Source: a virus. Taken from it: 56,636 nucleotides of DNA. Location: positions 1 through 56,636 of IMG/VR virus record IMGVR_UViG_3300046167_000031; one strand, given 5' to 3'. The first letter of the stretch is position 1. Each line of letters begins with the position of its first letter. The notes below the pieces were generated by a model, which worked only from the letters and a program-made list of their open reading frames with translations, was not told where the DNA came from and searched no databases. Below, in pieces: positions 1 through 56,636 of this stretch. The position numbers and the translations under genes are program-made.

Positions 1-247
1 CATATATCGTACCCCACCCGGCATGGCTCCTGCCCGGCCACCCTCCAAGGCGTGTATGCGGCTGCATTATGCGTAACCAAGCGCAGCGTTGGTGTTCACC
101 GTCTGTTCAACCCCTTGATATTGCATAGAATATGCAGTAGTTGACCAACAAAACCCAGTTGGAACAACTGTTATGGTATCAGTTGCCATCTGAAAGATGA
201 CTTGTGAAGGCCAGCCCTACAGATTTACAACAAGTTGTAAGGTTGAT
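1..247. repeat. Terminal direct repeat, left copy
   Basis: The first 247 bases recur at 56390-56636 in the same orientation, with differences only at positions 147 and 150 (A,A here; G,C in the right copy). The window is therefore either a circular genome opened at an arbitrary place or a linear genome with direct terminal repeats, as is usual for T7-like podoviruses. The two mismatches suggest the ends came from different strain variants. The repeat contains four of the mini-hairpins described below. Confidence 0.9.
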
Positions 248-279
248 GCACAACTCTCTTACCCTTACAGGGTATCCTT

Positions 280-295
280 AGTCCGACAGCGGACT
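280..295 (+). repeat. Hairpin repeat AGTCCGACAGCGGACT, copy 1
   Basis: Perfect 6-base stem with ACAG loop. Flanking T-A and GGTAT/ATACC pairs extend the fold here. It lies in the non-coding leader. Confidence 0.8.
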
Positions 296-459
296 ATACC
301 CCCTATCACTGAAGGTGATAGTCATACCAGCCACCGCAAAACCGAAAGCCTCGTGACGCATTGCGATTTCAGCGCAGGTATTTCAGAAACTTAAAGTTTC
401 TTGCAATCACATGGAAACGCTTGGGTAGGAGATGGCGCGAGGCAAACCCCAAACCTTAA

Positions 460-538
460 CTATCTTCTTACGGTTTTACGGGATATATCCCCTTGAACGT
501 AAGTGAAAGGGGTATATCCCTATAAAACCTAAAGATAG
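460..538 (+). promoter_or_regulatory. Long imperfect hairpin before the first gene
   Basis: Bases 460-494 and 507-538 form a near-continuous stem: CTATCTT pairs with AAGATAG, GGTTTTA with TAAAACC, and GGGATATATCCCCTT with AAGGGGTATATCCC. The loop is about 11 bases. It ends 15 bases before the start codon at 554. It could be an RNase III processing site, an attenuator or a translational control element. There is no U-tract directly after it, so a simple terminator is unlikely. Confidence 0.6.
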
Positions 539-553
539 ATAAGAGAGACCGAA

Positions 554-1177
554 ATGCAAAATTCAACTCCAAAAAAATCATTCTCCGTTCAATTAGCTGA
601 AGCTAATAACACTGTTCAAGCCAAAGGCTTAGTATTATCCCAATGGGATAAGTCAATCTGCAAAGCAGATAAGAGCCGTTTCAAAGCACTTTGTGCTAAG
701 GATGGCTTCTGGTTCTCCCTTGGAGAAATCTGTCTTGAACTGCTAAAGCAGTCTGGTGGCAGCAGAACTGACTCAGCTTTGCTGAAAGATGCTAATCTTC
801 ATACCGTTGCAAAGCAACGTAGAAATGAAGCTATGAAGTTTGTTACAAACTTTAAGGTTATCGAAGATAACAAGCTGATTGCCAGCCATGCTTCAATGAC
901 TAATCTGCTGAAAGCAGTGGACAAGATTATCAACCCTAAGGTTGAGAAAGAACCAAAGGTTCCAGTTGAGCCAAAGGCTCCAGTCTTGGCTATCGAAGAT
1001 AAGTCCAACGAAGTTGTCACTCAGTCTGTAAAGACTGCTGAAGATTTGGCTCTTGAAGTTCTACTGCAAGTAGAAATGAATAATATCAGCATAGCTGATT
1101 TCAAGGTTGCTATAGCTAACGCTATCGGTATGATTGAAGAGAACAACGAAGTTGTCCCATTTGAGATGGTAGGGTAA
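554..1177 (+). CDS. Hypothetical protein encoded by hairpin-saturated gene
   Basis: A 207-residue protein that I do not recognise and that shows no transmembrane segment. Residues about 135-150 form a Pro/Lys/Glu-rich linker (KVPVEPKAPV), followed by a mostly helical acidic C-terminal part. The start has a modest purine-rich site (AGAGAGACC) upstream. The gene is first in the early arm. Its DNA carries 22 perfect hairpins with arms of at least 5 bases in 624 bases, in all three codon phases, so the pattern does not come from a protein repeat. The stop codon lies in the loop of the 1162-1189 hairpin. The RNA or ssDNA may matter as much as the protein. Confidence 0.75.
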   Translation: MQNSTPKKSFSVQLAEANNTVQAKGLVLSQWDKSICKADKSRFKALCAKDGFWFSLGEICLELLKQSGGSRTDSALLKDANLHTVAKQRRNEAMKFVTNFKVIEDNKLIASHASMTNLLKAVDKIINPKVEKEPKVPVEPKAPVLAIEDKSNEVVTQSVKTAEDLALEVLLQVEMNNISIADFKVAIANAIGMIEENNEVVPFEMVG

Positions 1178-1195
1178 CCTACTATCTCATTCCTT

Positions 1196-1211
1196 AGTCC
1201 GACAGCGGACC
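1196..1211 (+). repeat. Hairpin repeat AGTCCGACAGCGGACC, copy 2
   Basis: Same hairpin with the last base C instead of T, so the inner stem is five pairs. It sits between the genes ending at 1177 and starting at 1234. Confidence 0.75.
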
Positions 1212-1233
1212 AACTAATACGGAGTATTAAACC

Positions 1234-1470
1234 ATGATTAGAGAATATTTCCATAGCATCTGCTGCCTGTTCTGGTGGTGCATAGCATTCGCTGCCTTTG
1301 CATCATCACCTATCATCCTTGTGTTCCATGATGCCATGTCTTCAGGAATAATGCTTTGCATTAGCTTTATGACTTGGGCTATGGGATTGTGTTTTTATGA
1401 CAGTGCTTTGCGGATTAGACAAATCCGTATCGAAGATGAAATTATTGCGAGGTACAAAAACAATGGCTAA
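1234..1470 (+). CDS. Small membrane protein
   Basis: A 78-residue protein with two hydrophobic stretches (about residues 8-25 and 30-52) and a charged C-terminus, so probably an inner-membrane protein with two passes. Function unknown. The GGAG ribosome binding site lies in the loop and stem of the hairpin 1215-1229, which could control its translation. The end overlaps the next gene by 8 bases. Confidence 0.65.
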   Translation: MIREYFHSICCLFWWCIAFAAFASSPIILVFHDAMSSGIMLCISFMTWAMGLCFYDSALRIRQIRIEDEIIARYKNNG

Positions 1471-1720
1471 ACGTGGTGCAATCATAGACATAGGACGGCA
1501 TAAGCCGTTAGGTTCAAGCTGGCGTAGCATGGATAGCATGGCCTATAGCCGTAGCTATGAGCCTGAGACACGGCCTGAGTTCCGTTGCTATGTCTCAGGA
1601 CAAGCTAAAGCTTGGCAAGCTGAGTATGATGCCAAGGTTGCAGCGGATGCAAAGCGTGATGCACAAATGCAAGCTTTGCTCGACTTGAAACAAAGGATGA
1701 TTGACAAGAATTTACTTTAG
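1463..1720 (+). CDS. Hypothetical early protein
   Basis: An 85-residue, basic, Ala/Lys/Asp-rich protein beginning MAKRGAIIDIGRHKPLG. I chose the ATG at 1463 because GAGG lies upstream and it overlaps the previous stop; an upstream in-frame ATG at 1397 lies deep in the previous gene. The C-terminal half (KAWQAEYDAKVAADAKRDA) is predicted helical. Not recognised. Confidence 0.65.
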   Translation: MAKRGAIIDIGRHKPLGSSWRSMDSMAYSRSYEPETRPEFRCYVSGQAKAWQAEYDAKVAADAKRDAQMQALLDLKQRMIDKNLL

Positions 1721-1730
1721 TGTGTATAAC
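1701..1730 (+). promoter_or_regulatory. Putative promoter, TTGACA-N18-TATAAC
   Basis: A perfect -35 TTGACA (1701-1706) and -10 TATAAC (1725-1730), 18 bases apart, overlap the 3' end of the preceding gene. It would drive the operon that starts at 1816. An 8-base inverted repeat (1736-1763) lies at or just after the predicted start. Confidence 0.65.
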
Positions 1731-1735
1731 GTAAT

Positions 1736-1763
1736 AACACTTAGAACGTTAGTGATAAGTGTT
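1736..1763. promoter_or_regulatory. Inverted repeat, possible operator or 5' leader hairpin
   Basis: AACACTTA (1736-1743) and TAAGTGTT (1756-1763) are perfect inverted repeats with a 12-base spacer, immediately downstream of the promoter at 1701-1730. This is suitable for a repressor site or an RNA hairpin. Confidence 0.45.
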
Positions 1764-1785
1764 CTTACTTATATCCACTCTAGCT

Positions 1786-1801
1786 AGTCCGACAGCGGAC
1801 T
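1786..1801 (+). repeat. Hairpin repeat AGTCCGACAGCGGACT, copy 3
   Basis: Identical to copy 1, with a seventh T-A pair. It ends just before the AAGGAG ribosome binding site of the gene at 1816. Confidence 0.8.
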
Positions 1802-1815
1802 AAGGAGAATTGAAA

Positions 1816-2067
1816 ATGACTGAACTATTCCTTGTAAATATGATACATCGTGGTGGTAACTATGGTGGTGGTACAAAAGAAGGTGATTGGGTGTGCTTTG
1901 AGTCTACACATAGCCTTGCTGCTGCTAGTAACACAGCAGATGCCTTACGAAGTGGTGGGAACAAGGTGCGTATCCAATCAGTATTGATTGGCACTGGTGG
2001 TCAAGTAATACTTACCCTGACCCACTATATAGTGACCAAGACAGCACTAGATTTTAGGAGATTATAA
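1816..2067 (+). CDS. Hypothetical early protein
   Basis: An 83-residue protein starting MTELFLVNMIHRGGNYGG, with a Gly-rich N-terminal region. Start chosen at the ATG 8 bases after AAGGAG (1802-1807); an in-frame TTG at 1810 is too close to the site. Not recognised. It is the first gene after the third AGTCCG hairpin. Confidence 0.7.
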   Translation: MTELFLVNMIHRGGNYGGGTKEGDWVCFESTHSLAAASNTADALRSGGNKVRIQSVLIGTGGQVILTLTHYIVTKTALDFRRL

Positions 2068-2068
2068 A

Positions 2069-2344
2069 TTGGCTACAATTTACAAAGATGAATTGGTACA
2101 AACCTTGTGGGATTTGTTCAAGGAAGTGCATGGTGTACGTCCTCGTGGCATGGGCTATGAAAAGTATTCCGTCACTGACCTTGAGCATGAGATTGCTCAT
2201 TTAGAGCGTTCTCTTGAGGAAGAGATACGCCATGAGCGTGAGATGGAAGATAGAGCCATCAATGCTTGCATGGCTTGTGGTGCTAGTGACATAGGTACAG
2301 CTATGCGTTGGCTTGAAGATGCTTATGAAATGGAGTGGGTGTAA
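2069..2344 (+). CDS. Hypothetical protein with TTG start
   Basis: A 91-residue acidic helical protein (MATIYKDELVQTLWDLF). The start codon is TTG, preceded by AGGAG, two bases after the previous stop. It has two cysteines (CMAC) and a long charged helix around residues 40-60. Function unknown. Confidence 0.65.
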   Translation: MATIYKDELVQTLWDLFKEVHGVRPRGMGYEKYSVTDLEHEIAHLERSLEEEIRHEREMEDRAINACMACGASDIGTAMRWLEDAYEMEWV

Positions 2345-2345
2345 T

Positions 2346-2525
2346 ATGTATAATCGTTCTAATCATCAGATTAGCCCTAACAAGCTGTTTGTTATCGAAC
2401 AGATAGAGGGCGTATGGAAGCAGCTTACAAGTGATAGCTTGCCTGTTTCCGAACTTGCCACATGGCATATCATGGACTTGGAATCCTTGAAGTTTAGACT
2501 TCAGGCAAAACTTATTACGGAGTAA
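2346..2525 (+). CDS. Hypothetical protein
   Basis: A 59-residue protein (MYNRSNHQISPNKLFVIEQ) whose ATG follows the previous stop by one base, which suggests translational coupling. Not recognised. Confidence 0.6.
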   Translation: MYNRSNHQISPNKLFVIEQIEGVWKQLTSDSLPVSELATWHIMDLESLKFRLQAKLITE

Positions 2526-2529
2526 TGTT

Positions 2530-2754
2530 ATGACTGATGACATTGGAAAAATACTAACTTGTCGTGGTATATCCCGACATGGCAAAGGCAGGATTGCTAC
2601 ACATGGTGAGCAATGGCTAGTGATGCGTGATGATATGCGGTTTCGTGGTGAACCTGCATGGCTGGTACAGTCTATGGATACGACTGACCGTGGTGAATTT
2701 CATTCACGCTGGATTCATAAACAAAATGATACAGACTTTGAGGTGATAACATGA
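2530..2754 (+). CDS. Hypothetical protein
   Basis: A 74-residue protein (MTDDIGKILTCRGISRHGKG) with ribosome site GGAG. Residues about 20-50 look like a small beta-rich fold. Its stop overlaps the next start (ATGA). Not recognised. Confidence 0.65.
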   Translation: MTDDIGKILTCRGISRHGKGRIATHGEQWLVMRDDMRFRGEPAWLVQSMDTTDRGEFHSRWIHKQNDTDFEVIT

Positions 2755-3440
2755 CTTATCAAGTACACTTGACCCCTAAATCCAAGAACGAAAAGACTGG
2801 CCCCATCCCTGTGTCCACTACAGAGGCACAGACTTGCCCTGATGCGTGTCCATTCAACAATGCCAATGAAGGTGGCTGCTATGCAGAATCAGGGCCACTC
2901 AAGATGCACTGGATGAAGGTATCCGACAAAGCCCGTGGTGACACTTGGTCAGTATTCACTGGCAAGATTGCCAATCTGAAAGCTGACACTTTGTGGCGGC
3001 ACAATCAGGCTGGTGACTTGCCGGGTCGCAATGACCAGCTTGATGCCACAGCTTGCATGGAATTGACACAAGCCAATGAGGGCAAGCGTGGCTTTACATA
3101 CACTCACTATCCTGTGATTGAGAGTGAGCGTAACCGTATGATTGTGACGCAGATGAACCGTTCTGGCTTCACTGTTAATCTATCGGCTAACAACCTAGCC
3201 CATGCTGACCAGCTTGCTGACTTAGATGCTGGCCCTGTGGCTACAGTGTTGCCTATTAAGCAGACTACAAACACTACCACGCCACAAGGTCGCAAGGTAG
3301 TTGTGTGTCCTGCAGCAATACGAGATGATGTATCTTGTGCTACTTGCCAGCTTTGCCAAAGGCAACGTGACTTCATCGTTGGCTTCCCTGCTCATGGCAC
3401 TAGCAAGAAGAAAGCTAATGCTGTGGCAGCTATGGCTTGA
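2751..3440 (+). CDS. Cysteine-rich conserved phage protein
   Basis: A 229-residue protein with an N-terminal cysteine cluster (TCPDACPF then GGCYAESGP, about residues 28-48) and a second pair near the C-terminus (CATCQLCQ, about residues 196-203). The pattern suggests metal or Fe-S binding. I recall similar proteins of unknown function in many phages (DUF7227-like), but this assignment is from memory. The middle resembles an alpha/beta fold. Its stop codon overlaps the -35 of the promoter at 3437. Confidence 0.7.
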   Translation: MTYQVHLTPKSKNEKTGPIPVSTTEAQTCPDACPFNNANEGGCYAESGPLKMHWMKVSDKARGDTWSVFTGKIANLKADTLWRHNQAGDLPGRNDQLDATACMELTQANEGKRGFTYTHYPVIESERNRMIVTQMNRSGFTVNLSANNLAHADQLADLDAGPVATVLPIKQTTNTTTPQGRKVVVCPAAIRDDVSCATCQLCQRQRDFIVGFPAHGTSKKKANAVAAMA

Positions 3441-3465
3441 CAACCCCTTATGTATATCTTATGTA
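3437..3465 (+). promoter_or_regulatory. Putative promoter, TTGACA-N17-TATGTA
   Basis: TTGACA (3437-3442) overlaps the stop of the preceding gene; TATGTA (3460-3465) lies 17 bases on. It is weaker at -10 than the other phage promoters. It precedes an AT-rich gap and the AGTCCG hairpin at 3521. Confidence 0.4.
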
Positions 3466-3520
3466 ACATATATACTGATACTTTAGTGAAGTATATATTG
3501 TTACTTAGATATACTAGATA

Positions 3521-3536
3521 AGTCCGACAGCGGACT
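3521..3536 (+). repeat. Hairpin repeat AGTCCGACAGCGGACT, copy 4
   Basis: Identical 16 bases. It is followed directly by the AAGGAG ribosome binding site of the gene at 3550, as in copy 3. Confidence 0.8.
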
Positions 3537-3549
3537 AAGGAGTTTGACA

Positions 3550-3702
3550 ATGCGAATTAAATCTATTAACCCTGTAGCGAAGGCACTACTACAGAGTAGA
3601 CGTAGGACACAACAAGTGCCAGACAAAACTAAATACAATCGAAAGAAGGATAAGCACGATGCAAATCAAGCTGGAAAACATGAAGAACCAAAAGACAACT
3701 AA
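3550..3702 (+). CDS. Small basic conserved phage protein
   Basis: A 50-residue Lys/Arg-rich protein (MRIKSINPVAKALLQSRRR) with a strong AAGGAG site directly after the fourth AGTCCG hairpin. I have seen similar peptides in many podoviruses without a known role. It overlaps the next gene by 44 bases in another frame. Confidence 0.65.
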   Translation: MRIKSINPVAKALLQSRRRTQQVPDKTKYNRKKDKHDANQAGKHEEPKDN

Positions 3703-3811
3703 GCCAGAGGGCAAGCGTGACCAATGGCGTTCACATAACAAGCGTAAGCAGAACGTGCGGCGTATTGCTAGGCGTAACACTCAGATAGCACAGGAGCAAA
3801 GCTATGGCTGA
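3659..3811 (+). CDS. Small basic protein overlapping the previous gene
   Basis: A 50-residue, strongly basic peptide (MQIKLENMKNQKTTKPEGKR...) in a different frame from the preceding gene, with GAAGGA about ten bases upstream. It shares 8 bases with the next start. Lys/Arg content suggests nucleic-acid binding; that is inference. Confidence 0.55.
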   Translation: MQIKLENMKNQKTTKPEGKRDQWRSHNKRKQNVRRIARRNTQIAQEQSYG

Positions 3812-4061
3812 TTTTTATCACGATTGGAATGACGTTGAATTGATTACCTTGGATAGAAAGAATAAGGAATACATGGCTATGTACGGTTGTTCCAAACAAG
3901 ACATGGAAGATATGATGTATGAGGACAGGCCATACATGCTGGCTATGTGTATACTCTCTGACGCACAACACGTTATGGAGTATGACACTGAGCAAGCAAG
4001 GCAGTTCATAAACAAAGCTAAGTATGTGATTCGTCACATGAAGGAGAAGTCAGATGACTAG
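3804..4061 (+). CDS. Hypothetical protein
   Basis: An 85-residue helical, Met- and Asp-rich protein (MADFYHDWNDVELITLDRK). Its start overlaps the previous gene end and its end overlaps the next start, so it belongs to a tightly packed operon. Not recognised. Confidence 0.65.
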   Translation: MADFYHDWNDVELITLDRKNKEYMAMYGCSKQDMEDMMYEDRPYMLAMCILSDAQHVMEYDTEQARQFINKAKYVIRHMKEKSDD

Positions 4062-4467
4062 TCAAGTAAGAATATATTGGAATCTTCATAAGAAATGCTG
4101 GTCTGTACAAGACCGCAAGACAGGCAGAGTAATCAGACATGAGACCTCTTGCGTCTTATCTGCTGGTAAGTTTGTTGTCCGCAAAGCTGGGCAAGAAAAG
4201 GTGAGGCGTGAGGGCAAGAAGAATGTCCACGCCTTTGCCGTAGGCACAGTATCAAACTTGGATGCTAGGGCTTTCATGCAAGATACATGTAGACCAGTCA
4301 CATACAACCCCTATGTCAATGACACCTTTGTGTTCAAAGATACAGGTGAATCTGTTACCGACATTGACACAATCGTTGTCGGTAAATACGAAGGTAGGCC
4401 ATGCGTATGGGCTTACCAAAACCCCAACCCTACTAAGTCCGACAGCGGACTAACAACAACCAACTAA
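4054..4467 (+). CDS. Conserved phage hypothetical protein with captured hairpin repeat
   Basis: A 137-residue basic protein. Residues 5-60 resemble proteins often found in phage early operons (YWNLHKKCWSVQDRKTGRVI). The last 11 residues are encoded across the fifth AGTCCG hairpin (4436-4451), so the C-terminal tail probably arose when the element landed there or the stop moved. Function unknown. Confidence 0.65.
   Translation: MTSQVRIYWNLHKKCWSVQDRKTGRVIRHETSCVLSAGKFVVRKAGQEKVRREGKKNVHAFAVGTVSNLDARAFMQDTCRPVTYNPYVNDTFVFKDTGESVTDIDTIVVGKYEGRPCVWAYQNPNPTKSDSGLTTTN
4436..4451 (+). repeat. Hairpin repeat AGTCCGACAGCGGACT, copy 5
   Basis: Identical 16 bases, but here it lies inside the 3' end of the gene 4054-4467, where it encodes part of its last 11 residues. 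Its use as coding sequence suggests an inserted or captured element. Confidence 0.8.
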
Positions 4468-4480
4468 AGGAGATATTATT

Positions 4481-4915
4481 ATGACAATCAAAACTGTAAC
4501 ATTTCACCAGCGTTCAACAGGCAAGACAGGACAAGTGCTTGCATCACCAGAGGTAGAGCGTAAGCTGGCTAAAGTAGAAGCCTTGTATGCACAGTATCAT
4601 GGCGTGAAGCTAGGTCGTGTTAAGTTTTATAACCTTGCACTTGAGGCTGCACGACACGCTAAGAAAGACTGCGGCGGGTATTTGCAGTACACTACTGAGG
4701 CCATTGCTGGCATCTTCCTTGACCATATGCACAAGCAATTAGGTGCAGCGGTCAGACGTAAGAACCGCGATGCTGTAATCTCTATTGAGATTGGTGGCTA
4801 CACTATCAGCAACCTGCGTGAACTAGCCAAGCGTAGCCGTGGCAAAGCTAAGTTGCCAGTGCATCCTCGCTCTGGTAAGCGTATCCTTACACCCCGAACT
4901 CAAGAGGTAGCATAA
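4481..4915 (+). CDS. Hypothetical early protein
   Basis: A 144-residue basic, largely helical protein (MTIKTVTFHQRSTGKTGQVL) with AAGGAG upstream. The C-terminal part (RELAKRSRGKAKLPVHPRSGKR) is highly basic. This is compatible with nucleic-acid binding, but no known domain was recognised. Confidence 0.65.
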   Translation: MTIKTVTFHQRSTGKTGQVLASPEVERKLAKVEALYAQYHGVKLGRVKFYNLALEAARHAKKDCGGYLQYTTEAIAGIFLDHMHKQLGAAVRRKNRDAVISIEIGGYTISNLRELAKRSRGKAKLPVHPRSGKRILTPRTQEVA

Positions 4916-4916
4916 T

Positions 4917-5096
4917 ATGTATTGGGAAGTTGGTATTAAAATGGATGGGATTAGTGGTGTGTACGATGTACACCCACAGCCCTTGGAGCAACCTATCTGG
5001 AATCATGCTGTAGAACATGCACTCGACATGGCACAAGCATTGTATCCAGACAAGCACATTGAACTTGAGTTTGTCAAAGAGTTTGACAGTGCTTAA
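4917..5096 (+). CDS. Small hypothetical protein
   Basis: A 59-residue acidic protein (MYWEVGIKMDGISGVYDV) whose ATG begins one base after the previous stop, consistent with coupled translation. Ends ...EFVKEFDSA. Not recognised. Confidence 0.6.
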   Translation: MYWEVGIKMDGISGVYDVHPQPLEQPIWNHAVEHALDMAQALYPDKHIELEFVKEFDSA

Positions 5097-5127
5097 CTGT
5101 AACACAATCCTATGCCTACAAAACCAG

Positions 5128-5229
5128 ATGCCTGATATGGGCATGGATGACCTGTTCATCATTGGGTTTCTGGTTGTGGGCTTGGCTATAATTATATACC
5201 TAGTAATGGATGCACTGAAGGAGCATTGA
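5128..5229 (+). CDS. Small single-pass membrane protein
   Basis: A 33-residue peptide starting MPDMGMDDLFIIGFLVVG with one clear transmembrane segment (about residues 9-26) and a charged tail. No good ribosome site is visible before either candidate ATG, so the start is uncertain. Its stop is one base before the next gene. Confidence 0.45.
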   Translation: MPDMGMDDLFIIGFLVVGLAIIIYLVMDALKEH

Positions 5230-5230
5230 T

Positions 5231-5461
5231 ATGATAACACCTAAACCACCGGAAGCAACATGGGCAGATGCCAAGCTGTATCGGTGTGACTTTTATGACA
5301 CACGCTATCCTGTATGCGGCACACGTCTTGTATGGGCAGTGGTAGGCTGGAAGTGGGTGCGACTATGCACACCAGTACAGCATGACAAGTGGCGTATCAG
5401 GCGTGAGGAGTGGGATAAGATACCACAAGAACTATTTGTAAGGGAGATTGATGATGCCTAA
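5231..5461 (+). CDS. Hypothetical protein
   Basis: A 76-residue Trp-rich protein (MITPKPPEATWADAKLYRCD) ending EIDDA. GGAG lies upstream. The end overlaps the next gene by 8 bases, in a junction copied at the next gene boundary. Not recognised. Confidence 0.65.
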   Translation: MITPKPPEATWADAKLYRCDFYDTRYPVCGTRLVWAVVGWKWVRLCTPVQHDKWRIRREEWDKIPQELFVREIDDA

Positions 5462-5618
5462 GTACGAAGTAAAAGTAGAAGCAACAACTCAGCGTGACAT
5501 CATTGTCTATGCTGTCTCAGAGTATGAGGCATGGATAAAGGCTCAGATAGATATGGTGGGCTTAGTGGGTGGCGAAAACACCAAAGTAATATCATCAAAG
5601 GAGATTGACGATGCCTAA
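5454..5618 (+). CDS. Small protein of tandem MPKYEV pair, copy 1
   Basis: A 54-residue acidic protein starting MPKYEVKVEATTQR and ending KEIDDA. Start is set by GGGAG and an 8-base overlap with the previous gene. It resembles its neighbour at 5611 at both ends, so the two probably arose by tandem duplication. Confidence 0.6.
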   Translation: MPKYEVKVEATTQRDIIVYAVSEYEAWIKAQIDMVGLVGGENTKVISSKEIDDA

Positions 5619-5781
5619 GTACGAAGTAATCCGCAGCTATTCAGTGTCCAGCGTTGCCACTGTTGAGGCTAGTGATGCTGACCAAGCAGCCTGTCTTGCA
5701 ATGGAATTGGACTGTGACCATTGGAAAGAGTATGATGGTGACTATGATGCAGAGATTACAGTAGAGGAGATTGACACATGA
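5611..5781 (+). CDS. Small protein of tandem MPKYEV pair, copy 2
   Basis: A 56-residue acidic protein starting MPKYEVIRSYSVSSV and ending EEIDT. The junction sequence GGAGATTGAYGATGCCTAAG (ribosome site, stop and start together) is shared with the previous junction. Predicted as a small beta-alpha fold; function unknown. Confidence 0.6.
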   Translation: MPKYEVIRSYSVSSVATVEASDADQAACLAMELDCDHWKEYDGDYDAEITVEEIDT

Positions 5782-5936
5782 ACTGTTGGCACTGTAAAGA
5801 TACAGAATTAATCTGGAACGTAGACTATGACATCAACCCTGATGACCATCGTGGTGATGAGTTTAGCATGGTCACGATACTGACTTGCCCTAAGTGTGAC
5901 AGCATGGTAGAAGTGTTCTACCCTGTAGAATGGTAA
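5778..5936 (+). CDS. Small zinc-ribbon protein
   Basis: A 52-residue protein with two CxxC pairs (CWHC at residues 3-6 and CPKC near residue 38), the hallmark of a zinc ribbon. It starts in an ATGA overlap with the previous stop. Zinc-ribbon microproteins are common in phage early regions and may bind nucleic acid or host proteins; that role is inferred. Confidence 0.65.
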   Translation: MNCWHCKDTELIWNVDYDINPDDHRGDEFSMVTILTCPKCDSMVEVFYPVEW

Positions 5937-5948
5937 AGGAGAATGACA

Positions 5949-6230
5949 ATGATTAAACTGTACAACCTAATCATGGACAGTAAACACAACCCACTGTCCT
6001 ACATACCTGATACAAATACACGGCATCTGGTCATGCAGATACTCGCATGGATGTGGTGTATTATCTTTGGAATGTCTGTCGGCTCTGTCACTGTGTTCGG
6101 TATCAGTGCCATAGCACATGCCTTGCTGATAGCAGGTGTGTTCATTACGGCAGGTGTATTTGAAACAGCAAGACGCAAGCCACAGTATTTCGGTGGTTTA
6201 GGTCGAGGCAATGGAGGTGAGCATGAATAG
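5949..6230 (+). CDS. Two-pass membrane protein
   Basis: A 93-residue protein with two hydrophobic segments (about residues 27-47 and 51-71) and a Gly-rich tail. The ATG at 5949 is preferred because AAGGAG at 5936-5941 gives 7-base spacing; an ATG at 5943 would be too close. Unknown early membrane function. Confidence 0.6.
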   Translation: MIKLYNLIMDSKHNPLSYIPDTNTRHLVMQILAWMWCIIFGMSVGSVTVFGISAIAHALLIAGVFITAGVFETARRKPQYFGGLGRGNGGEHE

Positions 6231-6393
6231 TAATGAAATCAAAGGGATACAGTTATCCCAAGCAGTTAAGTGGAGTGGGCAGGACATCTTTGAGGTAGCG
6301 TCTGCTGCCTTTGAGGATGCCAACTACCACAGTTTCAACGAGGTATTCCATGCCGCATGGACTGAGTTCCAGAAGGAGTTAGAAGACTGTTGA
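6223..6393 (+). CDS. Hypothetical protein
   Basis: A 56-residue acidic protein (MNSNEIKGIQLSQAVKWSG) whose ATG follows GGAGGTGAGC and overlaps the preceding gene by 8 bases. The stop overlaps the promoter at 6390. Not recognised. Confidence 0.6.
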   Translation: MNSNEIKGIQLSQAVKWSGQDIFEVASAAFEDANYHSFNEVFHAAWTEFQKELEDC

Positions 6394-6418
6394 CATCTTA
6401 TGTAATAAGGAGTATAAC
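6390..6418 (+). promoter_or_regulatory. Putative promoter, TTGACA-N17-TATAAC
   Basis: TTGACA (6390-6395) overlapping the preceding stop, a 17-base spacer and TATAAC (6413-6418), followed by TATGG as at 12442. It would transcribe the DUF932-recombinase-primase-helicase block. Confidence 0.65.
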
Positions 6419-6419
6419 T

Positions 6420-6473
6420 ATGGACTTGTTGTTATGGATTACCCTACTACCATTAATACTAATCATACTATAA
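6420..6473 (+). CDS. Possible 17-residue hydrophobic micropeptide
   Basis: An ATG with AAGGAG 7 bases upstream opens a 17-codon frame, MDLLLWITLLPLILIIL, almost wholly hydrophobic. The same AAGGAG lies in the spacer of the promoter at 6390, whose start (about 6425) would fall inside this frame. The peptide could therefore come only from read-through transcripts. Real gene or coincidence cannot be decided here. Confidence 0.35.
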   Translation: MDLLLWITLLPLILIIL

Positions 6474-6485
6474 AGGAGAATTGAT

Positions 6486-7316
6486 ATGCTAGAATATATC
6501 CCTGAGAACTTAGACTTTGACGTAACCTTTGAGCCTACTCGTGTCGCTGACAAGAAGTATGTCATTGACGGTAACACTGGCGAACCTATCGCTATCGTTG
6601 GCAAAGACTTCACCTGTGCATCACATGGTGACTTCTTTCGCAGTGTCATGGACACAGTGACAGAAAATCTTTCCTCACATGAGGTAGATGGTGCTAACAT
6701 TGCATGGCGTGATGCTCATCACAATGGCTGGGCTATGATGGACATGACCCTGCCTAACGTCAAGGCTAAGATTACTACCCCGAAGCATGAGACTGAGGTA
6801 GCCCAGCGCATCATTGCATTGCATGGTGTGGACGGTACATGCTCAAACACTGTACTGTTTGGTGCTATCGACTTCTTCTGTACCAATGGCATGGTGCGTG
6901 GTGAGCATGACAAGGTACGCCGCAAGAATACCAGTGGCTTCAGCCTTGACAGGTTCATTGGTCAGCTTAACCGCAGCAAGCAGGACTTCTATGCACAGTC
7001 AGAGCGTCTGCAAGGCTGGGCTAACAAGCCTATCTTCTTTGGTGATGTCAAGCCTATGCTTGAATCCTTACTGAAGTCAGACAAGACAGCAGACAAGATG
7101 CTGCGCTTGTATGAGCAGGAAGCTAACACCAGAGGACACAATGCTTGGGCGTTGTACTCTGCCTTCACTAACTATGCAAGCTATGCTGATGAGCGTAATG
7201 GTTTCAAGCTGCGTAATACCGCTGGCGATACACAGGCTGTCAACATGTTTCAGCGTGAGGCCAAAGTAGCACAGTGGATTGAAAGCAAGCAGTTCAATGA
7301 GTTAATTGCAGCATGA
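6486..7316 (+). CDS. DUF932-type phage/plasmid protein
   Basis: A 276-residue protein matching the DUF932 pattern: an N-terminal ADKKYVIDGNTGEPIAIVGK segment, a central region with HNGWAMMDM and FCTNGMVRG, and a helical C-terminal third. DUF932 proteins are widespread in phages and plasmids next to replication genes and have no firmly known reaction. AAAGGAG lies upstream. It is the first long gene after the 6390 promoter. Confidence 0.75.
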   Translation: MLEYIPENLDFDVTFEPTRVADKKYVIDGNTGEPIAIVGKDFTCASHGDFFRSVMDTVTENLSSHEVDGANIAWRDAHHNGWAMMDMTLPNVKAKITTPKHETEVAQRIIALHGVDGTCSNTVLFGAIDFFCTNGMVRGEHDKVRRKNTSGFSLDRFIGQLNRSKQDFYAQSERLQGWANKPIFFGDVKPMLESLLKSDKTADKMLRLYEQEANTRGHNAWALYSAFTNYASYADERNGFKLRNTAGDTQAVNMFQREAKVAQWIESKQFNELIAA

Positions 7317-7546
7317 ATTTCAATCACGTTGGATTACTTGGGTGTAGCCAATGTTATTGGATGGGTAGGAAGTCTGAAGACGAAGACAATACCTGCCCAT
7401 CTTGTGGCTACAAGGATGTCTTTGACGCTACACTAAGTTATGACAGAACTCATCACGAGTTACATGAGTTAGATAAGTACGAAGTGTACTTATTATATAA
7501 GGAGTATAAGGAGAAGCGTAATGCGAACAGTGCAGCAATTAGTTGA
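7313..7546 (+). CDS. Zinc-ribbon protein
   Basis: A 77-residue protein with CSQC (about residues 11-14) and CPSCGY (about 28-33), a zinc ribbon, followed by a charged helix. It overlaps the DUF932 stop by 4 bases and the recombinase start by 26 bases. Unknown role. Confidence 0.65.
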   Translation: MNFNHVGLLGCSQCYWMGRKSEDEDNTCPSCGYKDVFDATLSYDRTHHELHELDKYEVYLLYKEYKEKRNANSAAIS

Positions 7547-8399
7547 CAAGTACTATACATCTAATGATTACAGTATGTTACGCGACAGAACTAAACAAGA
7601 CTATAAGTATTTCTTGAGTGTAATGTGTAAAGAATTTGGTGATGTAAAGTATACTGACTTGACAAGTAAGCAAGCTAAACACGCTTACGAAGATTGGGTT
7701 GCGCGGGGTATCAGCCTCGCCAACCATGTCTGTACTGTGTCATCTATCGTATTCAGATACGCCATTGAGATGGAGTATGCTACCATCAATCCATTCGCTA
7801 ATGTTAAGCGTAAGTCTGCACCACAACGCAAGGTGGTGTGGACTGAGGATGATGTGCGCCAATTCCTTGACACTGCATACAGTGCATTTGAATGGCGTAG
7901 TATCGGTTTGATAGTACACATGGCATACGAATGGTGTCAGCGACTAGGTGACATGCGCTTGCTTACATGGGATAACTTTGACTTTGCCAATAGGAAGCTA
8001 TCTCTTGAGCAATCCAAGCGTAGGTCACAGGTAACTTTGCCTATCGAAGATGACCTATACGATATGCTGATACATCAAGAGCAGGACTTTGGCTTTCAAC
8101 AGTACGTTGTTCCTCGTACAATGCCTGTACAGGGGCAGTACCACCCTTACAGCATGGAGAGGCTGTCCAAAGCTGGACGGGCTGTCATGCGCGAAGCTGG
8201 GCTGTCTGATGAACTGAGACTGTCTGACTTACGAAGGACTGGCACTACACAAATGGTTGAGGCAGGTGTACCTATGGGACAAATCATGTCGGTTACAGGA
8301 CACACTAACCCACAGTCAGTTAAACCATACATGAAAAATACTTACGCTTCTGCAAATAATGCATTGACAACTCGTAAGTCGCATGGTAAAAGCACTTAA
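7521..8399 (+). CDS. int: Tyrosine recombinase / integrase
   Basis: A 292-residue tyrosine recombinase. Residues 1-95 form the helical SAM-like core-binding domain, and residues 105-285 the catalytic domain. Visible catalytic positions are Arg141 (CQRLGD), Lys166/167, Arg238 in LSDLRRTG, His261 (VTGHTN) and Tyr270, with Tyr275 as an alternative. The usual His of the HxxR motif is Ser235. It sits inside the replication block rather than beside an obvious attachment site, so it may resolve concatemers or multimers as well as, or instead of, integrating. AAGGAG precedes the ATG. Confidence 0.85.
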   Translation: MRTVQQLVDKYYTSNDYSMLRDRTKQDYKYFLSVMCKEFGDVKYTDLTSKQAKHAYEDWVARGISLANHVCTVSSIVFRYAIEMEYATINPFANVKRKSAPQRKVVWTEDDVRQFLDTAYSAFEWRSIGLIVHMAYEWCQRLGDMRLLTWDNFDFANRKLSLEQSKRRSQVTLPIEDDLYDMLIHQEQDFGFQQYVVPRTMPVQGQYHPYSMERLSKAGRAVMREAGLSDELRLSDLRRTGTTQMVEAGVPMGQIMSVTGHTNPQSVKPYMKNTYASANNALTTRKSHGKST

Positions 8400-8424
8400 C
8401 TGCCGCAGAGAAAGTGATATAGTT

Positions 8425-9198
8425 ATGAACATATATAATATAGTAAGTGAATTAGATATACCTAATGGTCATACTAAGAGAATGGCTTGTCCTAACTGTG
8501 GCAAGCGTACCTTTACTGTGACCAACAACATGGGTAGCTTGGTATGGAACTGCTATCGTATGTCATGCGGTGTCAAGGGTGGCACTCGTGTTCACATGAC
8601 GGTAGAGGACATCAGGGCTGGCATGGGTAATGCACAAGATTTTGCTGATGATGTCATACCCTTTGAGTTACCTACCTACATCATACCTCATCGTGACAAT
8701 GTGTACATGAACAGGTGGTGTGCTGAGTGGGGATTAGATATAGATGAATTAGGTTTGTTGTATGATGTAAAGGAAAGCCGTGTGGTATTCCCTGTCATGC
8801 AAGAAGGTAAGATGGTAGATGGTACAGGCAGGTCATTGTCTGGGCATCGTCTACCTAAATGGAAACGATATGGAAAAAGTGGCTTGCCTTATACCGCTGG
8901 TTGTGGTAAAGTCGCAGTTGTTGTTGAGGACTGTGTGAGTGCAGCCGTTGTTGGTTACGGTAACTTTGTCGGGGTTGCGCTTCTTGGAACAAGTTTGCAA
9001 GAGTCGCATAAAAGGTATCTTGCACAGTTCTCAACAGCCGTAATAGCGTTAGACCCCGATGCGCTACCCAAGACTTTGCAGATGGCAAAGGAACTACGTG
9101 GATACGTGAACGATGTTCGTGTCCTACGTTTGACTGATGACTTGAAATATCGTAACCCCGAAGATATGGAGAAGCTAAATGGAATTATCACTGATTAG
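8425..9198 (+). CDS. DNA primase (T7 gp4-type primase half)
   Basis: A 257-residue primase that makes RNA primers for the lagging strand. It has an N-terminal zinc-binding domain (Cys22, Cys25, Cys43, Cys48) and a Toprim domain with Glu168 (VVVEDC) and Asp210/Asp212 (ALDPDA). In T7 primase and helicase are fused; here the helicase is the next, overlapping gene. I chose the ATG at 8425 because MNIYNIVSELDIP begins the domain; an in-frame ATG at 8383 overlaps the recombinase. Confidence 0.85.
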   Translation: MNIYNIVSELDIPNGHTKRMACPNCGKRTFTVTNNMGSLVWNCYRMSCGVKGGTRVHMTVEDIRAGMGNAQDFADDVIPFELPTYIIPHRDNVYMNRWCAEWGLDIDELGLLYDVKESRVVFPVMQEGKMVDGTGRSLSGHRLPKWKRYGKSGLPYTAGCGKVAVVVEDCVSAAVVGYGNFVGVALLGTSLQESHKRYLAQFSTAVIALDPDALPKTLQMAKELRGYVNDVRVLRLTDDLKYRNPEDMEKLNGIITD

Positions 9199-10402
9199 AA
9201 GTTTGATGGACAAGGAGTTCTACGATGACCATCGTGGTTCCAAGTGTCCTGACCGCTTGTTCAGTAGTGATGTGCGAAAGATTAAGAAAGCTATCGACAC
9301 AGCTATGGACAAGTATGAGCGTACCGTATCACCAGATGAGATTGAGGCATTGTTTATGTCAGACAATCCTACTCTGACTACGGCACAGAAAGCCTCATAC
9401 AGTAGCCTGTTTGCACAGGTGAAGCGTGAGCAGCCTATGGGTAGTGACATAGCACAAGAGGTGCTATCCAAACTATTCCAGCAGGTAATTGGAGAAGACG
9501 TTGCTAATATCGGATTCGATATGGTCAACGGTGATGCTTCTACACTAGAGGCATTGCGTAACTTGCTTGAGAGATACGGTGATGACTTCATCCCCAACCT
9601 TAATATCGAATGGGATGATATCACTATCGAAACTCTCATGGCTAAAGCTGAGTTGGAAGCCAAGTGGGCATTCAACATACCATCAGTGACACGTAAGATA
9701 GAAGGTGTGTCAGGTGGTCAGCTTATCGAAGTAGGTGCTAGACCTAACACTGGTAAGACATCCTTCCATGCCAGCTTGATTGCTGCGCCGGGTGGATTTG
9801 CCTCACAGGGTGCTAAGTGTATCATCCTATGTAATGAAGAGCCTACCCACCGTGTCGGTGCTAGATACCTAACAGCAGCGGCTGGAATGACAGCACGAGA
9901 GGTGCGAGATGACATGACTAAGGCCAAGCACATGTACGAACCTGTGATGAACAACATCAAGATTAAGGATGCAGGTGGTAGAGACATGGCGTGGGTTGAG
10001 TCTGTATGTAAATCATTCAAGCCTGACATTCTAGTACTAGACATGGGTGATAAGTTTGGTGTGGCAGGTAACTATGCCAGACCAGACGAAGCACTGAAGG
10101 CTTGTGCTATCTACGCTAGGCAGATTGCAAAGACCTATGACTGTGCCGTATTCTATATGTCACAGCTATCAGCAGATGCTGAAGGTCGTGCGCAGCTTAA
10201 CCAATCAATGATGGAAGGCTCACGTACAGGTAAGGCTGCTGAAGCTGACTTGATGATACTAATTGGTAAGTCACCTACCGTAGAAGGACAGGAAGAAGAA
10301 AGCCCACTACGTCATATCAACATCGTTAAGAACAAGTTGAATGGCTGGCATGGCATGGTGAACTGTGAACTCAACTATCAGACAGCGAGGTACGAAGGAT
10401 GA
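9179..10402 (+). CDS. Replicative DNA helicase (DnaB/T7 gp4-like)
   Basis: A 407-residue RecA-fold helicase. Residues 1-150 are a helical N-terminal region. The ATPase core has Walker A GARPNTGKT (186-194) and Walker B ILVLD (284-288). SQLSADAEGRAQLNQSMMEGS fits the DnaB H3-H4 region. It unwinds DNA ahead of the polymerase and partners the separate primase just upstream, overlapping it by 20 bases with GGAG before the start. Confidence 0.85.
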   Translation: MELSLIRSLMDKEFYDDHRGSKCPDRLFSSDVRKIKKAIDTAMDKYERTVSPDEIEALFMSDNPTLTTAQKASYSSLFAQVKREQPMGSDIAQEVLSKLFQQVIGEDVANIGFDMVNGDASTLEALRNLLERYGDDFIPNLNIEWDDITIETLMAKAELEAKWAFNIPSVTRKIEGVSGGQLIEVGARPNTGKTSFHASLIAAPGGFASQGAKCIILCNEEPTHRVGARYLTAAAGMTAREVRDDMTKAKHMYEPVMNNIKIKDAGGRDMAWVESVCKSFKPDILVLDMGDKFGVAGNYARPDEALKACAIYARQIAKTYDCAVFYMSQLSADAEGRAQLNQSMMEGSRTGKAAEADLMILIGKSPTVEGQEEESPLRHINIVKNKLNGWHGMVNCELNYQTARYEG

Positions 10403-12441
10403 AGCTAGTACTTGATGTAGAAAACACAGTAACCAAGCGTGGTGGTAAGCTACACCTTGACCCCTTTGAGCCTAACAACTCATTGACTATGGTGGGTGTA
10501 CTGACTGACCAAGGACATGAACAGCATTTCCCTTTTGACCATGCTGATGTTCCTAATCAACCTGACTACCATGAGCGTGTGCAGTGGTATCTTGACCAAG
10601 CCACTGTACTCATATGTCACAACGTGGCACATGATTTGCTATGGCTATGGGAGTCAGGCTTCAAGTATGATGGTGCAGTGTTTGATACTATGCTTGTTGA
10701 GTATGTCTTGCAGCGTGGACTGAAGGAACCTCTATCACTAGAGGCTTGTGCAGAACGCTACGAGTTGGATACGAAGAAGCAGGATACACTCAAGGAGTAC
10801 TTCAAGCAGGGCTACAGCACACGAGACATACCATACAACGAGTTGTGTGAGTACCTGTCTGCTGACCTTCATGCTACGCAGCAGCTTGCTGACAAGCTAT
10901 GGTACAGATTAAACACTACGGCAGATGCAGGTCTGCTATCTACTGCACGACTGACTAACCGTGTGGCTAAGTGCCTGACTAAGATATATCAGACAGGCTT
11001 TGCCGTTGACTTGACTAAGCTAGAAGAAGTACGCAGTGAGTTTGAGCAAGAGAAGCAACAACTTACTACTGACTTACAGGCTCATGTACGTAAGCTGATG
11101 GGCGATACACCTATCAACCTCAATAGCCCAGAGCAATTGTCATGGGTTATCTACAGCCGCAAGGTTATGGACAAACCGTATTGGGGTAATGCTATTGACC
11201 CATACATGGCAGACGCAGACTTCCGCAGCCTGATTGCTGGTGGTACAGAGCGTATGCACAAGACAACAGCACAACAGTGCCGCGAGTGTAACGGTACTGG
11301 TCAGATACGAAAGGTAAAGAAAGATGGAACACCATTTGCTAGACCCACAGGCTGTAAGAACTGTAGTGGGCGGGGTTATCTGCTTGTACCTACTGTGGAC
11401 GTGGCGGGGCTGAAGTTCAAGCCACCGACAGCTAAGTGGGCAAGTGCTAACGGCTTCTCTACCAGCAAGCAGAACCTAGAGGTACTAGAATCAGCAGCTA
11501 AGTCCAGAGGACTGGATGATGCAGTTGACTTCTTATACAAGGTGCGGCGGCTATCTGCTGTCGATACCTACCTGTCATCCTTTGTTGATGGCATTGGGTT
11601 GTACACTAAGAGTGATGGCAAGCTGCATGTGCGTCTGTTACAGCATCGCACATCAACTGGTCGCTTCTCTGGTGCTGACCCTAACATGCAGAACATGCCA
11701 CGTGGCGGCACGTTCCCTGTAAAGAAAGTGTTTGTGTCACGATGGGATGGTGGTAAGATAATGGAAGCTGACTTTGCACAGCTTGAGTTTCGTACTGCCG
11801 CGTACTTATCACAGGACGAGGTGGCTATTGAAGAAGTATCTACTGGATTTGATGTACATGCATACACCGCTAAAGTTATTAGTGATGCTGGTCAGCCTAC
11901 GAGTAGGCAGGATGCAAAGGCGCATACGTTTGCTCCACTCTACGGCGCAACAGGATATGGCAGAAGCAAAGCCGAAGCAGCATACTATGAACACTTCACA
12001 GCAAAGTACAAAGGAGTTGCCGCTTGGCACTCCCGACTGGCTAAAGAAGCTGTGAACACACAAAAGATAACCACGCCTAGTGGTAGAGAGTTTGCGTTCC
12101 CTGATGTGGTACGTAAATCTACAGGGCGTGTCTCTCACTTTACACAGATTAAGAATTACCCTGTGCAATCATTCGCTACTGCAGACATTGTACCTATTGC
12201 ATTGCTGCATATTGATGACTTGCTAAAGGGTATGCAATCATGTATAGTGAACTCAGTGCATGACAGTATTGTTATTGACGTACACCCTGACGAAGAAGCG
12301 CAGGTTATCAATGTCATAGCTGCTACTAATGATGCACTACCTGAACTCATCACTTTACGGTGGGGAGTTGACTTCAACGTACCTCTATTATTAGAGGCAA
12401 AGATAGGCCCGAATTGGCTTGACACCAAGGACGTAACCTGA
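10399..12441 (+). CDS. Family A DNA polymerase with 3'-5' exonuclease and DnaJ-type zinc insert
   Basis: A 680-residue replicative polymerase. The exonuclease domain begins with DxE (Asp6, Glu8). Polymerase motif A has Asp458 and Glu463 (ADFAQLE), motif B RQDAKAHTFAPLYG, and motif C His621-Asp622 (VHDS). Between exonuclease and polymerase lie two CxxCxGxG units, Cys294/Cys297 and Cys319/Cys322, a partial DnaJ-type zinc domain. I recall this insert as a trait of the SAR116 phage HMO-2011. The ATG overlaps the helicase end by 4 bases. Confidence 0.92.
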   Translation: MKLVLDVENTVTKRGGKLHLDPFEPNNSLTMVGVLTDQGHEQHFPFDHADVPNQPDYHERVQWYLDQATVLICHNVAHDLLWLWESGFKYDGAVFDTMLVEYVLQRGLKEPLSLEACAERYELDTKKQDTLKEYFKQGYSTRDIPYNELCEYLSADLHATQQLADKLWYRLNTTADAGLLSTARLTNRVAKCLTKIYQTGFAVDLTKLEEVRSEFEQEKQQLTTDLQAHVRKLMGDTPINLNSPEQLSWVIYSRKVMDKPYWGNAIDPYMADADFRSLIAGGTERMHKTTAQQCRECNGTGQIRKVKKDGTPFARPTGCKNCSGRGYLLVPTVDVAGLKFKPPTAKWASANGFSTSKQNLEVLESAAKSRGLDDAVDFLYKVRRLSAVDTYLSSFVDGIGLYTKSDGKLHVRLLQHRTSTGRFSGADPNMQNMPRGGTFPVKKVFVSRWDGGKIMEADFAQLEFRTAAYLSQDEVAIEEVSTGFDVHAYTAKVISDAGQPTSRQDAKAHTFAPLYGATGYGRSKAEAAYYEHFTAKYKGVAAWHSRLAKEAVNTQKITTPSGREFAFPDVVRKSTGRVSHFTQIKNYPVQSFATADIVPIALLHIDDLLKGMQSCIVNSVHDSIVIDVHPDEEAQVINVIAATNDALPELITLRWGVDFNVPLLLEAKIGPNWLDTKDVT

Positions 12442-12447
12442 TATAAC
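12419..12447 (+). promoter_or_regulatory. Putative promoter, TTGACA-N17-TATAAC
   Basis: TTGACA (12419-12424), 17 bases, TATAAC (12442-12447), then TATG. It overlaps the last codons of the polymerase gene and lies 33 bases before the next start, so it can give the ssDNA-binding-like protein extra expression. Confidence 0.7.
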
Positions 12448-12480
12448 TATGCATTCCACAACTGAAAAGGAGTTAATTAT

Positions 12481-13350
12481 ATGACTGAACTTACAACAAT
12501 TGATACAAACAACTATGCTGAGATGGCTAAAGCTATGGGCATGGCAAATGAAGCAGCAACCACCAAGAAGCAGGGCATGTTCCTTGCTAGGTTACGCATC
12601 AACCACTCTGCTATTCTTGGTGCAGAGAGCATCTTAGTCAAGGCAGGTACGTACAAGCTGGAGATTCCAGATGGCCCTACCTACTACGCTGAGTCTGCTA
12701 TTGTCCGTCCATTCATGCAACGCTTCATGTACAAGAAGTTTGTCATGGGTAGTGCTGGCAAACCTAATCGTTACGTTAAGACTGTTATGGCTGATACCCT
12801 TAACATGGACTTGAAGGATAACGATGGCGGCTACAACTGTGGCAAACCTGCTGGCTGGATTGAAGACTATGCTTCACTGCCTGAAGCTACCAAAGAGTTA
12901 ATCAAGTCAATCAAGCGTGTACGAGTAGTGCTTGGCAATGTCGAGTTGATTAATCCTAAAGATGTCAACGGTAATCCTGTTGAGTTGGAGTCTACCCCAT
13001 TCATCTGGGAAGTAGAGAACCGTGACGCATTCAAGACAGTTGGTGGCGTGTTCACAAAGCTGGCTAAGATGAAGCGTCTACCTGTCCAGCATACAGTAGA
13101 CCTTACTACTGAGGAGCGTAAGCTGCCTAATGGCAATAGCTTCTACCTACCTCTGACTGGTATGGATACTACCAAGACAGTTGAACTACAGCAGAAAGAC
13201 CAAGACCTCTTTGCTGACTTCATGTCATGGGTGCAGAACTACAACGAGTACATCATCAATGCCTATGCAGAGAAAGCAGGGGATAGTGATGGTGATGAGT
13301 TGGATGAGTTGGATATCAACGACATCATTGACGTTGAAGAGGTAGCATAA
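12481..13350 (+). CDS. Putative ssDNA-binding protein
   Basis: A 289-residue protein with a strongly acidic C-terminal tail (DSDGDELDELDINDIIDVEE), a feature of phage and bacterial ssDNA-binding proteins that recruit partners. The core is predicted beta-rich around residues 35-230. It lies right after the polymerase, has its own strong promoter and AAAAGGAG site, and precedes nuclease genes, all fitting abundant replication protein. No OB-fold motif can be proved by eye. Confidence 0.55.
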   Translation: MTELTTIDTNNYAEMAKAMGMANEAATTKKQGMFLARLRINHSAILGAESILVKAGTYKLEIPDGPTYYAESAIVRPFMQRFMYKKFVMGSAGKPNRYVKTVMADTLNMDLKDNDGGYNCGKPAGWIEDYASLPEATKELIKSIKRVRVVLGNVELINPKDVNGNPVELESTPFIWEVENRDAFKTVGGVFTKLAKMKRLPVQHTVDLTTEERKLPNGNSFYLPLTGMDTTKTVELQQKDQDLFADFMSWVQNYNEYIINAYAEKAGDSDGDELDELDINDIIDVEEVA

Positions 13351-14204
13351 TGAACCATCCTGCTGAACTGGCGTTACATCAGTACATGGATAGTGCTGTC
13401 AAGGGTGACAGTACCATGTCTGAGACTACCATCAATCAGGTAGCCGCAGATATATCCGATGCACTGAAGCGTCAGTTTGGTGGGGGAACTAAGAGAGGTG
13501 ACTTCAGGATTCGCATGTCCAATGTTGGCAGACCTACTTGCCAGCTATGGTATGAGAAGAACAAGCCTGAAGTTGCCTTGCCTTTCCCCACCACATTCAT
13601 AATGAACATGATGCTTGGAGACATCGTTGAAGCTGTCTTCAAGGGATTGCTAAAGGAAGCGGGGGTACAATATGAAGATAGTAAAACCGTTCATCTGGAC
13701 GTTGGTGACGATAGCATTCGCGGCTCATATGATATTGTCATTAACGATGCTGTCGATGATATTAAATCAGCTTCCGACTGGTCATATAGAAACAAATTTG
13801 AATCCTACGATACCCTTGCCAGTGGTGATGGTTTCGGATACGTAGGCCAGTTAGCTGGCTACGCAAAGGCATCCGGCAAGAAGGTCGGTGGCTGGTGGGT
13901 AGTCAACAAAGCTAATGGTGCGTTCAAGTATGTACCAGCTACAGGACTTGACCTTGATGCAGAGGTTAAGAAGATAGAGGATACAGTAGCAACAGTAAAG
14001 GAGAACAGATTTGAAAAGTGTTTTCAACCAGTACCAGAGAAGTTTAGAGGCAAGGAGACAGGTAACAAAATACTTAATGATGGCTGCAGGTTTTGTAGCT
14101 ATCGTTTTGATTGTTGGCCTACTCTAACAGAGAAGCCAGCCGTTAAGTCACAGGCAAAGAATCCACCTATCATCTCATACATAGGAGATGTAATTGCTGC
14201 ATAA
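13350..14204 (+). CDS. Cas4/RecB-like PD-(D/E)XK exonuclease
   Basis: A 284-residue nuclease candidate. The core motif is visible as GSYDIVI...DDIKSAS with a following Q in GQLAGYA. Cys residues at about 107... are not conserved, but a late cluster (KCF...CRFCSYRFDCWP, residues about 220-262) fits the Fe-S cluster of Cas4/AddB-type nucleases. Likely acts on DNA ends during replication, recombination or host DNA degradation. The ATG shares a base with the preceding stop. Confidence 0.7.
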   Translation: MNHPAELALHQYMDSAVKGDSTMSETTINQVAADISDALKRQFGGGTKRGDFRIRMSNVGRPTCQLWYEKNKPEVALPFPTTFIMNMMLGDIVEAVFKGLLKEAGVQYEDSKTVHLDVGDDSIRGSYDIVINDAVDDIKSASDWSYRNKFESYDTLASGDGFGYVGQLAGYAKASGKKVGGWWVVNKANGAFKYVPATGLDLDAEVKKIEDTVATVKENRFEKCFQPVPEKFRGKETGNKILNDGCRFCSYRFDCWPTLTEKPAVKSQAKNPPIISYIGDVIAA

Positions 14205-14214
14205 GGCAAGACGT

Positions 14215-14646
14215 ATGGCTATTAAGTATGGGTATCGCAGTGGGCTAGAACATCAGCTATCCCTGTATCTTGATGAACACAAGGTCAAGTATGACTACGA
14301 GAACATCAAGATAGAATGGGAAGACCTAGCCTACCGCACCTATACACCAGACTTTATACTATACAACGGTATCATTATTGAGACTAAGGGAAGGTTCCTT
14401 GCGGCAGATAGGCGAAAGCATGTCGCTATCAAGAAGCAGCATCCCAAGCTTGACATCAGGTTTGTGTTCACTAATAGTAGAGCCAAGCTTAGTAAGGGAG
14501 CGAAGTCTTCCTACGCTGACTGGTGTATCAAGCATGGGTTTAGATACTATGACCGTATCATTCCTGAAGACTGGCTAAAAGAGAAAGGCAAGAACAAACA
14601 TCCCGCATTTATAAAGTTCAAGGGTTCAAAAGTAAAAAGGAGATAG
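14215..14646 (+). CDS. Endonuclease I (T7 gp3-type Holliday junction resolvase)
   Basis: A 143-residue homolog of T7 endonuclease I. Clear matches are YRSGLEHQL near the N-terminus, TYTPDFIL and IIETKG (catalytic D...ExK), then LDIRFVFTNSRAKLSKG and SYADWCIKHG. It cuts branched DNA and helps break down host DNA. The ATG at 14215 fits the family N-terminus; an in-frame ATG at 14194 overlaps the previous gene. Confidence 0.9.
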   Translation: MAIKYGYRSGLEHQLSLYLDEHKVKYDYENIKIEWEDLAYRTYTPDFILYNGIIIETKGRFLAADRRKHVAIKKQHPKLDIRFVFTNSRAKLSKGAKSSYADWCIKHGFRYYDRIIPEDWLKEKGKNKHPAFIKFKGSKVKRR

Positions 14647-14649
14647 CAC

Positions 14650-15018
14650 ATGGATATGGAACAGCTAAAGAAACAGATAGAAGATGAAGACTTTGTTATA
14701 CGCCTACGGCCTTACGCTGACGATGATGGTAAGTGGAGTGGCGAGATTGATATATCCATCATGGCCTTTCCTGAGAACAAAATGGATGACGATGACTACG
14801 GGCAGGTAATGCATTTTTGTAAGATGATGTGTGCTACTGTACCTATCATGGAAGAGTCAAAAGATATTCGCGATATAGTTCACGATTATGTGATGGAAGT
14901 TATTGACAACGAGATGGATATTACTGTAGAGTTAGAAGAAGAAGCAGGTGTTGAGAAAACCTATGATGGTAATGTAATACACCTTAACTTTAATACTAAG
15001 ACAGGGGGTTCAGCATGA
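14650..15018 (+). CDS. Acidic hypothetical protein
   Basis: A 122-residue, strongly acidic protein (MDMEQLKKQIEDEDFVIRL) with AAGGAGATAG upstream. Predicted alpha/beta with an acidic helical C-terminal half. No family recognised. The end overlaps the DUF3310 gene by 4 bases. Confidence 0.65.
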   Translation: MDMEQLKKQIEDEDFVIRLRPYADDDGKWSGEIDISIMAFPENKMDDDDYGQVMHFCKMMCATVPIMEESKDIRDIVHDYVMEVIDNEMDITVELEEEAGVEKTYDGNVIHLNFNTKTGGSA

Positions 15019-15317
15019 GTAGACACGAGGATTACATGAAGATAATGAGGGAAAAAGAGCAAGCAGGTAAGGAAGCCTACAGCGGTAACGTACTTGATAT
15101 GGTCAACAGCCCACCACATTACAACCAGACTGGCATTGAGTGCATCCATGCTATCTCTGCTGCCACTGACAAAGGGTTCAGGTACTACCTGCAGGGTAAC
15201 ATTATGAAATACCTCTGGCGTTTCGACTACAAGGAAAAGCCCTTAGAGGATTTGCAAAAGGCCAAGTGGTACTTGGACAAGTTGATTGAAGAGGTTATGG
15301 CAGATGGCAAGAGTTAA
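15015..15317 (+). CDS. DUF3310 / T7 gp1.7-type nucleotide kinase-like protein
   Basis: A 100-residue protein with the DUF3310 signature: NSPPHYNQTGIECIHAI, GNIMKYLWRF and LQKAKWYLDKLI. In T7 gp1.7 this domain belongs to a dGMP/dTMP kinase. It lies before the ribonucleotide reductase, so it probably supports nucleotide supply. Confidence 0.8.
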   Translation: MSRHEDYMKIMREKEQAGKEAYSGNVLDMVNSPPHYNQTGIECIHAISAATDKGFRYYLQGNIMKYLWRFDYKEKPLEDLQKAKWYLDKLIEEVMADGKS

Positions 15318-15465
15318 ACTGTTCATTACCATAGACGTAGACGAAGAAGAGTATCCTGTACCTGCTGATGGACAGGTTGGAGAAGAGATAGAGGATGGCA
15401 TACGTGAATACTTCTACGATGTAGACGGTGCTGACATCAAAACAATTAGAACTATTATGGAGTAA
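15304..15465 (+). CDS. Small acidic conserved phage protein
   Basis: A 53-residue protein (MARVKLFITIDVDEEEYPVP) that overlaps the DUF3310 gene by 14 bases. Its beta-alpha pattern with YFYDVDGADIKTIRTI recurs in marine podoviruses as I recall, with no known function. Confidence 0.65.
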   Translation: MARVKLFITIDVDEEEYPVPADGQVGEEIEDGIREYFYDVDGADIKTIRTIME

Positions 15466-15469
15466 TGAA

Positions 15470-17401
15470 ATGAGAAGCAACCAATTACCAACTGACTATC
15501 AAAACTTTATTGCTCTTTCCCGATACGCAAGATGGAAAGAGGATGAGCAACGAAGGGAGACATGGGGTGAAACTGTCACTAGATACTTTGATTATATGGA
15601 AGGGCATCTTGGTGCTAACTTTAGTTATAAGCTTCCTGATTCACTAAGAGGTGAACTAGAAGGGGCTGTACTTAGTCAGGCTATCATGCCTAGCATGAGG
15701 GCATTGATGACTTCAGGGCCAGCACTAGACCGTTGCCACGTAGGTGGATACAACTGCTCATACGTACCTGTGGATAGCCCACGTGCGTTCGATGAGACTA
15801 TGTACATCCTCATGTGTGGCACAGGTGTAGGCTTCTCTGTGGAGCGTCATTGTATTGAGAAGCTGCCTATTGTGAATGAAGACTTCCATCACACAGACAC
15901 AGTAATCAAGGTAGGTGACAGTCGTCCGGGTTGGGCTAAGTCACTAAAGGAACTGATTGCTATGCTATACACTGGACAGATTCCCAAGTGGGATGTGTCT
16001 GAGGTACGTGCAGCAGGTGAACGCCTCAAGACATTTGGTGGTAGGGCATCAGGCCCACAGCCTCTGGTTGAGTTGTTTGAGTTTGTTGTACAGAAGTTTA
16101 AGGGTGCAGCAGGACGTAGGCTCTACCCAATTGAGTGTCACGACATCATGTGTAAGATTGGTGAAGTGGTAGTCGTAGGTGGTGTACGCCGTAGTGCATT
16201 GATTTCATTGTCTAATCTTAATGATGACCAGATGGCACATGCCAAGTCCGGTCAGTGGTGGGAGAATGAAGGACAACGTGCGTTGGCTAATAACTCTGTC
16301 GCATACAAGACTAAGCCTGAGATGGGTACATTCATGCGTGAGTGGCTGTCTCTGTATGACAGCAAGTCAGGTGAGCGTGGCATCTTCAACAGGCAGTCAG
16401 CTATCAAGCAAGCTGCTAAGAATGGTAGACGTGAGACTGACCATGACTTCGGGTGTAATCCTTGCAGTGAGATTATCTTACGCCCATACCAGTTCTGTAA
16501 TTTGTCAGAGGTAGTTGTACGTGAGAGTGATACAGTAGATACACTCAAAGAAAAGGTACGCCTAGCTACTATCCTTGGTACATTCCAAGCTACGTTGACT
16601 AACTTCAAATACCTACGTAATGTATGGAAGAAGAACACAGAAGAAGAACGCTTGCTTGGTGTGTCATTGACAGGTATCATGGACAACAAACTGACATCGA
16701 CAACAGGAGATAAGCTTGAGGTTATGTTGGAAGTCCTACGTGATACTGCAGTGCAGACTAATGCAGCTATGGCAAAGCAGCTTGACATACCACAGTCTAC
16801 TGCAGTTACTTGTGTAAAGCCTAGCGGTACGGTGTCTCAACTTACTGATGCAGCGTCAGGTATCCATGCACGGCATAACCCATACTACATACGTACTGTA
16901 CGTGGTGATAATAAAGACCCACTCACACAGTTCCTTATGTCACAGGGTATTCCAGCAGAGCCTGATGTAATGAAGCCAGATAGCACAACAGTGTTCAGCT
17001 TCCCTATGAAGTCACCCTCTGGTGCAATCACTAGGACACAGATGAATGCTATTGAGCAGCTTGAGTTATGGCTTACCTATCAGCGTCATTGGTGTGAACA
17101 CAAACCATCAGTCACTATCTCAGTCAAAGAGAATGAGTGGATGGCTGTAGGCTCTTGGGTATATGAACACTTTGATGAGGTATCTGGTATCAGCTTCCTG
17201 CCATTCAGTGAGCATACATATCAGCAAGCACCTTATCAGGATACAGATGAAGAAAGTTACAAAGAGTTCTTGACAAAGATGCCAAAGAATGTAGACTGGT
17301 CATTGCTGCAAGAGTTTGAGAAAGAAGATACCACTTCAGGTGGACGTGAGTTAGCGTGTACTGCTGGTGTCTGTGAGATTGTAGATATAGAAGCAGCATA
17401 G
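15470..17401 (+). CDS. nrdJ: Adenosylcobalamin-dependent (class II) ribonucleotide reductase
   Basis: A 643-residue reductase that converts ribonucleotides to deoxyribonucleotides. Visible family features are CHVGGYNCSYVPV, CGTGVGFSVE, the active-site loop NPCSEIILRP with FCNLSE, KPSGTVSQLTDAASG, and the C-terminal redox pair CTAGVC. The length and single-chain form fit the monomeric B12-dependent type. It needs no oxygen and no partner subunit but depends on host cobalamin. The ATG at 15470 follows GGAG. Confidence 0.92.
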   Translation: MRSNQLPTDYQNFIALSRYARWKEDEQRRETWGETVTRYFDYMEGHLGANFSYKLPDSLRGELEGAVLSQAIMPSMRALMTSGPALDRCHVGGYNCSYVPVDSPRAFDETMYILMCGTGVGFSVERHCIEKLPIVNEDFHHTDTVIKVGDSRPGWAKSLKELIAMLYTGQIPKWDVSEVRAAGERLKTFGGRASGPQPLVELFEFVVQKFKGAAGRRLYPIECHDIMCKIGEVVVVGGVRRSALISLSNLNDDQMAHAKSGQWWENEGQRALANNSVAYKTKPEMGTFMREWLSLYDSKSGERGIFNRQSAIKQAAKNGRRETDHDFGCNPCSEIILRPYQFCNLSEVVVRESDTVDTLKEKVRLATILGTFQATLTNFKYLRNVWKKNTEEERLLGVSLTGIMDNKLTSTTGDKLEVMLEVLRDTAVQTNAAMAKQLDIPQSTAVTCVKPSGTVSQLTDAASGIHARHNPYYIRTVRGDNKDPLTQFLMSQGIPAEPDVMKPDSTTVFSFPMKSPSGAITRTQMNAIEQLELWLTYQRHWCEHKPSVTISVKENEWMAVGSWVYEHFDEVSGISFLPFSEHTYQQAPYQDTDEESYKEFLTKMPKNVDWSLLQEFEKEDTTSGGRELACTAGVCEIVDIEAA

Positions 17402-17413
17402 GAAGGAGAAGCA

Positions 17414-17668
17414 ATGAAGGAAGTATTAGTAAATGCAATACGTTCCCACTTAGCTGGGAACATTAACAAACACCTAGCAAACATACAGGTGTACATGAAT
17501 AGCACAACAGGTATCGGTGAACACTCCGATATCGTAGAGACTATTGAACTGGAACTAGAACAAGTTGCTAACTACCATGATAAACTAGAGATGTTAGTTA
17601 AGTATTTTATTCAACCCTCAACCACTGAAGAGGAGACTACAGATGAAGAACCTAGAGCCAAAGATTGA
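17414..17668 (+). CDS. Hypothetical protein
   Basis: An 84-residue helical acidic protein (MKEVLVNAIRSHLAGNINK) with GGAAGGAG upstream. The acidic C-terminus (TTEEETTDEEPRAKD) overlaps the next gene. Not recognised. Confidence 0.65.
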   Translation: MKEVLVNAIRSHLAGNINKHLANIQVYMNSTTGIGEHSDIVETIELELEQVANYHDKLEMLVKYFIQPSTTEEETTDEEPRAKD

Positions 17669-18059
17669 AGACCGCAAGAAGTTTGACATTGACCTAGAGT
17701 ACGGTAAGGTACGTGAGCAACAGGTAGCTGACATGCTACAAGACAAGAAGATTGAGGTGAAGAGTGAGAGAGATGTGTGGCAAAAGACTGGCAACATTGC
17801 AATCGAATACGAGTGCTATGGTAAACCAAGTGGCATCAACGCTACGGAATCAGATTACTGGTTCCACAACCTTTGCATTGGTGATGAAACATTTGCAACA
17901 CTGGTGTTCGATACTGCCTCGTTGAAGCGCATCATATCTAACTTAGATAAGAAGCGTAGTGTTTCTGGTGGGGATAACAATGCATCTCGTATGTATCTGT
18001 TGAACCTACAGAAGTTGTTTTCCTCTGATGTGATAAAGGCGTTTAAAGATGCGGCGTAA
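17643..18059 (+). CDS. Putative PD-(D/E)XK-type endonuclease
   Basis: A 138-residue protein with FDIDLEYGKVREQQVAD, then KKIEVKSERDVWQKTGNIAIEYE, an arrangement (E...D/E-x-K...E) that fits small PD-(D/E)XK nucleases found in T7-like phages. It would act in DNA processing or nucleotide scavenging. The motif is visible; the activity is inferred. Confidence 0.6.
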   Translation: MKNLEPKIEDRKKFDIDLEYGKVREQQVADMLQDKKIEVKSERDVWQKTGNIAIEYECYGKPSGINATESDYWFHNLCIGDETFATLVFDTASLKRIISNLDKKRSVSGGDNNASRMYLLNLQKLFSSDVIKAFKDAA

Positions 18060-18285
18060 TGGTTTAAGTAAGTATGATGCTCCACTCAAGATACAGTTTG
18101 AGTGGGGCTATGAAGCCTTCAAGAAAGGTAAGTGTGGTAAGGCTAAGAAGGGTTCCTTCATGGCTGACAGCGGCATGGATAGGAATACTATGCAGCATCG
18201 TGAGTGGGTACGTGGATGGAATACTGCATTCTACGATAACCTTGAGAGGATACTGAAACATGAACAAGCTAGAGCAGGAAGCTAA
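18049..18285 (+). CDS. RMF/CrpP-like small protein
   Basis: A 78-residue basic protein. Its pattern, FEWGYEAFKKGK ... HREWVRGWNTAFYD, resembles ribosome modulation factor (an arginine- and aromatic-rich core with RxxWxxGW). If real it could bind ribosomes and alter host translation. The similarity is by eye only. Confidence 0.5.
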   Translation: MRRNGLSKYDAPLKIQFEWGYEAFKKGKCGKAKKGSFMADSGMDRNTMQHREWVRGWNTAFYDNLERILKHEQARAGS

Positions 18286-18649
18286 TAACTGGATGAAGGA
18301 GAGACAAATGATGAGTAGTATTACAGCCACTGAGTACCAGATACGTGCTGCTGAGACTGCCATCTTCCCAAAAGAAAAAGCCCTTGAGTATTTAACTCTT
18401 GGGCTTACTGGTGAGGCTGGTGAGATTGCTAACAAAGTAAAGAAGCTGATACGTGATGGTGCTGATGTAGAGGGCTATCAGGAAAGGCTTAGTCAGATTG
18501 CTGCTGAGTTAGGAGATGTCCTCTGGTACTGTGCTATGCTTGCGAATGAAGTGGACACAAACCTTGGCAGTGTCATGGAAGGTAATCTTAACAAGCTGGC
18601 AGACAGGAAGGCTAGGAATAGATTACAGGGTGACGGTGATAACAGATAA
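18260..18649 (+). CDS. mazG: MazG-like nucleotide pyrophosphohydrolase
   Basis: A 129-residue protein with the MazG motifs EAGEIANKVKK (about 51-61) and ELGDVLWY (about 86-93), which bind metal and hydrolyse nucleoside triphosphates. Phage MazG is thought to adjust (p)ppGpp or nucleotide pools. It is the last gene of the early arm and ends just before the convergent terminator. Confidence 0.85.
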   Translation: MNKLEQEANNWMKERQMMSSITATEYQIRAAETAIFPKEKALEYLTLGLTGEAGEIANKVKKLIRDGADVEGYQERLSQIAAELGDVLWYCAMLANEVDTNLGSVMEGNLNKLADRKARNRLQGDGDNR

Positions 18650-18654
18650 AAAGA

Positions 18655-18683
18655 GGGGGCTTAGTTGCCCCCTTATTTATTTT
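18655..18683. terminator. Bidirectional terminator between the converging arms
   Basis: GGGGGC (18655-18660), loop TTAGTT, GCCCCC (18667-18672) and then TTATTTATTTT; upstream is an A-rich run (AAAAAG) that serves the other strand. It lies between the stop of mazG and the stop of the leftward gene ending at 18677. Confidence 0.85.
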
Positions 18684-21600
18684 AGCTTACTTCCTATTTT
18701 AGCTATGGCTGTAAGGTCTTTCGTACTAGACAAATCTACCTCTCGCCCTATCTTCTGTTCATACTCAAGTATAGCACGTTGTTGTTTCTCAAGAGGCATA
18801 CGCCTTGCTTTAAGCAAAGCCTTTATGTAACCGGGGTCATCACCAGCTTTAGCACTTACTCTTTTAATCTTAGCTTTTAGTTTATTAAACCTAGTCTTTA
18901 TACGTTCACGTATTCTAATACGTATTTCTTTTTCACTATCACCTCTTGCGCGGTCTTGTTCAGCCTTTCGCATATACTTGTCAATCACACCCGGTAAAAA
19001 GTTGTTGACGGAATCATTTATAATTCTATCTAATGTGCCTATACCTGTCTTACTGTCAAATTCGTATACAGGAAACCCTATCTTTTGCAGGAACTCTTGC
19101 TGGGGTGTGTCCCTTTCCACTACAGATAAACCAGCCAGAAGTTTTAACTCTGGATTAAGTCGTTCCATAGTATCTTCCCTAGTGGCAACTTGTCTTGCAG
19201 GAAGTTCTGCTTCTTGAGTAAAGTCTAGTAAAGGTTTACCCTCATCATCTGTAAGGCCAAGCATTCGCTGCCCACCTTCTAGTGCGCCTGTAACCGTGTC
19301 ATAGTAACCACGTTGTTTAATAGGACGCATAAAGCCTGTTGCAAAAGCAGACCCGGCATCTAAGTTTGGGTCTCCTCTAACATCTTTAACCTCTGTAGTG
19401 CGCATACCTAAAGCACGTTCAGCATCTACAACCATACTGTAAGGCTGTAGTATCCGCGTAGTAATATCACCTAACAATCTACCTGCTGCCTGTGACATAC
19501 GTGCGCCTGTTCCTATACGTGATTCATCTGAAGCAAGTGCAGCAAAGTCATCCAGTAAGTTACCTAGTCCTTGGTTCTGTCTAAAGTTAGTACCCGTAAA
19601 TAGCTTTACAAATTCTTTGCCACCACCCTGACCTTCATACCAAGCCATAGCGTCACCTTCACCGCCTGTTAAATATTTTTCTGCCCACTTAGATATATAG
19701 TTCAGTTGCGGCATTGGGTACTGTGCAGACACATCTACTACTTTATCTTTTACAAATGTCCTTACCTTCTTATAATCTTCTGGCGCATCTCCCGGCAATA
19801 GCTTACTGCCTATATAAACACTGCCCAAAGCGGCTATACCTGCAATATTTCTAGCAGCCATTTCAGCATCCCGACTTCGTTTACCCATAGCCCCGCCATC
19901 TGGGAATAATCTTCTGACCATAGCGATAGGCATACCTGCTACAATCTCACCTACATATTCCATAGACTTAAACATAAATCGTGGAAAAGGAATTACGAAA
20001 GTGCTGCCGGGTATAGCATTAAGAAACTTTAACCCATACTTAAACGGAGCAAAGTCAGGCGCAGCAGCATATGTTTTTTGCAAAGCTTTGTCTGTAGCCT
20101 CTGACATTAGTTCTGCAAAAGGTCTTGCGCCTTCGGGTTTAATAGAGGGTGAATCATTTAGTAAGTCAACTATCTTGCCATTTTGTAGTGCATCTTCTAA
20201 ATCTATTCCATACTCGCGTTTTACCATCATGGATAAATCTGTTCTGAAGTAGGCACGTCTAGTGACAAACTCCTGCAGCCTGTTAGGCCCATTCAAAAAC
20301 TGCACAAAATCTTCAATAGGCTCAAACACAGCATCTGATATACCACCTTCACCCCTGCCAGTATAAGCCATAACTTCATTTACTTGGTCATAGAAACGAG
20401 ATGCTAGCTTATCAAATCCCCTTTGCCCTAGTAGGTAATCTACAAACTCAGCGTTATCAGAAGACAAATCTTTTCCCGCTAAACCCGTAAAAGTATCTCC
20501 TTTCATCTTAGCCATAGCACCCGCACCTGTGCTTTTTATCTTAGCTTTGTCACCAAATGTATAACCATACATTGCAAAGGAATCTTTAAATGCTGCACGT
20601 TTACCAAAGGGTGTGAGGGCTGTTGCAGCTTCTAACGCACCTTCCTTAACTCCAGCAGCAAGCCTTGTAACAGCGGCCCTATCAGCACGAGCAGCAGTGG
20701 CTGAATCAAAACCTCTAGCGGCACGAATAATAGTCTCTTCCATTAAGTTAGTGAGACCTTCCATTGGATAGCGTACTAAAGCGGATTCAAAGTTACGTGC
20801 AGCGGTAGCAAAAGCAGATACCATAGCACCACGCACTACGTTCTCTCCCCTTTTTATGTTCTTTATTATTTTATTTAAACCTTCAGCAGAGCGTCTTAGT
20901 TCATCCTCGTTACTTTCTGACGCACCCTTCCTAGCAGTCTGTCCACCCATAGCTTTTTTCATAGCGGCAAACTTCTGTAGTCCTTGTCCAAACTTACTAG
21001 CTGAACCTACAGTCATCATAATATAGTCGTCCATAGACACACCATATTGATTTAGTATGGCACGTAGTTCATCAGAGGCAAACAAGTTACCCTTTACAGA
21101 TTCATCAAATAGTATATCTATAGTTTTTTTGCCTGTAGTTTTTTTCTTTCCTGTCTTTTTATCTATGACAGTTTTTCGCACCCCTTTAAATGCTTCAGGG
21201 TTGGCTGCTTTAACTTTTGCTATAGTAGCTGTAACAGCATCTAGCTTAGACTTATCTAAAACTAACTCAAGCAAACGAGGATTACTAAAACCACCTATCT
21301 GACCACGAGCATCTTTAATTAATTCAGATACCTCGTCCGACATACCCTTGTCAGGTATCATCGCAGTCTCATCTATAATGTTTTTACCAGCTTCTCTAGC
21401 TTTCTTTGGGTCAACTCTTAGTTTACCATCCTTACCCCTGCTAGATATAACAACATCATTGTTTTTTTCAAACTGTCTGATTAAGTCTTCTTGAATGTCA
21501 CTGTTCTTATCCGCTATTACTTTAGCTGCCGCAGATTTCTCCGCTTGTGATGCAGCAGATGCTTCACGTGCAGCAACCACATCAAACTTACTAGCCCTTT

Positions 21601-22675
21601 CTGCAAAGAAGGCATCTCTGGTTTGTTGTTGTGCAGCCTGTCTATCTTTTAATTTTTTAAAACTCTTACCTATCTCAGTTTTTTGAAAGACTTTCTTTTC
21701 TATATCTTCAGCTATTTTTACAGCAGGTTTTAGCATACCCTTAACAACTCTTTTACCACCCTTAAAGCCAGTAACACCCTCTAAAACAGCCACTGCTCCC
21801 ATAACTACAGGTAAAATATAGTCGGACGCTTCATCGTAGTCTACTCCCTTGGTTCCTTCTTCATTAACTTGAGACATAAATGTTTGGCGGCGTTGACCAC
21901 CCTTCATTTCTTCATATATTTCATTCGCCATAAAAATAAAATTAGGGAGCATTAATATATCAGAAGCACTCAATCCTTCAAGGAAACCTACATTCGGGTC
22001 AGTAACACTTCCTACAGTAGATTCCGCAAAATCTAATGCTGACTTATCACTAACTCCCATTGATTTAAGACCGTCTGTAATAGCAGAAGCGTATGCTTCA
22101 CGTGAAAATACATCCCCACCAGAAAGAGTTTTAGGCTCATAAGGAACTACAGCATCTCCCTGTGAAATGTTTTCCACTTCACTGGGTGACAACTCTTGTT
22201 CTGGCATAGGGTAGTATTTATTTACTAAAGAAGGTTGCTCTTCATTTAATACTTCGCTAAGTTTTTGGGTGTCAAGTCCACTTAGGTACTCTCTTGAATA
22301 GAAAGCATTGCTATCTTGTAGATATTCATCTATCATAGCAGCGTCTTGATTAGGGGTGGGTGTTATAGGCTCTTCTGCTACAGAAGTTTGTGTAACAGAA
22401 GCAGTAGCAGACACAGGAGCAGGTGATACTACACCATCTGCTTGTGCATCTTCTAATTCTAGTTGTCTAAGATAGGCTTCTTCATTATCAGTATCTTCTT
22501 GAGATAGTATTGTCTGGTCTTGGTCTTGTGCATCTTCCTGCTCAAGACGTTTAAGATAAGCCTCTTCATCATCCTCTTCCTCTCCTTGAGAAAGTGATTG
22601 TTGATTGTCCTGCTCATCTTCTAGTTCCAACTGTTTAAGGTAAGCAGCCTCATCATCTGCAAAAAGTTGAGACAC
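18677..22675 (-). CDS. Large internal virion protein with acidic repeats
   Basis: A 1332-residue protein, the largest in the genome and last of the virion arm, in the place and size range of T7 gp16-type ejected internal proteins. The N-terminus has three acidic repeats (EAYLKQLELED-like, about residues 9-82). The rest is Ala/Lys/Glu-rich and helical. A hydrophobic segment near residues 285-300 (PVVMGAVAVLEG) is possible. No transglycosylase motif was evident. It likely helps move DNA into the cell. Confidence 0.65.
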   Translation of the reverse strand: MSQLFADDEAAYLKQLELEDEQDNQQSLSQGEEEDDEEAYLKRLEQEDAQDQDQTILSQEDTDNEEAYLRQLELEDAQADGVVSPAPVSATASVTQTSVAEEPITPTPNQDAAMIDEYLQDSNAFYSREYLSGLDTQKLSEVLNEEQPSLVNKYYPMPEQELSPSEVENISQGDAVVPYEPKTLSGGDVFSREAYASAITDGLKSMGVSDKSALDFAESTVGSVTDPNVGFLEGLSASDILMLPNFIFMANEIYEEMKGGQRRQTFMSQVNEEGTKGVDYDEASDYILPVVMGAVAVLEGVTGFKGGKRVVKGMLKPAVKIAEDIEKKVFQKTEIGKSFKKLKDRQAAQQQTRDAFFAERASKFDVVAAREASAASQAEKSAAAKVIADKNSDIQEDLIRQFEKNNDVVISSRGKDGKLRVDPKKAREAGKNIIDETAMIPDKGMSDEVSELIKDARGQIGGFSNPRLLELVLDKSKLDAVTATIAKVKAANPEAFKGVRKTVIDKKTGKKKTTGKKTIDILFDESVKGNLFASDELRAILNQYGVSMDDYIMMTVGSASKFGQGLQKFAAMKKAMGGQTARKGASESNEDELRRSAEGLNKIIKNIKRGENVVRGAMVSAFATAARNFESALVRYPMEGLTNLMEETIIRAARGFDSATAARADRAAVTRLAAGVKEGALEAATALTPFGKRAAFKDSFAMYGYTFGDKAKIKSTGAGAMAKMKGDTFTGLAGKDLSSDNAEFVDYLLGQRGFDKLASRFYDQVNEVMAYTGRGEGGISDAVFEPIEDFVQFLNGPNRLQEFVTRRAYFRTDLSMMVKREYGIDLEDALQNGKIVDLLNDSPSIKPEGARPFAELMSEATDKALQKTYAAAPDFAPFKYGLKFLNAIPGSTFVIPFPRFMFKSMEYVGEIVAGMPIAMVRRLFPDGGAMGKRSRDAEMAARNIAGIAALGSVYIGSKLLPGDAPEDYKKVRTFVKDKVVDVSAQYPMPQLNYISKWAEKYLTGGEGDAMAWYEGQGGGKEFVKLFTGTNFRQNQGLGNLLDDFAALASDESRIGTGARMSQAAGRLLGDITTRILQPYSMVVDAERALGMRTTEVKDVRGDPNLDAGSAFATGFMRPIKQRGYYDTVTGALEGGQRMLGLTDDEGKPLLDFTQEAELPARQVATREDTMERLNPELKLLAGLSVVERDTPQQEFLQKIGFPVYEFDSKTGIGTLDRIINDSVNNFLPGVIDKYMRKAEQDRARGDSEKEIRIRIRERIKTRFNKLKAKIKRVSAKAGDDPGYIKALLKARRMPLEKQQRAILEYEQKIGREVDLSSTKDLTAIAKIGSKLK

Positions 22676-24192
22676 TAGATATACCTATCCCCTGTCCATA
22701 TACGAGTAGCAGTTCCACCATTAGCTGTTTCGTATGTAACGACATCACCGGGCTTTAGCGTTTCTTTGAATGTAGCAGACAAAGATTGAGCCATGTCACG
22801 AGCAGTTTTTTGTTGCTCATCTGGCGCTGCTTTCTTATACTCATTCATCTTTGCTCTCAAAGAACTTCTTTGTCCTGCAATTAGCGCATTCATGGATGGG
22901 TCATTTAATCCTGCTACTTGAGAAGTGACATTATCTAATGCTCTACGCATACTATCAAAGTATTTAGGTTGGTCTGTTCCATCTATTTCTTCTTCAATAA
23001 CTTGACCTAAATCATCGACCATACCAAACGGCTCAAGCTGTCGCTTAATCTCTCCATTAAGAATAGATTGTCTGCTTTCATTAGAAAAGAACTTAGTCTG
23101 CCCGTCCGACTTAGCTGTTTGAGCATTCCATTTAGTTGCCCCTTCAATAGCCCTTCGTAAACCTTCAGAATAGTCGTTCTTCTGTTCTATAGTAAGACCT
23201 CGCTCACCCAACTTTTGTGTGTAGTATACAGCCATCTTTTCAAAATCAGTAAATTGTGGCGGTTCTTTATCTTTTTGCAATTTTAACTGTGCTGTTTCAA
23301 TGCCTAATTCTTTGGCTTCTTTATCTAATATAAACATCTCAGCTTCACGGTCTAACTGTGCATAGCGTTTAAATCTATCCGCTGCATCTACTGCATTTCT
23401 ATATTCTTGCTGAAGAATAGCATTATCTTGGTCTAGCTTTAACCTATCTTCTGCTTCACGTGCAATCTGCATAGCCTGTGTAACTTTACTTTGATTCTGT
23501 TTGAATGCAGACTTGTCCATTTCAAACCTGTCTAGTTTCATTTCTCTATCTTCTGTGTCTTCTTTGTACTTTTGTGCAGCACTAAGCCTTGACCTATCCA
23601 CAGAACCAAACGTACCCGTACTTGCCACAGGTGTAGCAGCAGGTTGTGCATCAAAGCCTACATTCATTTGTTTCTCAAGACGTGCGGTATCTGTATCTGC
23701 ACCAGTACGCCCAAACAACTCGTCTAATCTGGATGGGCCTACGCCATAGTCGGCAGCTTTAAATGCTGTTCCTTGATACTCAGGCATAAGAAGACCCTCT
23801 TCACCACCTGTGTAAGCAGTATCACCAACCTTAAAGTCTTTAAAATCTAGACTTATATCATAACTACCTAACTCATCTGTTCGTTGTCTTACTTTAGATA
23901 AGTAATCTGTTACGCCAGCAACACCACCGCCATCTGCAGCTAAACTGTCAAAAGCAGCTTTAGCCATATCTGCATTGCCGTTAAAACCAGCTAGCAAAGA
24001 CCTATAACCAGCAACTGCTTCTGCATCTTCTTTTTCTTTTTTAATGTCATACTTTTCTTTTTTGGTAGCTTTTGTTTGCATCCAAAACTTTTTAGCAGCA
24101 CTAAGTTCACCATCACGTTTTTCTATAGCCCTCTGTAAACCTTTGTCTACGCTACTGGCTAACCCTGTTGTAAATCCTGTCCAGAAACTCAT
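22675..24192 (-). CDS. Internal virion protein
   Basis: A 505-residue, charged, mostly helical protein. It begins MSFWTGFTTGLASSVDKG, an N-terminus common in internal or ejection proteins, followed by long coiled-coil-like stretches (about residues 220-330). It overlaps its neighbours on both sides by one base, which shows one operon with the 1332-residue protein. Confidence 0.6.
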   Translation of the reverse strand: MSFWTGFTTGLASSVDKGLQRAIEKRDGELSAAKKFWMQTKATKKEKYDIKKEKEDAEAVAGYRSLLAGFNGNADMAKAAFDSLAADGGGVAGVTDYLSKVRQRTDELGSYDISLDFKDFKVGDTAYTGGEEGLLMPEYQGTAFKAADYGVGPSRLDELFGRTGADTDTARLEKQMNVGFDAQPAATPVASTGTFGSVDRSRLSAAQKYKEDTEDREMKLDRFEMDKSAFKQNQSKVTQAMQIAREAEDRLKLDQDNAILQQEYRNAVDAADRFKRYAQLDREAEMFILDKEAKELGIETAQLKLQKDKEPPQFTDFEKMAVYYTQKLGERGLTIEQKNDYSEGLRRAIEGATKWNAQTAKSDGQTKFFSNESRQSILNGEIKRQLEPFGMVDDLGQVIEEEIDGTDQPKYFDSMRRALDNVTSQVAGLNDPSMNALIAGQRSSLRAKMNEYKKAAPDEQQKTARDMAQSLSATFKETLKPGDVVTYETANGGTATRIWTGDRYI

Positions 24193-24689
24193 TACTTTCT
24201 CCGTGCCATCAAGCCTGTAGGCTCTTCATCTTCAACTTCTTTATTTTCAGTTTCTTGTACAACATCTCTATCTTCTATCTTTGCCTCGTATTCCGCTACA
24301 GCTTTAGCTATTGTTGAATCTCGTAGTATAGGTTTATTAGGATTCTCTAAACCTTTGTCATACTTAACTCCTGCGCTATCCCCAATCATCATAAGCATTT
24401 CCATAATCATAGGCAGTACAAGCATACCTACATCTACTGTATGTATACCTTCCATAACGCTTGATAGTTGAATACTATTGGCGATAGATGTAACAGGTAC
24501 GCCAGATTCTAATACCTCTGCTAATTGAACCATAAACTCTTCGCTACTCATACGTTCCATATAGTAGTCTATAGTATCATCTACGGTAGTGAACCTAGCA
24601 GGGTTTTGCCACGGCCTAGAACCTAACTCCATAGTTAGAGACTGACCCGGAATAGGTGCATCAAAGCTAGGTTGATTACTCATCGCCAT
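24192..24689 (-). CDS. Putative virion protein
   Basis: A 165-residue acidic protein with a hydrophobic Met-rich middle (VGMLVLPMIMEMLMMIG, about residues 77-93). Start may be this ATG or the next in-frame ATG at 24683. It sits between internal virion proteins. Function unknown. Confidence 0.55.
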   Translation of the reverse strand: MAMSNQPSFDAPIPGQSLTMELGSRPWQNPARFTTVDDTIDYYMERMSSEEFMVQLAEVLESGVPVTSIANSIQLSSVMEGIHTVDVGMLVLPMIMEMLMMIGDSAGVKYDKGLENPNKPILRDSTIAKAVAEYEAKIEDRDVVQETENKEVEDEEPTGLMARRK

Positions 24690-24906
24690 TTACTTCGCCT
24701 CTGTACTTTCTTATAACCTGCATTTGTTTTGCTACACGAACAGCAGGATTATTATAGTCTAGTCCATCTGATTTCTTTGACATATTATTAGACCTAGCTA
24801 ATAATCCACCAGTTTTTTCTGGCTCTTTTATAGCTTCTAGTTTTTCAAACCCTGCAATATCCATACGGTTGTAGGCTTCTCTAGCAGCATTATACTGTCT
24901 GGACAT
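24676..24906 (-). CDS. Putative virion protein
   Basis: A 76-residue basic protein (MSRQYNAAREAYNRMDIAGF) that overlaps both neighbours. It is probably a small internal virion protein by position only. Confidence 0.55.
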   Translation of the reverse strand: MSRQYNAAREAYNRMDIAGFEKLEAIKEPEKTGGLLARSNNMSKKSDGLDYNNPAVRVAKQMQVIRKYRGEVNGDE

Positions 24907-27664
24907 TGTGCTTTCTCCGTTTCTTGTTTACTACCATATCCATTAATTGTTTGGTAGCCCACTTCAATGGTGGTACTTTAGCAATTAGTTTAGCATAGTT
25001 TTCACCGTGTGTCACGTACAATTTCTTAAACCATTTAGGTGCATCATACTGTAGCCATGTACGGAACACAAACCACTCAGCATTTTGATTGCCATAAACC
25101 TCACGTGCTACCCAACAAGTACCAAGTAAATAAGCACTACCTAATGTACCAATTAAACTTCCAATAGCATTTCCTGATGCGGAACTTCTTGCAGCAGATG
25201 AAGCAGCCGCCGATGTAGCTGCGTCCAACTCAGCAATAGCCATAGCACTGTACCTGTCTAGTTCGCTTTCAGCAGAAGTCCATGCCCACTCCATAGTATC
25301 ACCATAGTGGTTCCATAAGTTACTGTATGCTTGCTTACTTATATCTAAGATAGCGTTAGCGTTAAGTTCGTTAGCACGATTGACTGCAGCAGTGTCTGCT
25401 GTAGCTATCTGCCTACGCCACTGTGCATTAGCCTGTGCAATTACCATTTGGTTCTGTGCATTATACTGGTCACGCTGGTTATTCAGTTCAGCATTAAAGC
25501 GGTTGACTGTGTTAGTTTGACCTGCATTATACTGTGCCTGTGCGTTAGCCTGTGTCGCATTGAACTGTGATACTTGTGAGCCAAGCTGCTGGAAGAACTG
25601 GTCAACTTGATTCTGGCTAGATGCGTTAAACTGTGCAGCAGCATTGGTAGCAGCTTGGTCTGTGAACATAGACTGCACACGCTGTTGTGCTTTAAACAAG
25701 TCTGTTTGTTGGCGATTAGATAGGTTAGCCATATCTGTCTGCAGGAATGACTGAGCATTCTGTACTGCTGACTGTTGACGATTAGATAGGTTCTGTGTAT
25801 CTAACTGTGCCAATGCAGATGCTTCAGCCATGACCATTGCCTGTGAGTTAGACAGGTTGTTTAGGTTCATGGTGTTAGTAGCACGAGAGTTCTCTAGCTG
25901 TACCTGCTGTTCAGCAGTGAAATTCATATTAGCTATATCGCCAATACGTGCAGAGTTCTGTACTCGTGTTTGAAACTCTTGGTCAAACTCCTGACCCATA
26001 AATTTAGCACGTTGCTGTGCTGCAAGCATAGCTATCTGTTGCCTATTAGATAGATTCTGCCCTTCAAACTGTGCCTGTATCTGTGCATCAGCCTGTGCAA
26101 TAGGTAATGCTGATTCCATTGCAGCTTGTACAATAGCTTGACCTGCAAGAGATGATGCACCTAAACCACGTGCCGCCATTGCTGCGTTGGCATTACGGAT
26201 AGCACCTGCTGCCCATGCTGGTGTGTTACCACCAACAAACTGCTGCATTAATCCATCAAGCTGTCCCTGCACCATAGCTGCTTGTGTAGGTGTAGTCTGT
26301 GCAGCCTGTATCTGTTCAGTAAACTGTGCGGCAGTAGCAGCATCAGCTACACCAGAGATTAATTCACCCTGTTGTATCTGCCGTTGTACTGGATTATTAA
26401 TAAGAGAAGCATTACCCTGTGCAGCCTGTAGATTACCTACTGATGAGGCAGTCTGTTGTGCTGCAGTTACCTGCGCACGCGGGTCAGCCGGATTAGCCTG
26501 TGCAGCCTGTGTAGCTTGCATAGCTGCATCCACTGCAGGAGCCGCCTGTGCAGCTTGCATTGTGTTTGCTTGTGATGGGGTAATCTGCTGTGCTGATGAG
26601 GCTGCAGCAGTGGCTGTAGGCACAGCAACGCTACCTGTGAGAGTGCCTGTTCCAGTGGCAATGTCTTGTGATGCATCATATGGAGTTGCTGCAGCAATAG
26701 TTGTACCACCAATAGGGACACCCGGCTGATACATTTGCTCTACAGTAAACTGACCAATCTCAGGCTGTCCTGCTGGAACATTGGTTGTAGGTACAGCAAC
26801 AGGAGTACCTGCTTGTGTATTCTGTGGGTTAGTTACCTGACCACCTGAAGCAAAGTTTTGTACAGCTTGTTGACCTTGAGGTACATACTGTGTATTAGCT
26901 AATTGATTCTGATAGGCTTGAGCCGCTGCAGCATAGCCTTGATTAAGAGGTACGTATTGTGTATTAGTTAAATCAGGCGGCGCACCCGGTGTACCCGGAT
27001 TAGGTTGCAGTTGTGCGTTAGTAAAAAACGCATTAGTAGGATTAGATGAAGGTTCAGCTTGTTGAGCAGCAGCGGCAGCAGCGTCAGCCTCTGCCTGTGC
27101 AGCAGCCCGTTGCGCAGCATAATACTCTTGTGTAGCAGCAAAGTTATTATTAGCTGCAGCAGCTACTTCGTAAGGAACATCCCTAGCCATTGGTATAGGC
27201 CTACCATCCTGCGTAGCCGAAGCAAGACTACTAGAACCTGCCTGTCTATTTGCTGTAGTATCTTGACTAGAACCTATGTATACTCTTTTATACTCTTGGT
27301 CAGCCCCACCTCGTCCAACAGGCACAGTGTAAAAACTTGACCCCTCACCCATCGCTTCATTCTCAAAAGATGGAATGCCCATTGGACCCGGCCTACCTGA
27401 ACCACCATGCGCCTTTAACAACTCACCCTCTTGTGGTGTGATGTAGGCAAGCATATGGTCTTGGCCTTTGATTTCAGTACGGCGTGGTGGTACTGCACCG
27501 CCCTGTGCCATCTTTACTGCAGCATCATTATACATACTCATCTGCTGCTGTCGTGCAGGGTCTTGTTCAATATACTGTTGAAACTGTCCCATGTCACCCT
27601 GATAGCCCATAGCTTTAGCAATCTTGTTCATGGCTTGTGGTTTAAACGCTTTAAACTGCATCAT
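24890..27664 (-). CDS. Internal virion protein with Ala/Gln repeats
   Basis: A 924-residue protein. The N-terminus (FKAFKPQAMNKIAKAMGY) matches a conserved marine podovirus virion protein. Residues about 190-480 are Ala/Gln/Thr-rich, about 530-720 hold repeated NLSNRQQ units in helical repeats, and the C-terminus has TCWVAREVYGNQNAEWFVFR, a module often seen at the ends of such proteins. It likely forms part of the ejection machinery. ATG overlaps the previous stop (ATGA). Confidence 0.65.
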   Translation of the reverse strand: MMQFKAFKPQAMNKIAKAMGYQGDMGQFQQYIEQDPARQQQMSMYNDAAVKMAQGGAVPPRRTEIKGQDHMLAYITPQEGELLKAHGGSGRPGPMGIPSFENEAMGEGSSFYTVPVGRGGADQEYKRVYIGSSQDTTANRQAGSSSLASATQDGRPIPMARDVPYEVAAAANNNFAATQEYYAAQRAAAQAEADAAAAAAQQAEPSSNPTNAFFTNAQLQPNPGTPGAPPDLTNTQYVPLNQGYAAAAQAYQNQLANTQYVPQGQQAVQNFASGGQVTNPQNTQAGTPVAVPTTNVPAGQPEIGQFTVEQMYQPGVPIGGTTIAAATPYDASQDIATGTGTLTGSVAVPTATAAASSAQQITPSQANTMQAAQAAPAVDAAMQATQAAQANPADPRAQVTAAQQTASSVGNLQAAQGNASLINNPVQRQIQQGELISGVADAATAAQFTEQIQAAQTTPTQAAMVQGQLDGLMQQFVGGNTPAWAAGAIRNANAAMAARGLGASSLAGQAIVQAAMESALPIAQADAQIQAQFEGQNLSNRQQIAMLAAQQRAKFMGQEFDQEFQTRVQNSARIGDIANMNFTAEQQVQLENSRATNTMNLNNLSNSQAMVMAEASALAQLDTQNLSNRQQSAVQNAQSFLQTDMANLSNRQQTDLFKAQQRVQSMFTDQAATNAAAQFNASSQNQVDQFFQQLGSQVSQFNATQANAQAQYNAGQTNTVNRFNAELNNQRDQYNAQNQMVIAQANAQWRRQIATADTAAVNRANELNANAILDISKQAYSNLWNHYGDTMEWAWTSAESELDRYSAMAIAELDAATSAAASSAARSSASGNAIGSLIGTLGSAYLLGTCWVAREVYGNQNAEWFVFRTWLQYDAPKWFKKLYVTHGENYAKLIAKVPPLKWATKQLMDMVVNKKRRKHNVQTV

Positions 27665-27882
27665 TTATTTAATGCCCTATCTAACTTATCTTCTACACGA
27701 TGTAATGCTTCCATAACACGGTTCATGTCTTCACGTAACTCCGTACGGGTAGCGTATTCTTCACGTGTCCTGTTCATTAGTATATCCATGCGCTTTATCT
27801 CTTTAGTCATACCACTAAGATACCATGCACCACCCATAACTACTATACCAATTAAGGTGTCTATGATGTGTACTAAGTCCAT
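27661..27882 (-). CDS. Small membrane protein with coiled coil
   Basis: A 73-residue protein with one transmembrane segment (about residues 5-24) followed by a charged coiled coil (KEIKRMDILMNRTREEY...). The form resembles small lysis-accessory or virion membrane proteins. Its place between virion genes leaves the role open. Confidence 0.6.
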   Translation of the reverse strand: MDLVHIIDTLIGIVVMGGAWYLSGMTKEIKRMDILMNRTREEYATRTELREDMNRVMEALHRVEDKLDRALNK

Positions 27883-28067
27883 CAGTCAGCATCTGCAATG
27901 GTTAGTTCGCCAGCAGCTACCTGACGCATGATTTCTGCGTAGTGACGGTTGGATTCATCTATGGGAACCCACGACTCAACCGCGTCAATAGTCGCTTTAA
28001 CGGCAGTGTTTTTATTATCTGGGTTGTCTAAAGGAGCCTTCATATATTTAGCATTTTTTATAATCAT
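27882..28067 (-). CDS. Hypothetical virion-arm protein
   Basis: A 61-residue protein (MIIKNAKYMKAPLDNPDNKN). Similar short proteins follow fibre genes in marine phages. It overlaps the fibre gene by 4 bases. Not recognised otherwise. Confidence 0.55.
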   Translation of the reverse strand: MIIKNAKYMKAPLDNPDNKNTAVKATIDAVESWVPIDESNRHYAEIMRQVAAGELTIADAD

Positions 28068-29062
28068 AATTCAGCAGCCCCCTTCATGCCAACAACAGAA
28101 CTATAAGTTTTAGATGTTTTATAAATATAACCACCACTAGTAGTAATTGGATAAAGACTAACACTGCCGCTATTTGTATTAACACTAAGGGTTGGAGTAG
28201 CGCGTTTTTGTTCTGTCCATGTAAAATTTGACAAAACATCAGAAGAACCATAGTCAAGAGGATAAATACTTGTGTCCAAAAGTTCATAGTACCGCTTACA
28301 CTTGCGTAGCGTAGTTCCAAAGTCCTCATGCTCAAAAGCGGTGGCTACTTCTCCGACTTCCATCTGTACGCCTGTTAGGTAAAAGTTGTTGCTGGTGCTA
28401 TCAAAGAAATTTACTTGTCCAACAAATCTATTTACATCTGTTTGGTTTTGCCAAGTTGTAGCTAGTGAACCACTTGTGTGGTCTGTACCTGACATCAATA
28501 TCCATTGAACATAAAAAGTAGCAGCGTTATCATTATCAGTCGCTATAGATGTATCACCTGAAAAAGTTAGTGTCTTATATTCCCAAGTGTCAGCCTGACT
28601 AATAGTGTACTGATGACTTTGAGTTCTGGCAGTAGCATCAGCGTGGTAAATATCAACAACATAAATTCCAGTTTTTGTTGAACGTACCCAGAATGATATG
28701 GTTAAGGATTTTGCACCTGATGAGCCATACGCTAGTCTTTGTAAGTTTTGTCCCTCAATAATTTGCCTTAAAAGGGCGACTTCTGCTGCGCCAACAGAAG
28801 AATCTACAGTTGTGCAGTCTACTAAAATGCTGTTGTTGAAACCTTGCCCAGAAGGAACCACTGTTGATTGCTGTAAATTGGCAGCTAACGCACCGCTGTT
28901 GTGATACATATTCCAACGGTCAACAAAATATACGGCAGAACCATTACTTGCAGTTTGATTGCCACGTTGATGAACTGTTGCCGCACCGTTGATAATTAGG
29001 TTCTTATCGCCTAACGCCTTTTGCCCACCAATCAGTGCGGCTAGTTCTGCTGCTTTACTCAT
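28064..29062 (-). CDS. Tail fibre or spike protein
   Basis: A 332-residue protein. It starts with MSKAAELAALIGGQKALGDK and NLIINGAATVHQRG, a leading sequence common in phage fibres, followed by a beta-sandwich resembling carbohydrate-binding modules (SFWVRSTKTGIYVVDI, residues about 130-250). It likely binds the host surface. The ATGA overlap with the upstream GDLA gene sets the start. Confidence 0.7.
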   Translation of the reverse strand: MSKAAELAALIGGQKALGDKNLIINGAATVHQRGNQTASNGSAVYFVDRWNMYHNSGALAANLQQSTVVPSGQGFNNSILVDCTTVDSSVGAAEVALLRQIIEGQNLQRLAYGSSGAKSLTISFWVRSTKTGIYVVDIYHADATARTQSHQYTISQADTWEYKTLTFSGDTSIATDNDNAATFYVQWILMSGTDHTSGSLATTWQNQTDVNRFVGQVNFFDSTSNNFYLTGVQMEVGEVATAFEHEDFGTTLRKCKRYYELLDTSIYPLDYGSSDVLSNFTWTEQKRATPTLSVNTNSGSVSLYPITTSGGYIYKTSKTYSSVVGMKGAAEL

Positions 29063-29436
29063 GCTAGGTCTCCGTGAATAGATGCACATGCTTTCGTAGT
29101 GTCTGCTCTACCAGCAGCAGAACGCCAAACACCAAGTTGTGCTTGATTTGTTGGTGCGCCTATAATTGAAACAAGGTCTGCATTACTACCACCATTATCA
29201 TCACCAGCGGTGCATATTACATAATTTGCTGTTGCTTGCGCTGTCGTGTAAGTAGCATCAAAAGTTCCAGTCCCATCATCTGTAATTGAGGCAATGTTGA
29301 ATGAATCTACGTTTGCTCCAGTAGCCATATTAATGTGAACCCACGCCTTCGCACTACCATTGGCAACATAACTCATGCCCACGCTGTTGTTCCCGCTGGC
29401 ATCCTTTAATGTGTTAACTCTAAGTTCGCTTGCCAT
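29059..29436 (-). CDS. GDLA-family fibre cassette protein 1
   Basis: A 125-residue beta-rich protein. It has the family head (ELRVNTLKDASG), the middle motif FNIASITDDGTGTFDATYT and ends HGDLA. One of six paralogs in the fibre region whose shared ends and variable middles suggest exchangeable virion decorations. The last codons GGAGACCTAGCA double as the ribosome site for the next gene. Confidence 0.65.
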   Translation of the reverse strand: MASELRVNTLKDASGNNSVGMSYVANGSAKAWVHINMATGANVDSFNIASITDDGTGTFDATYTTAQATANYVICTAGDDNGGSNADLVSIIGAPTNQAQLGVWRSAAGRADTTKACASIHGDLA

Positions 29437-29849
29437 TACGCTAGGTCTCCTACTGCCATCATAGTAATCATTCCTGAGTCTGTAGCGGAGCCATTTTCAA
29501 CATGAAAAGTAGACATAAAAGACGTACTAAGTTGTGTTGCACCTGAAAGCGTAGAGGTTGAAACATTTGTATATGATGTTCGTACTTCTGACGATACAAA
29601 AGAAGGGTAATCATTATTTGCAAGGCTTGAAGTACGAGTAAATAGAGTGTTTCCTGTTCCTACATCTGTAAAAGATGAATTATTGAACGTGTCTCCAAGA
29701 GCATTAGAACTAAATTGATTAATTCTTACCCAGTGTTTTGCCAACCCCTGCTGAAGATTAGTCGTGGTTGAGTTGCCCTCGCCAGTAACGCTAATAGAGC
29801 CAGCGGTGGTTACACCTGTTAGTGTATCTACTTTTAGAATACTAGCCAT
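29436..29849 (-). CDS. GDLA-family fibre cassette protein 2
   Basis: A 137-residue paralog. Head ILKVDTLTGVTTAGSISVTG, then GEGNSTTTNLQQGLAKHW shared with cassette 5, and the F-(N)-S-S-F-T-D-V-G-T-G motif before a variable stretch. Ends VGDLA. Start set at the ATG that overlaps the preceding stop. Confidence 0.65.
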   Translation of the reverse strand: MASILKVDTLTGVTTAGSISVTGEGNSTTTNLQQGLAKHWVRINQFSSNALGDTFNNSSFTDVGTGNTLFTRTSSLANNDYPSFVSSEVRTSYTNVSTSTLSGATQLSTSFMSTFHVENGSATDSGMITMMAVGDLA

Positions 29850-30232
29850 TATGCAAGGTCTCCCCAAATTTGAGAACTACACTCAGTTGCATCCACTCTT
29901 CCATCAGGTACATTAAAACAAGTCACATTTACTTGACTTGTTGTCATTAAACCAGAACTGTCGTGTCCAAAAACTGTACTAGCACCGTTACCGCTTACGC
30001 CATTGTGGTTGCCCGATAGAGAATAATTAGCATCTGAAAAAGAATTTGTGAAAGACAAATCAAACGCACCTGTTCCAAAATCGGATATGCTGGATAAGTT
30101 AAAACTTTTTGTTATGCTACCCGCAGACATATTGATTCTACTAAAATGCTTTGACGGGGCTTGCTTAGTTAACCCAACAGGACCAGTGCCAGCCTTATCT
30201 GCAATAGTATCTACATTCAATACGCTGGTCAT
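29849..30232 (-). CDS. GDLA-family fibre cassette protein 3
   Basis: A 127-residue paralog with head VLNVDTIADKAGTGPVGLTK, middle FNLSSISDFGTGAFDLSFTN and tail IWGDLA. ATGA overlap with the previous gene; GGAG lies upstream in that gene's last codons. Beta-rich and probably part of the fibre tip or baseplate. Confidence 0.65.
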   Translation of the reverse strand: MTSVLNVDTIADKAGTGPVGLTKQAPSKHFSRINMSAGSITKSFNLSSISDFGTGAFDLSFTNSFSDANYSLSGNHNGVSGNGASTVFGHDSSGLMTTSQVNVTCFNVPDGRVDATECSSQIWGDLA

Positions 30233-30690
30233 ACGATACTCCAATATCCGTTAACAGTGACGGTGGCATTATCCTGTGTAATAGGACCAGCCGATACACC
30301 GTTAGTTGTCGCACTGATTGTGATGTCAGCAGTAATGGTCTGCCCATTGGTACGGATGATGCTGTCATTGCCTAAGAATGGGTAGCGTGTGTCAGCCTCT
30401 GCCTTAGTGTACGAGTTTGCTACAGAGAATGTGTCATAGATAACCATCTCAACTACGTCATTGAGGGATGCCCCTGTGACCAGTACCATTGTTGTACCTG
30501 TCGTGGCTGTATAGTCTGTACCGGGTTTGAGTAGGACACCATTCTGGTACACGTCCATGTACAGGCTATCCTGATAGGTCAGTACCTTTGCATCTTGGTC
30601 ACTGCCAGAGAAGCTAGTCTGTCCTGCTGTCGCCTGATATATAAAGCGATTGCGAACTCCTACTGATGGGGATTTTCCAATGTATGGCAT
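30229..30690 (-). CDS. Fibre or tail-associated protein (MPYIGKSP type)
   Basis: A 153-residue protein starting MPYIGKSPSVGVRNRFIYQA, a module widely seen at the start of marine phage fibres. It has a beta-rich body (GQTSFSGSDQ, NGVLLKPGTDY) and a repetitive TITADITISA end. It probably forms a short fibre segment or connects fibres. Confidence 0.65.
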   Translation of the reverse strand: MPYIGKSPSVGVRNRFIYQATAGQTSFSGSDQDAKVLTYQDSLYMDVYQNGVLLKPGTDYTATTGTTMVLVTGASLNDVVEMVIYDTFSVANSYTKAEADTRYPFLGNDSIIRTNGQTITADITISATTNGVSAGPITQDNATVTVNGYWSIV

Positions 30691-30699
30691 CGTTCTTCC

Positions 30700-30948
30700 T
30701 TATGGTTTCGTAGGCCAAGTAACATCGTCTAGTGATGTGGCTGTTTTAGTTATGTCTCGTAAATCTTGGCGGTACCTTGTTTGTGCTGATGACATGGTAA
30801 GGTCGCTAGATGCCCACCAATCTGTTTCTGCAAGTTTGGCATCACGTTTTTCACGGAGAATATCCAACTTTTCAGATGCGCTATAGTCAGTTTGCGTGAA
30901 ATCTATTTCAGTAACTTCACCAGTAGTTATGTTATGTTCTTTTGCCAT
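30700..30948 (-). CDS. Putative tail assembly chaperone-like protein
   Basis: An 82-residue protein with KLDILREKRDAKLAETDWWAS and YRQDLRDITKTA, the pattern of short proteins called tail fibre assembly or DUF4376-like chaperones. Located among fibre genes, it may help their folding. Confidence 0.6.
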   Translation of the reverse strand: MAKEHNITTGEVTEIDFTQTDYSASEKLDILREKRDAKLAETDWWASSDLTMSSAQTRYRQDLRDITKTATSLDDVTWPTKP

Positions 30949-30953
30949 AATTT

Positions 30954-31481
30954 TTACCTAAATAAAACCTGCATTGTACCGCCACCATCAAATGTTCCAG
31001 TAGTCATGCAAGACATAGCAACTCTGTCTAATGGCGCAGACAAATCTATAGAACCTGTACCAAATAATTGACCTGCATAATCCGTAGCTAAAGTGGTAAA
31101 ATAGTGTCCATTCCAAAGGTCATCTGTGCCATTAGTTCTATACAAAGACAAAAAACCATGCATAACTATACCCGCACCCCAATTTCCTATTTCAAAACCA
31201 CCTGAAGTTGCACCTCTTCCTGTATTAGTAGAATCATATATGAATGCGTACTGGTCAGTGTAACCAGAAGTCACTAACCCAGAACCAGTGCCAACGTGAA
31301 GTTGTATGCCGGGGCTACCTGAACTGGTGCTAACTCCGTTCCAAAAAACATGAACTTCACGCACTCCATCTGGTATGCCCGTTACAGAATGAGATGAGGA
31401 GTCAAGAGTAATCTTTGAACTCTCTGTAAACCCTTGACTGCCAATAGCTAGCCCATCATTTCTAATTGTGGTCAGTGCCAT
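30954..31481 (-). CDS. Putative tail fibre protein
   Basis: A 175-residue beta-rich, Gly/Ser/Thr-rich protein (MALTTIRNDGLAIGSQ). The pattern of short strands with aromatic residues fits a receptor-binding head domain. It belongs to the fibre cluster by position. Confidence 0.55.
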   Translation of the reverse strand: MALTTIRNDGLAIGSQGFTESSKITLDSSSHSVTGIPDGVREVHVFWNGVSTSSGSPGIQLHVGTGSGLVTSGYTDQYAFIYDSTNTGRGATSGGFEIGNWGAGIVMHGFLSLYRTNGTDDLWNGHYFTTLATDYAGQLFGTGSIDLSAPLDRVAMSCMTTGTFDGGGTMQVLFR

Positions 31482-31491
31482 CTACTTATCC

Positions 31492-31863
31492 TTATGCGTA
31501 AGGGCTGTCACCCAACACAGATGTATCCCAAGCTGCTTTGAGTTTAGCAATTGTGTCTGCACTACCAATTGCAGAAGCGGCTGGTGCATCACGCAGTGCA
31601 GCTTTTTTAGTTACTGATGCTGCTTTTGCATCTGCGTCATCAGCTTCTAGTGCTTTCATGTACACGACATCCTCTGCATCAAGCAGTGGCTTACGTACTT
31701 CACGGATTTTGTCCTTGAAGATTACTTTGGCTGCAGCTACATCTTCTGATATAACTGTGCCATCCAATGACCATGCACCACGAAAGTGACGGTCAGAAGG
31801 AACGGTTGCTGATGAGGCATCAATCTGATTCCCGTCCTTGTCTACGATGTATGTTTGTGCCAT
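31492..31863 (-). CDS. Tail fibre assembly-like protein
   Basis: A 123-residue protein with FKDKIREVRKPLLDAEDVVYMKALE and an Ala-rich tail. The pattern (IRxxRxPLLxxxD...) resembles phage tail assembly proteins that contain IREVR-type helices. Placed between fibre genes. Confidence 0.55.
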   Translation of the reverse strand: MAQTYIVDKDGNQIDASSATVPSDRHFRGAWSLDGTVISEDVAAAKVIFKDKIREVRKPLLDAEDVVYMKALEADDADAKAASVTKKAALRDAPAASAIGSADTIAKLKAAWDTSVLGDSPYA

Positions 31864-31876
31864 TAGGTTTCTCCTC

Positions 31877-32350
31877 TTAGGCTGCTAAATCAGTGACGCT
31901 AAGTTCTTCAGTAATCTTCCAAGCGTTGCGCCACTCACGAGTGCTTGGTAACTGTTCTTTACGGCAGATAACCAGTTTAGGTTTATTGCCTTCATTCCAT
32001 GTCTGCCATACAGACTGTGGACAATCTTTCATAATTAGGTACTCAATAGCTTCTTCTTCTGTCATAGCATCAACAGGCTGGGTGTCATGTAGCAGATAGC
32101 CACGAGTATGTTTCTTGAAGTCTGGTTGTGCTTCATCTTTAGCTAGTTCCCAGTATACTTGCACAGGTGGTAGGATACCGCCCTGCAAAGCGCAAGCCAT
32201 CCAATTCGGGTCAGGTACAAGTATCTTTGCACATTCGTCTATGCTGTCCTCGTACACTACACGGTAGTCTGACTGTACACCTTCTAGGTTTTCTTTAGCC
32301 CAGCATAGTCTGTCAAATAGGTGTGTGCCTTGAAACTCTGGTGTGTCCAT
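31877..32350 (-). CDS. Hypothetical protein in fibre cluster
   Basis: A 157-residue mixed alpha/beta protein (MDTPEFQGTHLFDRLCWAK). It contains several Trp and Cys residues, unlike its beta-repetitive neighbours, so it may be a non-structural assembly factor. Its start lies in a GDLA junction (GGAGACCTAGCATAATG). Confidence 0.55.
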   Translation of the reverse strand: MDTPEFQGTHLFDRLCWAKENLEGVQSDYRVVYEDSIDECAKILVPDPNWMACALQGGILPPVQVYWELAKDEAQPDFKKHTRGYLLHDTQPVDAMTEEEAIEYLIMKDCPQSVWQTWNEGNKPKLVICRKEQLPSTREWRNAWKITEELSVTDLAA

Positions 32351-32733
32351 TATGCTAGGTCTCCGTGGACTGTATTAATTACCAATGATGTATCGGTTAA
32401 AGAATTTGATTCGTAATGCCTTGCATGTCCTTTTGCGCTAGTGTTATTTGACCCCCCTGCTGTTCTATTGAAGGCATCATTACTAGTGTTAGCATCAGAA
32501 TTAACATGGATTGCAAAATCTCCATTATCCATACTGTTAGTGAAATTAGTATCGTATTTACCTGTCGCAACGTCTGTTAAACTCGCCACATTAAAACTGT
32601 CAGTTAGTGCAATAGTACCAGTTCCAACAAAATTAGCCCAAGACTTCGCACTACCATTCACCACAAACTGCGTATCAACCGTGCCAGCGGTGCTGTGTTC
32701 TAGGGTATCTGCTTTGATTTTTCCTAGTGCCAT
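32350..32733 (-). CDS. GDLA-family fibre cassette protein 4
   Basis: A 127-residue paralog with head GKIKADTLEHSTAGTVDTQF, middle FNVASLTDVATGKYDTNFTN and tail HGDLA. Start at ATG 32733 within the previous gene's junction. Beta-rich. Confidence 0.65.
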   Translation of the reverse strand: MALGKIKADTLEHSTAGTVDTQFVVNGSAKSWANFVGTGTIALTDSFNVASLTDVATGKYDTNFTNSMDNGDFAIHVNSDANTSNDAFNRTAGGSNNTSAKGHARHYESNSLTDTSLVINTVHGDLA

Positions 32734-33164
32734 TATGCAAGGTCTCCCGCTACACCACACCCATCAATCAAGTGACTATCTGTAAAATTGCCATTAGATG
32801 CAGAAGTGCTACCGTACATTGCGGCATAGTTTATATTGCTTGATGCCTGTGTATAAAAATGGTGGCTTGCACCGCCTCTAGTACCGCCTGAATTTCCATC
32901 AGCAATCATACCGTCAATGACAAAGAAATTTCCGCTACTCATATTACTTGTAAAGTCCTGTTGTTTTCTGCCGACAGACACATCTGTGAGTGAACTGCAA
33001 TTGAAACTGTCGTCCGCAACAGGTGTGCCACCACCAGAATAATCTGCCCAGACTTTAATCAAACCCTGCTGCAAGTTAGTGGTCGTGCTATTACCTTCAC
33101 CTGTTACAAGGATAGACCCAGCGGTGCTTGTGCCAGTGAGTTTGTTTGTTAGTATCTCACTCAT
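32733..33164 (-). CDS. GDLA-family fibre cassette protein 5
   Basis: A 143-residue paralog. Head ILTNKLTGTSTAGSILVTG, GEGNSTTTNLQQGLIKVW shared with cassette 2, middle FNCSSLTDVSVGRKQQDFT, tail AGDLA. It shows recent sequence exchange with cassette 2 in its first third. Confidence 0.65.
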   Translation of the reverse strand: MSEILTNKLTGTSTAGSILVTGEGNSTTTNLQQGLIKVWADYSGGGTPVADDSFNCSSLTDVSVGRKQQDFTSNMSSGNFFVIDGMIADGNSGGTRGGASHHFYTQASSNINYAAMYGSTSASNGNFTDSHLIDGCGVAGDLA

Positions 33165-33559
33165 GCTAAGTCTCCCGCACTTTCAACAGAATTATATTTG
33201 TAATCAAAAGGGGCTGCACTAGTGTTGTTAGCATACACTGATACAACTTCTATTGAACTTGTAAGTATATCCGCTGAATTAACAGGGTTAATATCAAGGG
33301 AGTAGGTCGTCAAATCATTTACATTACCAATACCGCTATTATGTGTCCGACCCATCGCAATGGCAAAATTATTGGTGTAATTTAATCGCTGCTGACCTGT
33401 ACCAATGTCGGTAAAACTACTGTTGTTAAGACTATCATAAGCAACACCAGAACCGCTTGTTAAATCATAAGCAGCAAAATGTTTCATTGTTCCTATTTTA
33501 GTCAGCGTAACAGGGCCACCGCCTGTGCTTTGTATGGTATCTGCTTTTAATGTACTCAT
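33161..33559 (-). CDS. GDLA-family fibre cassette protein 6
   Basis: A 132-residue paralog with head TLKADTIQSTGGGPVTLTK, middle LNNSSFTDIGTGQQRLNYTN and tail SAGDLA. First of the six in transcription order. ATGA overlap with the preceding gene. Confidence 0.65.
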   Translation of the reverse strand: MSTLKADTIQSTGGGPVTLTKIGTMKHFAAYDLTSGSGVAYDSLNNSSFTDIGTGQQRLNYTNNFAIAMGRTHNSGIGNVNDLTTYSLDINPVNSADILTSSIEVVSVYANNTSAAPFDYKYNSVESAGDLA

Positions 33560-34005
33560 AGCGTCACCAATGTCCCACCGCTTTCAACGGTTAATGTAAC
33601 ACCAGAAGCCACAGTAAACGGACCAGTTACGTTGGCGTTCTCTGTAGCTAGGATGGTTGTATTTGCTGTGAGGGATTGTGCATTGGTACGGAACAAACCA
33701 CCAGCCTTGAAGTTACCTTTATTCTCAGCAGGTGGTGTAATTGTACCAGCTTGAGGTGCTAGGTAATTTACAAAGATGTTACCTGTACCAGAGGAAGGGG
33801 CAGCAGTGAATGTAAGTGTAGTTCCATCAGGAATAGTGTAGGCTGCTGTGTCTTGCACAACGCCATCGACTGACACCAGTACGTCTTGCACAGAAGATAC
33901 TGTGGTAGTCAGTGTAAATGTAGTATCGGAACCGTCACCATTAAAGCGTTGTACAGCCTTAGTAGCTTGATAAGAACCCGGAACTTTTTGACCAATATAC
34001 GGCAT
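33556..34005 (-). CDS. Fibre-associated protein (MPYIGQKV type)
   Basis: A 149-residue protein beginning MPYIGQKVPGSYQATKAVQR, a paralog-like head to the protein at 30229. It has VDGVVQDTAAYTIPDGTTLTF and a strand-rich tail. It probably forms a fibre segment. Confidence 0.65.
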   Translation of the reverse strand: MPYIGQKVPGSYQATKAVQRFNGDGSDTTFTLTTTVSSVQDVLVSVDGVVQDTAAYTIPDGTTLTFTAAPSSGTGNIFVNYLAPQAGTITPPAENKGNFKAGGLFRTNAQSLTANTTILATENANVTGPFTVASGVTLTVESGGTLVTL

Positions 34006-34015
34006 ACTTTATTCC

Positions 34016-34348
34016 TTATGAACTAATAGTATCAACTACAGAAACCCAAACATCTGCGCTTGATGCAGTATCACTCTTTACGTTGAGTATATCGCCAGAC
34101 TGTAGTACAACTTTTGCACCGCCGTCCAAGACTTGCAGGGCTGAACCTACTGGAATTGGGGCATCCTTAATGATATAGTAATCATCAGTGCCACCTGCAC
34201 CAGTGATGTATACATCCATTAAGATTTGGGTAGTTGTAACATTAGCGATATTGATACCAATAAGAGCATCATCGGAGTTAGCGGTACGTAAAGCGACTTC
34301 ACTTGTACCAACATTCCGTGCAATGTTTCTTTCAAAATCCTGTGCCAT
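34016..34348 (-). CDS. Small structural protein
   Basis: A 110-residue beta-rich protein (MAQDFERNIARNVGTSEVAL) with a fold pattern like the protein at 53099. It is the first gene after the perfect promoter at 34375, so it is likely abundant in the virion. AGGAGATGAA precedes the ATG. Confidence 0.6.
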   Translation of the reverse strand: MAQDFERNIARNVGTSEVALRTANSDDALIGINIANVTTTQILMDVYITGAGGTDDYYIIKDAPIPVGSALQVLDGGAKVVLQSGDILNVKSDTASSADVWVSVVDTISS

Positions 34349-34374
34349 TTCATCTCCTAATTAAGATAAGTATA

Positions 34375-34403
34375 ATTATACCATACTTTTATTCATTTGT
34401 CAA
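34375..34403 (-). promoter_or_regulatory. Perfect sigma-70 promoter for the fibre cluster
   Basis: On the minus strand TTGACA (34403-34398), a 17-base spacer and TATAAT (34380-34375). The -10 lies in the 12-base palindrome GTATAATTATAC (34370-34381), a possible operator. It would transcribe the genes from 34348 leftwards. Confidence 0.8.
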
Positions 34404-34406
34404 GTA

Positions 34407-36362
34407 CTAAAGCGCAATCGCCATAGCCACTGCGAAGCCAGCCGTTGCACCTGCAGATGGTAAGTTAGTTAGCTGTGACCCATCTACTGCTGGTAGTCTA
34501 GCAGAACCATCTAAGACAATCGCATTGCCAGCAGATGTTCCAGTGTTCAAAACCGCTGCTGTCCCTAGCCCTAGTGATGTACGTGCTGTACCTGCAGTCT
34601 CTAATACAAAGTTAGAACCGTCACCTACAATAAAGCCGCCATCTGTTACTGCTAGTCCAGCTACGTCTTGAAGCTGTGCATCTAGTCTTGCATTAGCGAT
34701 TGTACCTGTAAGCTGTGTGGCTACGATAGACTTGTTAGTTAGTGTCTGTGTAGCTGTAGTACCTACAATTTCTTGACTACTACCTGCGGGTAGTGTAAGT
34801 GTGTTAGTTACGGATGCAGAGTGTGGCTGTGGCTGTATGGTCTGTGCATGTGCATTGCTGCTTTCACAATAAAACTTAACCTGAGAAACTGAACCTGTAC
34901 CTGTACGAATATCTACAAGACCATCAGATATAGTAACACCGCCGCTAGAGCCGTTACCGTCAAGATTAACTTTACCAGAACCATTAGGTAGTAAGTTAAT
35001 GTTAGCATTTGATGTAGATACAATGTCATTACCGTTGACATCTAAGTCGCCACCTAGCTGTGGGCTTGTGTCATCTACAACTGCGTTAATGCCGCTACCT
35101 GCAGAAGTAATAGCCGACACAGTAGCTTTACGCAAAGCTGTAGCTGAATTATCATACACCAATATAAAATCATTAGCGGCATCAATGGTAGCTTCAGTGG
35201 TCTGCCCAGTAATAACTGTAGAATCTACAGCAATATCTCCGGCATTAGCAGTAATACCTGCACCACCAATGACATTAAGTGTAACATCACCTGATGTACC
35301 ACCACCTGTCATACCTGTACCAGCAACTACAGAAGTAATGTCACCTACTGGTATAGCAGCTACTTCAGCATCTACATAAGCTTTAATTGATTGTTGGGTA
35401 GCAAGATGAGTGGCACTGTCAGATGCCATATTATCTTCATCTTTAATAGAAGTTCCACTTATTGTACCGTTTAGGACAGCACTTGTCAAGGTTTTATTTG
35501 TTAATGTTTTTGTACTTTGTGCTAGATAGGTGTCAAATGTATCTACGGATGTCTGGCGCATTGTGCCATTATCATTAGTCAGGATACCGTCACCACCAGC
35601 CACGGCTGTTGTACCTACAGTAGAGCCACCATCTGTCAGGTTAAGTTCTGCTGTCGTAGCTGTAACACCGTCAAGGATGTTTAACTCAGCAGTAGTAGAG
35701 GTTACACCATCTAAGATGTTTAGTTCTGCGGCTGTTGATGTAACGCCATCTAGTATGTTAAGTTCTGCAGTGGTAGATGTTACACCATCCATGATGTTCA
35801 ACTCTGCTGCAGTAGCTGAGATAGCTGTACCGTTAAAGTTGATAGCGTCTACATATGCCACGCCATCTATGTACAGGTCTTTCCATTCTGCAGAGGAACT
35901 ACCAATGTCACGAGTGTTATCCGCATCAGGTATTAGGTCAGCACCAAGAGTACCAGATACAATTACGTTACCTGATAGGGTCATAGTGCCAGCAATGTTA
36001 GCTGCACCAGCTATGTTTAAGTCTTTAAACTTCTTAGAACTAGAGCCTAAGTCAATGTCGTTGTTTGTAGTAGGCTCAAGTACACCATCCTTAACTACAA
36101 ACTGTTCTGTAGATGTACCACCTACATCAATATTAAATTCTACTTGGTTATTAGTATCATCAACGACAACTTTGTTCTTAGGTATAGCAACTCCGGGGTC
36201 TCCAATCAATCCTATGACTGGACCTTCAGCGGCTGTACCATCGTGCTTGTGACCTGTTGTGTTATTGAAACTACTTAGTAGTTGGTTAAACTCGTCATTA
36301 CTGTCTGCTGCGGTGATAATATCGCCATCAGCAAAACTTGACTGTCTAGTATAACCTGCCAT
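34407..36362 (-). CDS. Long tail fibre protein with 13-residue repeats
   Basis: A 651-residue fibre. The N-terminus (SFADGDIITAADSNDEFNQL) fits the virion-attachment module of marine phage fibres. Residues about 178-241 hold five tandem copies of TTAELNILDGVTS. The rest is Gly/Ser/Thr/Asp-rich, with TKTLTNKTLTSAVLNG and a C-terminal strand region likely to form a trimeric shaft. It binds or reaches towards the host. Confidence 0.75.
   Translation of the reverse strand: MAGYTRQSSFADGDIITAADSNDEFNQLLSSFNNTTGHKHDGTAAEGPVIGLIGDPGVAIPKNKVVVDDTNNQVEFNIDVGGTSTEQFVVKDGVLEPTTNNDIDLGSSSKKFKDLNIAGAANIAGTMTLSGNVIVSGTLGADLIPDADNTRDIGSSSAEWKDLYIDGVAYVDAINFNGTAISATAAELNIMDGVTSTTAELNILDGVTSTAAELNILDGVTSTTAELNILDGVTATTAELNLTDGGSTVGTTAVAGGDGILTNDNGTMRQTSVDTFDTYLAQSTKTLTNKTLTSAVLNGTISGTSIKDEDNMASDSATHLATQQSIKAYVDAEVAAIPVGDITSVVAGTGMTGGGTSGDVTLNVIGGAGITANAGDIAVDSTVITGQTTEATIDAANDFILVYDNSATALRKATVSAITSAGSGINAVVDDTSPQLGGDLDVNGNDIVSTSNANINLLPNGSGKVNLDGNGSSGGVTISDGLVDIRTGTGSVSQVKFYCESSNAHAQTIQPQPHSASVTNTLTLPAGSSQEIVGTTATQTLTNKSIVATQLTGTIANARLDAQLQDVAGLAVTDGGFIVGDGSNFVLETAGTARTSLGLGTAAVLNTGTSAGNAIVLDGSARLPAVDGSQLTNLPSAGATAGFAVAMAIAL
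35641..35830 (-). repeat. Tandem 39-base repeat within the fibre gene
   Basis: Five head-to-tail units of about 39 bases encode TAAELNILDGVTS-type 13-residue repeats. The copies differ by synonymous and conservative changes, so the repeat is old enough to diverge. Unit number may vary between strains and alter fibre length. Confidence 0.75.
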
Positions 36363-36378
36363 TTATTATCTCCTTGCG

Positions 36379-37874
36379 TCAGCTTGGAAACTCTAGCTGA
36401 AATCCTTTTAATGAGTAGGGGGCTGAAGTACCTCTATCGTTTACTCGTAGGGCTACAGCAAAGCCACTACCTTCAATTGGCTGTCTTACTAATGGGTTTG
36501 ACTGTCCACCATAAGTAGCTGTACCGTATAATGATGAGCCGTAGATAGCTACTGATGTAGATGTATCAAACGGATAAGCTGCTGGTCTTGCCACATTAGG
36601 TGCTTCGTAATCATACCTAACAAATAAATCTGCATTAACGGCTGCTTCAGGTGCGTAGTTAATAATCACTCGTTGAAATGATTTACGTATACCCGCATCA
36701 CCCATAGTCAAATCAGGTGAGCGATATTTACCTGTTACGTTATTGCCATCAAAGTCATTGCCTTGTTCTTGCCGATAAACGAAACCATCAAACTCACCAT
36801 GTACAACAATGCTTTCACCGCTAACGGTAATAAAGTCCTGTACTACTAGGACGTATCCCTAAGATATCAGCAAACTCAAAACTGTTGTCTTTTCTTACAC
36901 ATATAATTCCTGCAGTCTTTGAACGTACAGTATTTGAGTTAGAAAAGAAAAGACGGTATTGTGTTTTATCAGGAATAACTACAGAACTAAATTCATCTAC
37001 GTCTGATACGCCAGCAAAGCGTTCCTGTATCTGTCGGCTAACTGTACCAAGTTCAACGTCACCAATGTTTGCAGTACCAGCAACAGTACGTAATCCATCA
37101 GGCCCAAGAAAGATTATGTCTCCACCAAATTCTTGAATAGGTTCTACCGTTAAGACAGCCAATTTCTCGTGTTACTGGTTGCAGTTGAAAATCAGCAATA
37201 GTATTTCCAACTAACTTAAATATGCGTTCTTCACAAAATATAAATAGTGAATCACGGAAAGGAAACAAACCAGTAATGTTACTGTCTACACTGATACTGC
37301 CAGCACCATTAGCTGTATTAAAATCTGTATCTGTGTAAGGTGAGGTAAATACTAATTCTTGTGGTGTGCTAGACATACCAGCAAAGAAGAGAGCATTTTT
37401 ATAACCAGTAACAAACTTAGGATTAGAAGGTGCGCCTGTAGCGTTAATGTCAGTTACTGTAGTGTTATCATACTTAGATGCATGATTAGCACCATCTGCC
37501 CAAACAATAAAGTCTGTACCACCTAATGTGTACCTAAAGAAAGTATATACACCCGCGTTACTTCTGCCTGTGTCAATCTGCGTCCAGCTACCTGTAGTGC
37601 CGCCCTTATGTACCTTGCCACCACGTGCAGCAATGATATTGCCTTTAAAGTAAGCTGACATAAGTACAGCTTCTGATGCACTAGCATCTTGTGGTACAAT
37701 ATTAGGGTTCCATTTAGCGTAGCCTGAAATGCGTCTATAACCACCTTGAATATCCGGCTCAAAGTTAGTTAGTTCAAGTGCCATTCCCGGCTGCATAGCA
37801 AAAGTAGATTGGTCAAGAACCAGCCCACCCTGACACGCGAATACAAACGGATTAAGGCCAGTTTCATCTGCCAT
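36379..37874 (-). CDS. Tail tubular protein B / P22 gp10-like stabilisation protein, interrupted by two +1 frameshifts
   Basis: Three frames join into one protein of about 497 residues. The first runs to REIGCLNGRT; the second resumes at IQEFGGDIIFLGPDGLR and reads to FEFADIL; the third resumes at VVQDFITVSGES and ends LKGFQLEFPS. The breaks lie near 37140 and 36857. Each is mended by removing one base. The product matches tail proteins that close the head or form the tail tube. Either indels in the sequence or real decay explains the breaks. Confidence 0.75.
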
Positions 37875-37885
37875 GTTTTATCACC

Positions 37886-38599
37886 TTAAAATCCTGCGTT
37901 AATGCCATACCCTTGAGAATAAGGTATATAGGTAGACCGCACATAGTCTGCTCTATTTAGAAGCAGCGTCTGCATTTGTTTAATCCCGTCTTCAAAACGG
38001 GCAAAGTTAATACCATACTGTTGTGCTTCACCCCTATACTGATAAGCATACGCAGTAGCACCGTCAACTATAACCTGTCTAAACTGTTCTGGAATAAGTG
38101 GAACATCCGTAGCTGCTGCTAGTGCAGTAGGTTTAATAAAGTATTCGTACTTTAGTTCATATGCTTTATCTGGATACGGAAACAATCCATAATTATTATC
38201 AGGTGTTCTAAATATAAACTTAGGAACACTACCTACATTAGAGGTAGTTTCTTGATTAATATATTTTTGTGTATATTCTTTGTAGTCAATAATGCGTAGA
38301 GTATTGCCAGCAGCACCTAGTGTGCTATCACGACTAATACGAAAAGTATCATAATCAATTGATTGAGTATTTGTAGGAGCAGTATATCTAGTTTGTCCTG
38401 CAACTAAAGTTTCTGTTTGTGTTACATGCGTAAAAGGCCAACCAAATTCTCTTTGATTGACATAGTTAATGGCATCGTTTACTGCGTTCTTGCATTGAAT
38501 TTGAAATCCTCTAGCTGCTGTAAAGTTAGCAGCAGTTAAGACAACTTCATTCATACGAGCAATTACTTCGTTAGTGATGTCTAAATAATCATATGCCAT
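37886..38599 (-). CDS. Tail tubular protein A-like adaptor
   Basis: A 237-residue protein (MAYDYLDITNEVIARMNEVV) of the head-to-tail adaptor type (T7 gp11 / P22 gp4-like role). It has an N-terminal helical part, a middle beta part, and a helical RQVIVDGATAYAYQYRGE region. It lies between capsid and gp10-like genes, as expected for a connector protein. Confidence 0.7.
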   Translation of the reverse strand: MAYDYLDITNEVIARMNEVVLTAANFTAARGFQIQCKNAVNDAINYVNQREFGWPFTHVTQTETLVAGQTRYTAPTNTQSIDYDTFRISRDSTLGAAGNTLRIIDYKEYTQKYINQETTSNVGSVPKFIFRTPDNNYGLFPYPDKAYELKYEYFIKPTALAAATDVPLIPEQFRQVIVDGATAYAYQYRGEAQQYGINFARFEDGIKQMQTLLLNRADYVRSTYIPYSQGYGINAGF

Positions 38600-38628
38600 T
38601 ACAAATCCTTAAATGAACAGAGATATAA

Positions 38629-38655
38629 AGGGGCAAGTTGCCCTGCCCCCTTACG
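38629..38655 (-). terminator. Terminator after the capsid genes
   Basis: On the minus strand a G/C-rich hairpin (GGGGCAGGGCAACTTGCCCC) is followed by TTTATAT. It stands just after the stop of the gene at 38663, so it would end or reduce highly expressed capsid transcripts. Confidence 0.65.
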
Positions 38656-38662
38656 TTAGTCT

Positions 38663-39142
38663 TTAAGCAACGTCACGTGCTACTTCTTGAGCAGTCAAGT
38701 CACCTTCGTCATTGCAATCCATGATTACAGCCCAGATACGCATCTTACCAGTAGTAACTGCGCCACCTGAAAGTGTAACAAGTTTCAAGTCAATGTTGTC
38801 ATCAGCAACAGCCATCCGTGGAGAATAAGCTGCTGGGTTTTGTGCTACAACACCTGCTGCAGAAGTTCCGTCAAAACCATCGACAAAATCTTCAGCGGCA
38901 ATCATGCCTAAGTCTACTGTAAGAGTAGAACCGTCAGAGGCAGTATCGACTTCAATACCTGCATTCATAACCATCATGCCTTTTTTAACAGCAATTACTG
39001 GAATGACATCGCCAGCGGCAAGTGCGCTACCTTTGTCAGACAATGCTGTTGCAAGGTTAAGAACAGTTTGAACCATGTAAGGGTTGCGACCACGCTGTGA
39101 ATTACCACGTGCGGCTTGGAGAGTGTTATCACCTAGTGCCAT
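38663..39142 (-). CDS. Putative capsid decoration / head protein
   Basis: A 159-residue protein (MALGDNTLQAARGNSQRG) directly after the capsid gene. Predicted beta-rich with conserved-looking AGDVIPVIAVKKGMMV. The position between capsid and a strong terminator suggests an abundant head decoration protein. Confidence 0.6.
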   Translation of the reverse strand: MALGDNTLQAARGNSQRGRNPYMVQTVLNLATALSDKGSALAAGDVIPVIAVKKGMMVMNAGIEVDTASDGSTLTVDLGMIAAEDFVDGFDGTSAAGVVAQNPAAYSPRMAVADDNIDLKLVTLSGGAVTTGKMRIWAVIMDCNDEGDLTAQEVARDVA

Positions 39143-39155
39143 TTTTCAATCCCCC

Positions 39156-40208
39156 TTATACTAAGCAGTACTTGGCATTGATAAGAGCCTCTGGACGGAG
39201 AATCTTTCTGCCATACAAATGCATACCACGGACGATATCTGCAAAGCTGTCCGGGTCGCGGTAGGTCTCAGTCTTGTTGATTTGGTCAGCAGTAGCAACC
39301 GCTGAAGAATGACCACCAACAATGATACCAAAGTTATTGGCTTGAGTAGTAGACGCTGAAGGTCCAGTACCGCCCTGTGGTAGATTGTTAGAAACATGAA
39401 CTTTAAAGCCATGCAGGTTATTCAAAATCAAACCATTCTGAAGTCCAGAACCACCAAAGTCAGAATCAAACAAACGTGAATCTTCGTCTTTTAGTAGTTC
39501 AACGAACACTGGGTCAACAACCAACCAACGTCCTTGTGTCTCCACGTTTTGCAGGTCAAGTTGACGAGCCATACGTGCAACCACAGTAAGTGGGTTAGCA
39601 GTAGCAGCGGCTGTTGGAACAGCTTCTGAAGCGCGAGGCTTTAGAATGATTGTGTTACCAGCACCACCACCGTTGAAGTCAGATGCATCCAGCTTCATTG
39701 AAGCAAGAAGTTCGTCATTGCCAGCAGTAGCAACAGCTTTAGTACCATTAACAGTAGCGTTTACTGTATCTGCACGACCACTGATTGCAGACTGCTTATA
39801 GCCTGACAGGTAGCCAAGAACATCTTGGTCAAACTGGTCAGCTAGGCGGTATGCTGCACGGTTGCTTGAAAGAGACTCAAAGTTAACGTGCGAATGTGCT
39901 TCCTCAATGTCGTCAACTTTAAAAGCAAAGTAGTTAGCTTTGTCAACGGTGAGGGTGAAATCCTCATCATCAAGGTCTTGAGGGGTAATAGTTGTACCAC
40001 GCTCGTATGCTTTGACAGTAATCTCAGGTTCTTTAATGATTTTAACTGAATCACCAAAGTTTGCGATTTCTCCAAAGTAGTCATTATTCGTAATTGCGTC
40101 ACAAACAGCGGCCTTGCGGAATGCAAGCTGCACCTGTTTGGAGTAAATTACAGGGCTAAAATTGCCATTCGGCAAGTTGTTATAACCCGGCGCTCTTGGA
40201 AAAGCCAT
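39156..40208 (-). CDS. Major capsid protein
   Basis: A 350-residue coat protein. Recognisable features are VQLAFRKAAVCDAITNNDYF, GEIANFGDSVKIIKEPEI, a typical N-terminal arm and E-loop, and HLYGRKILRPEALINAKYCLV at the C-terminus. It assembles the icosahedral shell. It has its own promoter 208 bases upstream and follows the scaffold gene. Confidence 0.85.
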   Translation of the reverse strand: MAFPRAPGYNNLPNGNFSPVIYSKQVQLAFRKAAVCDAITNNDYFGEIANFGDSVKIIKEPEITVKAYERGTTITPQDLDDEDFTLTVDKANYFAFKVDDIEEAHSHVNFESLSSNRAAYRLADQFDQDVLGYLSGYKQSAISGRADTVNATVNGTKAVATAGNDELLASMKLDASDFNGGGAGNTIILKPRASEAVPTAAATANPLTVVARMARQLDLQNVETQGRWLVVDPVFVELLKDEDSRLFDSDFGGSGLQNGLILNNLHGFKVHVSNNLPQGGTGPSASTTQANNFGIIVGGHSSAVATADQINKTETYRDPDSFADIVRGMHLYGRKILRPEALINAKYCLV

Positions 40209-40415
40209 AATCCATCTCCTATTGTTTTGGATTGTTACAGATGCAAACAGTACAATTCTTGGCAGAGGCTGTCTAACGTAGGGTGTACCTTATATAAAAG
40301 TTGCAACTAATATACTTAGTAGGCCATGTTAATCAGGTAATCTTAAAGATTTTTGTAGTTTGCGGATTGGTATAGTAAGCAAGTAGCTAACCTGCTTACC
40401 TTACACATGACTATA

Positions 40416-40443
40416 GTTATACTTAAAAATAACTGTTTGTCAA
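40416..40443 (-). promoter_or_regulatory. Promoter for the capsid gene
   Basis: On the minus strand TTGACA (40443-40438), a 16-base spacer and TATAAC (40421-40416), followed by TATAG. It gives a leader of about 200 bases before the capsid start; no gene lies in that leader (40209-40408), and I see nothing further in it beyond short repeats. Confidence 0.7.
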
Positions 40444-40450
40444 CTCTTTT

Positions 40451-41314
40451 TTATCTAGCAGAACCAGATAAATCATAGATGAACTTACCGCTACGAATAG
40501 CTTCCATAATTTCATCTGCATGTTTTTCATATTCGTGGGCAGACATCTTTTCTACCTGAGACTCACGTAAGTATGTAGAGGATTCATCTTCCTGTGGTTT
40601 ATTACGTGTGTTTTTAGCTGTGACAGACTTAGCTGCATCTTTACTAGACTTAGACTTTTTAGCTTCAGCAATGCCCATGTCAGCTTTGTACAAATCAATT
40701 GCACGTGCAGCAGACCTAGCGTCATTGTCATTGTCATACAATGCATCTTGTACCCACTTAGGCTGTTCTTCTGCCCAATTGTGGAAATCGTCACTATCTC
40801 TAATCTCATCAAAGTCAGGATGCATTTGCATCAATGCTGCTTCAGCTTTCTCTTTAGTAGCAGAAGTTTGCATCTCATCAATTACCTTCATGCGTTCTTC
40901 TAGTGCAGTAGATTGCTCTGCTGCCTTCTTCATGGCAATTGTTTCTACGATAGCTGCTACATCAGGGTAGTCTGCTGCCCACTGCTCAATGTCTTCGTCA
41001 GACTTAGGCAGTTTCATTTCTTTCTTAGTAGCTTTTTCTAGCTGGCTTTTCATTGCAGCTAGTTCAGCCTTAAACTCTTCCGCTTGCTTTTGCTGGTGTC
41101 GGCGTAGGTCAGAGTAACGCTTTTTAAATGTCTTTTCTTCTGCGCTAGTAGGTTCAGCTTCTTCTGCCTCTACCTCTTCACCTGCATGTTCTTTCTTGAG
41201 TTGTTCTAGTTCTTCTTCGTCACGTTTAGTGCGTTCTTCTTGAGTGTATGGTTTATTTACAAATGCCACTTTAGGCGTAGTCTTCATGTCTTCTGCTAAT
41301 AGTGTCTCGTTCAT
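40451..41314 (-). CDS. Capsid scaffold protein
   Basis: A 287-residue, highly charged, Glu/Lys/Ala-rich, largely coiled-coil protein (KKRYSDLRRHQQKQAEEFKA), right upstream of the capsid gene: the usual form and place of a podovirus scaffold. It guides procapsid assembly and leaves the head. The ATG at 41314 has AAAGGA upstream; an in-frame ATG at 41347 is less likely. Confidence 0.8.
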   Translation of the reverse strand: MNETLLAEDMKTTPKVAFVNKPYTQEERTKRDEEELEQLKKEHAGEEVEAEEAEPTSAEEKTFKKRYSDLRRHQQKQAEEFKAELAAMKSQLEKATKKEMKLPKSDEDIEQWAADYPDVAAIVETIAMKKAAEQSTALEERMKVIDEMQTSATKEKAEAALMQMHPDFDEIRDSDDFHNWAEEQPKWVQDALYDNDNDARSAARAIDLYKADMGIAEAKKSKSSKDAAKSVTAKNTRNKPQEDESSTYLRESQVEKMSAHEYEKHADEIMEAIRSGKFIYDLSGSAR

Positions 41315-41398
41315 TGTATTTCCTTTTGTTGGGGCCACCGTAGCCACACTGTCGGGTGTGGGGAGTGAGTAGCCAACTGATTGTAAGATTTAAGCCTC

Positions 41399-43261
41399 TT
41401 ACGCAGCTTTCTTCAATGCATTTTTATATTGTCCATGCACTGTGTAAACTTCACCTTCTGTATACACATCATAGCGGTCTTCTACTGTACCAATATAAAC
41501 TGTTGGTGTTACTTGCTCTACATACTCAAGTGATGTCACTTCTACGTTATTAATGTAATCACCAAGCACTAAGTCCTCTGTACGCTTCCAAGAACCGTTG
41601 GCAAGTACCGGGTGGTCATTAGTAATCTTCAACTCGCCGTTGACTTTGTAGTAGCCTTCACGCATATGTTTATGTAATACTTCTGTAACTACTGTGTTAT
41701 CTATGATGTCACCTACTTGTACCTTAGTCACAAAGTCTATAACACCATTGCGTTTTACTTTCATGTCTTCAGTTAGACAGATAACACCCATGTCACCTGC
41801 GCCACCTGCGCCACCACTATCTGAGCCATAGCCCCCACCCGGTGAATCGTTATTACTTTCGGCACCGGGACTGCCAGCAGTTTCTTGTCCAGAAACAGAA
41901 CTACCACCCGGAGAACCTACACCAATATCACCTGACGGAGTTCCAGCATTTCCACCAGTGTAATCAGAACGTCCTTTTCCTGTACCACCCGGTGGTGTAC
42001 CGTAAGAACCTGCTTCTGCGGCTGGACCCCCACTACCCGGTGGACCTTCACCTTGTGGGTCATATCCTAATTCTTTAGCTTTTGCAGCGTATCCTTTTTT
42101 TCCTTTTTCAGATAAGTTAGCAACTTCATCTTTAGATAAAGGACCACCATAATATCCACTGCTTACTGATGCTTTCATTGCATCCATCCAACCACCCATA
42201 GTTTCAAATCCGGGGTCTACCCCCCTTGAACTACCATTAAAGTTTACTACTCTTCCTTTAGAATTTACAGGTGTTCCAGTAATAGGACTAATATCACCCT
42301 TTTTATATCCTACAATTCCAGTAATAGGTGTACCAATAGCCCTTTGAACTTGCGCACGTGCCTGTGCTTGATTTTGATTCATAGAAATACCAAGTTCATT
42401 TTGTTGTGCTTTACTCATTTTACCTGTTGCGTAAGCTTCTAAATTTGCTGTAGAATATGCGCCATGTCCCGTTGGTGCTGCTTGACCAAATGCTTCTGTA
42501 CTAGGTCCAATACCTGATGCAGAGGCAAGTGCGCCTAAAGGATTTCCCATAAGCATACTACCAACTATACCTAGATTAACAGGCCCAGTTCCATATACAC
42601 CCAATGCGTCTTGCACACCTGAAATATTATTTGAAAAATCTGTAATAGTACCCAAATTAGTTAAACCTGATAATGTAGTGCCACCATAAGGTTGGGCTTG
42701 TGCAGGTTTGCCACTAAAATAACCTGTTACACCACTTAAAGCTGATTGTACACCCGCAAGTCCTGTCGTGCCACCTGCTGGTCCTTGAACAGAACCACTA
42801 ACACCTGTACCGCCGCCACCATCGCCGCCGCCGTCATCTTGTTGTTGTTGTCCTACATTAGCAACGGGTCCAGTAGTCGCTTCTATTACTTGTGTAGTAT
42901 CTTCAGCCTCAAACCTATAACCTTCTGGAATAGGATAAATAGGTTGTCCATTTTTAAATGGTATTTGTCTTACTTGTCCTGCATCATTTACATATCGTCT
43001 TAACTCATCATACTCACCCGGTTTAGTTCCTACTGTTTGTAAAAATGTAGGTAAGTTAGTTGTCTGTGTTGCTGTTGTATATTGTGTATTTTGAAGTTGT
43101 GGTTTAGTAAAACCGGGAATAGTAGGTGCTACATAGGGGGTAAATCCTGTAGTGGAAACATTTGCTGGCGTATTAATAACGCCAGTACCCGACATAGGTG
43201 TTGTCCCACCTAGTTGAAAAGAAAGTTTTGTTTGTTCTTTTACGTTGTTACGTTTTTTCAT
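41399..43261 (-). CDS. Virion protein with C-terminal Hint (autoprocessing) domain
   Basis: A 620-residue protein. Residues 1-480 are Gly/Ser/Thr/Pro-rich with low-complexity linkers (QQQQDDGGGDGGGG). Residues 495-620 are a Hint domain: Cys495 in ICLTEDMKVK (block A), KVQVGDII, His550 in ITNDHPVL (block B) and VYTVHG near the end, where inteins have VHN. Cys495 could attack the bond before it and cleave or link the virion part. With no C-extein it is more like a hedgehog-type processing domain. It overlaps the next gene by 4 bases. Confidence 0.75.
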   Translation of the reverse strand: MKKRNNVKEQTKLSFQLGGTTPMSGTGVINTPANVSTTGFTPYVAPTIPGFTKPQLQNTQYTTATQTTNLPTFLQTVGTKPGEYDELRRYVNDAGQVRQIPFKNGQPIYPIPEGYRFEAEDTTQVIEATTGPVANVGQQQQDDGGGDGGGGTGVSGSVQGPAGGTTGLAGVQSALSGVTGYFSGKPAQAQPYGGTTLSGLTNLGTITDFSNNISGVQDALGVYGTGPVNLGIVGSMLMGNPLGALASASGIGPSTEAFGQAAPTGHGAYSTANLEAYATGKMSKAQQNELGISMNQNQAQARAQVQRAIGTPITGIVGYKKGDISPITGTPVNSKGRVVNFNGSSRGVDPGFETMGGWMDAMKASVSSGYYGGPLSKDEVANLSEKGKKGYAAKAKELGYDPQGEGPPGSGGPAAEAGSYGTPPGGTGKGRSDYTGGNAGTPSGDIGVGSPGGSSVSGQETAGSPGAESNNDSPGGGYGSDSGGAGGAGDMGVICLTEDMKVKRNGVIDFVTKVQVGDIIDNTVVTEVLHKHMREGYYKVNGELKITNDHPVLANGSWKRTEDLVLGDYINNVEVTSLEYVEQVTPTVYIGTVEDRYDVYTEGEVYTVHGQYKNALKKAA

Positions 43262-44049
43262 GTTCTTTCAATCTCTACTTTATTCATCATATTTTCTGGA
43301 ATAGTAGATATATCACCTATGTGCGCACGTTGTCCGTTGTATGTTACATAGCCAGATTGAACTCTAGGGTCTTTCATTCCTTGCGATTGCTGTGGCATAG
43401 GCATACCACCCTGCGCCATTCCTACTGCATCATCTTCCATCTCAAGGTCATCAATACCAAAAGGTAAGTTATCTGGCATAATAGCTTCTTCACTATTACC
43501 CATTTGACCCATATCTTCCATACGCTGTAAGCCCATCTTAGCTTCTTGACGCATCTCCATAAGTTTTTCTAGTCCAAAGTAACGCACTACATCTGCAGGA
43601 AAAACAAATTCACCCTCACTTAGTTGGGCAGGAATGTCATCACGAACTTCTTCTTGAGTAGAACCCGGTGGTACGTCATTACCAGATATAGGGTCAACAG
43701 TGCCACCCTCATCCATAAGACCGCCGTCATTGAACATTTCCATTTGTTTTGCGAGTGCCATACCACCATCCTTTAATAAATTATTACTACGTGTTTCAGC
43801 AGCTTTAACAGCTTCTTCTAAGCTATCATGTCTGCTAGTAGGTTTTATAACACCTTCTAACAACATCTTTTTTATTTCATCTTCTGTATACTGTTTACCC
43901 TCATGTATAGAAGGTGCATTTACGTAAGCCCCATCACCAAACTTAATAGTAACAGATTTTTCAGAAACACTTTCACCTTCAGGTGTTTTATAAACATCTT
44001 TTCCAGCAGAAGTTTTTTGTTCTGTTTTAGTTCCTACTGTTTCAGCCAT
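43258..44049 (-). CDS. Conserved virion protein
   Basis: A 263-residue protein with GSTQEEVRDDIPAQLSEGEF and PADVVRYFGLEKLMEMRQEA, a segment I recognise from marine podovirus head-proximal structural proteins. The C-terminus is Gly/Met/Gln-rich. Exact role unknown; it is between portal and scaffold genes. Confidence 0.65.
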   Translation of the reverse strand: MAETVGTKTEQKTSAGKDVYKTPEGESVSEKSVTIKFGDGAYVNAPSIHEGKQYTEDEIKKMLLEGVIKPTSRHDSLEEAVKAAETRSNNLLKDGGMALAKQMEMFNDGGLMDEGGTVDPISGNDVPPGSTQEEVRDDIPAQLSEGEFVFPADVVRYFGLEKLMEMRQEAKMGLQRMEDMGQMGNSEEAIMPDNLPFGIDDLEMEDDAVGMAQGGMPMPQQSQGMKDPRVQSGYVTYNGQRAHIGDISTIPENMMNKVEIERT

Positions 44050-44263
44050 CTGCGTTAGCTACGTCCTCACGTAATCGTTTAATCTTTCGTAGTACATCTA
44101 TAGCACCCTGTGCTTTATGTACCATTACCATATTCTCAGATTGTTCTAGCACCTTATGGTGCTGGTCTATTATGCTATCCAAATACTTACTGAAGTGGTC
44201 CCATTGGCGGTTGTTGCCCACCAGCGGCTTCAGCTTGTTGAGGAGTTCCTTGTTGTTGTCCAT
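44042..44263 (-). CDS. Small helical protein
   Basis: A 73-residue coiled-coil-like protein (MDNNKELLNKLKPLVGNNR). It overlaps the portal end by 77 bases in another frame. The ATG at 44263 follows GGG...GGTA; an alternative is 44284. Probably a head assembly factor by position. Confidence 0.55.
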   Translation of the reverse strand: MDNNKELLNKLKPLVGNNRQWDHFSKYLDSIIDQHHKVLEQSENMVMVHKAQGAIDVLRKIKRLREDVANADG

Positions 44264-46328
44264 TACCGCTAAATCCCTGTTCACCCGGTACAGGAGCCTG
44301 TCCCATACCTATATTGCCACCACCTGCACCTGTTGGGTCCATTGGGTTAACACCCGCTGGTGCTGCGCCTTCTGGTCCTGCTGCTGGTGCTTGAAACTGT
44401 TTCATAATTTCAGCTTGCAATGCGGCCTCATCCATATTGTTGGTTACTTTGTCGGGGTCTAGTCCCATTGAGTTAGCTATCTCACGAATGATGTATTGGA
44501 ACTTCGCAAACGGTGCTAACGCTGGGACTACTTGCTACTTGCAAGAACTGCATCAATCTTTGACTACGTACCTCTGTAGCCATTAGGCTTTCTGTTCCAC
44601 GTGCCTTAACTTCTAAGTCACCCTTAATCTCTGGGTCAAAGTCAAACTGCATATTAAAACGAAACAGTCCTTCGCCTAATGGACGCAGAAGATAGTCATC
44701 TACATTCTTAATAACTGTTTTAGTGCTGCCTTGTGCCGCACCCATAAGCATAGAGATACCAGAAGCTGTACGGCCCTACACCTGATACACCTGTCTGTCC
44801 ATGTGCAAATGATGGGAAGCCTGTGCTTTCATCTGCCAGTACACGTGCCTTATCAAACAGCATCATATTCTCTTGTGACACGTTAGGAAACTTAGTACCA
44901 AAGATTGCCTGACCCGGTGCGCCACCCTGCCTACGGAATATCTTGCCCGGATAGAGTGACAGGTCTTGACCCGGTACTAGATTGGTTTCATCTACTTCTA
45001 CAATCAAGTTACCTGACAGTACAGCATTGTCTACAGCCATACGCATAAAGCCATTCATCAATGTCTGCGTATCGTCCATGTTTTCAGCGATACCCACACC
45101 AAAGAATGAGTATGGGTTTAGTTCATATGGTGCAGCATGATATGGTATCTTAGCTGGCTTAAATGGATTAAGAACCATACGCAATAGCATACCGTTACAA
45201 ATCCATACATTAGCTTGTAGTTCATCAAACTCTTTTAGTTCTTTTGGGATGTCGATTTCTTGCTCTTCAAGCATTTCGATATCAACCATACCCCAATACT
45301 CAAGAACTTCAAAACGGTCAATGCTTGTCTCAGGTGCATAATCAGAAAGGTCATCTTCCCAATACTTCTTATCATAGTTTTCACCCTGTGCAATTGCGGC
45401 ATCAATTACCTGCGCACGGAAGTATGGACGCTTCTTGAGATTACGTAGCTGTGTACGCGACATCTTGTGACGCTCAATTACGTACTGCGCCTCATCCATG
45501 TTGTTCGCATCTGGGTCAGGATAAAAATTCCAAACTGATACATGAGATACTTGTGGTACTGTTTTAAATAGTGGGTCATAGTTGCCATCCTCATCCCAAT
45601 TAGGATACTCTTTGTCAATAGCAAATGGACCTTTCATTACACCTGTACCAAACAGTGCCATTTCAAATGCAGCATTACGTAAGTGTTTACTTGCACCTGA
45701 CTCATCTAATTGGTCGTGTATTTTCTTTTGCATCTTTTTAGCTGCAATCATTGCAGGGCTAAATGCAATAGCTGTAGGTGTTTTGCCCGGACCTTCTCTT
45801 AGTTTATCTTGTACAGGCTCTAGTTTATTTTGCATAACGCCTAACTTTTCAGATAGACTTACTGCAGTTGAACCCGGCTCTAAATCATTTCCATCACCAG
45901 CAAATCCATATGGACTTACATTTGGGTCTACCTGCATTTGCTCTGGTTCTTTTGGGTCAAAGTGTACATCTTCTACTACACCTTCAGGTAATCCTGTAGG
46001 GTCAATGGATAGAGGAAACTTATTATTAGCAAACAGACACATCAGTAATCTGACCGTAAGCTGCTAGTGTCTTAGTCTTAGTTACTTTAATAAATACGCG
46101 AGATTTCTCAGCTTCAGTAAACTGCACATCATTACTATACAGTCCACGATAATTACGATAAGCACGTAGCCATCTATTCTCATCCTGTTCACGATAATCT
46201 TCAGAACGTAGGTAGCGACTTTGAATAAACGGAATAATAGAAGATACATCTGCGTCTTCTACTACAGTATCATCCGTATCTTCCAATGCAATTGCATCGT
46301 CCTCAATCATCATATCATCTTCGTTCAT
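44187..46328 (-). CDS. Portal / head-tail connector protein, interrupted by three +1 frameshifts
   Basis: Four frames join into a portal of about 712 residues. Pieces: MNEDDMMIEDDAIAL to KTLAAYGQITDV; LFANNKFPLSIDPTG to GQTGVSGVG; RTASGISMLMGAAQGS to VASSPSV; and APFAKFQYIIREIANS to GGQQPPMGPLQ. Breaks are near 46037, 44775 and 44518, each mended by dropping one base. The middle part has the FFGVGIAENMDDTQTLMNGF region typical of podovirus portals. It makes the DNA gate. If the sequence is right, the protein is lost unless translation shifts three times. Confidence 0.75.
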
Positions 46329-46337
46329 AATATATCC

Positions 46338-47897
46338 TTAATATCCAAAGGTTGCGTCTGCAACTGGCATACTATTTCTGGGTCCACCACGAGCATCGTA
46401 GTCAAATATACTAAATCGCGGTCTGCTCATTATACCATACCTTAACGCATCATACAAGTGGTCTTCAGCATTTGTATCCACGTCTTCCGGGTTTTTCTTG
46501 TCCAGCGGTATGGCGGGTAATTGGGACACGACATTTGTGCAAGAATTAAAGAAAACAAGTCTTGGCTCCTCTGTAAATTCGTCTACCTGTAAACGCCTAT
46601 GTATTTCGTTCTTACCTGATATGCGGCTACCACGGCTACGGTCTGACGGTCTCCACCGACAGCCCTTCATAATCATTTGCTCCGCAAGAGAAGGGCCAGT
46701 GTCACCACGCTTGTGCCAAAGAGAACTGTCCAAAACACCATACTTAATATTTCCATCACCAGCCTCTGCATCCAGTATCATATCTGCCAAATCTGTGGCA
46801 AGGACTTTAGATACGTAGAGTTCTCTATATACCACAAGTTGTTCATTAGGTGCAACAGCAAACCAGACAACGCCAGACTTGCTGCCGTAACCGTAATCGC
46901 AAGCCCTAAACTTAACCCAATTACTAGGTATATCAAAAGGCTCAACAACATGAATGTTGCGGTCAAACTCAGTAAAAGCCGCGCCTTCTTTGATGTCCCA
47001 ATCCCCGTCCAAAAGCTGTCTTCGTTGTTGCTCTGGCATAGAGAGAAGCATGGCTTCGTAATCACCTGATTCCGCAAGGTATGGATTATCAGAAAGTCTT
47101 GCGGGTATAAATCTTCTTTTGTATAAAGGTCTTCCAGCCTTTGCGTGTCCTGCTGGGTATCTAAGAACTTCTCCTGTTTCAATATCGGTTGCATCGTAGG
47201 CTCTGTTGTAAGGGGCGGGGTCAATGAACATTTTCTTAACCCAATGATGACCTCTACCGCCGGGGTTGGTCGTAGCCCTCATATAAATTGGCAAATCTGG
47301 TGCAGTGGACCTAAGACGAGACCGCATATAATTCCATGCGTATGGTGTGGCCCATTGTGTTAACTCATCAAATCCTATCCAGCTAAACGCTAGACCCTGA
47401 TAACGCAAGACATCATCATCTCTGTCGAGATAAGACATCCACAACCTTGCCCCAGATGGCGCAGTCCACTGCATCTTTCTTTCTGACCACTTAATACCGG
47501 GCCAGATTTTTGGGTATAACTCCTGCGACTTGAATACGAGTTCTCTTAACTCTTCTGTTGTATGTCGCAAAAGCAACCCACTAAATGCGGGATGCCCCAT
47601 GTAGCGTAGTGGGTCAGAGAGCATAGCATAGGACTTACCCCCGCCAGCACTTCCACCATATAACACCTCTCGTTCCGCTGCAGCTAAGAAGTCTGTCTGT
47701 GGGCCGGGATTAGGTTTAAAGAGTACATTAGCTGTCTCTTCTATAGCCTGTGTTTCGTACTCTATCGGTTGTATCTCAACCGTTGGCTCTTGAACCTGTT
47801 CTTTCTTCTTCAAGGGCTTTCGCTTTGGCGATTGCCTTTTCCGCATATTCTGCCCACTTGCGGATGCTTGTAGCTTGGTTCTTACGTCTTCGCTCAT
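46338..47897 (-). CDS. terL: Terminase large subunit
   Basis: A 519-residue DNA-packaging motor. Walker A is GGSAGGGKS (81-89), Walker B FSWIGFDE with Asp177-Glu178, and ATTNPGGRG the coupling region. The nuclease domain begins near ACDYGYG (about 349) and ends with AEDHLYDALRY (about 491). The N-terminus is Lys/Gln-rich. It cuts and pumps the genome. Its start overlaps the neighbouring gene by about 120 bases. Confidence 0.92.
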   Translation of the reverse strand: MSEDVRTKLQASASGQNMRKRQSPKRKPLKKKEQVQEPTVEIQPIEYETQAIEETANVLFKPNPGPQTDFLAAAEREVLYGGSAGGGKSYAMLSDPLRYMGHPAFSGLLLRHTTEELRELVFKSQELYPKIWPGIKWSERKMQWTAPSGARLWMSYLDRDDDVLRYQGLAFSWIGFDELTQWATPYAWNYMRSRLRSTAPDLPIYMRATTNPGGRGHHWVKKMFIDPAPYNRAYDATDIETGEVLRYPAGHAKAGRPLYKRRFIPARLSDNPYLAESGDYEAMLLSMPEQQRRQLLDGDWDIKEGAAFTEFDRNIHVVEPFDIPSNWVKFRACDYGYGSKSGVVWFAVAPNEQLVVYRELYVSKVLATDLADMILDAEAGDGNIKYGVLDSSLWHKRGDTGPSLAEQMIMKGCRWRPSDRSRGSRISGKNEIHRRLQVDEFTEEPRLVFFNSCTNVVSQLPAIPLDKKNPEDVDTNAEDHLYDALRYGIMSRPRFSIFDYDARGGPRNSMPVADATFGY

Positions 47898-48178
47898 TAG
47901 CTAACCTTTTCCTTAACCCTACATGGGATATGTAGCGGCCTGTCTGTGTACTGAGCCAGTTTGCTACTTCACGATAACTGTATTGATTTACGTGGCTTCT
48001 TGCCTTTCTCAAGTAAATCTAATTCAATCTGTATAGGTTGCAGAAGGTCGGGGTCTGCTTCATCCTGTTTGTATCCGAATGGTACTGTACGTGCAATACG
48101 TGGTATAGCTACCCACTCGTTCTGTTCTTTAATATCTGTTGGCTGTGGTAGCTTCCACTTGCCTATGCTTCTAGTCAT
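47776..48178 (-). CDS. Helix-turn-helix recombinase-like protein, interrupted by one +1 frameshift
   Basis: Two frames join into about 133 residues: RTVPFGYKQDEADPDLLQP to LDLLEK, then ARSHVNQYSYREVANWLSTQTGRYISHVGLRKR. That pair is a unit found in many marine phages upstream of terL, with a HTH-like second half. The break is near 48003 and is mended by dropping one G. It may help DNA recognition for packaging; that role is inferred. Confidence 0.65.
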
Positions 48179-48545
48179 CGTCTTCCACTACAGCTTTAGG
48201 CGGCATAAGCATGACACCACCAGATGCTTCTACGTGCATCTTCTCAGTCTTAACCAAACCTGTGCGGTCAAGTAATTCTTTTGCTGCAGACATCTTATCA
48301 CGAATACCTAGTTCAGTTGGGTCATGCAACCCACCTACCATCGCCATCGCAGCCTTCGGCGCATTACGTGCCATGTACATTTGAGTAGCCTCAAGTATCT
48401 CTTCTTTAAGACCTTTAACAATTTCTGAAGTACTAGAAGTGTCAGCATATCCTGCCAGTTTCTTTGCTTGCACTAAGTCACCGCCAGCTTCTTCAAAGAG
48501 GACGTTGAGTAGTGTCTGTTGTTTGTCGGTGAGTTGTCGTGTCAT
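48171..48545 (-). CDS. Putative terminase small subunit
   Basis: A 124-residue, helical protein (QTLLNVLFEEAGGDLVQAKK and GYADTSSTSEIVKGLK), like the N-terminal DNA-binding HTH domain of small terminases, with an acidic tail. Placed right upstream of terL in the packaging block. It would recognise the packaging start. Confidence 0.65.
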   Translation of the reverse strand: MTRQLTDKQQTLLNVLFEEAGGDLVQAKKLAGYADTSSTSEIVKGLKEEILEATQMYMARNAPKAAMAMVGGLHDPTELGIRDKMSAAKELLDRTGLVKTEKMHVEASGGVMLMPPKAVVEDDD

Positions 48546-48706
48546 TAATCTAATGCCTTCTTAATAAAATTTACTATTCTATACGGGTCAAGAAATTTTG
48601 TTTCTTTCTTTTTCTTACCTTTGTATGTTTGACCTGAAGTACCTGCAGGACGAAATAAACCACCTTCACCTTTATACGTAGATTTGTATGTTTTAGCACC
48701 AGCCAT
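48545..48706 (-). CDS. Small basic protein
   Basis: A 53-residue, Lys-rich protein (MAGAKTYKSTYKGEGGLFRP). It starts right after the lysozyme stop and its stop overlaps the next ATG, so the frame is set at both ends. Function unknown. Confidence 0.6.
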   Translation of the reverse strand: MAGAKTYKSTYKGEGGLFRPAGTSGQTYKGKKKKETKFLDPYRIVNFIKKALD

Positions 48707-49192
48707 CTAAAATTCTCCGTTGTGCATTGCGTTAGCTAACTTAGTGGCCCGTCCTTTTACCTGAGATGCCCACCTACTGTCTAGCATTTCTTTTGCTGCA
48801 GTTGGGTAGTCTTCATCATGGATAGCTGCCCACATCATTTTAAACTTGTTAAGTCTAGGTACACCCATATTGAACGCCATGTCTATGACAATAAGCTGAC
48901 GTACAGCGTCCAGACTGTCCACGCAAGGGTGCGCACGTACCAGTTCCTCTTCGACTATCTGTACGTCATTCTCTGCTAGATAGACCGCATCAGCTTCTGT
49001 GATACCCATTTCATAGACGACATCTATATTGGGTATGTCCATCCACTCTAGTTCTTCTTTAGTTATGCCACGGTCTTCTAGGTTCCTGCCGATACCTATA
49101 GTATCAATTCCTAGTGTATCCTTATACACCTGTAGCCTTAGACCCTCGCTTACTACTAGCTTGTCTATCAGGTCTTGTCGATTGTACTTCAT
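48707..49192 (-). CDS. Phage lysozyme (T4-type, GH24)
   Basis: A 161-residue endolysin. The catalytic triad of T4 lysozyme (Glu11, Asp20, Thr26) lines up as Glu16, Asp25 and Thr31 in SEGLRLQVYKDTLGIDTIG with the same spacing. It hydrolyses peptidoglycan glycan bonds. There is no signal peptide, so release needs a holin; candidates are the two adjacent membrane proteins. Confidence 0.9.
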   Translation of the reverse strand: MKYNRQDLIDKLVVSEGLRLQVYKDTLGIDTIGIGRNLEDRGITKEELEWMDIPNIDVVYEMGITEADAVYLAENDVQIVEEELVRAHPCVDSLDAVRQLIVIDMAFNMGVPRLNKFKMMWAAIHDEDYPTAAKEMLDSRWASQVKGRATKLANAMHNGEF

Positions 49193-49391
49193 TCTCTTTA
49201 CCCTCGTGATTCATCCATACCGCAAATGCACCTGTCATGGCCCCCGTGACTACACTCACTAGTGCCGCTTGTTGACTTGTTGGGTCTTGAAGTGTCATAA
49301 ACCACTCCACTACTCTCCATGCGGATATTGACATCATTAGCATCATTAGTCGTGGAATCAGTTTCCACTCTAGTATCTTCTGTGCTGCCAT
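49122..49391 (-). CDS. Membrane protein next to lysozyme
   Basis: An 89-residue protein with two hydrophobic stretches (about residues 11-31 and 43-60) and a basic, Ser-rich tail. It overlaps the lysozyme gene by 71 bases and abuts the holin-like gene. Could be a holin, antiholin or spanin partner. Confidence 0.55.
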   Translation of the reverse strand: MAAQKILEWKLIPRLMMLMMSISAWRVVEWFMTLQDPTSQQAALVSVVTGAMTGAFAVWMNHEGKENEVQSTRPDRQASSKRGSKATGV

Positions 49392-49775
49392 TATTTTTTA
49401 CCAAAGAATTTTGTCGCACTACGAACTCCAAAAGAAGCCGCAACGATAACTCCAAGTGAGTATTGATACCATTCAGGCATCTCGTTGAGTCTCGCAAATC
49501 CATTTGCTACTACGTCTTCCATGCCGGGTACAAATGCTAGGATAAGTGGGAATACTAAATAGAATAGTCAGCCACTCATCTTTCCACGAGTTAGATGACC
49601 CTTTAGCCATCTCCAAGTCCCAATCAATTTCGCCAGTAGCTTTCTTCTGCATGACTACAGCTTCAGCTTGTGCTTTAGCTACCTTAGTCTGTGCATTAGC
49701 TTTTGTCTGTTCTACTTTGCCTGACATCCATGTGCCAGCTATTTCTGCAATAGGTCCAATAAGTAAATTAAGCAT
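49391..49775 (-). CDS. GTA-type holin (3-TM family), interrupted by one +1 frameshift
   Basis: About 127 residues. The first frame runs MLNLLIGPIAEIAGTWMSGK to DEWLTILFSIP; the second resumes at LILAFVPGMEDVV and continues through EWYQYSLGVIVAASFGVRSA to the end FGKK. The pattern fits the 3-TM holin family known from gene transfer agents. The break near 49557 is mended by dropping one base. Likely forms the membrane hole for the lysozyme. Confidence 0.7.
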
Positions 49776-50017
49776 TAGGTTCCCCGTCTGAACTGTGCGG
49801 TTTTCTTTGATATCGCTTTAGGCTGCTTGACGAATTGCTTACCAGCAGCAGTTCCTTTTCTTTTAGCAGCCGTGGTGGACGCATACTCCGAAGATGAGAG
49901 GGCTTTAATAGCTGATGCCGGAAGATAACGCTCTCCGGTTTGCTTGGAGGGTTTGCCACTCTTGGTTCTCCAGTCTTGCTTAGTCCAGTTCGCTAAACTC
50001 TTTTGAGGTTTTTTCAT
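49775..50017 (-). CDS. DUF5872-like basic protein
   Basis: An 80-residue, Lys/Arg/Ser-rich protein with WTKQDWRTKSGKPSKQTGER, LPASAIKALSSSEYAST and KKTAQFRRGT, the family pattern as I recall it. Basic enough to bind DNA. Likely a small virion protein. Promoter at 50024 lies just upstream. Confidence 0.7.
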   Translation of the reverse strand: MKKPQKSLANWTKQDWRTKSGKPSKQTGERYLPASAIKALSSSEYASTTAAKRKGTAAGKQFVKQPKAISKKTAQFRRGT

Positions 50018-50023
50018 AGTACA

Positions 50024-50052
50024 GTTATACCACTTACGTTTATATTTGTCAA
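50024..50052 (-). promoter_or_regulatory. Promoter before the holin/terminase block
   Basis: On the minus strand TTGACA (50052-50047), a 17-base spacer and TATAAC (50029-50024). It starts the lysis, packaging and head gene block. Confidence 0.7.
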
Positions 50053-50546
50053 GTAAATAATGAATATGTCATGGCAGAGGCTGCAATTGCCCAAAGAAGT
50101 AGACCTATAGCTATAACACCTATTGTACCTACGCCTATACCAATCTTTATATTTTCCATCATTTCGTTATGTTTTTGTATAGCTTCCCGCCTAGCTTTAA
50201 GTGCGGCTTCTCTAGCTTCTTGTATACGCTTCTGCCTTTCAGCTAAGATGCCCTTCCATGTGCCATGACCAAATCTCATGTCTACCATAGTGGCTACTTC
50301 TTGTAATTTTTCTGCTGCTATCTTAGAATCAATAACATCACGTGCTACATGACTTACACCAAACTGGTCTGTTATACCTACGCCAGCTTTTTTAGCACGT
50401 TCCTGTTGTATTTGTTTTTCGCCAGCAAATAGATTATCTATATGTCCAGCTATGTCACTTATATCGTTGGCAGTGTTAATAGCACCCTTAATGCCATCTA
50501 CGGCACTCTTCACAAGTGCTATACCTGCGAGTGTCTCTGCAATCAT
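50049..50546 (-). CDS. Membrane-anchored coiled-coil virion protein
   Basis: A 165-residue protein (MIAETLAGIALVKSAVDGIK) with a central charged coiled coil (AERQKRIQEAREAALKARRE) and a C-terminal transmembrane segment (about residues 139-158). Similar proteins are conserved in marine podoviruses. Role unknown. Confidence 0.65.
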   Translation of the reverse strand: MIAETLAGIALVKSAVDGIKGAINTANDISDIAGHIDNLFAGEKQIQQERAKKAGVGITDQFGVSHVARDVIDSKIAAEKLQEVATMVDMRFGHGTWKGILAERQKRIQEAREAALKARREAIQKHNEMMENIKIGIGVGTIGVIAIGLLLWAIAASAMTYSLFT

Positions 50547-50559
50547 TGTTGGTTGGTTC

Positions 50560-50739
50560 CTACTTGGGTTGGGGTCTACATACTGCAGTTATCTTTTTTC
50601 TTTTACCGCCACCCGCCGGAACAGATTGTTGTCGGGACAATCTCTCAGCAAAGTATAGGCATCTATCCATGTCTACAAACTTTTGTGTTTTGTCTATTAC
50701 ATTTGCACCTAAATATACGTACAGTACAAATACAATCAT
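50560..50739 (-). CDS. Small hypothetical protein
   Basis: A 59-residue protein (MIVFVLYVYLGANVIDKTQK) with a hydrophobic N-terminal stretch (residues 1-12) that may be a signal or anchor, then CLYFAERLS and a basic tail. The ATG overlaps the previous stop by 4 bases. Could be a small lipoprotein-like or spanin-like factor; unproved. Confidence 0.55.
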   Translation of the reverse strand: MIVFVLYVYLGANVIDKTQKFVDMDRCLYFAERLSRQQSVPAGGGKRKKITAVCRPQPK

Positions 50740-50957
50740 TCTACTATACGAACTATATAGCTTGAGCCGTCATCGTTCTTGGATACTTCTACTGTTTTAT
50801 TTTCACAGGAATACCGCACTGTCTGGCTTTTTTTATATAAGTTTCTTTCTATGGTTCTTTTGGCCTTCAAGCACTTTGATATCTTTTCAAATGCCGTATG
50901 TTCAGAAACGTCACCACCCATGTATAAGATAAGTGTTATGGTTTTAATGATTTCCAT
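50736..50957 (-). CDS. Hypothetical protein
   Basis: A 73-residue protein (MEIIKTITLILYMGGDVSEH) with a short N-terminal hydrophobic stretch and a charged body; two Cys are present. It overlaps both neighbours. Not recognised. Confidence 0.55.
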   Translation of the reverse strand: MEIIKTITLILYMGGDVSEHTAFEKISKCLKAKRTIERNLYKKSQTVRYSCENKTVEVSKNDDGSSYIVRIVE

Positions 50958-51342
50958 TTCTTAGTTTCTCTAGGTTTTCTTCTAATGCATTTAGTCGTTT
51001 CTCGTAAAACTCTAATGTTAATTTTTGCTGCTGGTCGTATGGGGCTTTACCTTCATCTATCTGCGTAGCTAAGTCATCCAACTGATTTGACAGATGCTCT
51101 ATCAACATAAACTGTTCGCTGTCTGCTGGGAGACTACCCATGTCACCTCTGGGCCACTTAATACGAAACTCTGTGTTCTGGTCTAAGTCAGACTCCATCA
51201 TTGTGATGTTTGTTTCTATCTGGTTCAAGCGTTCTATGATACCAAAGTATGCCCATGTTGCTACAGATGCAGCAGCCACCATACTTATAATGTTACGTAG
51301 TGGTAACGCAACTTCAGTATTCTCACTTAGCTTTGTAGCCAT
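50944..51342 (-). CDS. Membrane protein with coiled coil
   Basis: A 132-residue protein with one transmembrane segment (about residues 17-36) and a long coiled coil (IIERLNQIETNITMMESDL and NALEENLEKLRNG). This shape fits a spanin or membrane-bound virion protein. Exact role unknown. Confidence 0.6.
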   Translation of the reverse strand: MATKLSENTEVALPLRNIISMVAAASVATWAYFGIIERLNQIETNITMMESDLDQNTEFRIKWPRGDMGSLPADSEQFMLIEHLSNQLDDLATQIDEGKAPYDQQQKLTLEFYEKRLNALEENLEKLRNGNH

Positions 51343-51557
51343 TATTCAATACCTAGCATCCTAGATAGTCCGAATACTTCTAGCAGCATAAAGGTAAAGA
51401 ACAATAGAAGAATGCTACCAGCTATTAGTTTACCGCTAAAGTTTGTTGACCCTATACGAATGGCAATAAACTCATTGCCTAGTATTCGTAGTACAAGTTC
51501 AAAACTGTTTTCGTTGATGCCTATAGATAGAGGTTTTTTATTTTCTTTCTCTTCCAT
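51342..51557 (-). CDS. Single-pass membrane protein
   Basis: A 71-residue protein (MEEKENKKPLSIGINENSFE) with a transmembrane segment at about residues 44-61 (KLIAGSILLLFFTFMLLEVF). The ATG at 51557 follows the Rieske gene's stop; longer versions overlap that gene. Unknown. Confidence 0.55.
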   Translation of the reverse strand: MEEKENKKPLSIGINENSFELVLRILGNEFIAIRIGSTNFSGKLIAGSILLLFFTFMLLEVFGLSRMLGIE

Positions 51558-51558
51558 G

Positions 51559-52641
51559 CTACGCTGCCAAACTTGCTGGGCTGCTTGCTTCAACACCCAT
51601 CCACTTACTCCATTCTGCATAGTAGTGTCTCATCCCTACTTCATCATGTATTGTGCCATTCTCATGTCTGCCATGTAGAATGTTTCTAGGCTCTGTGCCT
51701 TCACGCATCGTTGTACCCTGACCAGCTACTCCTATGAGGTCTTCGTGTAAGTTTCTACCGAATGGCCCCCATATAGAGTTGTGATGCTTAATGCGTGTCT
51801 GTCTTTCCTCTGGCGTATCTTTCTTGAGACCGTAGCCTCTAAACTCAATAAGAACTTTGTTTGGCCCAAGAGGTGTAACACTATCGCTTCTATAAGCACT
51901 ACCCCGTAGATTAAAATTAAATCCGGGGAAAAGGTCAACCATGTACCATTGATTGGGTGGCAAGTTAGGGAAACTAAGTTCTCCTCTATCCTCAAAGCCA
52001 TCGTATTCCTCGTAGTTAACTGTGAAGCTACTGACGTTGACGTGTCCGTTATCAAACGGTATATTTTTTCTAGCAAAGTATTCATCGTTGAATCCAGACA
52101 CACGATTAAAGTAATGCATAAAGTCGTGGTAGAACTCACTGTTAGTATCATGCCACAGCTTGTAGTTAGTGTCTATCACTGCCTTGTGGTAGTGAAACAC
52201 TTCCATCTCTTCCGTGTCAATGGCATCTGCTATACAGTCGAATGCGCCAGCAGTCCACTCATCCACACTCATAGACGGGTTTGTATCTAGGGTAGTCCAG
52301 ACCATACCACCATGTTTTACTTCACACGGTAGTTCAGTCCAGTTACCTGAATGGTAAGTTAGAGATAGGTCATTGCCAGCAGGGGTTTTTACTTTATCTG
52401 TAAGAAATGTCCTGACTACACCATTCTCAAAACGCACAGCTACAACATTCTGCAATGCTATCTGCGTCTTTCTAAAGTCTCCTAAGTTAGGTAATTCACT
52501 TGAGTGACACATAGGAACCCATACTTTAGAGAATATGTTTTCTAGTTCCTGCTCATACAAACTGTGGTCAGAGTATATGAGTGAACTTATGTGTTCTACT
52601 TTAGGTTCTTTAATCCAGTCCTTATGATTACGTGGTGGCAT
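51559..52641 (-). CDS. Rieske-type oxygenase homolog lacking the Rieske cluster
   Basis: A 360-residue protein with the layout of ring-hydroxylating oxygenase alpha subunits. The N-terminal LENIFSKVWVPMCHSSELP and LGDFRKTQIALQNVVAV parts match. The region where CxH and CxxH ligands should bind [2Fe-2S] instead reads TDKVKTPAGNDLSLTYHSGN. The catalytic half keeps NYKLWHDTNSEFYHDFMHYF with candidate iron ligands His172 and His176, and EDLIGVAGQG with Asp301. I recall a methanesulfonate-monooxygenase-like gene in HMO-2011. Reaction unknown. Confidence 0.75.
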   Translation of the reverse strand: MPPRNHKDWIKEPKVEHISSLIYSDHSLYEQELENIFSKVWVPMCHSSELPNLGDFRKTQIALQNVVAVRFENGVVRTFLTDKVKTPAGNDLSLTYHSGNWTELPCEVKHGGMVWTTLDTNPSMSVDEWTAGAFDCIADAIDTEEMEVFHYHKAVIDTNYKLWHDTNSEFYHDFMHYFNRVSGFNDEYFARKNIPFDNGHVNVSSFTVNYEEYDGFEDRGELSFPNLPPNQWYMVDLFPGFNFNLRGSAYRSDSVTPLGPNKVLIEFRGYGLKKDTPEERQTRIKHHNSIWGPFGRNLHEDLIGVAGQGTTMREGTEPRNILHGRHENGTIHDEVGMRHYYAEWSKWMGVEASSPASLAA

Positions 52642-52799
52642 TAAGTATCCTTATCATCCATCTTTACACAGAAGCAACGGTCTTTAGGATTGTTAAAACC
52701 GTGTTCCGTTACAGCTACGTGGCATTTAGAGAGCCATTCCTTTTCGCCGTATAGTTTAACCTGCATGTTATCTGGTGTAGCAATTACTACACAAAACAT
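52641..52799 (-). CDS. Small hypothetical protein
   Basis: A 52-residue protein (MFCVVIATPDNMQVKLYGEK) with Cys-rich end (DRCFCVKMDD). Its stop overlaps the Rieske-like gene's ATG by one base. A longer GTG-started form to 52823 overlaps the upstream gene. Not recognised. Confidence 0.55.
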   Translation of the reverse strand: MFCVVIATPDNMQVKLYGEKEWLSKCHVAVTEHGFNNPKDRCFCVKMDDKDT

Positions 52800-52806
52800 T
52801 AGATAG

Positions 52807-53088
52807 CTAAGATTTGTAGCCACCGCCAGCAGCCTTATATGCTTTAGCTAACATCTGTGCCTTACGTGCAGACCACTGACCCGGATTACCACCCTTGCCA
52901 CCTGCTTTGATACGACTAAACTGTTGCTTCCTCATTCCGGGCTTAGTATAGTTGCCAGCTTCATTAACTCTTGACTTGCTTTTAGGCGCACCCCCTTGCG
53001 AAAGGCTAACCTTTCCAGACGGTTTCGCTTTCGCTCTAGTTTGTGGGGCTTTCTTTTTAGCGGCTGGTTTTTTAGGGACACGTACCAT
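52807..53088 (-). CDS. Basic histone-tail-like phage protein
   Basis: A 93-residue, Lys/Ala/Pro-rich protein (VPKKPAAKKKAPQTRAKAKP) with a conserved-looking GNPGQWSARKAQMLAKAYK end. Basic composition suggests DNA binding in the virion. AGGAGATGG lies upstream. Confidence 0.65.
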   Translation of the reverse strand: MVRVPKKPAAKKKAPQTRAKAKPSGKVSLSQGGAPKSKSRVNEAGNYTKPGMRKQQFSRIKAGGKGGNPGQWSARKAQMLAKAYKAAGGGYKS

Positions 53089-53098
53089 CTCCTATCTC

Positions 53099-53458
53099 CT
53101 ATCTATTCGGGTCAAAAAATTCTTCACAAGCTGTAGTAACAACTAGCTTACTTGCTGTATCCGCTGTGCATTTAATAATGTCACCTGCGTGTAGATACAG
53201 TGGCCTGTCTACAGTAAAGATAGACTCATATGAACCACCTGAAATAGCGTGTGTAGTCAGTAAGTCATACTCCGTGTTATCATCAGCATGAAATAAATGC
53301 AGACTCAAATTTACGTTACCTGTGTGGTTGTTACTTACAAACAAGTTCTCTAAATGGGAAGAGAAGTTTGCAGGTACAGTGTACACATTAGTTTTATTGG
53401 TAGTACCCAACACCACTACTTCTGTACGAAACTTTGAACCTGTAGATAATACTGGCAT
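53099..53458 (-). CDS. Beta-rich structural protein
   Basis: A 119-residue protein (MPVLSTGSKFRTEVVVLGT) with SLHLFHADDNTEYDLLT and LYLHAGDIIKCTADTASKL, like the pattern of the protein at 34016. Probably a small head or tail protein. Confidence 0.6.
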   Translation of the reverse strand: MPVLSTGSKFRTEVVVLGTTNKTNVYTVPANFSSHLENLFVSNNHTGNVNLSLHLFHADDNTEYDLLTTHAISGGSYESIFTVDRPLYLHAGDIIKCTADTASKLVVTTACEEFFDPNR

Positions 53459-53577
53459 TACTTATTCCAGTCTAGCACATCTCTATGCTTTTTCCAGAAC
53501 CAGTTGCCAATACAAGTAAACGGCTTACCAATGTTAAGCAAGGCCATTGCAAAGTAATAAATTGCTTGCTTCCTCAT
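53458..53577 (-). CDS. Tiny basic/hydrophobic protein
   Basis: A 39-residue protein (MRKQAIYYFAMALLNIGKPF) with several Trp and Lys. Start and stop both overlap neighbours by 1-4 bases (ATGA), which supports it as a real coupled gene. It was not long enough to be found by size. Confidence 0.55.
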   Translation of the reverse strand: MRKQAIYYFAMALLNIGKPFTCIGNWFWKKHRDVLDWNK

Positions 53578-53738
53578 TTCTTTTTAGCCATCCCGCCACG
53601 CATCATCTTTTTCTTAGCAGCTACACCGCCACGCATCATTTTCTTTGATGCCATCTTAGCCATGCCACCGCCACGCATCTTTTTAGCTGCTACGCCACCG
53701 CGCATCATCTTCTTAGCTACTTTAGTTTTGCCCTTCAT
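53574..53738 (-). CDS. 54-residue Lys/Met/RGG repeat protein
   Basis: A 54-residue protein built from about four copies of KKMMRGGVAAKK-type units with MRGG spacers. It contains about 35 percent Lys/Arg and no acidic residues. Such a composition fits DNA compaction in the capsid or tight nucleic-acid binding. Related MMRGG runs occur in the gene at 54257. Function inferred only. Confidence 0.65.
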   Translation of the reverse strand: MKGKTKVAKKMMRGGVAAKKMRGGGMAKMASKKMMRGGVAAKKKMMRGGMAKKK

Positions 53739-54255
53739 TTCTTAATCTCCGTCTGTCTATAACTAATGAATGAAACACATCCACAGGGAAGTGCTTATAA
53801 TACCCAGACTTCTCCAAGCTTAATGCTGCATCGTCTAAGGGTGATAGCCTTTGTACAAATACCATGCAGTAGACTAGGCTTTCATCTACTACACCATCTT
53901 CAACTAAAAAGTCCAGACCTGCCTCTTCAGCATCGTAGTCTGGATGAAACACCATAAGGTGCATATCTTTACCTGCAATGGACATGGCTTGGTTTACGCC
54001 ATCGCACCATCCGTCTAGGTATTCCATGTCTGGTAGATACTGACTAGCCCATACAACTATATCATAATCGTGGGACTCAAAGTCTGCTACTTCTTTAGCT
54101 AGTCCATCTACCCCCGTATTTATGCTAAATACAACCTTGTTATCTAGCCATGCTTGCTTTGCGTAGGGACACGGTGGTAGTCCATTAAGTTTCTCATTAG
54201 GTACTTCAAGAAATTCATGTGACCACTTTCGTATGTCAGCTTCTACGGGGTGCAT
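53722..54255 (-). CDS. Conserved protein with LPPCPYA motif
   Basis: A 177-residue alpha/beta protein (NGLPPCPYAKQAW then HDYDIVVWASQYLPDMEYL). The LPPCPYA motif and a helical Asp-rich middle are similar to proteins I have seen near Fe-dependent oxygenase genes in marine genomes. It is 1.1 kb upstream of the Rieske-like gene and could be its partner; this is inference. Confidence 0.5.
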   Translation of the reverse strand: MHPVEADIRKWSHEFLEVPNEKLNGLPPCPYAKQAWLDNKVVFSINTGVDGLAKEVADFESHDYDIVVWASQYLPDMEYLDGWCDGVNQAMSIAGKDMHLMVFHPDYDAEEAGLDFLVEDGVVDESLVYCMVFVQRLSPLDDAALSLEKSGYYKHFPVDVFHSLVIDRRRLRNEGQN

Positions 54256-54256
54256 A

Positions 54257-54478
54257 TTACTTGCCAGTAATTTTACTGTACGCCATTGGGCTTGCAGCTT
54301 TGAGTGCCTTCAGGCCGGGGTTATCTTTAACCATACCACCTGCTGCATACATATGTTCCTTACCACCTGACATACCGCCACGCATCATCTTAGTTTTCTT
54401 CTTACCTTTTTTCATATCAGCCATACCTATACCTATGGTGATAACAGGTACTTTACCTTTTTTCATGCTGTGTCCCAT
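54257..54478 (-). CDS. Small basic protein with MMRGG motif
   Basis: A 73-residue protein (MGHSMKKGKVPVITIGIGMA) with KKGKKKTKMMRGGMSGG in the middle. It shares the MRGG-Lys pattern with the protein at 53574. The ATG at 54478 has AAAGGA upstream; an in-frame one lies at 54505. Confidence 0.6.
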   Translation of the reverse strand: MGHSMKKGKVPVITIGIGMADMKKGKKKTKMMRGGMSGGKEHMYAAGGMVKDNPGLKALKAASPMAYSKITGK

Positions 54479-54479
54479 G

Positions 54480-55166
54480 TTATTTCCTTTTACTAACAGA
54501 ACCACCTTTTCTAAAAAGACCGGGTGGTTTTTGTGGACTTACAGATTGCTTAGTATTAATTTTTCCACGTTTATTAAGCCTTTTCATTTCTGCTACTCTA
54601 CCAGCAATATAAGAAGAATCAGGTTTATTTTTTTGCATCCATAAAACTTCTGCTTTAAGTCTGTTATATGCACCTTGCATACCTTTTTGTTCTTGCCCTC
54701 TATAAGCCCCTGCCATACGAGCAGCACCTCTACCTGCGTCTTCTTTTGTTTTTGTAGGGTCAAAGTTTTTCTTAGGTTTTGCTTTCATTGCATCGCCTAG
54801 TTTATTTAATGCCACTACCCGTGGACTATCTTTTTCTCTACGTTGTTTTTCTTTAGCATCTTTATCTAATTTATTTACACGAGGCTGCTTAACTTGTTTT
54901 TTTGGTGGTTCTTCTACCTTCTTTTTAGTTTTAGCTGAAGGCGGTTTTGCAGATGGTTTTTTACTAGGTGGTGGGCTAGAATCTTTTGCGTCTGCTTTAG
55001 CTTTAGCTAATTTTTCTTTAGCCCTTTTAACTGCTTCATCCTGTTTAGCTTGTTCTGCTCTTCTTTGAGCAATAGTTCCCCGTAAATTATCCGGGTCTTT
55101 TGCAATTGCTTGCAATTTACTTAATAGTTTTTTTGCTGCATCTATTGCTATTTTACCTTTTGACAT
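54480..55166 (-). CDS. Lys-rich coiled-coil virion protein
   Basis: A 228-residue protein, Lys/Ala/Pro-rich and low-complexity in the middle (KDSSPPPSKKPSAKPPSAK), ending FRKGGSVSKRK, again a basic Gly-Gly motif like its neighbours. GGAGAT precedes ATG 55166. Likely a DNA-associated virion component. Confidence 0.6.
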   Translation of the reverse strand: MSKGKIAIDAAKKLLSKLQAIAKDPDNLRGTIAQRRAEQAKQDEAVKRAKEKLAKAKADAKDSSPPPSKKPSAKPPSAKTKKKVEEPPKKQVKQPRVNKLDKDAKEKQRREKDSPRVVALNKLGDAMKAKPKKNFDPTKTKEDAGRGAARMAGAYRGQEQKGMQGAYNRLKAEVLWMQKNKPDSSYIAGRVAEMKRLNKRGKINTKQSVSPQKPPGLFRKGGSVSKRK

Positions 55167-55182
55167 CAGTGTATCTCCTATA

Positions 55183-55476
55183 CTACCATTTAACTTTATG
55201 TGACCAATACTTCGCTGACAGCTTGCTGGTCGGTTTCCCCTGTGCATTATGACGTGCATAGTAGGATTTCTTACGTGCTTTATCTTTGGCAGTCGTAGGA
55301 GACTTACCAGCACCACTAACGCCCTGCTGTCCAAAGCGAATAAACTTATATGTGTCACCTTCTTTAGCCATTACGCAGTGTGACTTAGTTTTATGATTAG
55401 GAGTACGCTTTGGCTTATTAACGCCAGACAGCCCCTCTTCCTTCATCTTAGTTTTAACTCTTTCAGGTATAGCCAT
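55183..55476 (-). CDS. DUF6321-like conserved phage protein
   Basis: A 97-residue basic protein with GLSGVNKPKRTPNHKTKSH, FIRFGQQGVSGAG and KLSAKYWSHKVKW. I recall this family as common in marine podoviruses, with unknown function. The stop is two bases before the gene's downstream neighbour. Confidence 0.7.
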   Translation of the reverse strand: MAIPERVKTKMKEEGLSGVNKPKRTPNHKTKSHCVMAKEGDTYKFIRFGQQGVSGAGKSPTTAKDKARKKSYYARHNAQGKPTSKLSAKYWSHKVKW

Positions 55477-55477
55477 G

Positions 55478-55756
55478 TTACGTGCTTAGTCCTTTGTTCA
55501 TCTGAGGTTTAGATAGTGGTACAGGGGGCGTACTAGGTACTGCATCAGCAGATGGTGGCATTTGAAGAGGAAGTTTAGGTTCCAAACACGTAGCACCCCA
55601 GTCTAATATTTCACCTGCATCTACTTTAGGCTTATGCATTTCAAGTACAGCTTCCCACGTAGGGCATTCTACTACATGCTTAGTAAATGATTTAATTTCT
55701 CCGTCTGGCATTACGATTACGGAGAAGAAGACAAAAAAGGTATAGAAGTCCATCAC
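55478..55756 (-). CDS. Membrane-anchored protein with Pro-rich tail
   Basis: A 92-residue protein with a hydrophobic N-terminus (MDFYTFFVFFSVIVM), a middle CPTW...CLEP cysteine pair and a Pro-rich tail. The pattern is compatible with a small exported or lipoprotein-like factor. Unknown. Confidence 0.55.
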   Translation of the reverse strand: MMDFYTFFVFFSVIVMPDGEIKSFTKHVVECPTWEAVLEMHKPKVDAGEILDWGATCLEPKLPLQMPPSADAVPSTPPVPLSKPQMNKGLST

Positions 55757-55968
55757 TCATCTCTTTCCTTCCATCCTTCCAAACGCATGTACTCTTCAGT
55801 CTCTTTAAGTGTAAAGGTACGCGGGAAGAACTTAGCATCTAATGCAGTACGCACATAGAACACATCGCTGTGCGGTATATGCAAACGGTCTAATGAATTG
55901 GTACGGATAGCATCATAGAATGCGTCAAGTACATTATCTGTGTATAGTTTTACAGATTTCTTAGCCAT
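55753..55968 (-). CDS. First gene of the virion arm, hypothetical
   Basis: A 71-residue protein (MAKKSVKLYTDNVLDAFYD). Start chosen at ATG 55968; a start two codons earlier is possible. It lies about 205 bases downstream of the perfect promoter at 56173. Not recognised. Expressed first in the leftward operon. Confidence 0.65.
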   Translation of the reverse strand: MAKKSVKLYTDNVLDAFYDAIRTNSLDRLHIPHSDVFYVRTALDAKFFPRTFTLKETEEYMRLEGWKERDE

Positions 55969-56023
55969 TGTCAAGAACTTTCTTTAAATAGGCACGAATA
56001 TGTTAGTACGGATGGTACACTAT

Positions 56024-56147
56024 AAGTGTTTATAGTTAAACTGCATTAACAAAGAAAATTTAGGGGAAGCTAACTTTAGTACATTTAAGTGATATAGTTA
56101 AAGAGTATTATATAATTAACAATAAGACAGTTTAACTATAGACACTT
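56024..56147. repeat. Inverted and direct repeats in the control region
   Basis: AAGTGTTTATAGTTAAACTG (56024-56043) and its near-perfect inverse (56128-56147, one mismatch) flank a third, direct copy at 56086-56102 (TAAGTGATATAGTTAAA). Such iterons could bind a regulator or replication protein, or fold the leader RNA of the virion arm. Confidence 0.65.
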
Positions 56148-56172
56148 TAAGTGAGTATTAGTTATAGGGATA

Positions 56173-56201
56173 ATTATACCTGATTTAGCAGGTTTTGTCA
56201 A
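56173..56201 (-). promoter_or_regulatory. Perfect sigma-70 promoter for the virion arm
   Basis: On the minus strand TTGACA (56201-56196), a 17-base spacer and TATAAT (56178-56173). The spacer holds the dyad ACCTG-ATTTAG-CAGGT, suited to a repressor site that would block RNA polymerase. Confidence 0.85.
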
Positions 56202-56358
56202 TAGCATTTATTTTATATTACCCTATCTTTTTATGAGAGGTGTGACATTTATGCAACAGTATACAGATGGTCCGTAGGGGTACTAACATGCCTAATAAAT
56301 AGGCAACTGTGCAATACTTGAGCATATACATATTGACAGTTGCTCCTGTGGTTAACAG

Positions 56359-56387
56359 TTGAAATACCTAATCTGTGTAGATATACA
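56359..56387 (+). promoter_or_regulatory. Putative early rightward promoter
   Basis: TTGAAA (56359-56364), a 17-base spacer and TATACA (56382-56387) lie just before the terminal repeat. With the ends joined, transcription would start near base 5 and run through the hairpin-rich leader into the early genes. The match to sigma-70 is good but not perfect, and no start site has been shown. Confidence 0.5.
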
Positions 56388-56389
56388 TA

Positions 56390-56636
56390 CATATATCGTA
56401 CCCCACCCGGCATGGCTCCTGCCCGGCCACCCTCCAAGGCGTGTATGCGGCTGCATTATGCGTAACCAAGCGCAGCGTTGGTGTTCACCGTCTGTTCAAC
56501 CCCTTGATATTGCATAGAATATGCAGTAGTTGACCGACCAAACCCAGTTGGAACAACTGTTATGGTATCAGTTGCCATCTGAAAGATGACTTGTGAAGGC
56601 CAGCCCTACAGATTTACAACAAGTTGTAAGGTTGAT
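56390..56636. repeat. Terminal direct repeat, right copy
   Basis: Second copy of bases 1-247, 245 of 247 identical by eye. Joining the ends gives a circle of about 56,389 bp and places the promoter at 56359-56387 directly upstream of the leader that begins at base 1. Confidence 0.9.

Follow-up and report, generated by a model that had tools for sequence, protein, structure and literature searches.

The window analyzed here is the whole of a 56.6-kb IMG/VR virus record, the ends of which overlap by about 246 bases. The overlap is a terminal direct repeat (1-246 and 56392-56636; CAACAAAACCC vs. CGACCAAACCC), and because its copies differ at a few positions, the window ends do not form an exact k-mer overlap. 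The encoded DNA polymerase shares 80.6% identity with the enzyme of Puniceispirillum phage HMO-2011, and at the DNA level the beginning of the window aligns with the end of the HMO-2011 record at 78.6%. Thus, judged from sequence by its related polymerase and gene order, the window is classed as an HMO-2011-type phage, a type described as dominant, with a broad distribution across the ocean (PMC9038755). Among the other genes, a 620-amino-acid (aa) structural open reading frame (ORF) on the minus strand (41399-43261) has an end (CLTEDMKV...TNDHPVLANG...) that by eye resembles a Hint (intein/hedgehog-type) domain, and another minus-strand ORF (51559-52641) appears, by position and appearance, to be a homologue of the HMO-2011 gene annotated as methanesulfonate monooxygenase. 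A ribosome-site context, AAGGAG(A/T)TTGAC(A/G)ATG, is repeated on the plus strand before several small early genes (3537, 5076, 5598, and 5936).

The region under study lies where the early and late arms diverge; in HMO-2011, the equivalent region separates the leftward arm from the rightward early genes. It adjoins an AT-rich intergenic stretch (56030-56190) with iteron-like repeats (TTTAAGTGA and TAGTTATAG) that is common to HMO-2011 and is a possible origin or divergent promoter. Cumulative GC skew turns at the same place, which fits an origin or simply the divergence of the genes.

At the junction, a plus-strand gene (554-1177) encodes an orphan protein of 207 aa. Searches with Pfam, PHROGs, PDB sequences, Foldseek, and VIA-align assigned it to no family, which is still compatible with a known fold, and no DNA-binding family was recognizable by sequence or structure searches. 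The model of the protein is all-helical and shows a disordered linker and a pair of helices at the C terminus, and the family carries an invariant Arg-Arg pair. The leader upstream contains a conserved motif, CAACTGTTATGGTATCAGTTGCCAT (165-189, plus strand), which is nearly invariant in A2 and has exact matches in 38 viral stretches. Just upstream of the gene is a long imperfect stem, CTATCTT...AAGATAG (460-538, plus strand), for which relatives L004 and L006 have the compensatory variant CTAAGTT...AACTTAG.

A sequence-specific 16-bp palindrome, AGTCCGACAGCGGACT, occurs five times on the plus strand (280-295, 1196-1211 with one mismatch, 1786-1801, 3521-3536, and 4436-4451), the fourth copy immediately 5' of an AAGGAG ribosome site. 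All copies are in the early operon and none is found elsewhere in the window (0.72 expected with two mismatches allowed). Versions in relatives include GTCCAA-TG-TTGGAC and GTCCGA-TG-TCGGAC, and in the distant group the gene itself contains a copy, translated as the peptide KSNVG. The hairpin system described below may use the palindrome as a nucleation site.

Hairpin content of the orphan gene and its relatives

Counting perfect hairpins (arms of at least 5 bases, loops of 2 to 5), we found 34 on the plus strand between 122 and 1229, in keeping with the original prediction of more than 30. Nine lie in the noncoding leader (122-491), at 122-136, 156-170, 187-199, 225-240, 260-274, 279-296, 303-321, 385-401, and 480-491. 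The gene itself contains 22. The first 11 are at 592-607, 618-630, 635-651, 656-670, 682-693, 685-697, 713-727, 739-752, 773-785, 786-799, and 805-819, the pair starting at 682 and 685 being the only one that overlaps; the other 11 are at 836-852, 857-871, 905-917, 930-945, 950-962, 968-980, 1022-1037, 1059-1075, 1085-1099, 1112-1125, and 1143-1155. One hairpin, GTAGG-GTAA-CCTAC (1169-1182), spans the end of the gene and holds its stop codon in the loop, and of the two that follow, TAATAC-GGA-GTATTA (1215-1229) covers the next gene's ribosome site, both as had been described. The array was thought to end at 1229 and to give way to ordinary density; instead, density falls off gradually over the next small early genes (1230-2400, plus strand).

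Arms are 5 to 8 bp, loops are 2 to 4 nucleotides (nt) and mostly 3, and the hairpin sequences are unrelated, with no motif found in common when their surroundings were searched. Loops had been described as mostly of three bases and often GAA closed by C-G. The three-base size stands, but AAA is as common as GAA, and in the window GAA closed by C-G is seen only at 857 and 1143. In the gene family, 59 of 249 distinct triloops are GNA; GNA and AAA triplets form stable DNA mini-hairpin loops. Relative to expectation, loops of 2, 3, and 4 nt are 3.8-, 6.8-, and 3.1-fold enriched, respectively (for 3-nt loops, 517 observed vs. 76 expected), and loops of 5 to 8 nt are at expectation.

Shuffles that keep the protein and its codon use give 6.36 ± 2.2 hairpins in the gene (maximum, 14; 1,000 shuffles) and so never reach the 22 observed, an excess of about 3.5-fold. 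The earlier estimate of 2 to 3 by chance is right for permuted codon order (2.7) but too low for this protein, whose composition alone lifts the expectation to 6.4; that the pattern does not come from protein repeats holds as far as tested. In a scan of 86 ORFs with loops of 2 to 4 nt, the gene has a z score of 9.8 and the runner-up 3.6, and the densest 600-nt stretch of the genome is the one at 600 (23 hairpins vs. a mean of 3.1). ORFs beyond 2500, pooled, contain 173 hairpins against 155 expected. The gene is the single large outlier of the genome.

The orphan family comprises about 56 nonredundant genes with identity down to 26%, drawn from metagenomes and nine isolate records, the sampled relatives being mutually nonindependent. 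Almost every member has the excess, which is 4- to 7-fold in most relatives. Close relatives all have 18 to 25 hairpins against about 3 to 5 in shuffles, and in the larger set z is about 4 to 13 for nearly all, the weak cases being L127 (0.7) and L109 (2.5). HMO-2011 and the roseophages CRP-1 (gp01, 15 hairpins vs. 3.1 expected) and CRP-345 (gp01, 10 vs. 2.4) are among the phages showing it, the last two with more distant versions of the gene. With shuffles and relatives in such agreement, a product of chance, codon use, or protein composition has next to no probability, although the protein does account for the rise from 2.7 to 6.4.

Hairpin-dense zones in the loci examined nearly all coincide with the gene or adjoin it. 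Across the 33 loci profiled, mean density reaches a peak of about 5 per 200 bases within the gene and falls over about 1 kb upstream and about 2 kb downstream. Six HMO-type isolates without the gene (CRP-2, CRP-603, CRP-207, CRP-3, CRP-235, and HTVC033P) carry other genes at the locus and no array there (record ends of CRP-603 and CRP-235 left out), and a search of bacterial genomes for prophage relatives found none. The coupling of array and protein is not strict, because L047 and L055 (4 to 5 hairpins vs. 1.5 expected) and L127 (4 vs. 2.9) keep the protein with few hairpins. The gene is also a mosaic, with N- and C-terminal modules exchanged between lineages (554-1177 and relatives L002, L003, L005, and L009), and this mosaicism may move whole hairpins by recombination.

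The comparison with related phages that had been proposed shows that stems covary and that relatives retain and re-create the pairing rather than losing it while keeping the protein. In place of ATCTGC-AAA-GCAGAT, one site can hold ATCAGC-AAA-GCTGAT, ATCACC-AAA-GGTGAT, or TTGCC-AAA-GGCAA, and the amino acids change along with it (C-K-A, S-K-A, and T-K-G); other sites behave alike. Hairpin positions are common to very divergent proteins. Among 38 close pairs, which are nonindependent, fourfold-degenerate sites were changed at 165 of 1,826 positions in stems (9.0%), 51 of 335 in loops (15.2%), and 760 of 4,143 elsewhere (18.3%), whereas no such difference is seen for hairpins that arise by chance in other early genes (194/423 in stems [45.9%] vs. 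4,311/9,429 outside [45.7%]). Since stems change half as often and the control hairpins do not, stem pairing is under purifying selection, the loops much less so. Across this large family of phage genes, selection keeps hairpins and compensatory changes make them anew.

Selection at the level of DNA or RNA

Several observations would suit selection on RNA, in which case the early transcript would be a string of mini-hairpins that shields it from RNases, Rho, or antisense pairing, acts as an antiterminator, or binds protein. The region is transcribed early, in the sense direction and with a long leader, its sense-strand RNA folds far beyond codon shuffles (mean z of about -5), the array thins at the translation start, and the long stem at 460-538 covaries. 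Leader loops are purine-rich on the plus strand (83 of 124; CAAAG 16 vs. CTTTG 5, CGAAG 12 vs. CTTCG 3), which suggests that the plus strand folds there, as single-stranded DNA (ssDNA) or RNA, and could count against a property of double-stranded DNA, which would not need such a bias. Purine loops within the gene were rejected as a strand signal, being explained by codon composition; only the leader retains the bias.

However, G-U is no better tolerated in the stems than A-C, unlike what is expected of structured RNA: single changes from Watson-Crick stems comprise 461 distinct G-T and 488 A-C cases, against a neutral transition ratio of 1.05 outside stems. Distinct one-mismatch stems split 56 G-T to 52 A-C in the leader and 58 to 75 in the gene; an apparent excess of G-T on the plus strand of leaders (86 vs. 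57) was discarded, as it disappeared once a single conserved motif was collapsed. Compared with codon shuffles, the sense and antisense strands gain equally in folding energy (-34.8 and -34.7 kcal/mol, respectively). RNA loops of 3 to 9 nt cost about equal energy, yet loops of 5 to 8 are not enriched, and 2-nt loops are under selection. In 52 nonredundant leaders, 3-nt loops are enriched 6.0-fold and 2-nt loops 4.7-fold over dinucleotide shuffles. Counting distinct stems and excluding the repeated palindrome, the extra pair that closes a 2-nt loop, which cannot form in RNA, is 3.6-fold enriched, against 1.9-fold for an open 4-nt loop, a modest result. No Rfam family matches the window at gathering score. 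Folding with DNA or RNA energy parameters gives similar z scores and so does not discriminate between the two, and an RNAalifold consensus of the whole region brings in long-range pairs, which makes it of limited help.

With G-U no better than A-C, equal sense and antisense gains, an excess limited to loops of 2 to 4 nt, and enriched closing pairs in 2-nt loops, selection at the DNA level (cruciforms or ssDNA hairpins) is more likely than a folded RNA, which we regard as possible but somewhat unlikely. The functions first proposed for an RNA (decoy, put-like antiterminator, or RNase-resistant RNA) are accordingly disfavored, and the ssDNA structures proposed alongside them fit better.

A mutational origin, in which hairpin-templated strand switching near an origin perfects imperfect inverted repeats with little function, would explain the perfect Watson-Crick arms, the strand symmetry, and the gradient with distance. 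Loops of the palindrome do occur in both orientations (TG 85 and CA 46; ACAG 44 and CTGT 24). However, stems evolve at half the synonymous rate of the rest when they should evolve faster, very divergent proteins have hairpin positions in common, and loop inversion, taken as a sign of strand switching, is present in the palindrome but not enriched in hairpins of the gene (3/176 vs. a background of 3.1%). We therefore consider this origin doubtful.

The hairpins are also of the size class of the N4-type promoters used by a virion RNA polymerase (arms of 5 to 7 bp, 3-nt loops, many of them GNA). Such promoters are very improbable here, because no viral RNA polymerase was found: the largest ORF encodes 1,332 aa and has no PHROG match, the N4 enzyme being about 3,500 aa, and a PHROG search of the three largest late ORFs gave no match, although distant enzymes can escape such a search. 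In addition, the more than 30 hairpins are unrelated and share no flank, and a C(GNA)G loop is not the rule among them.

Tentatively, then, we favor a selected array that folds as DNA and serves as a platform for a structure-specific binder controlling the start of replication or transcription. Selection would act on the DNA instead of on an mRNA fold, and where the early-late junction is negatively supercoiled or single-stranded, the array could fold into a string of DNA hairpins or cruciforms. This string might then be bound by a structure-specific protein, perhaps most likely the product of the gene, which is a candidate because array and protein family are linked; once bound, it could control the start of replication or early and late transcription. 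In N4, hairpins of similar size extrude in vivo under gyrase supercoiling, and host SSB melts the hairpin on one strand only (PMC4496689). Arms of 5 to 6 bp are short for extrusion, which is a point against the cruciform form of the model. More speculatively, and with rather low probability, the gene may double as a DNA scaffold that, when unwound, folds into mini-hairpins bound by its own product. If so, a major marine phage group would share a DNA structure element that is self-encoded and independent of sequence.

Relation to known systems

What is selected here, over an extended length of DNA, within a protein gene, and across large divergence, is the presence of hairpins and not their sequence. 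If selection is at the DNA level, this would be a kind of genomic element invisible to ordinary annotation, and the cultivable HMO-2011, CRP-1, and CRP-345 offer systems for testing folded DNA in cells. We know of no such element described; a limited open-access literature search found nothing on hairpins in HMO-2011 phages or on a matching element, so that the claim of no named counterpart holds as far as tested (Rfam, Pfam, PHROG, PDB, and this search).

Among known systems, the early promoters of N4, recognized by its virion RNA polymerase, are likewise small, short-loop DNA hairpins; they lie in a podophage's early region and form by supercoiling (PMC4496689). However, N4 has three promoters with conserved bases, whereas here more than 30 unrelated hairpins fill a gene and its leader, with no such polymerase found. 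The put antiterminator RNA of HK022 also places hairpins in an early leader, but there two specific hairpins of the RNA act on RNA polymerase, and the array is sequence-independent, is kilobase-long, and shows no wobble tolerance. Genome-scale ordered RNA structure in RNA viruses and CsrB-type sponges similarly spread many local hairpins over long sequences, including coding ones; these folds use G-U pairs or a fixed GGA loop, whereas the stems here are strictly Watson-Crick and strand-symmetric with AAA and GAA loops, and GGA, which fills most loops of CsrB/RsmZ sponges, accounts for only 9 of the 249 distinct triloops. Integron attC sites and single-strand origins, which are sites of folded single-strand DNA, likewise rely for their information on DNA hairpins more than on sequence; they are single sites, whereas here whole arrays are written into codons.
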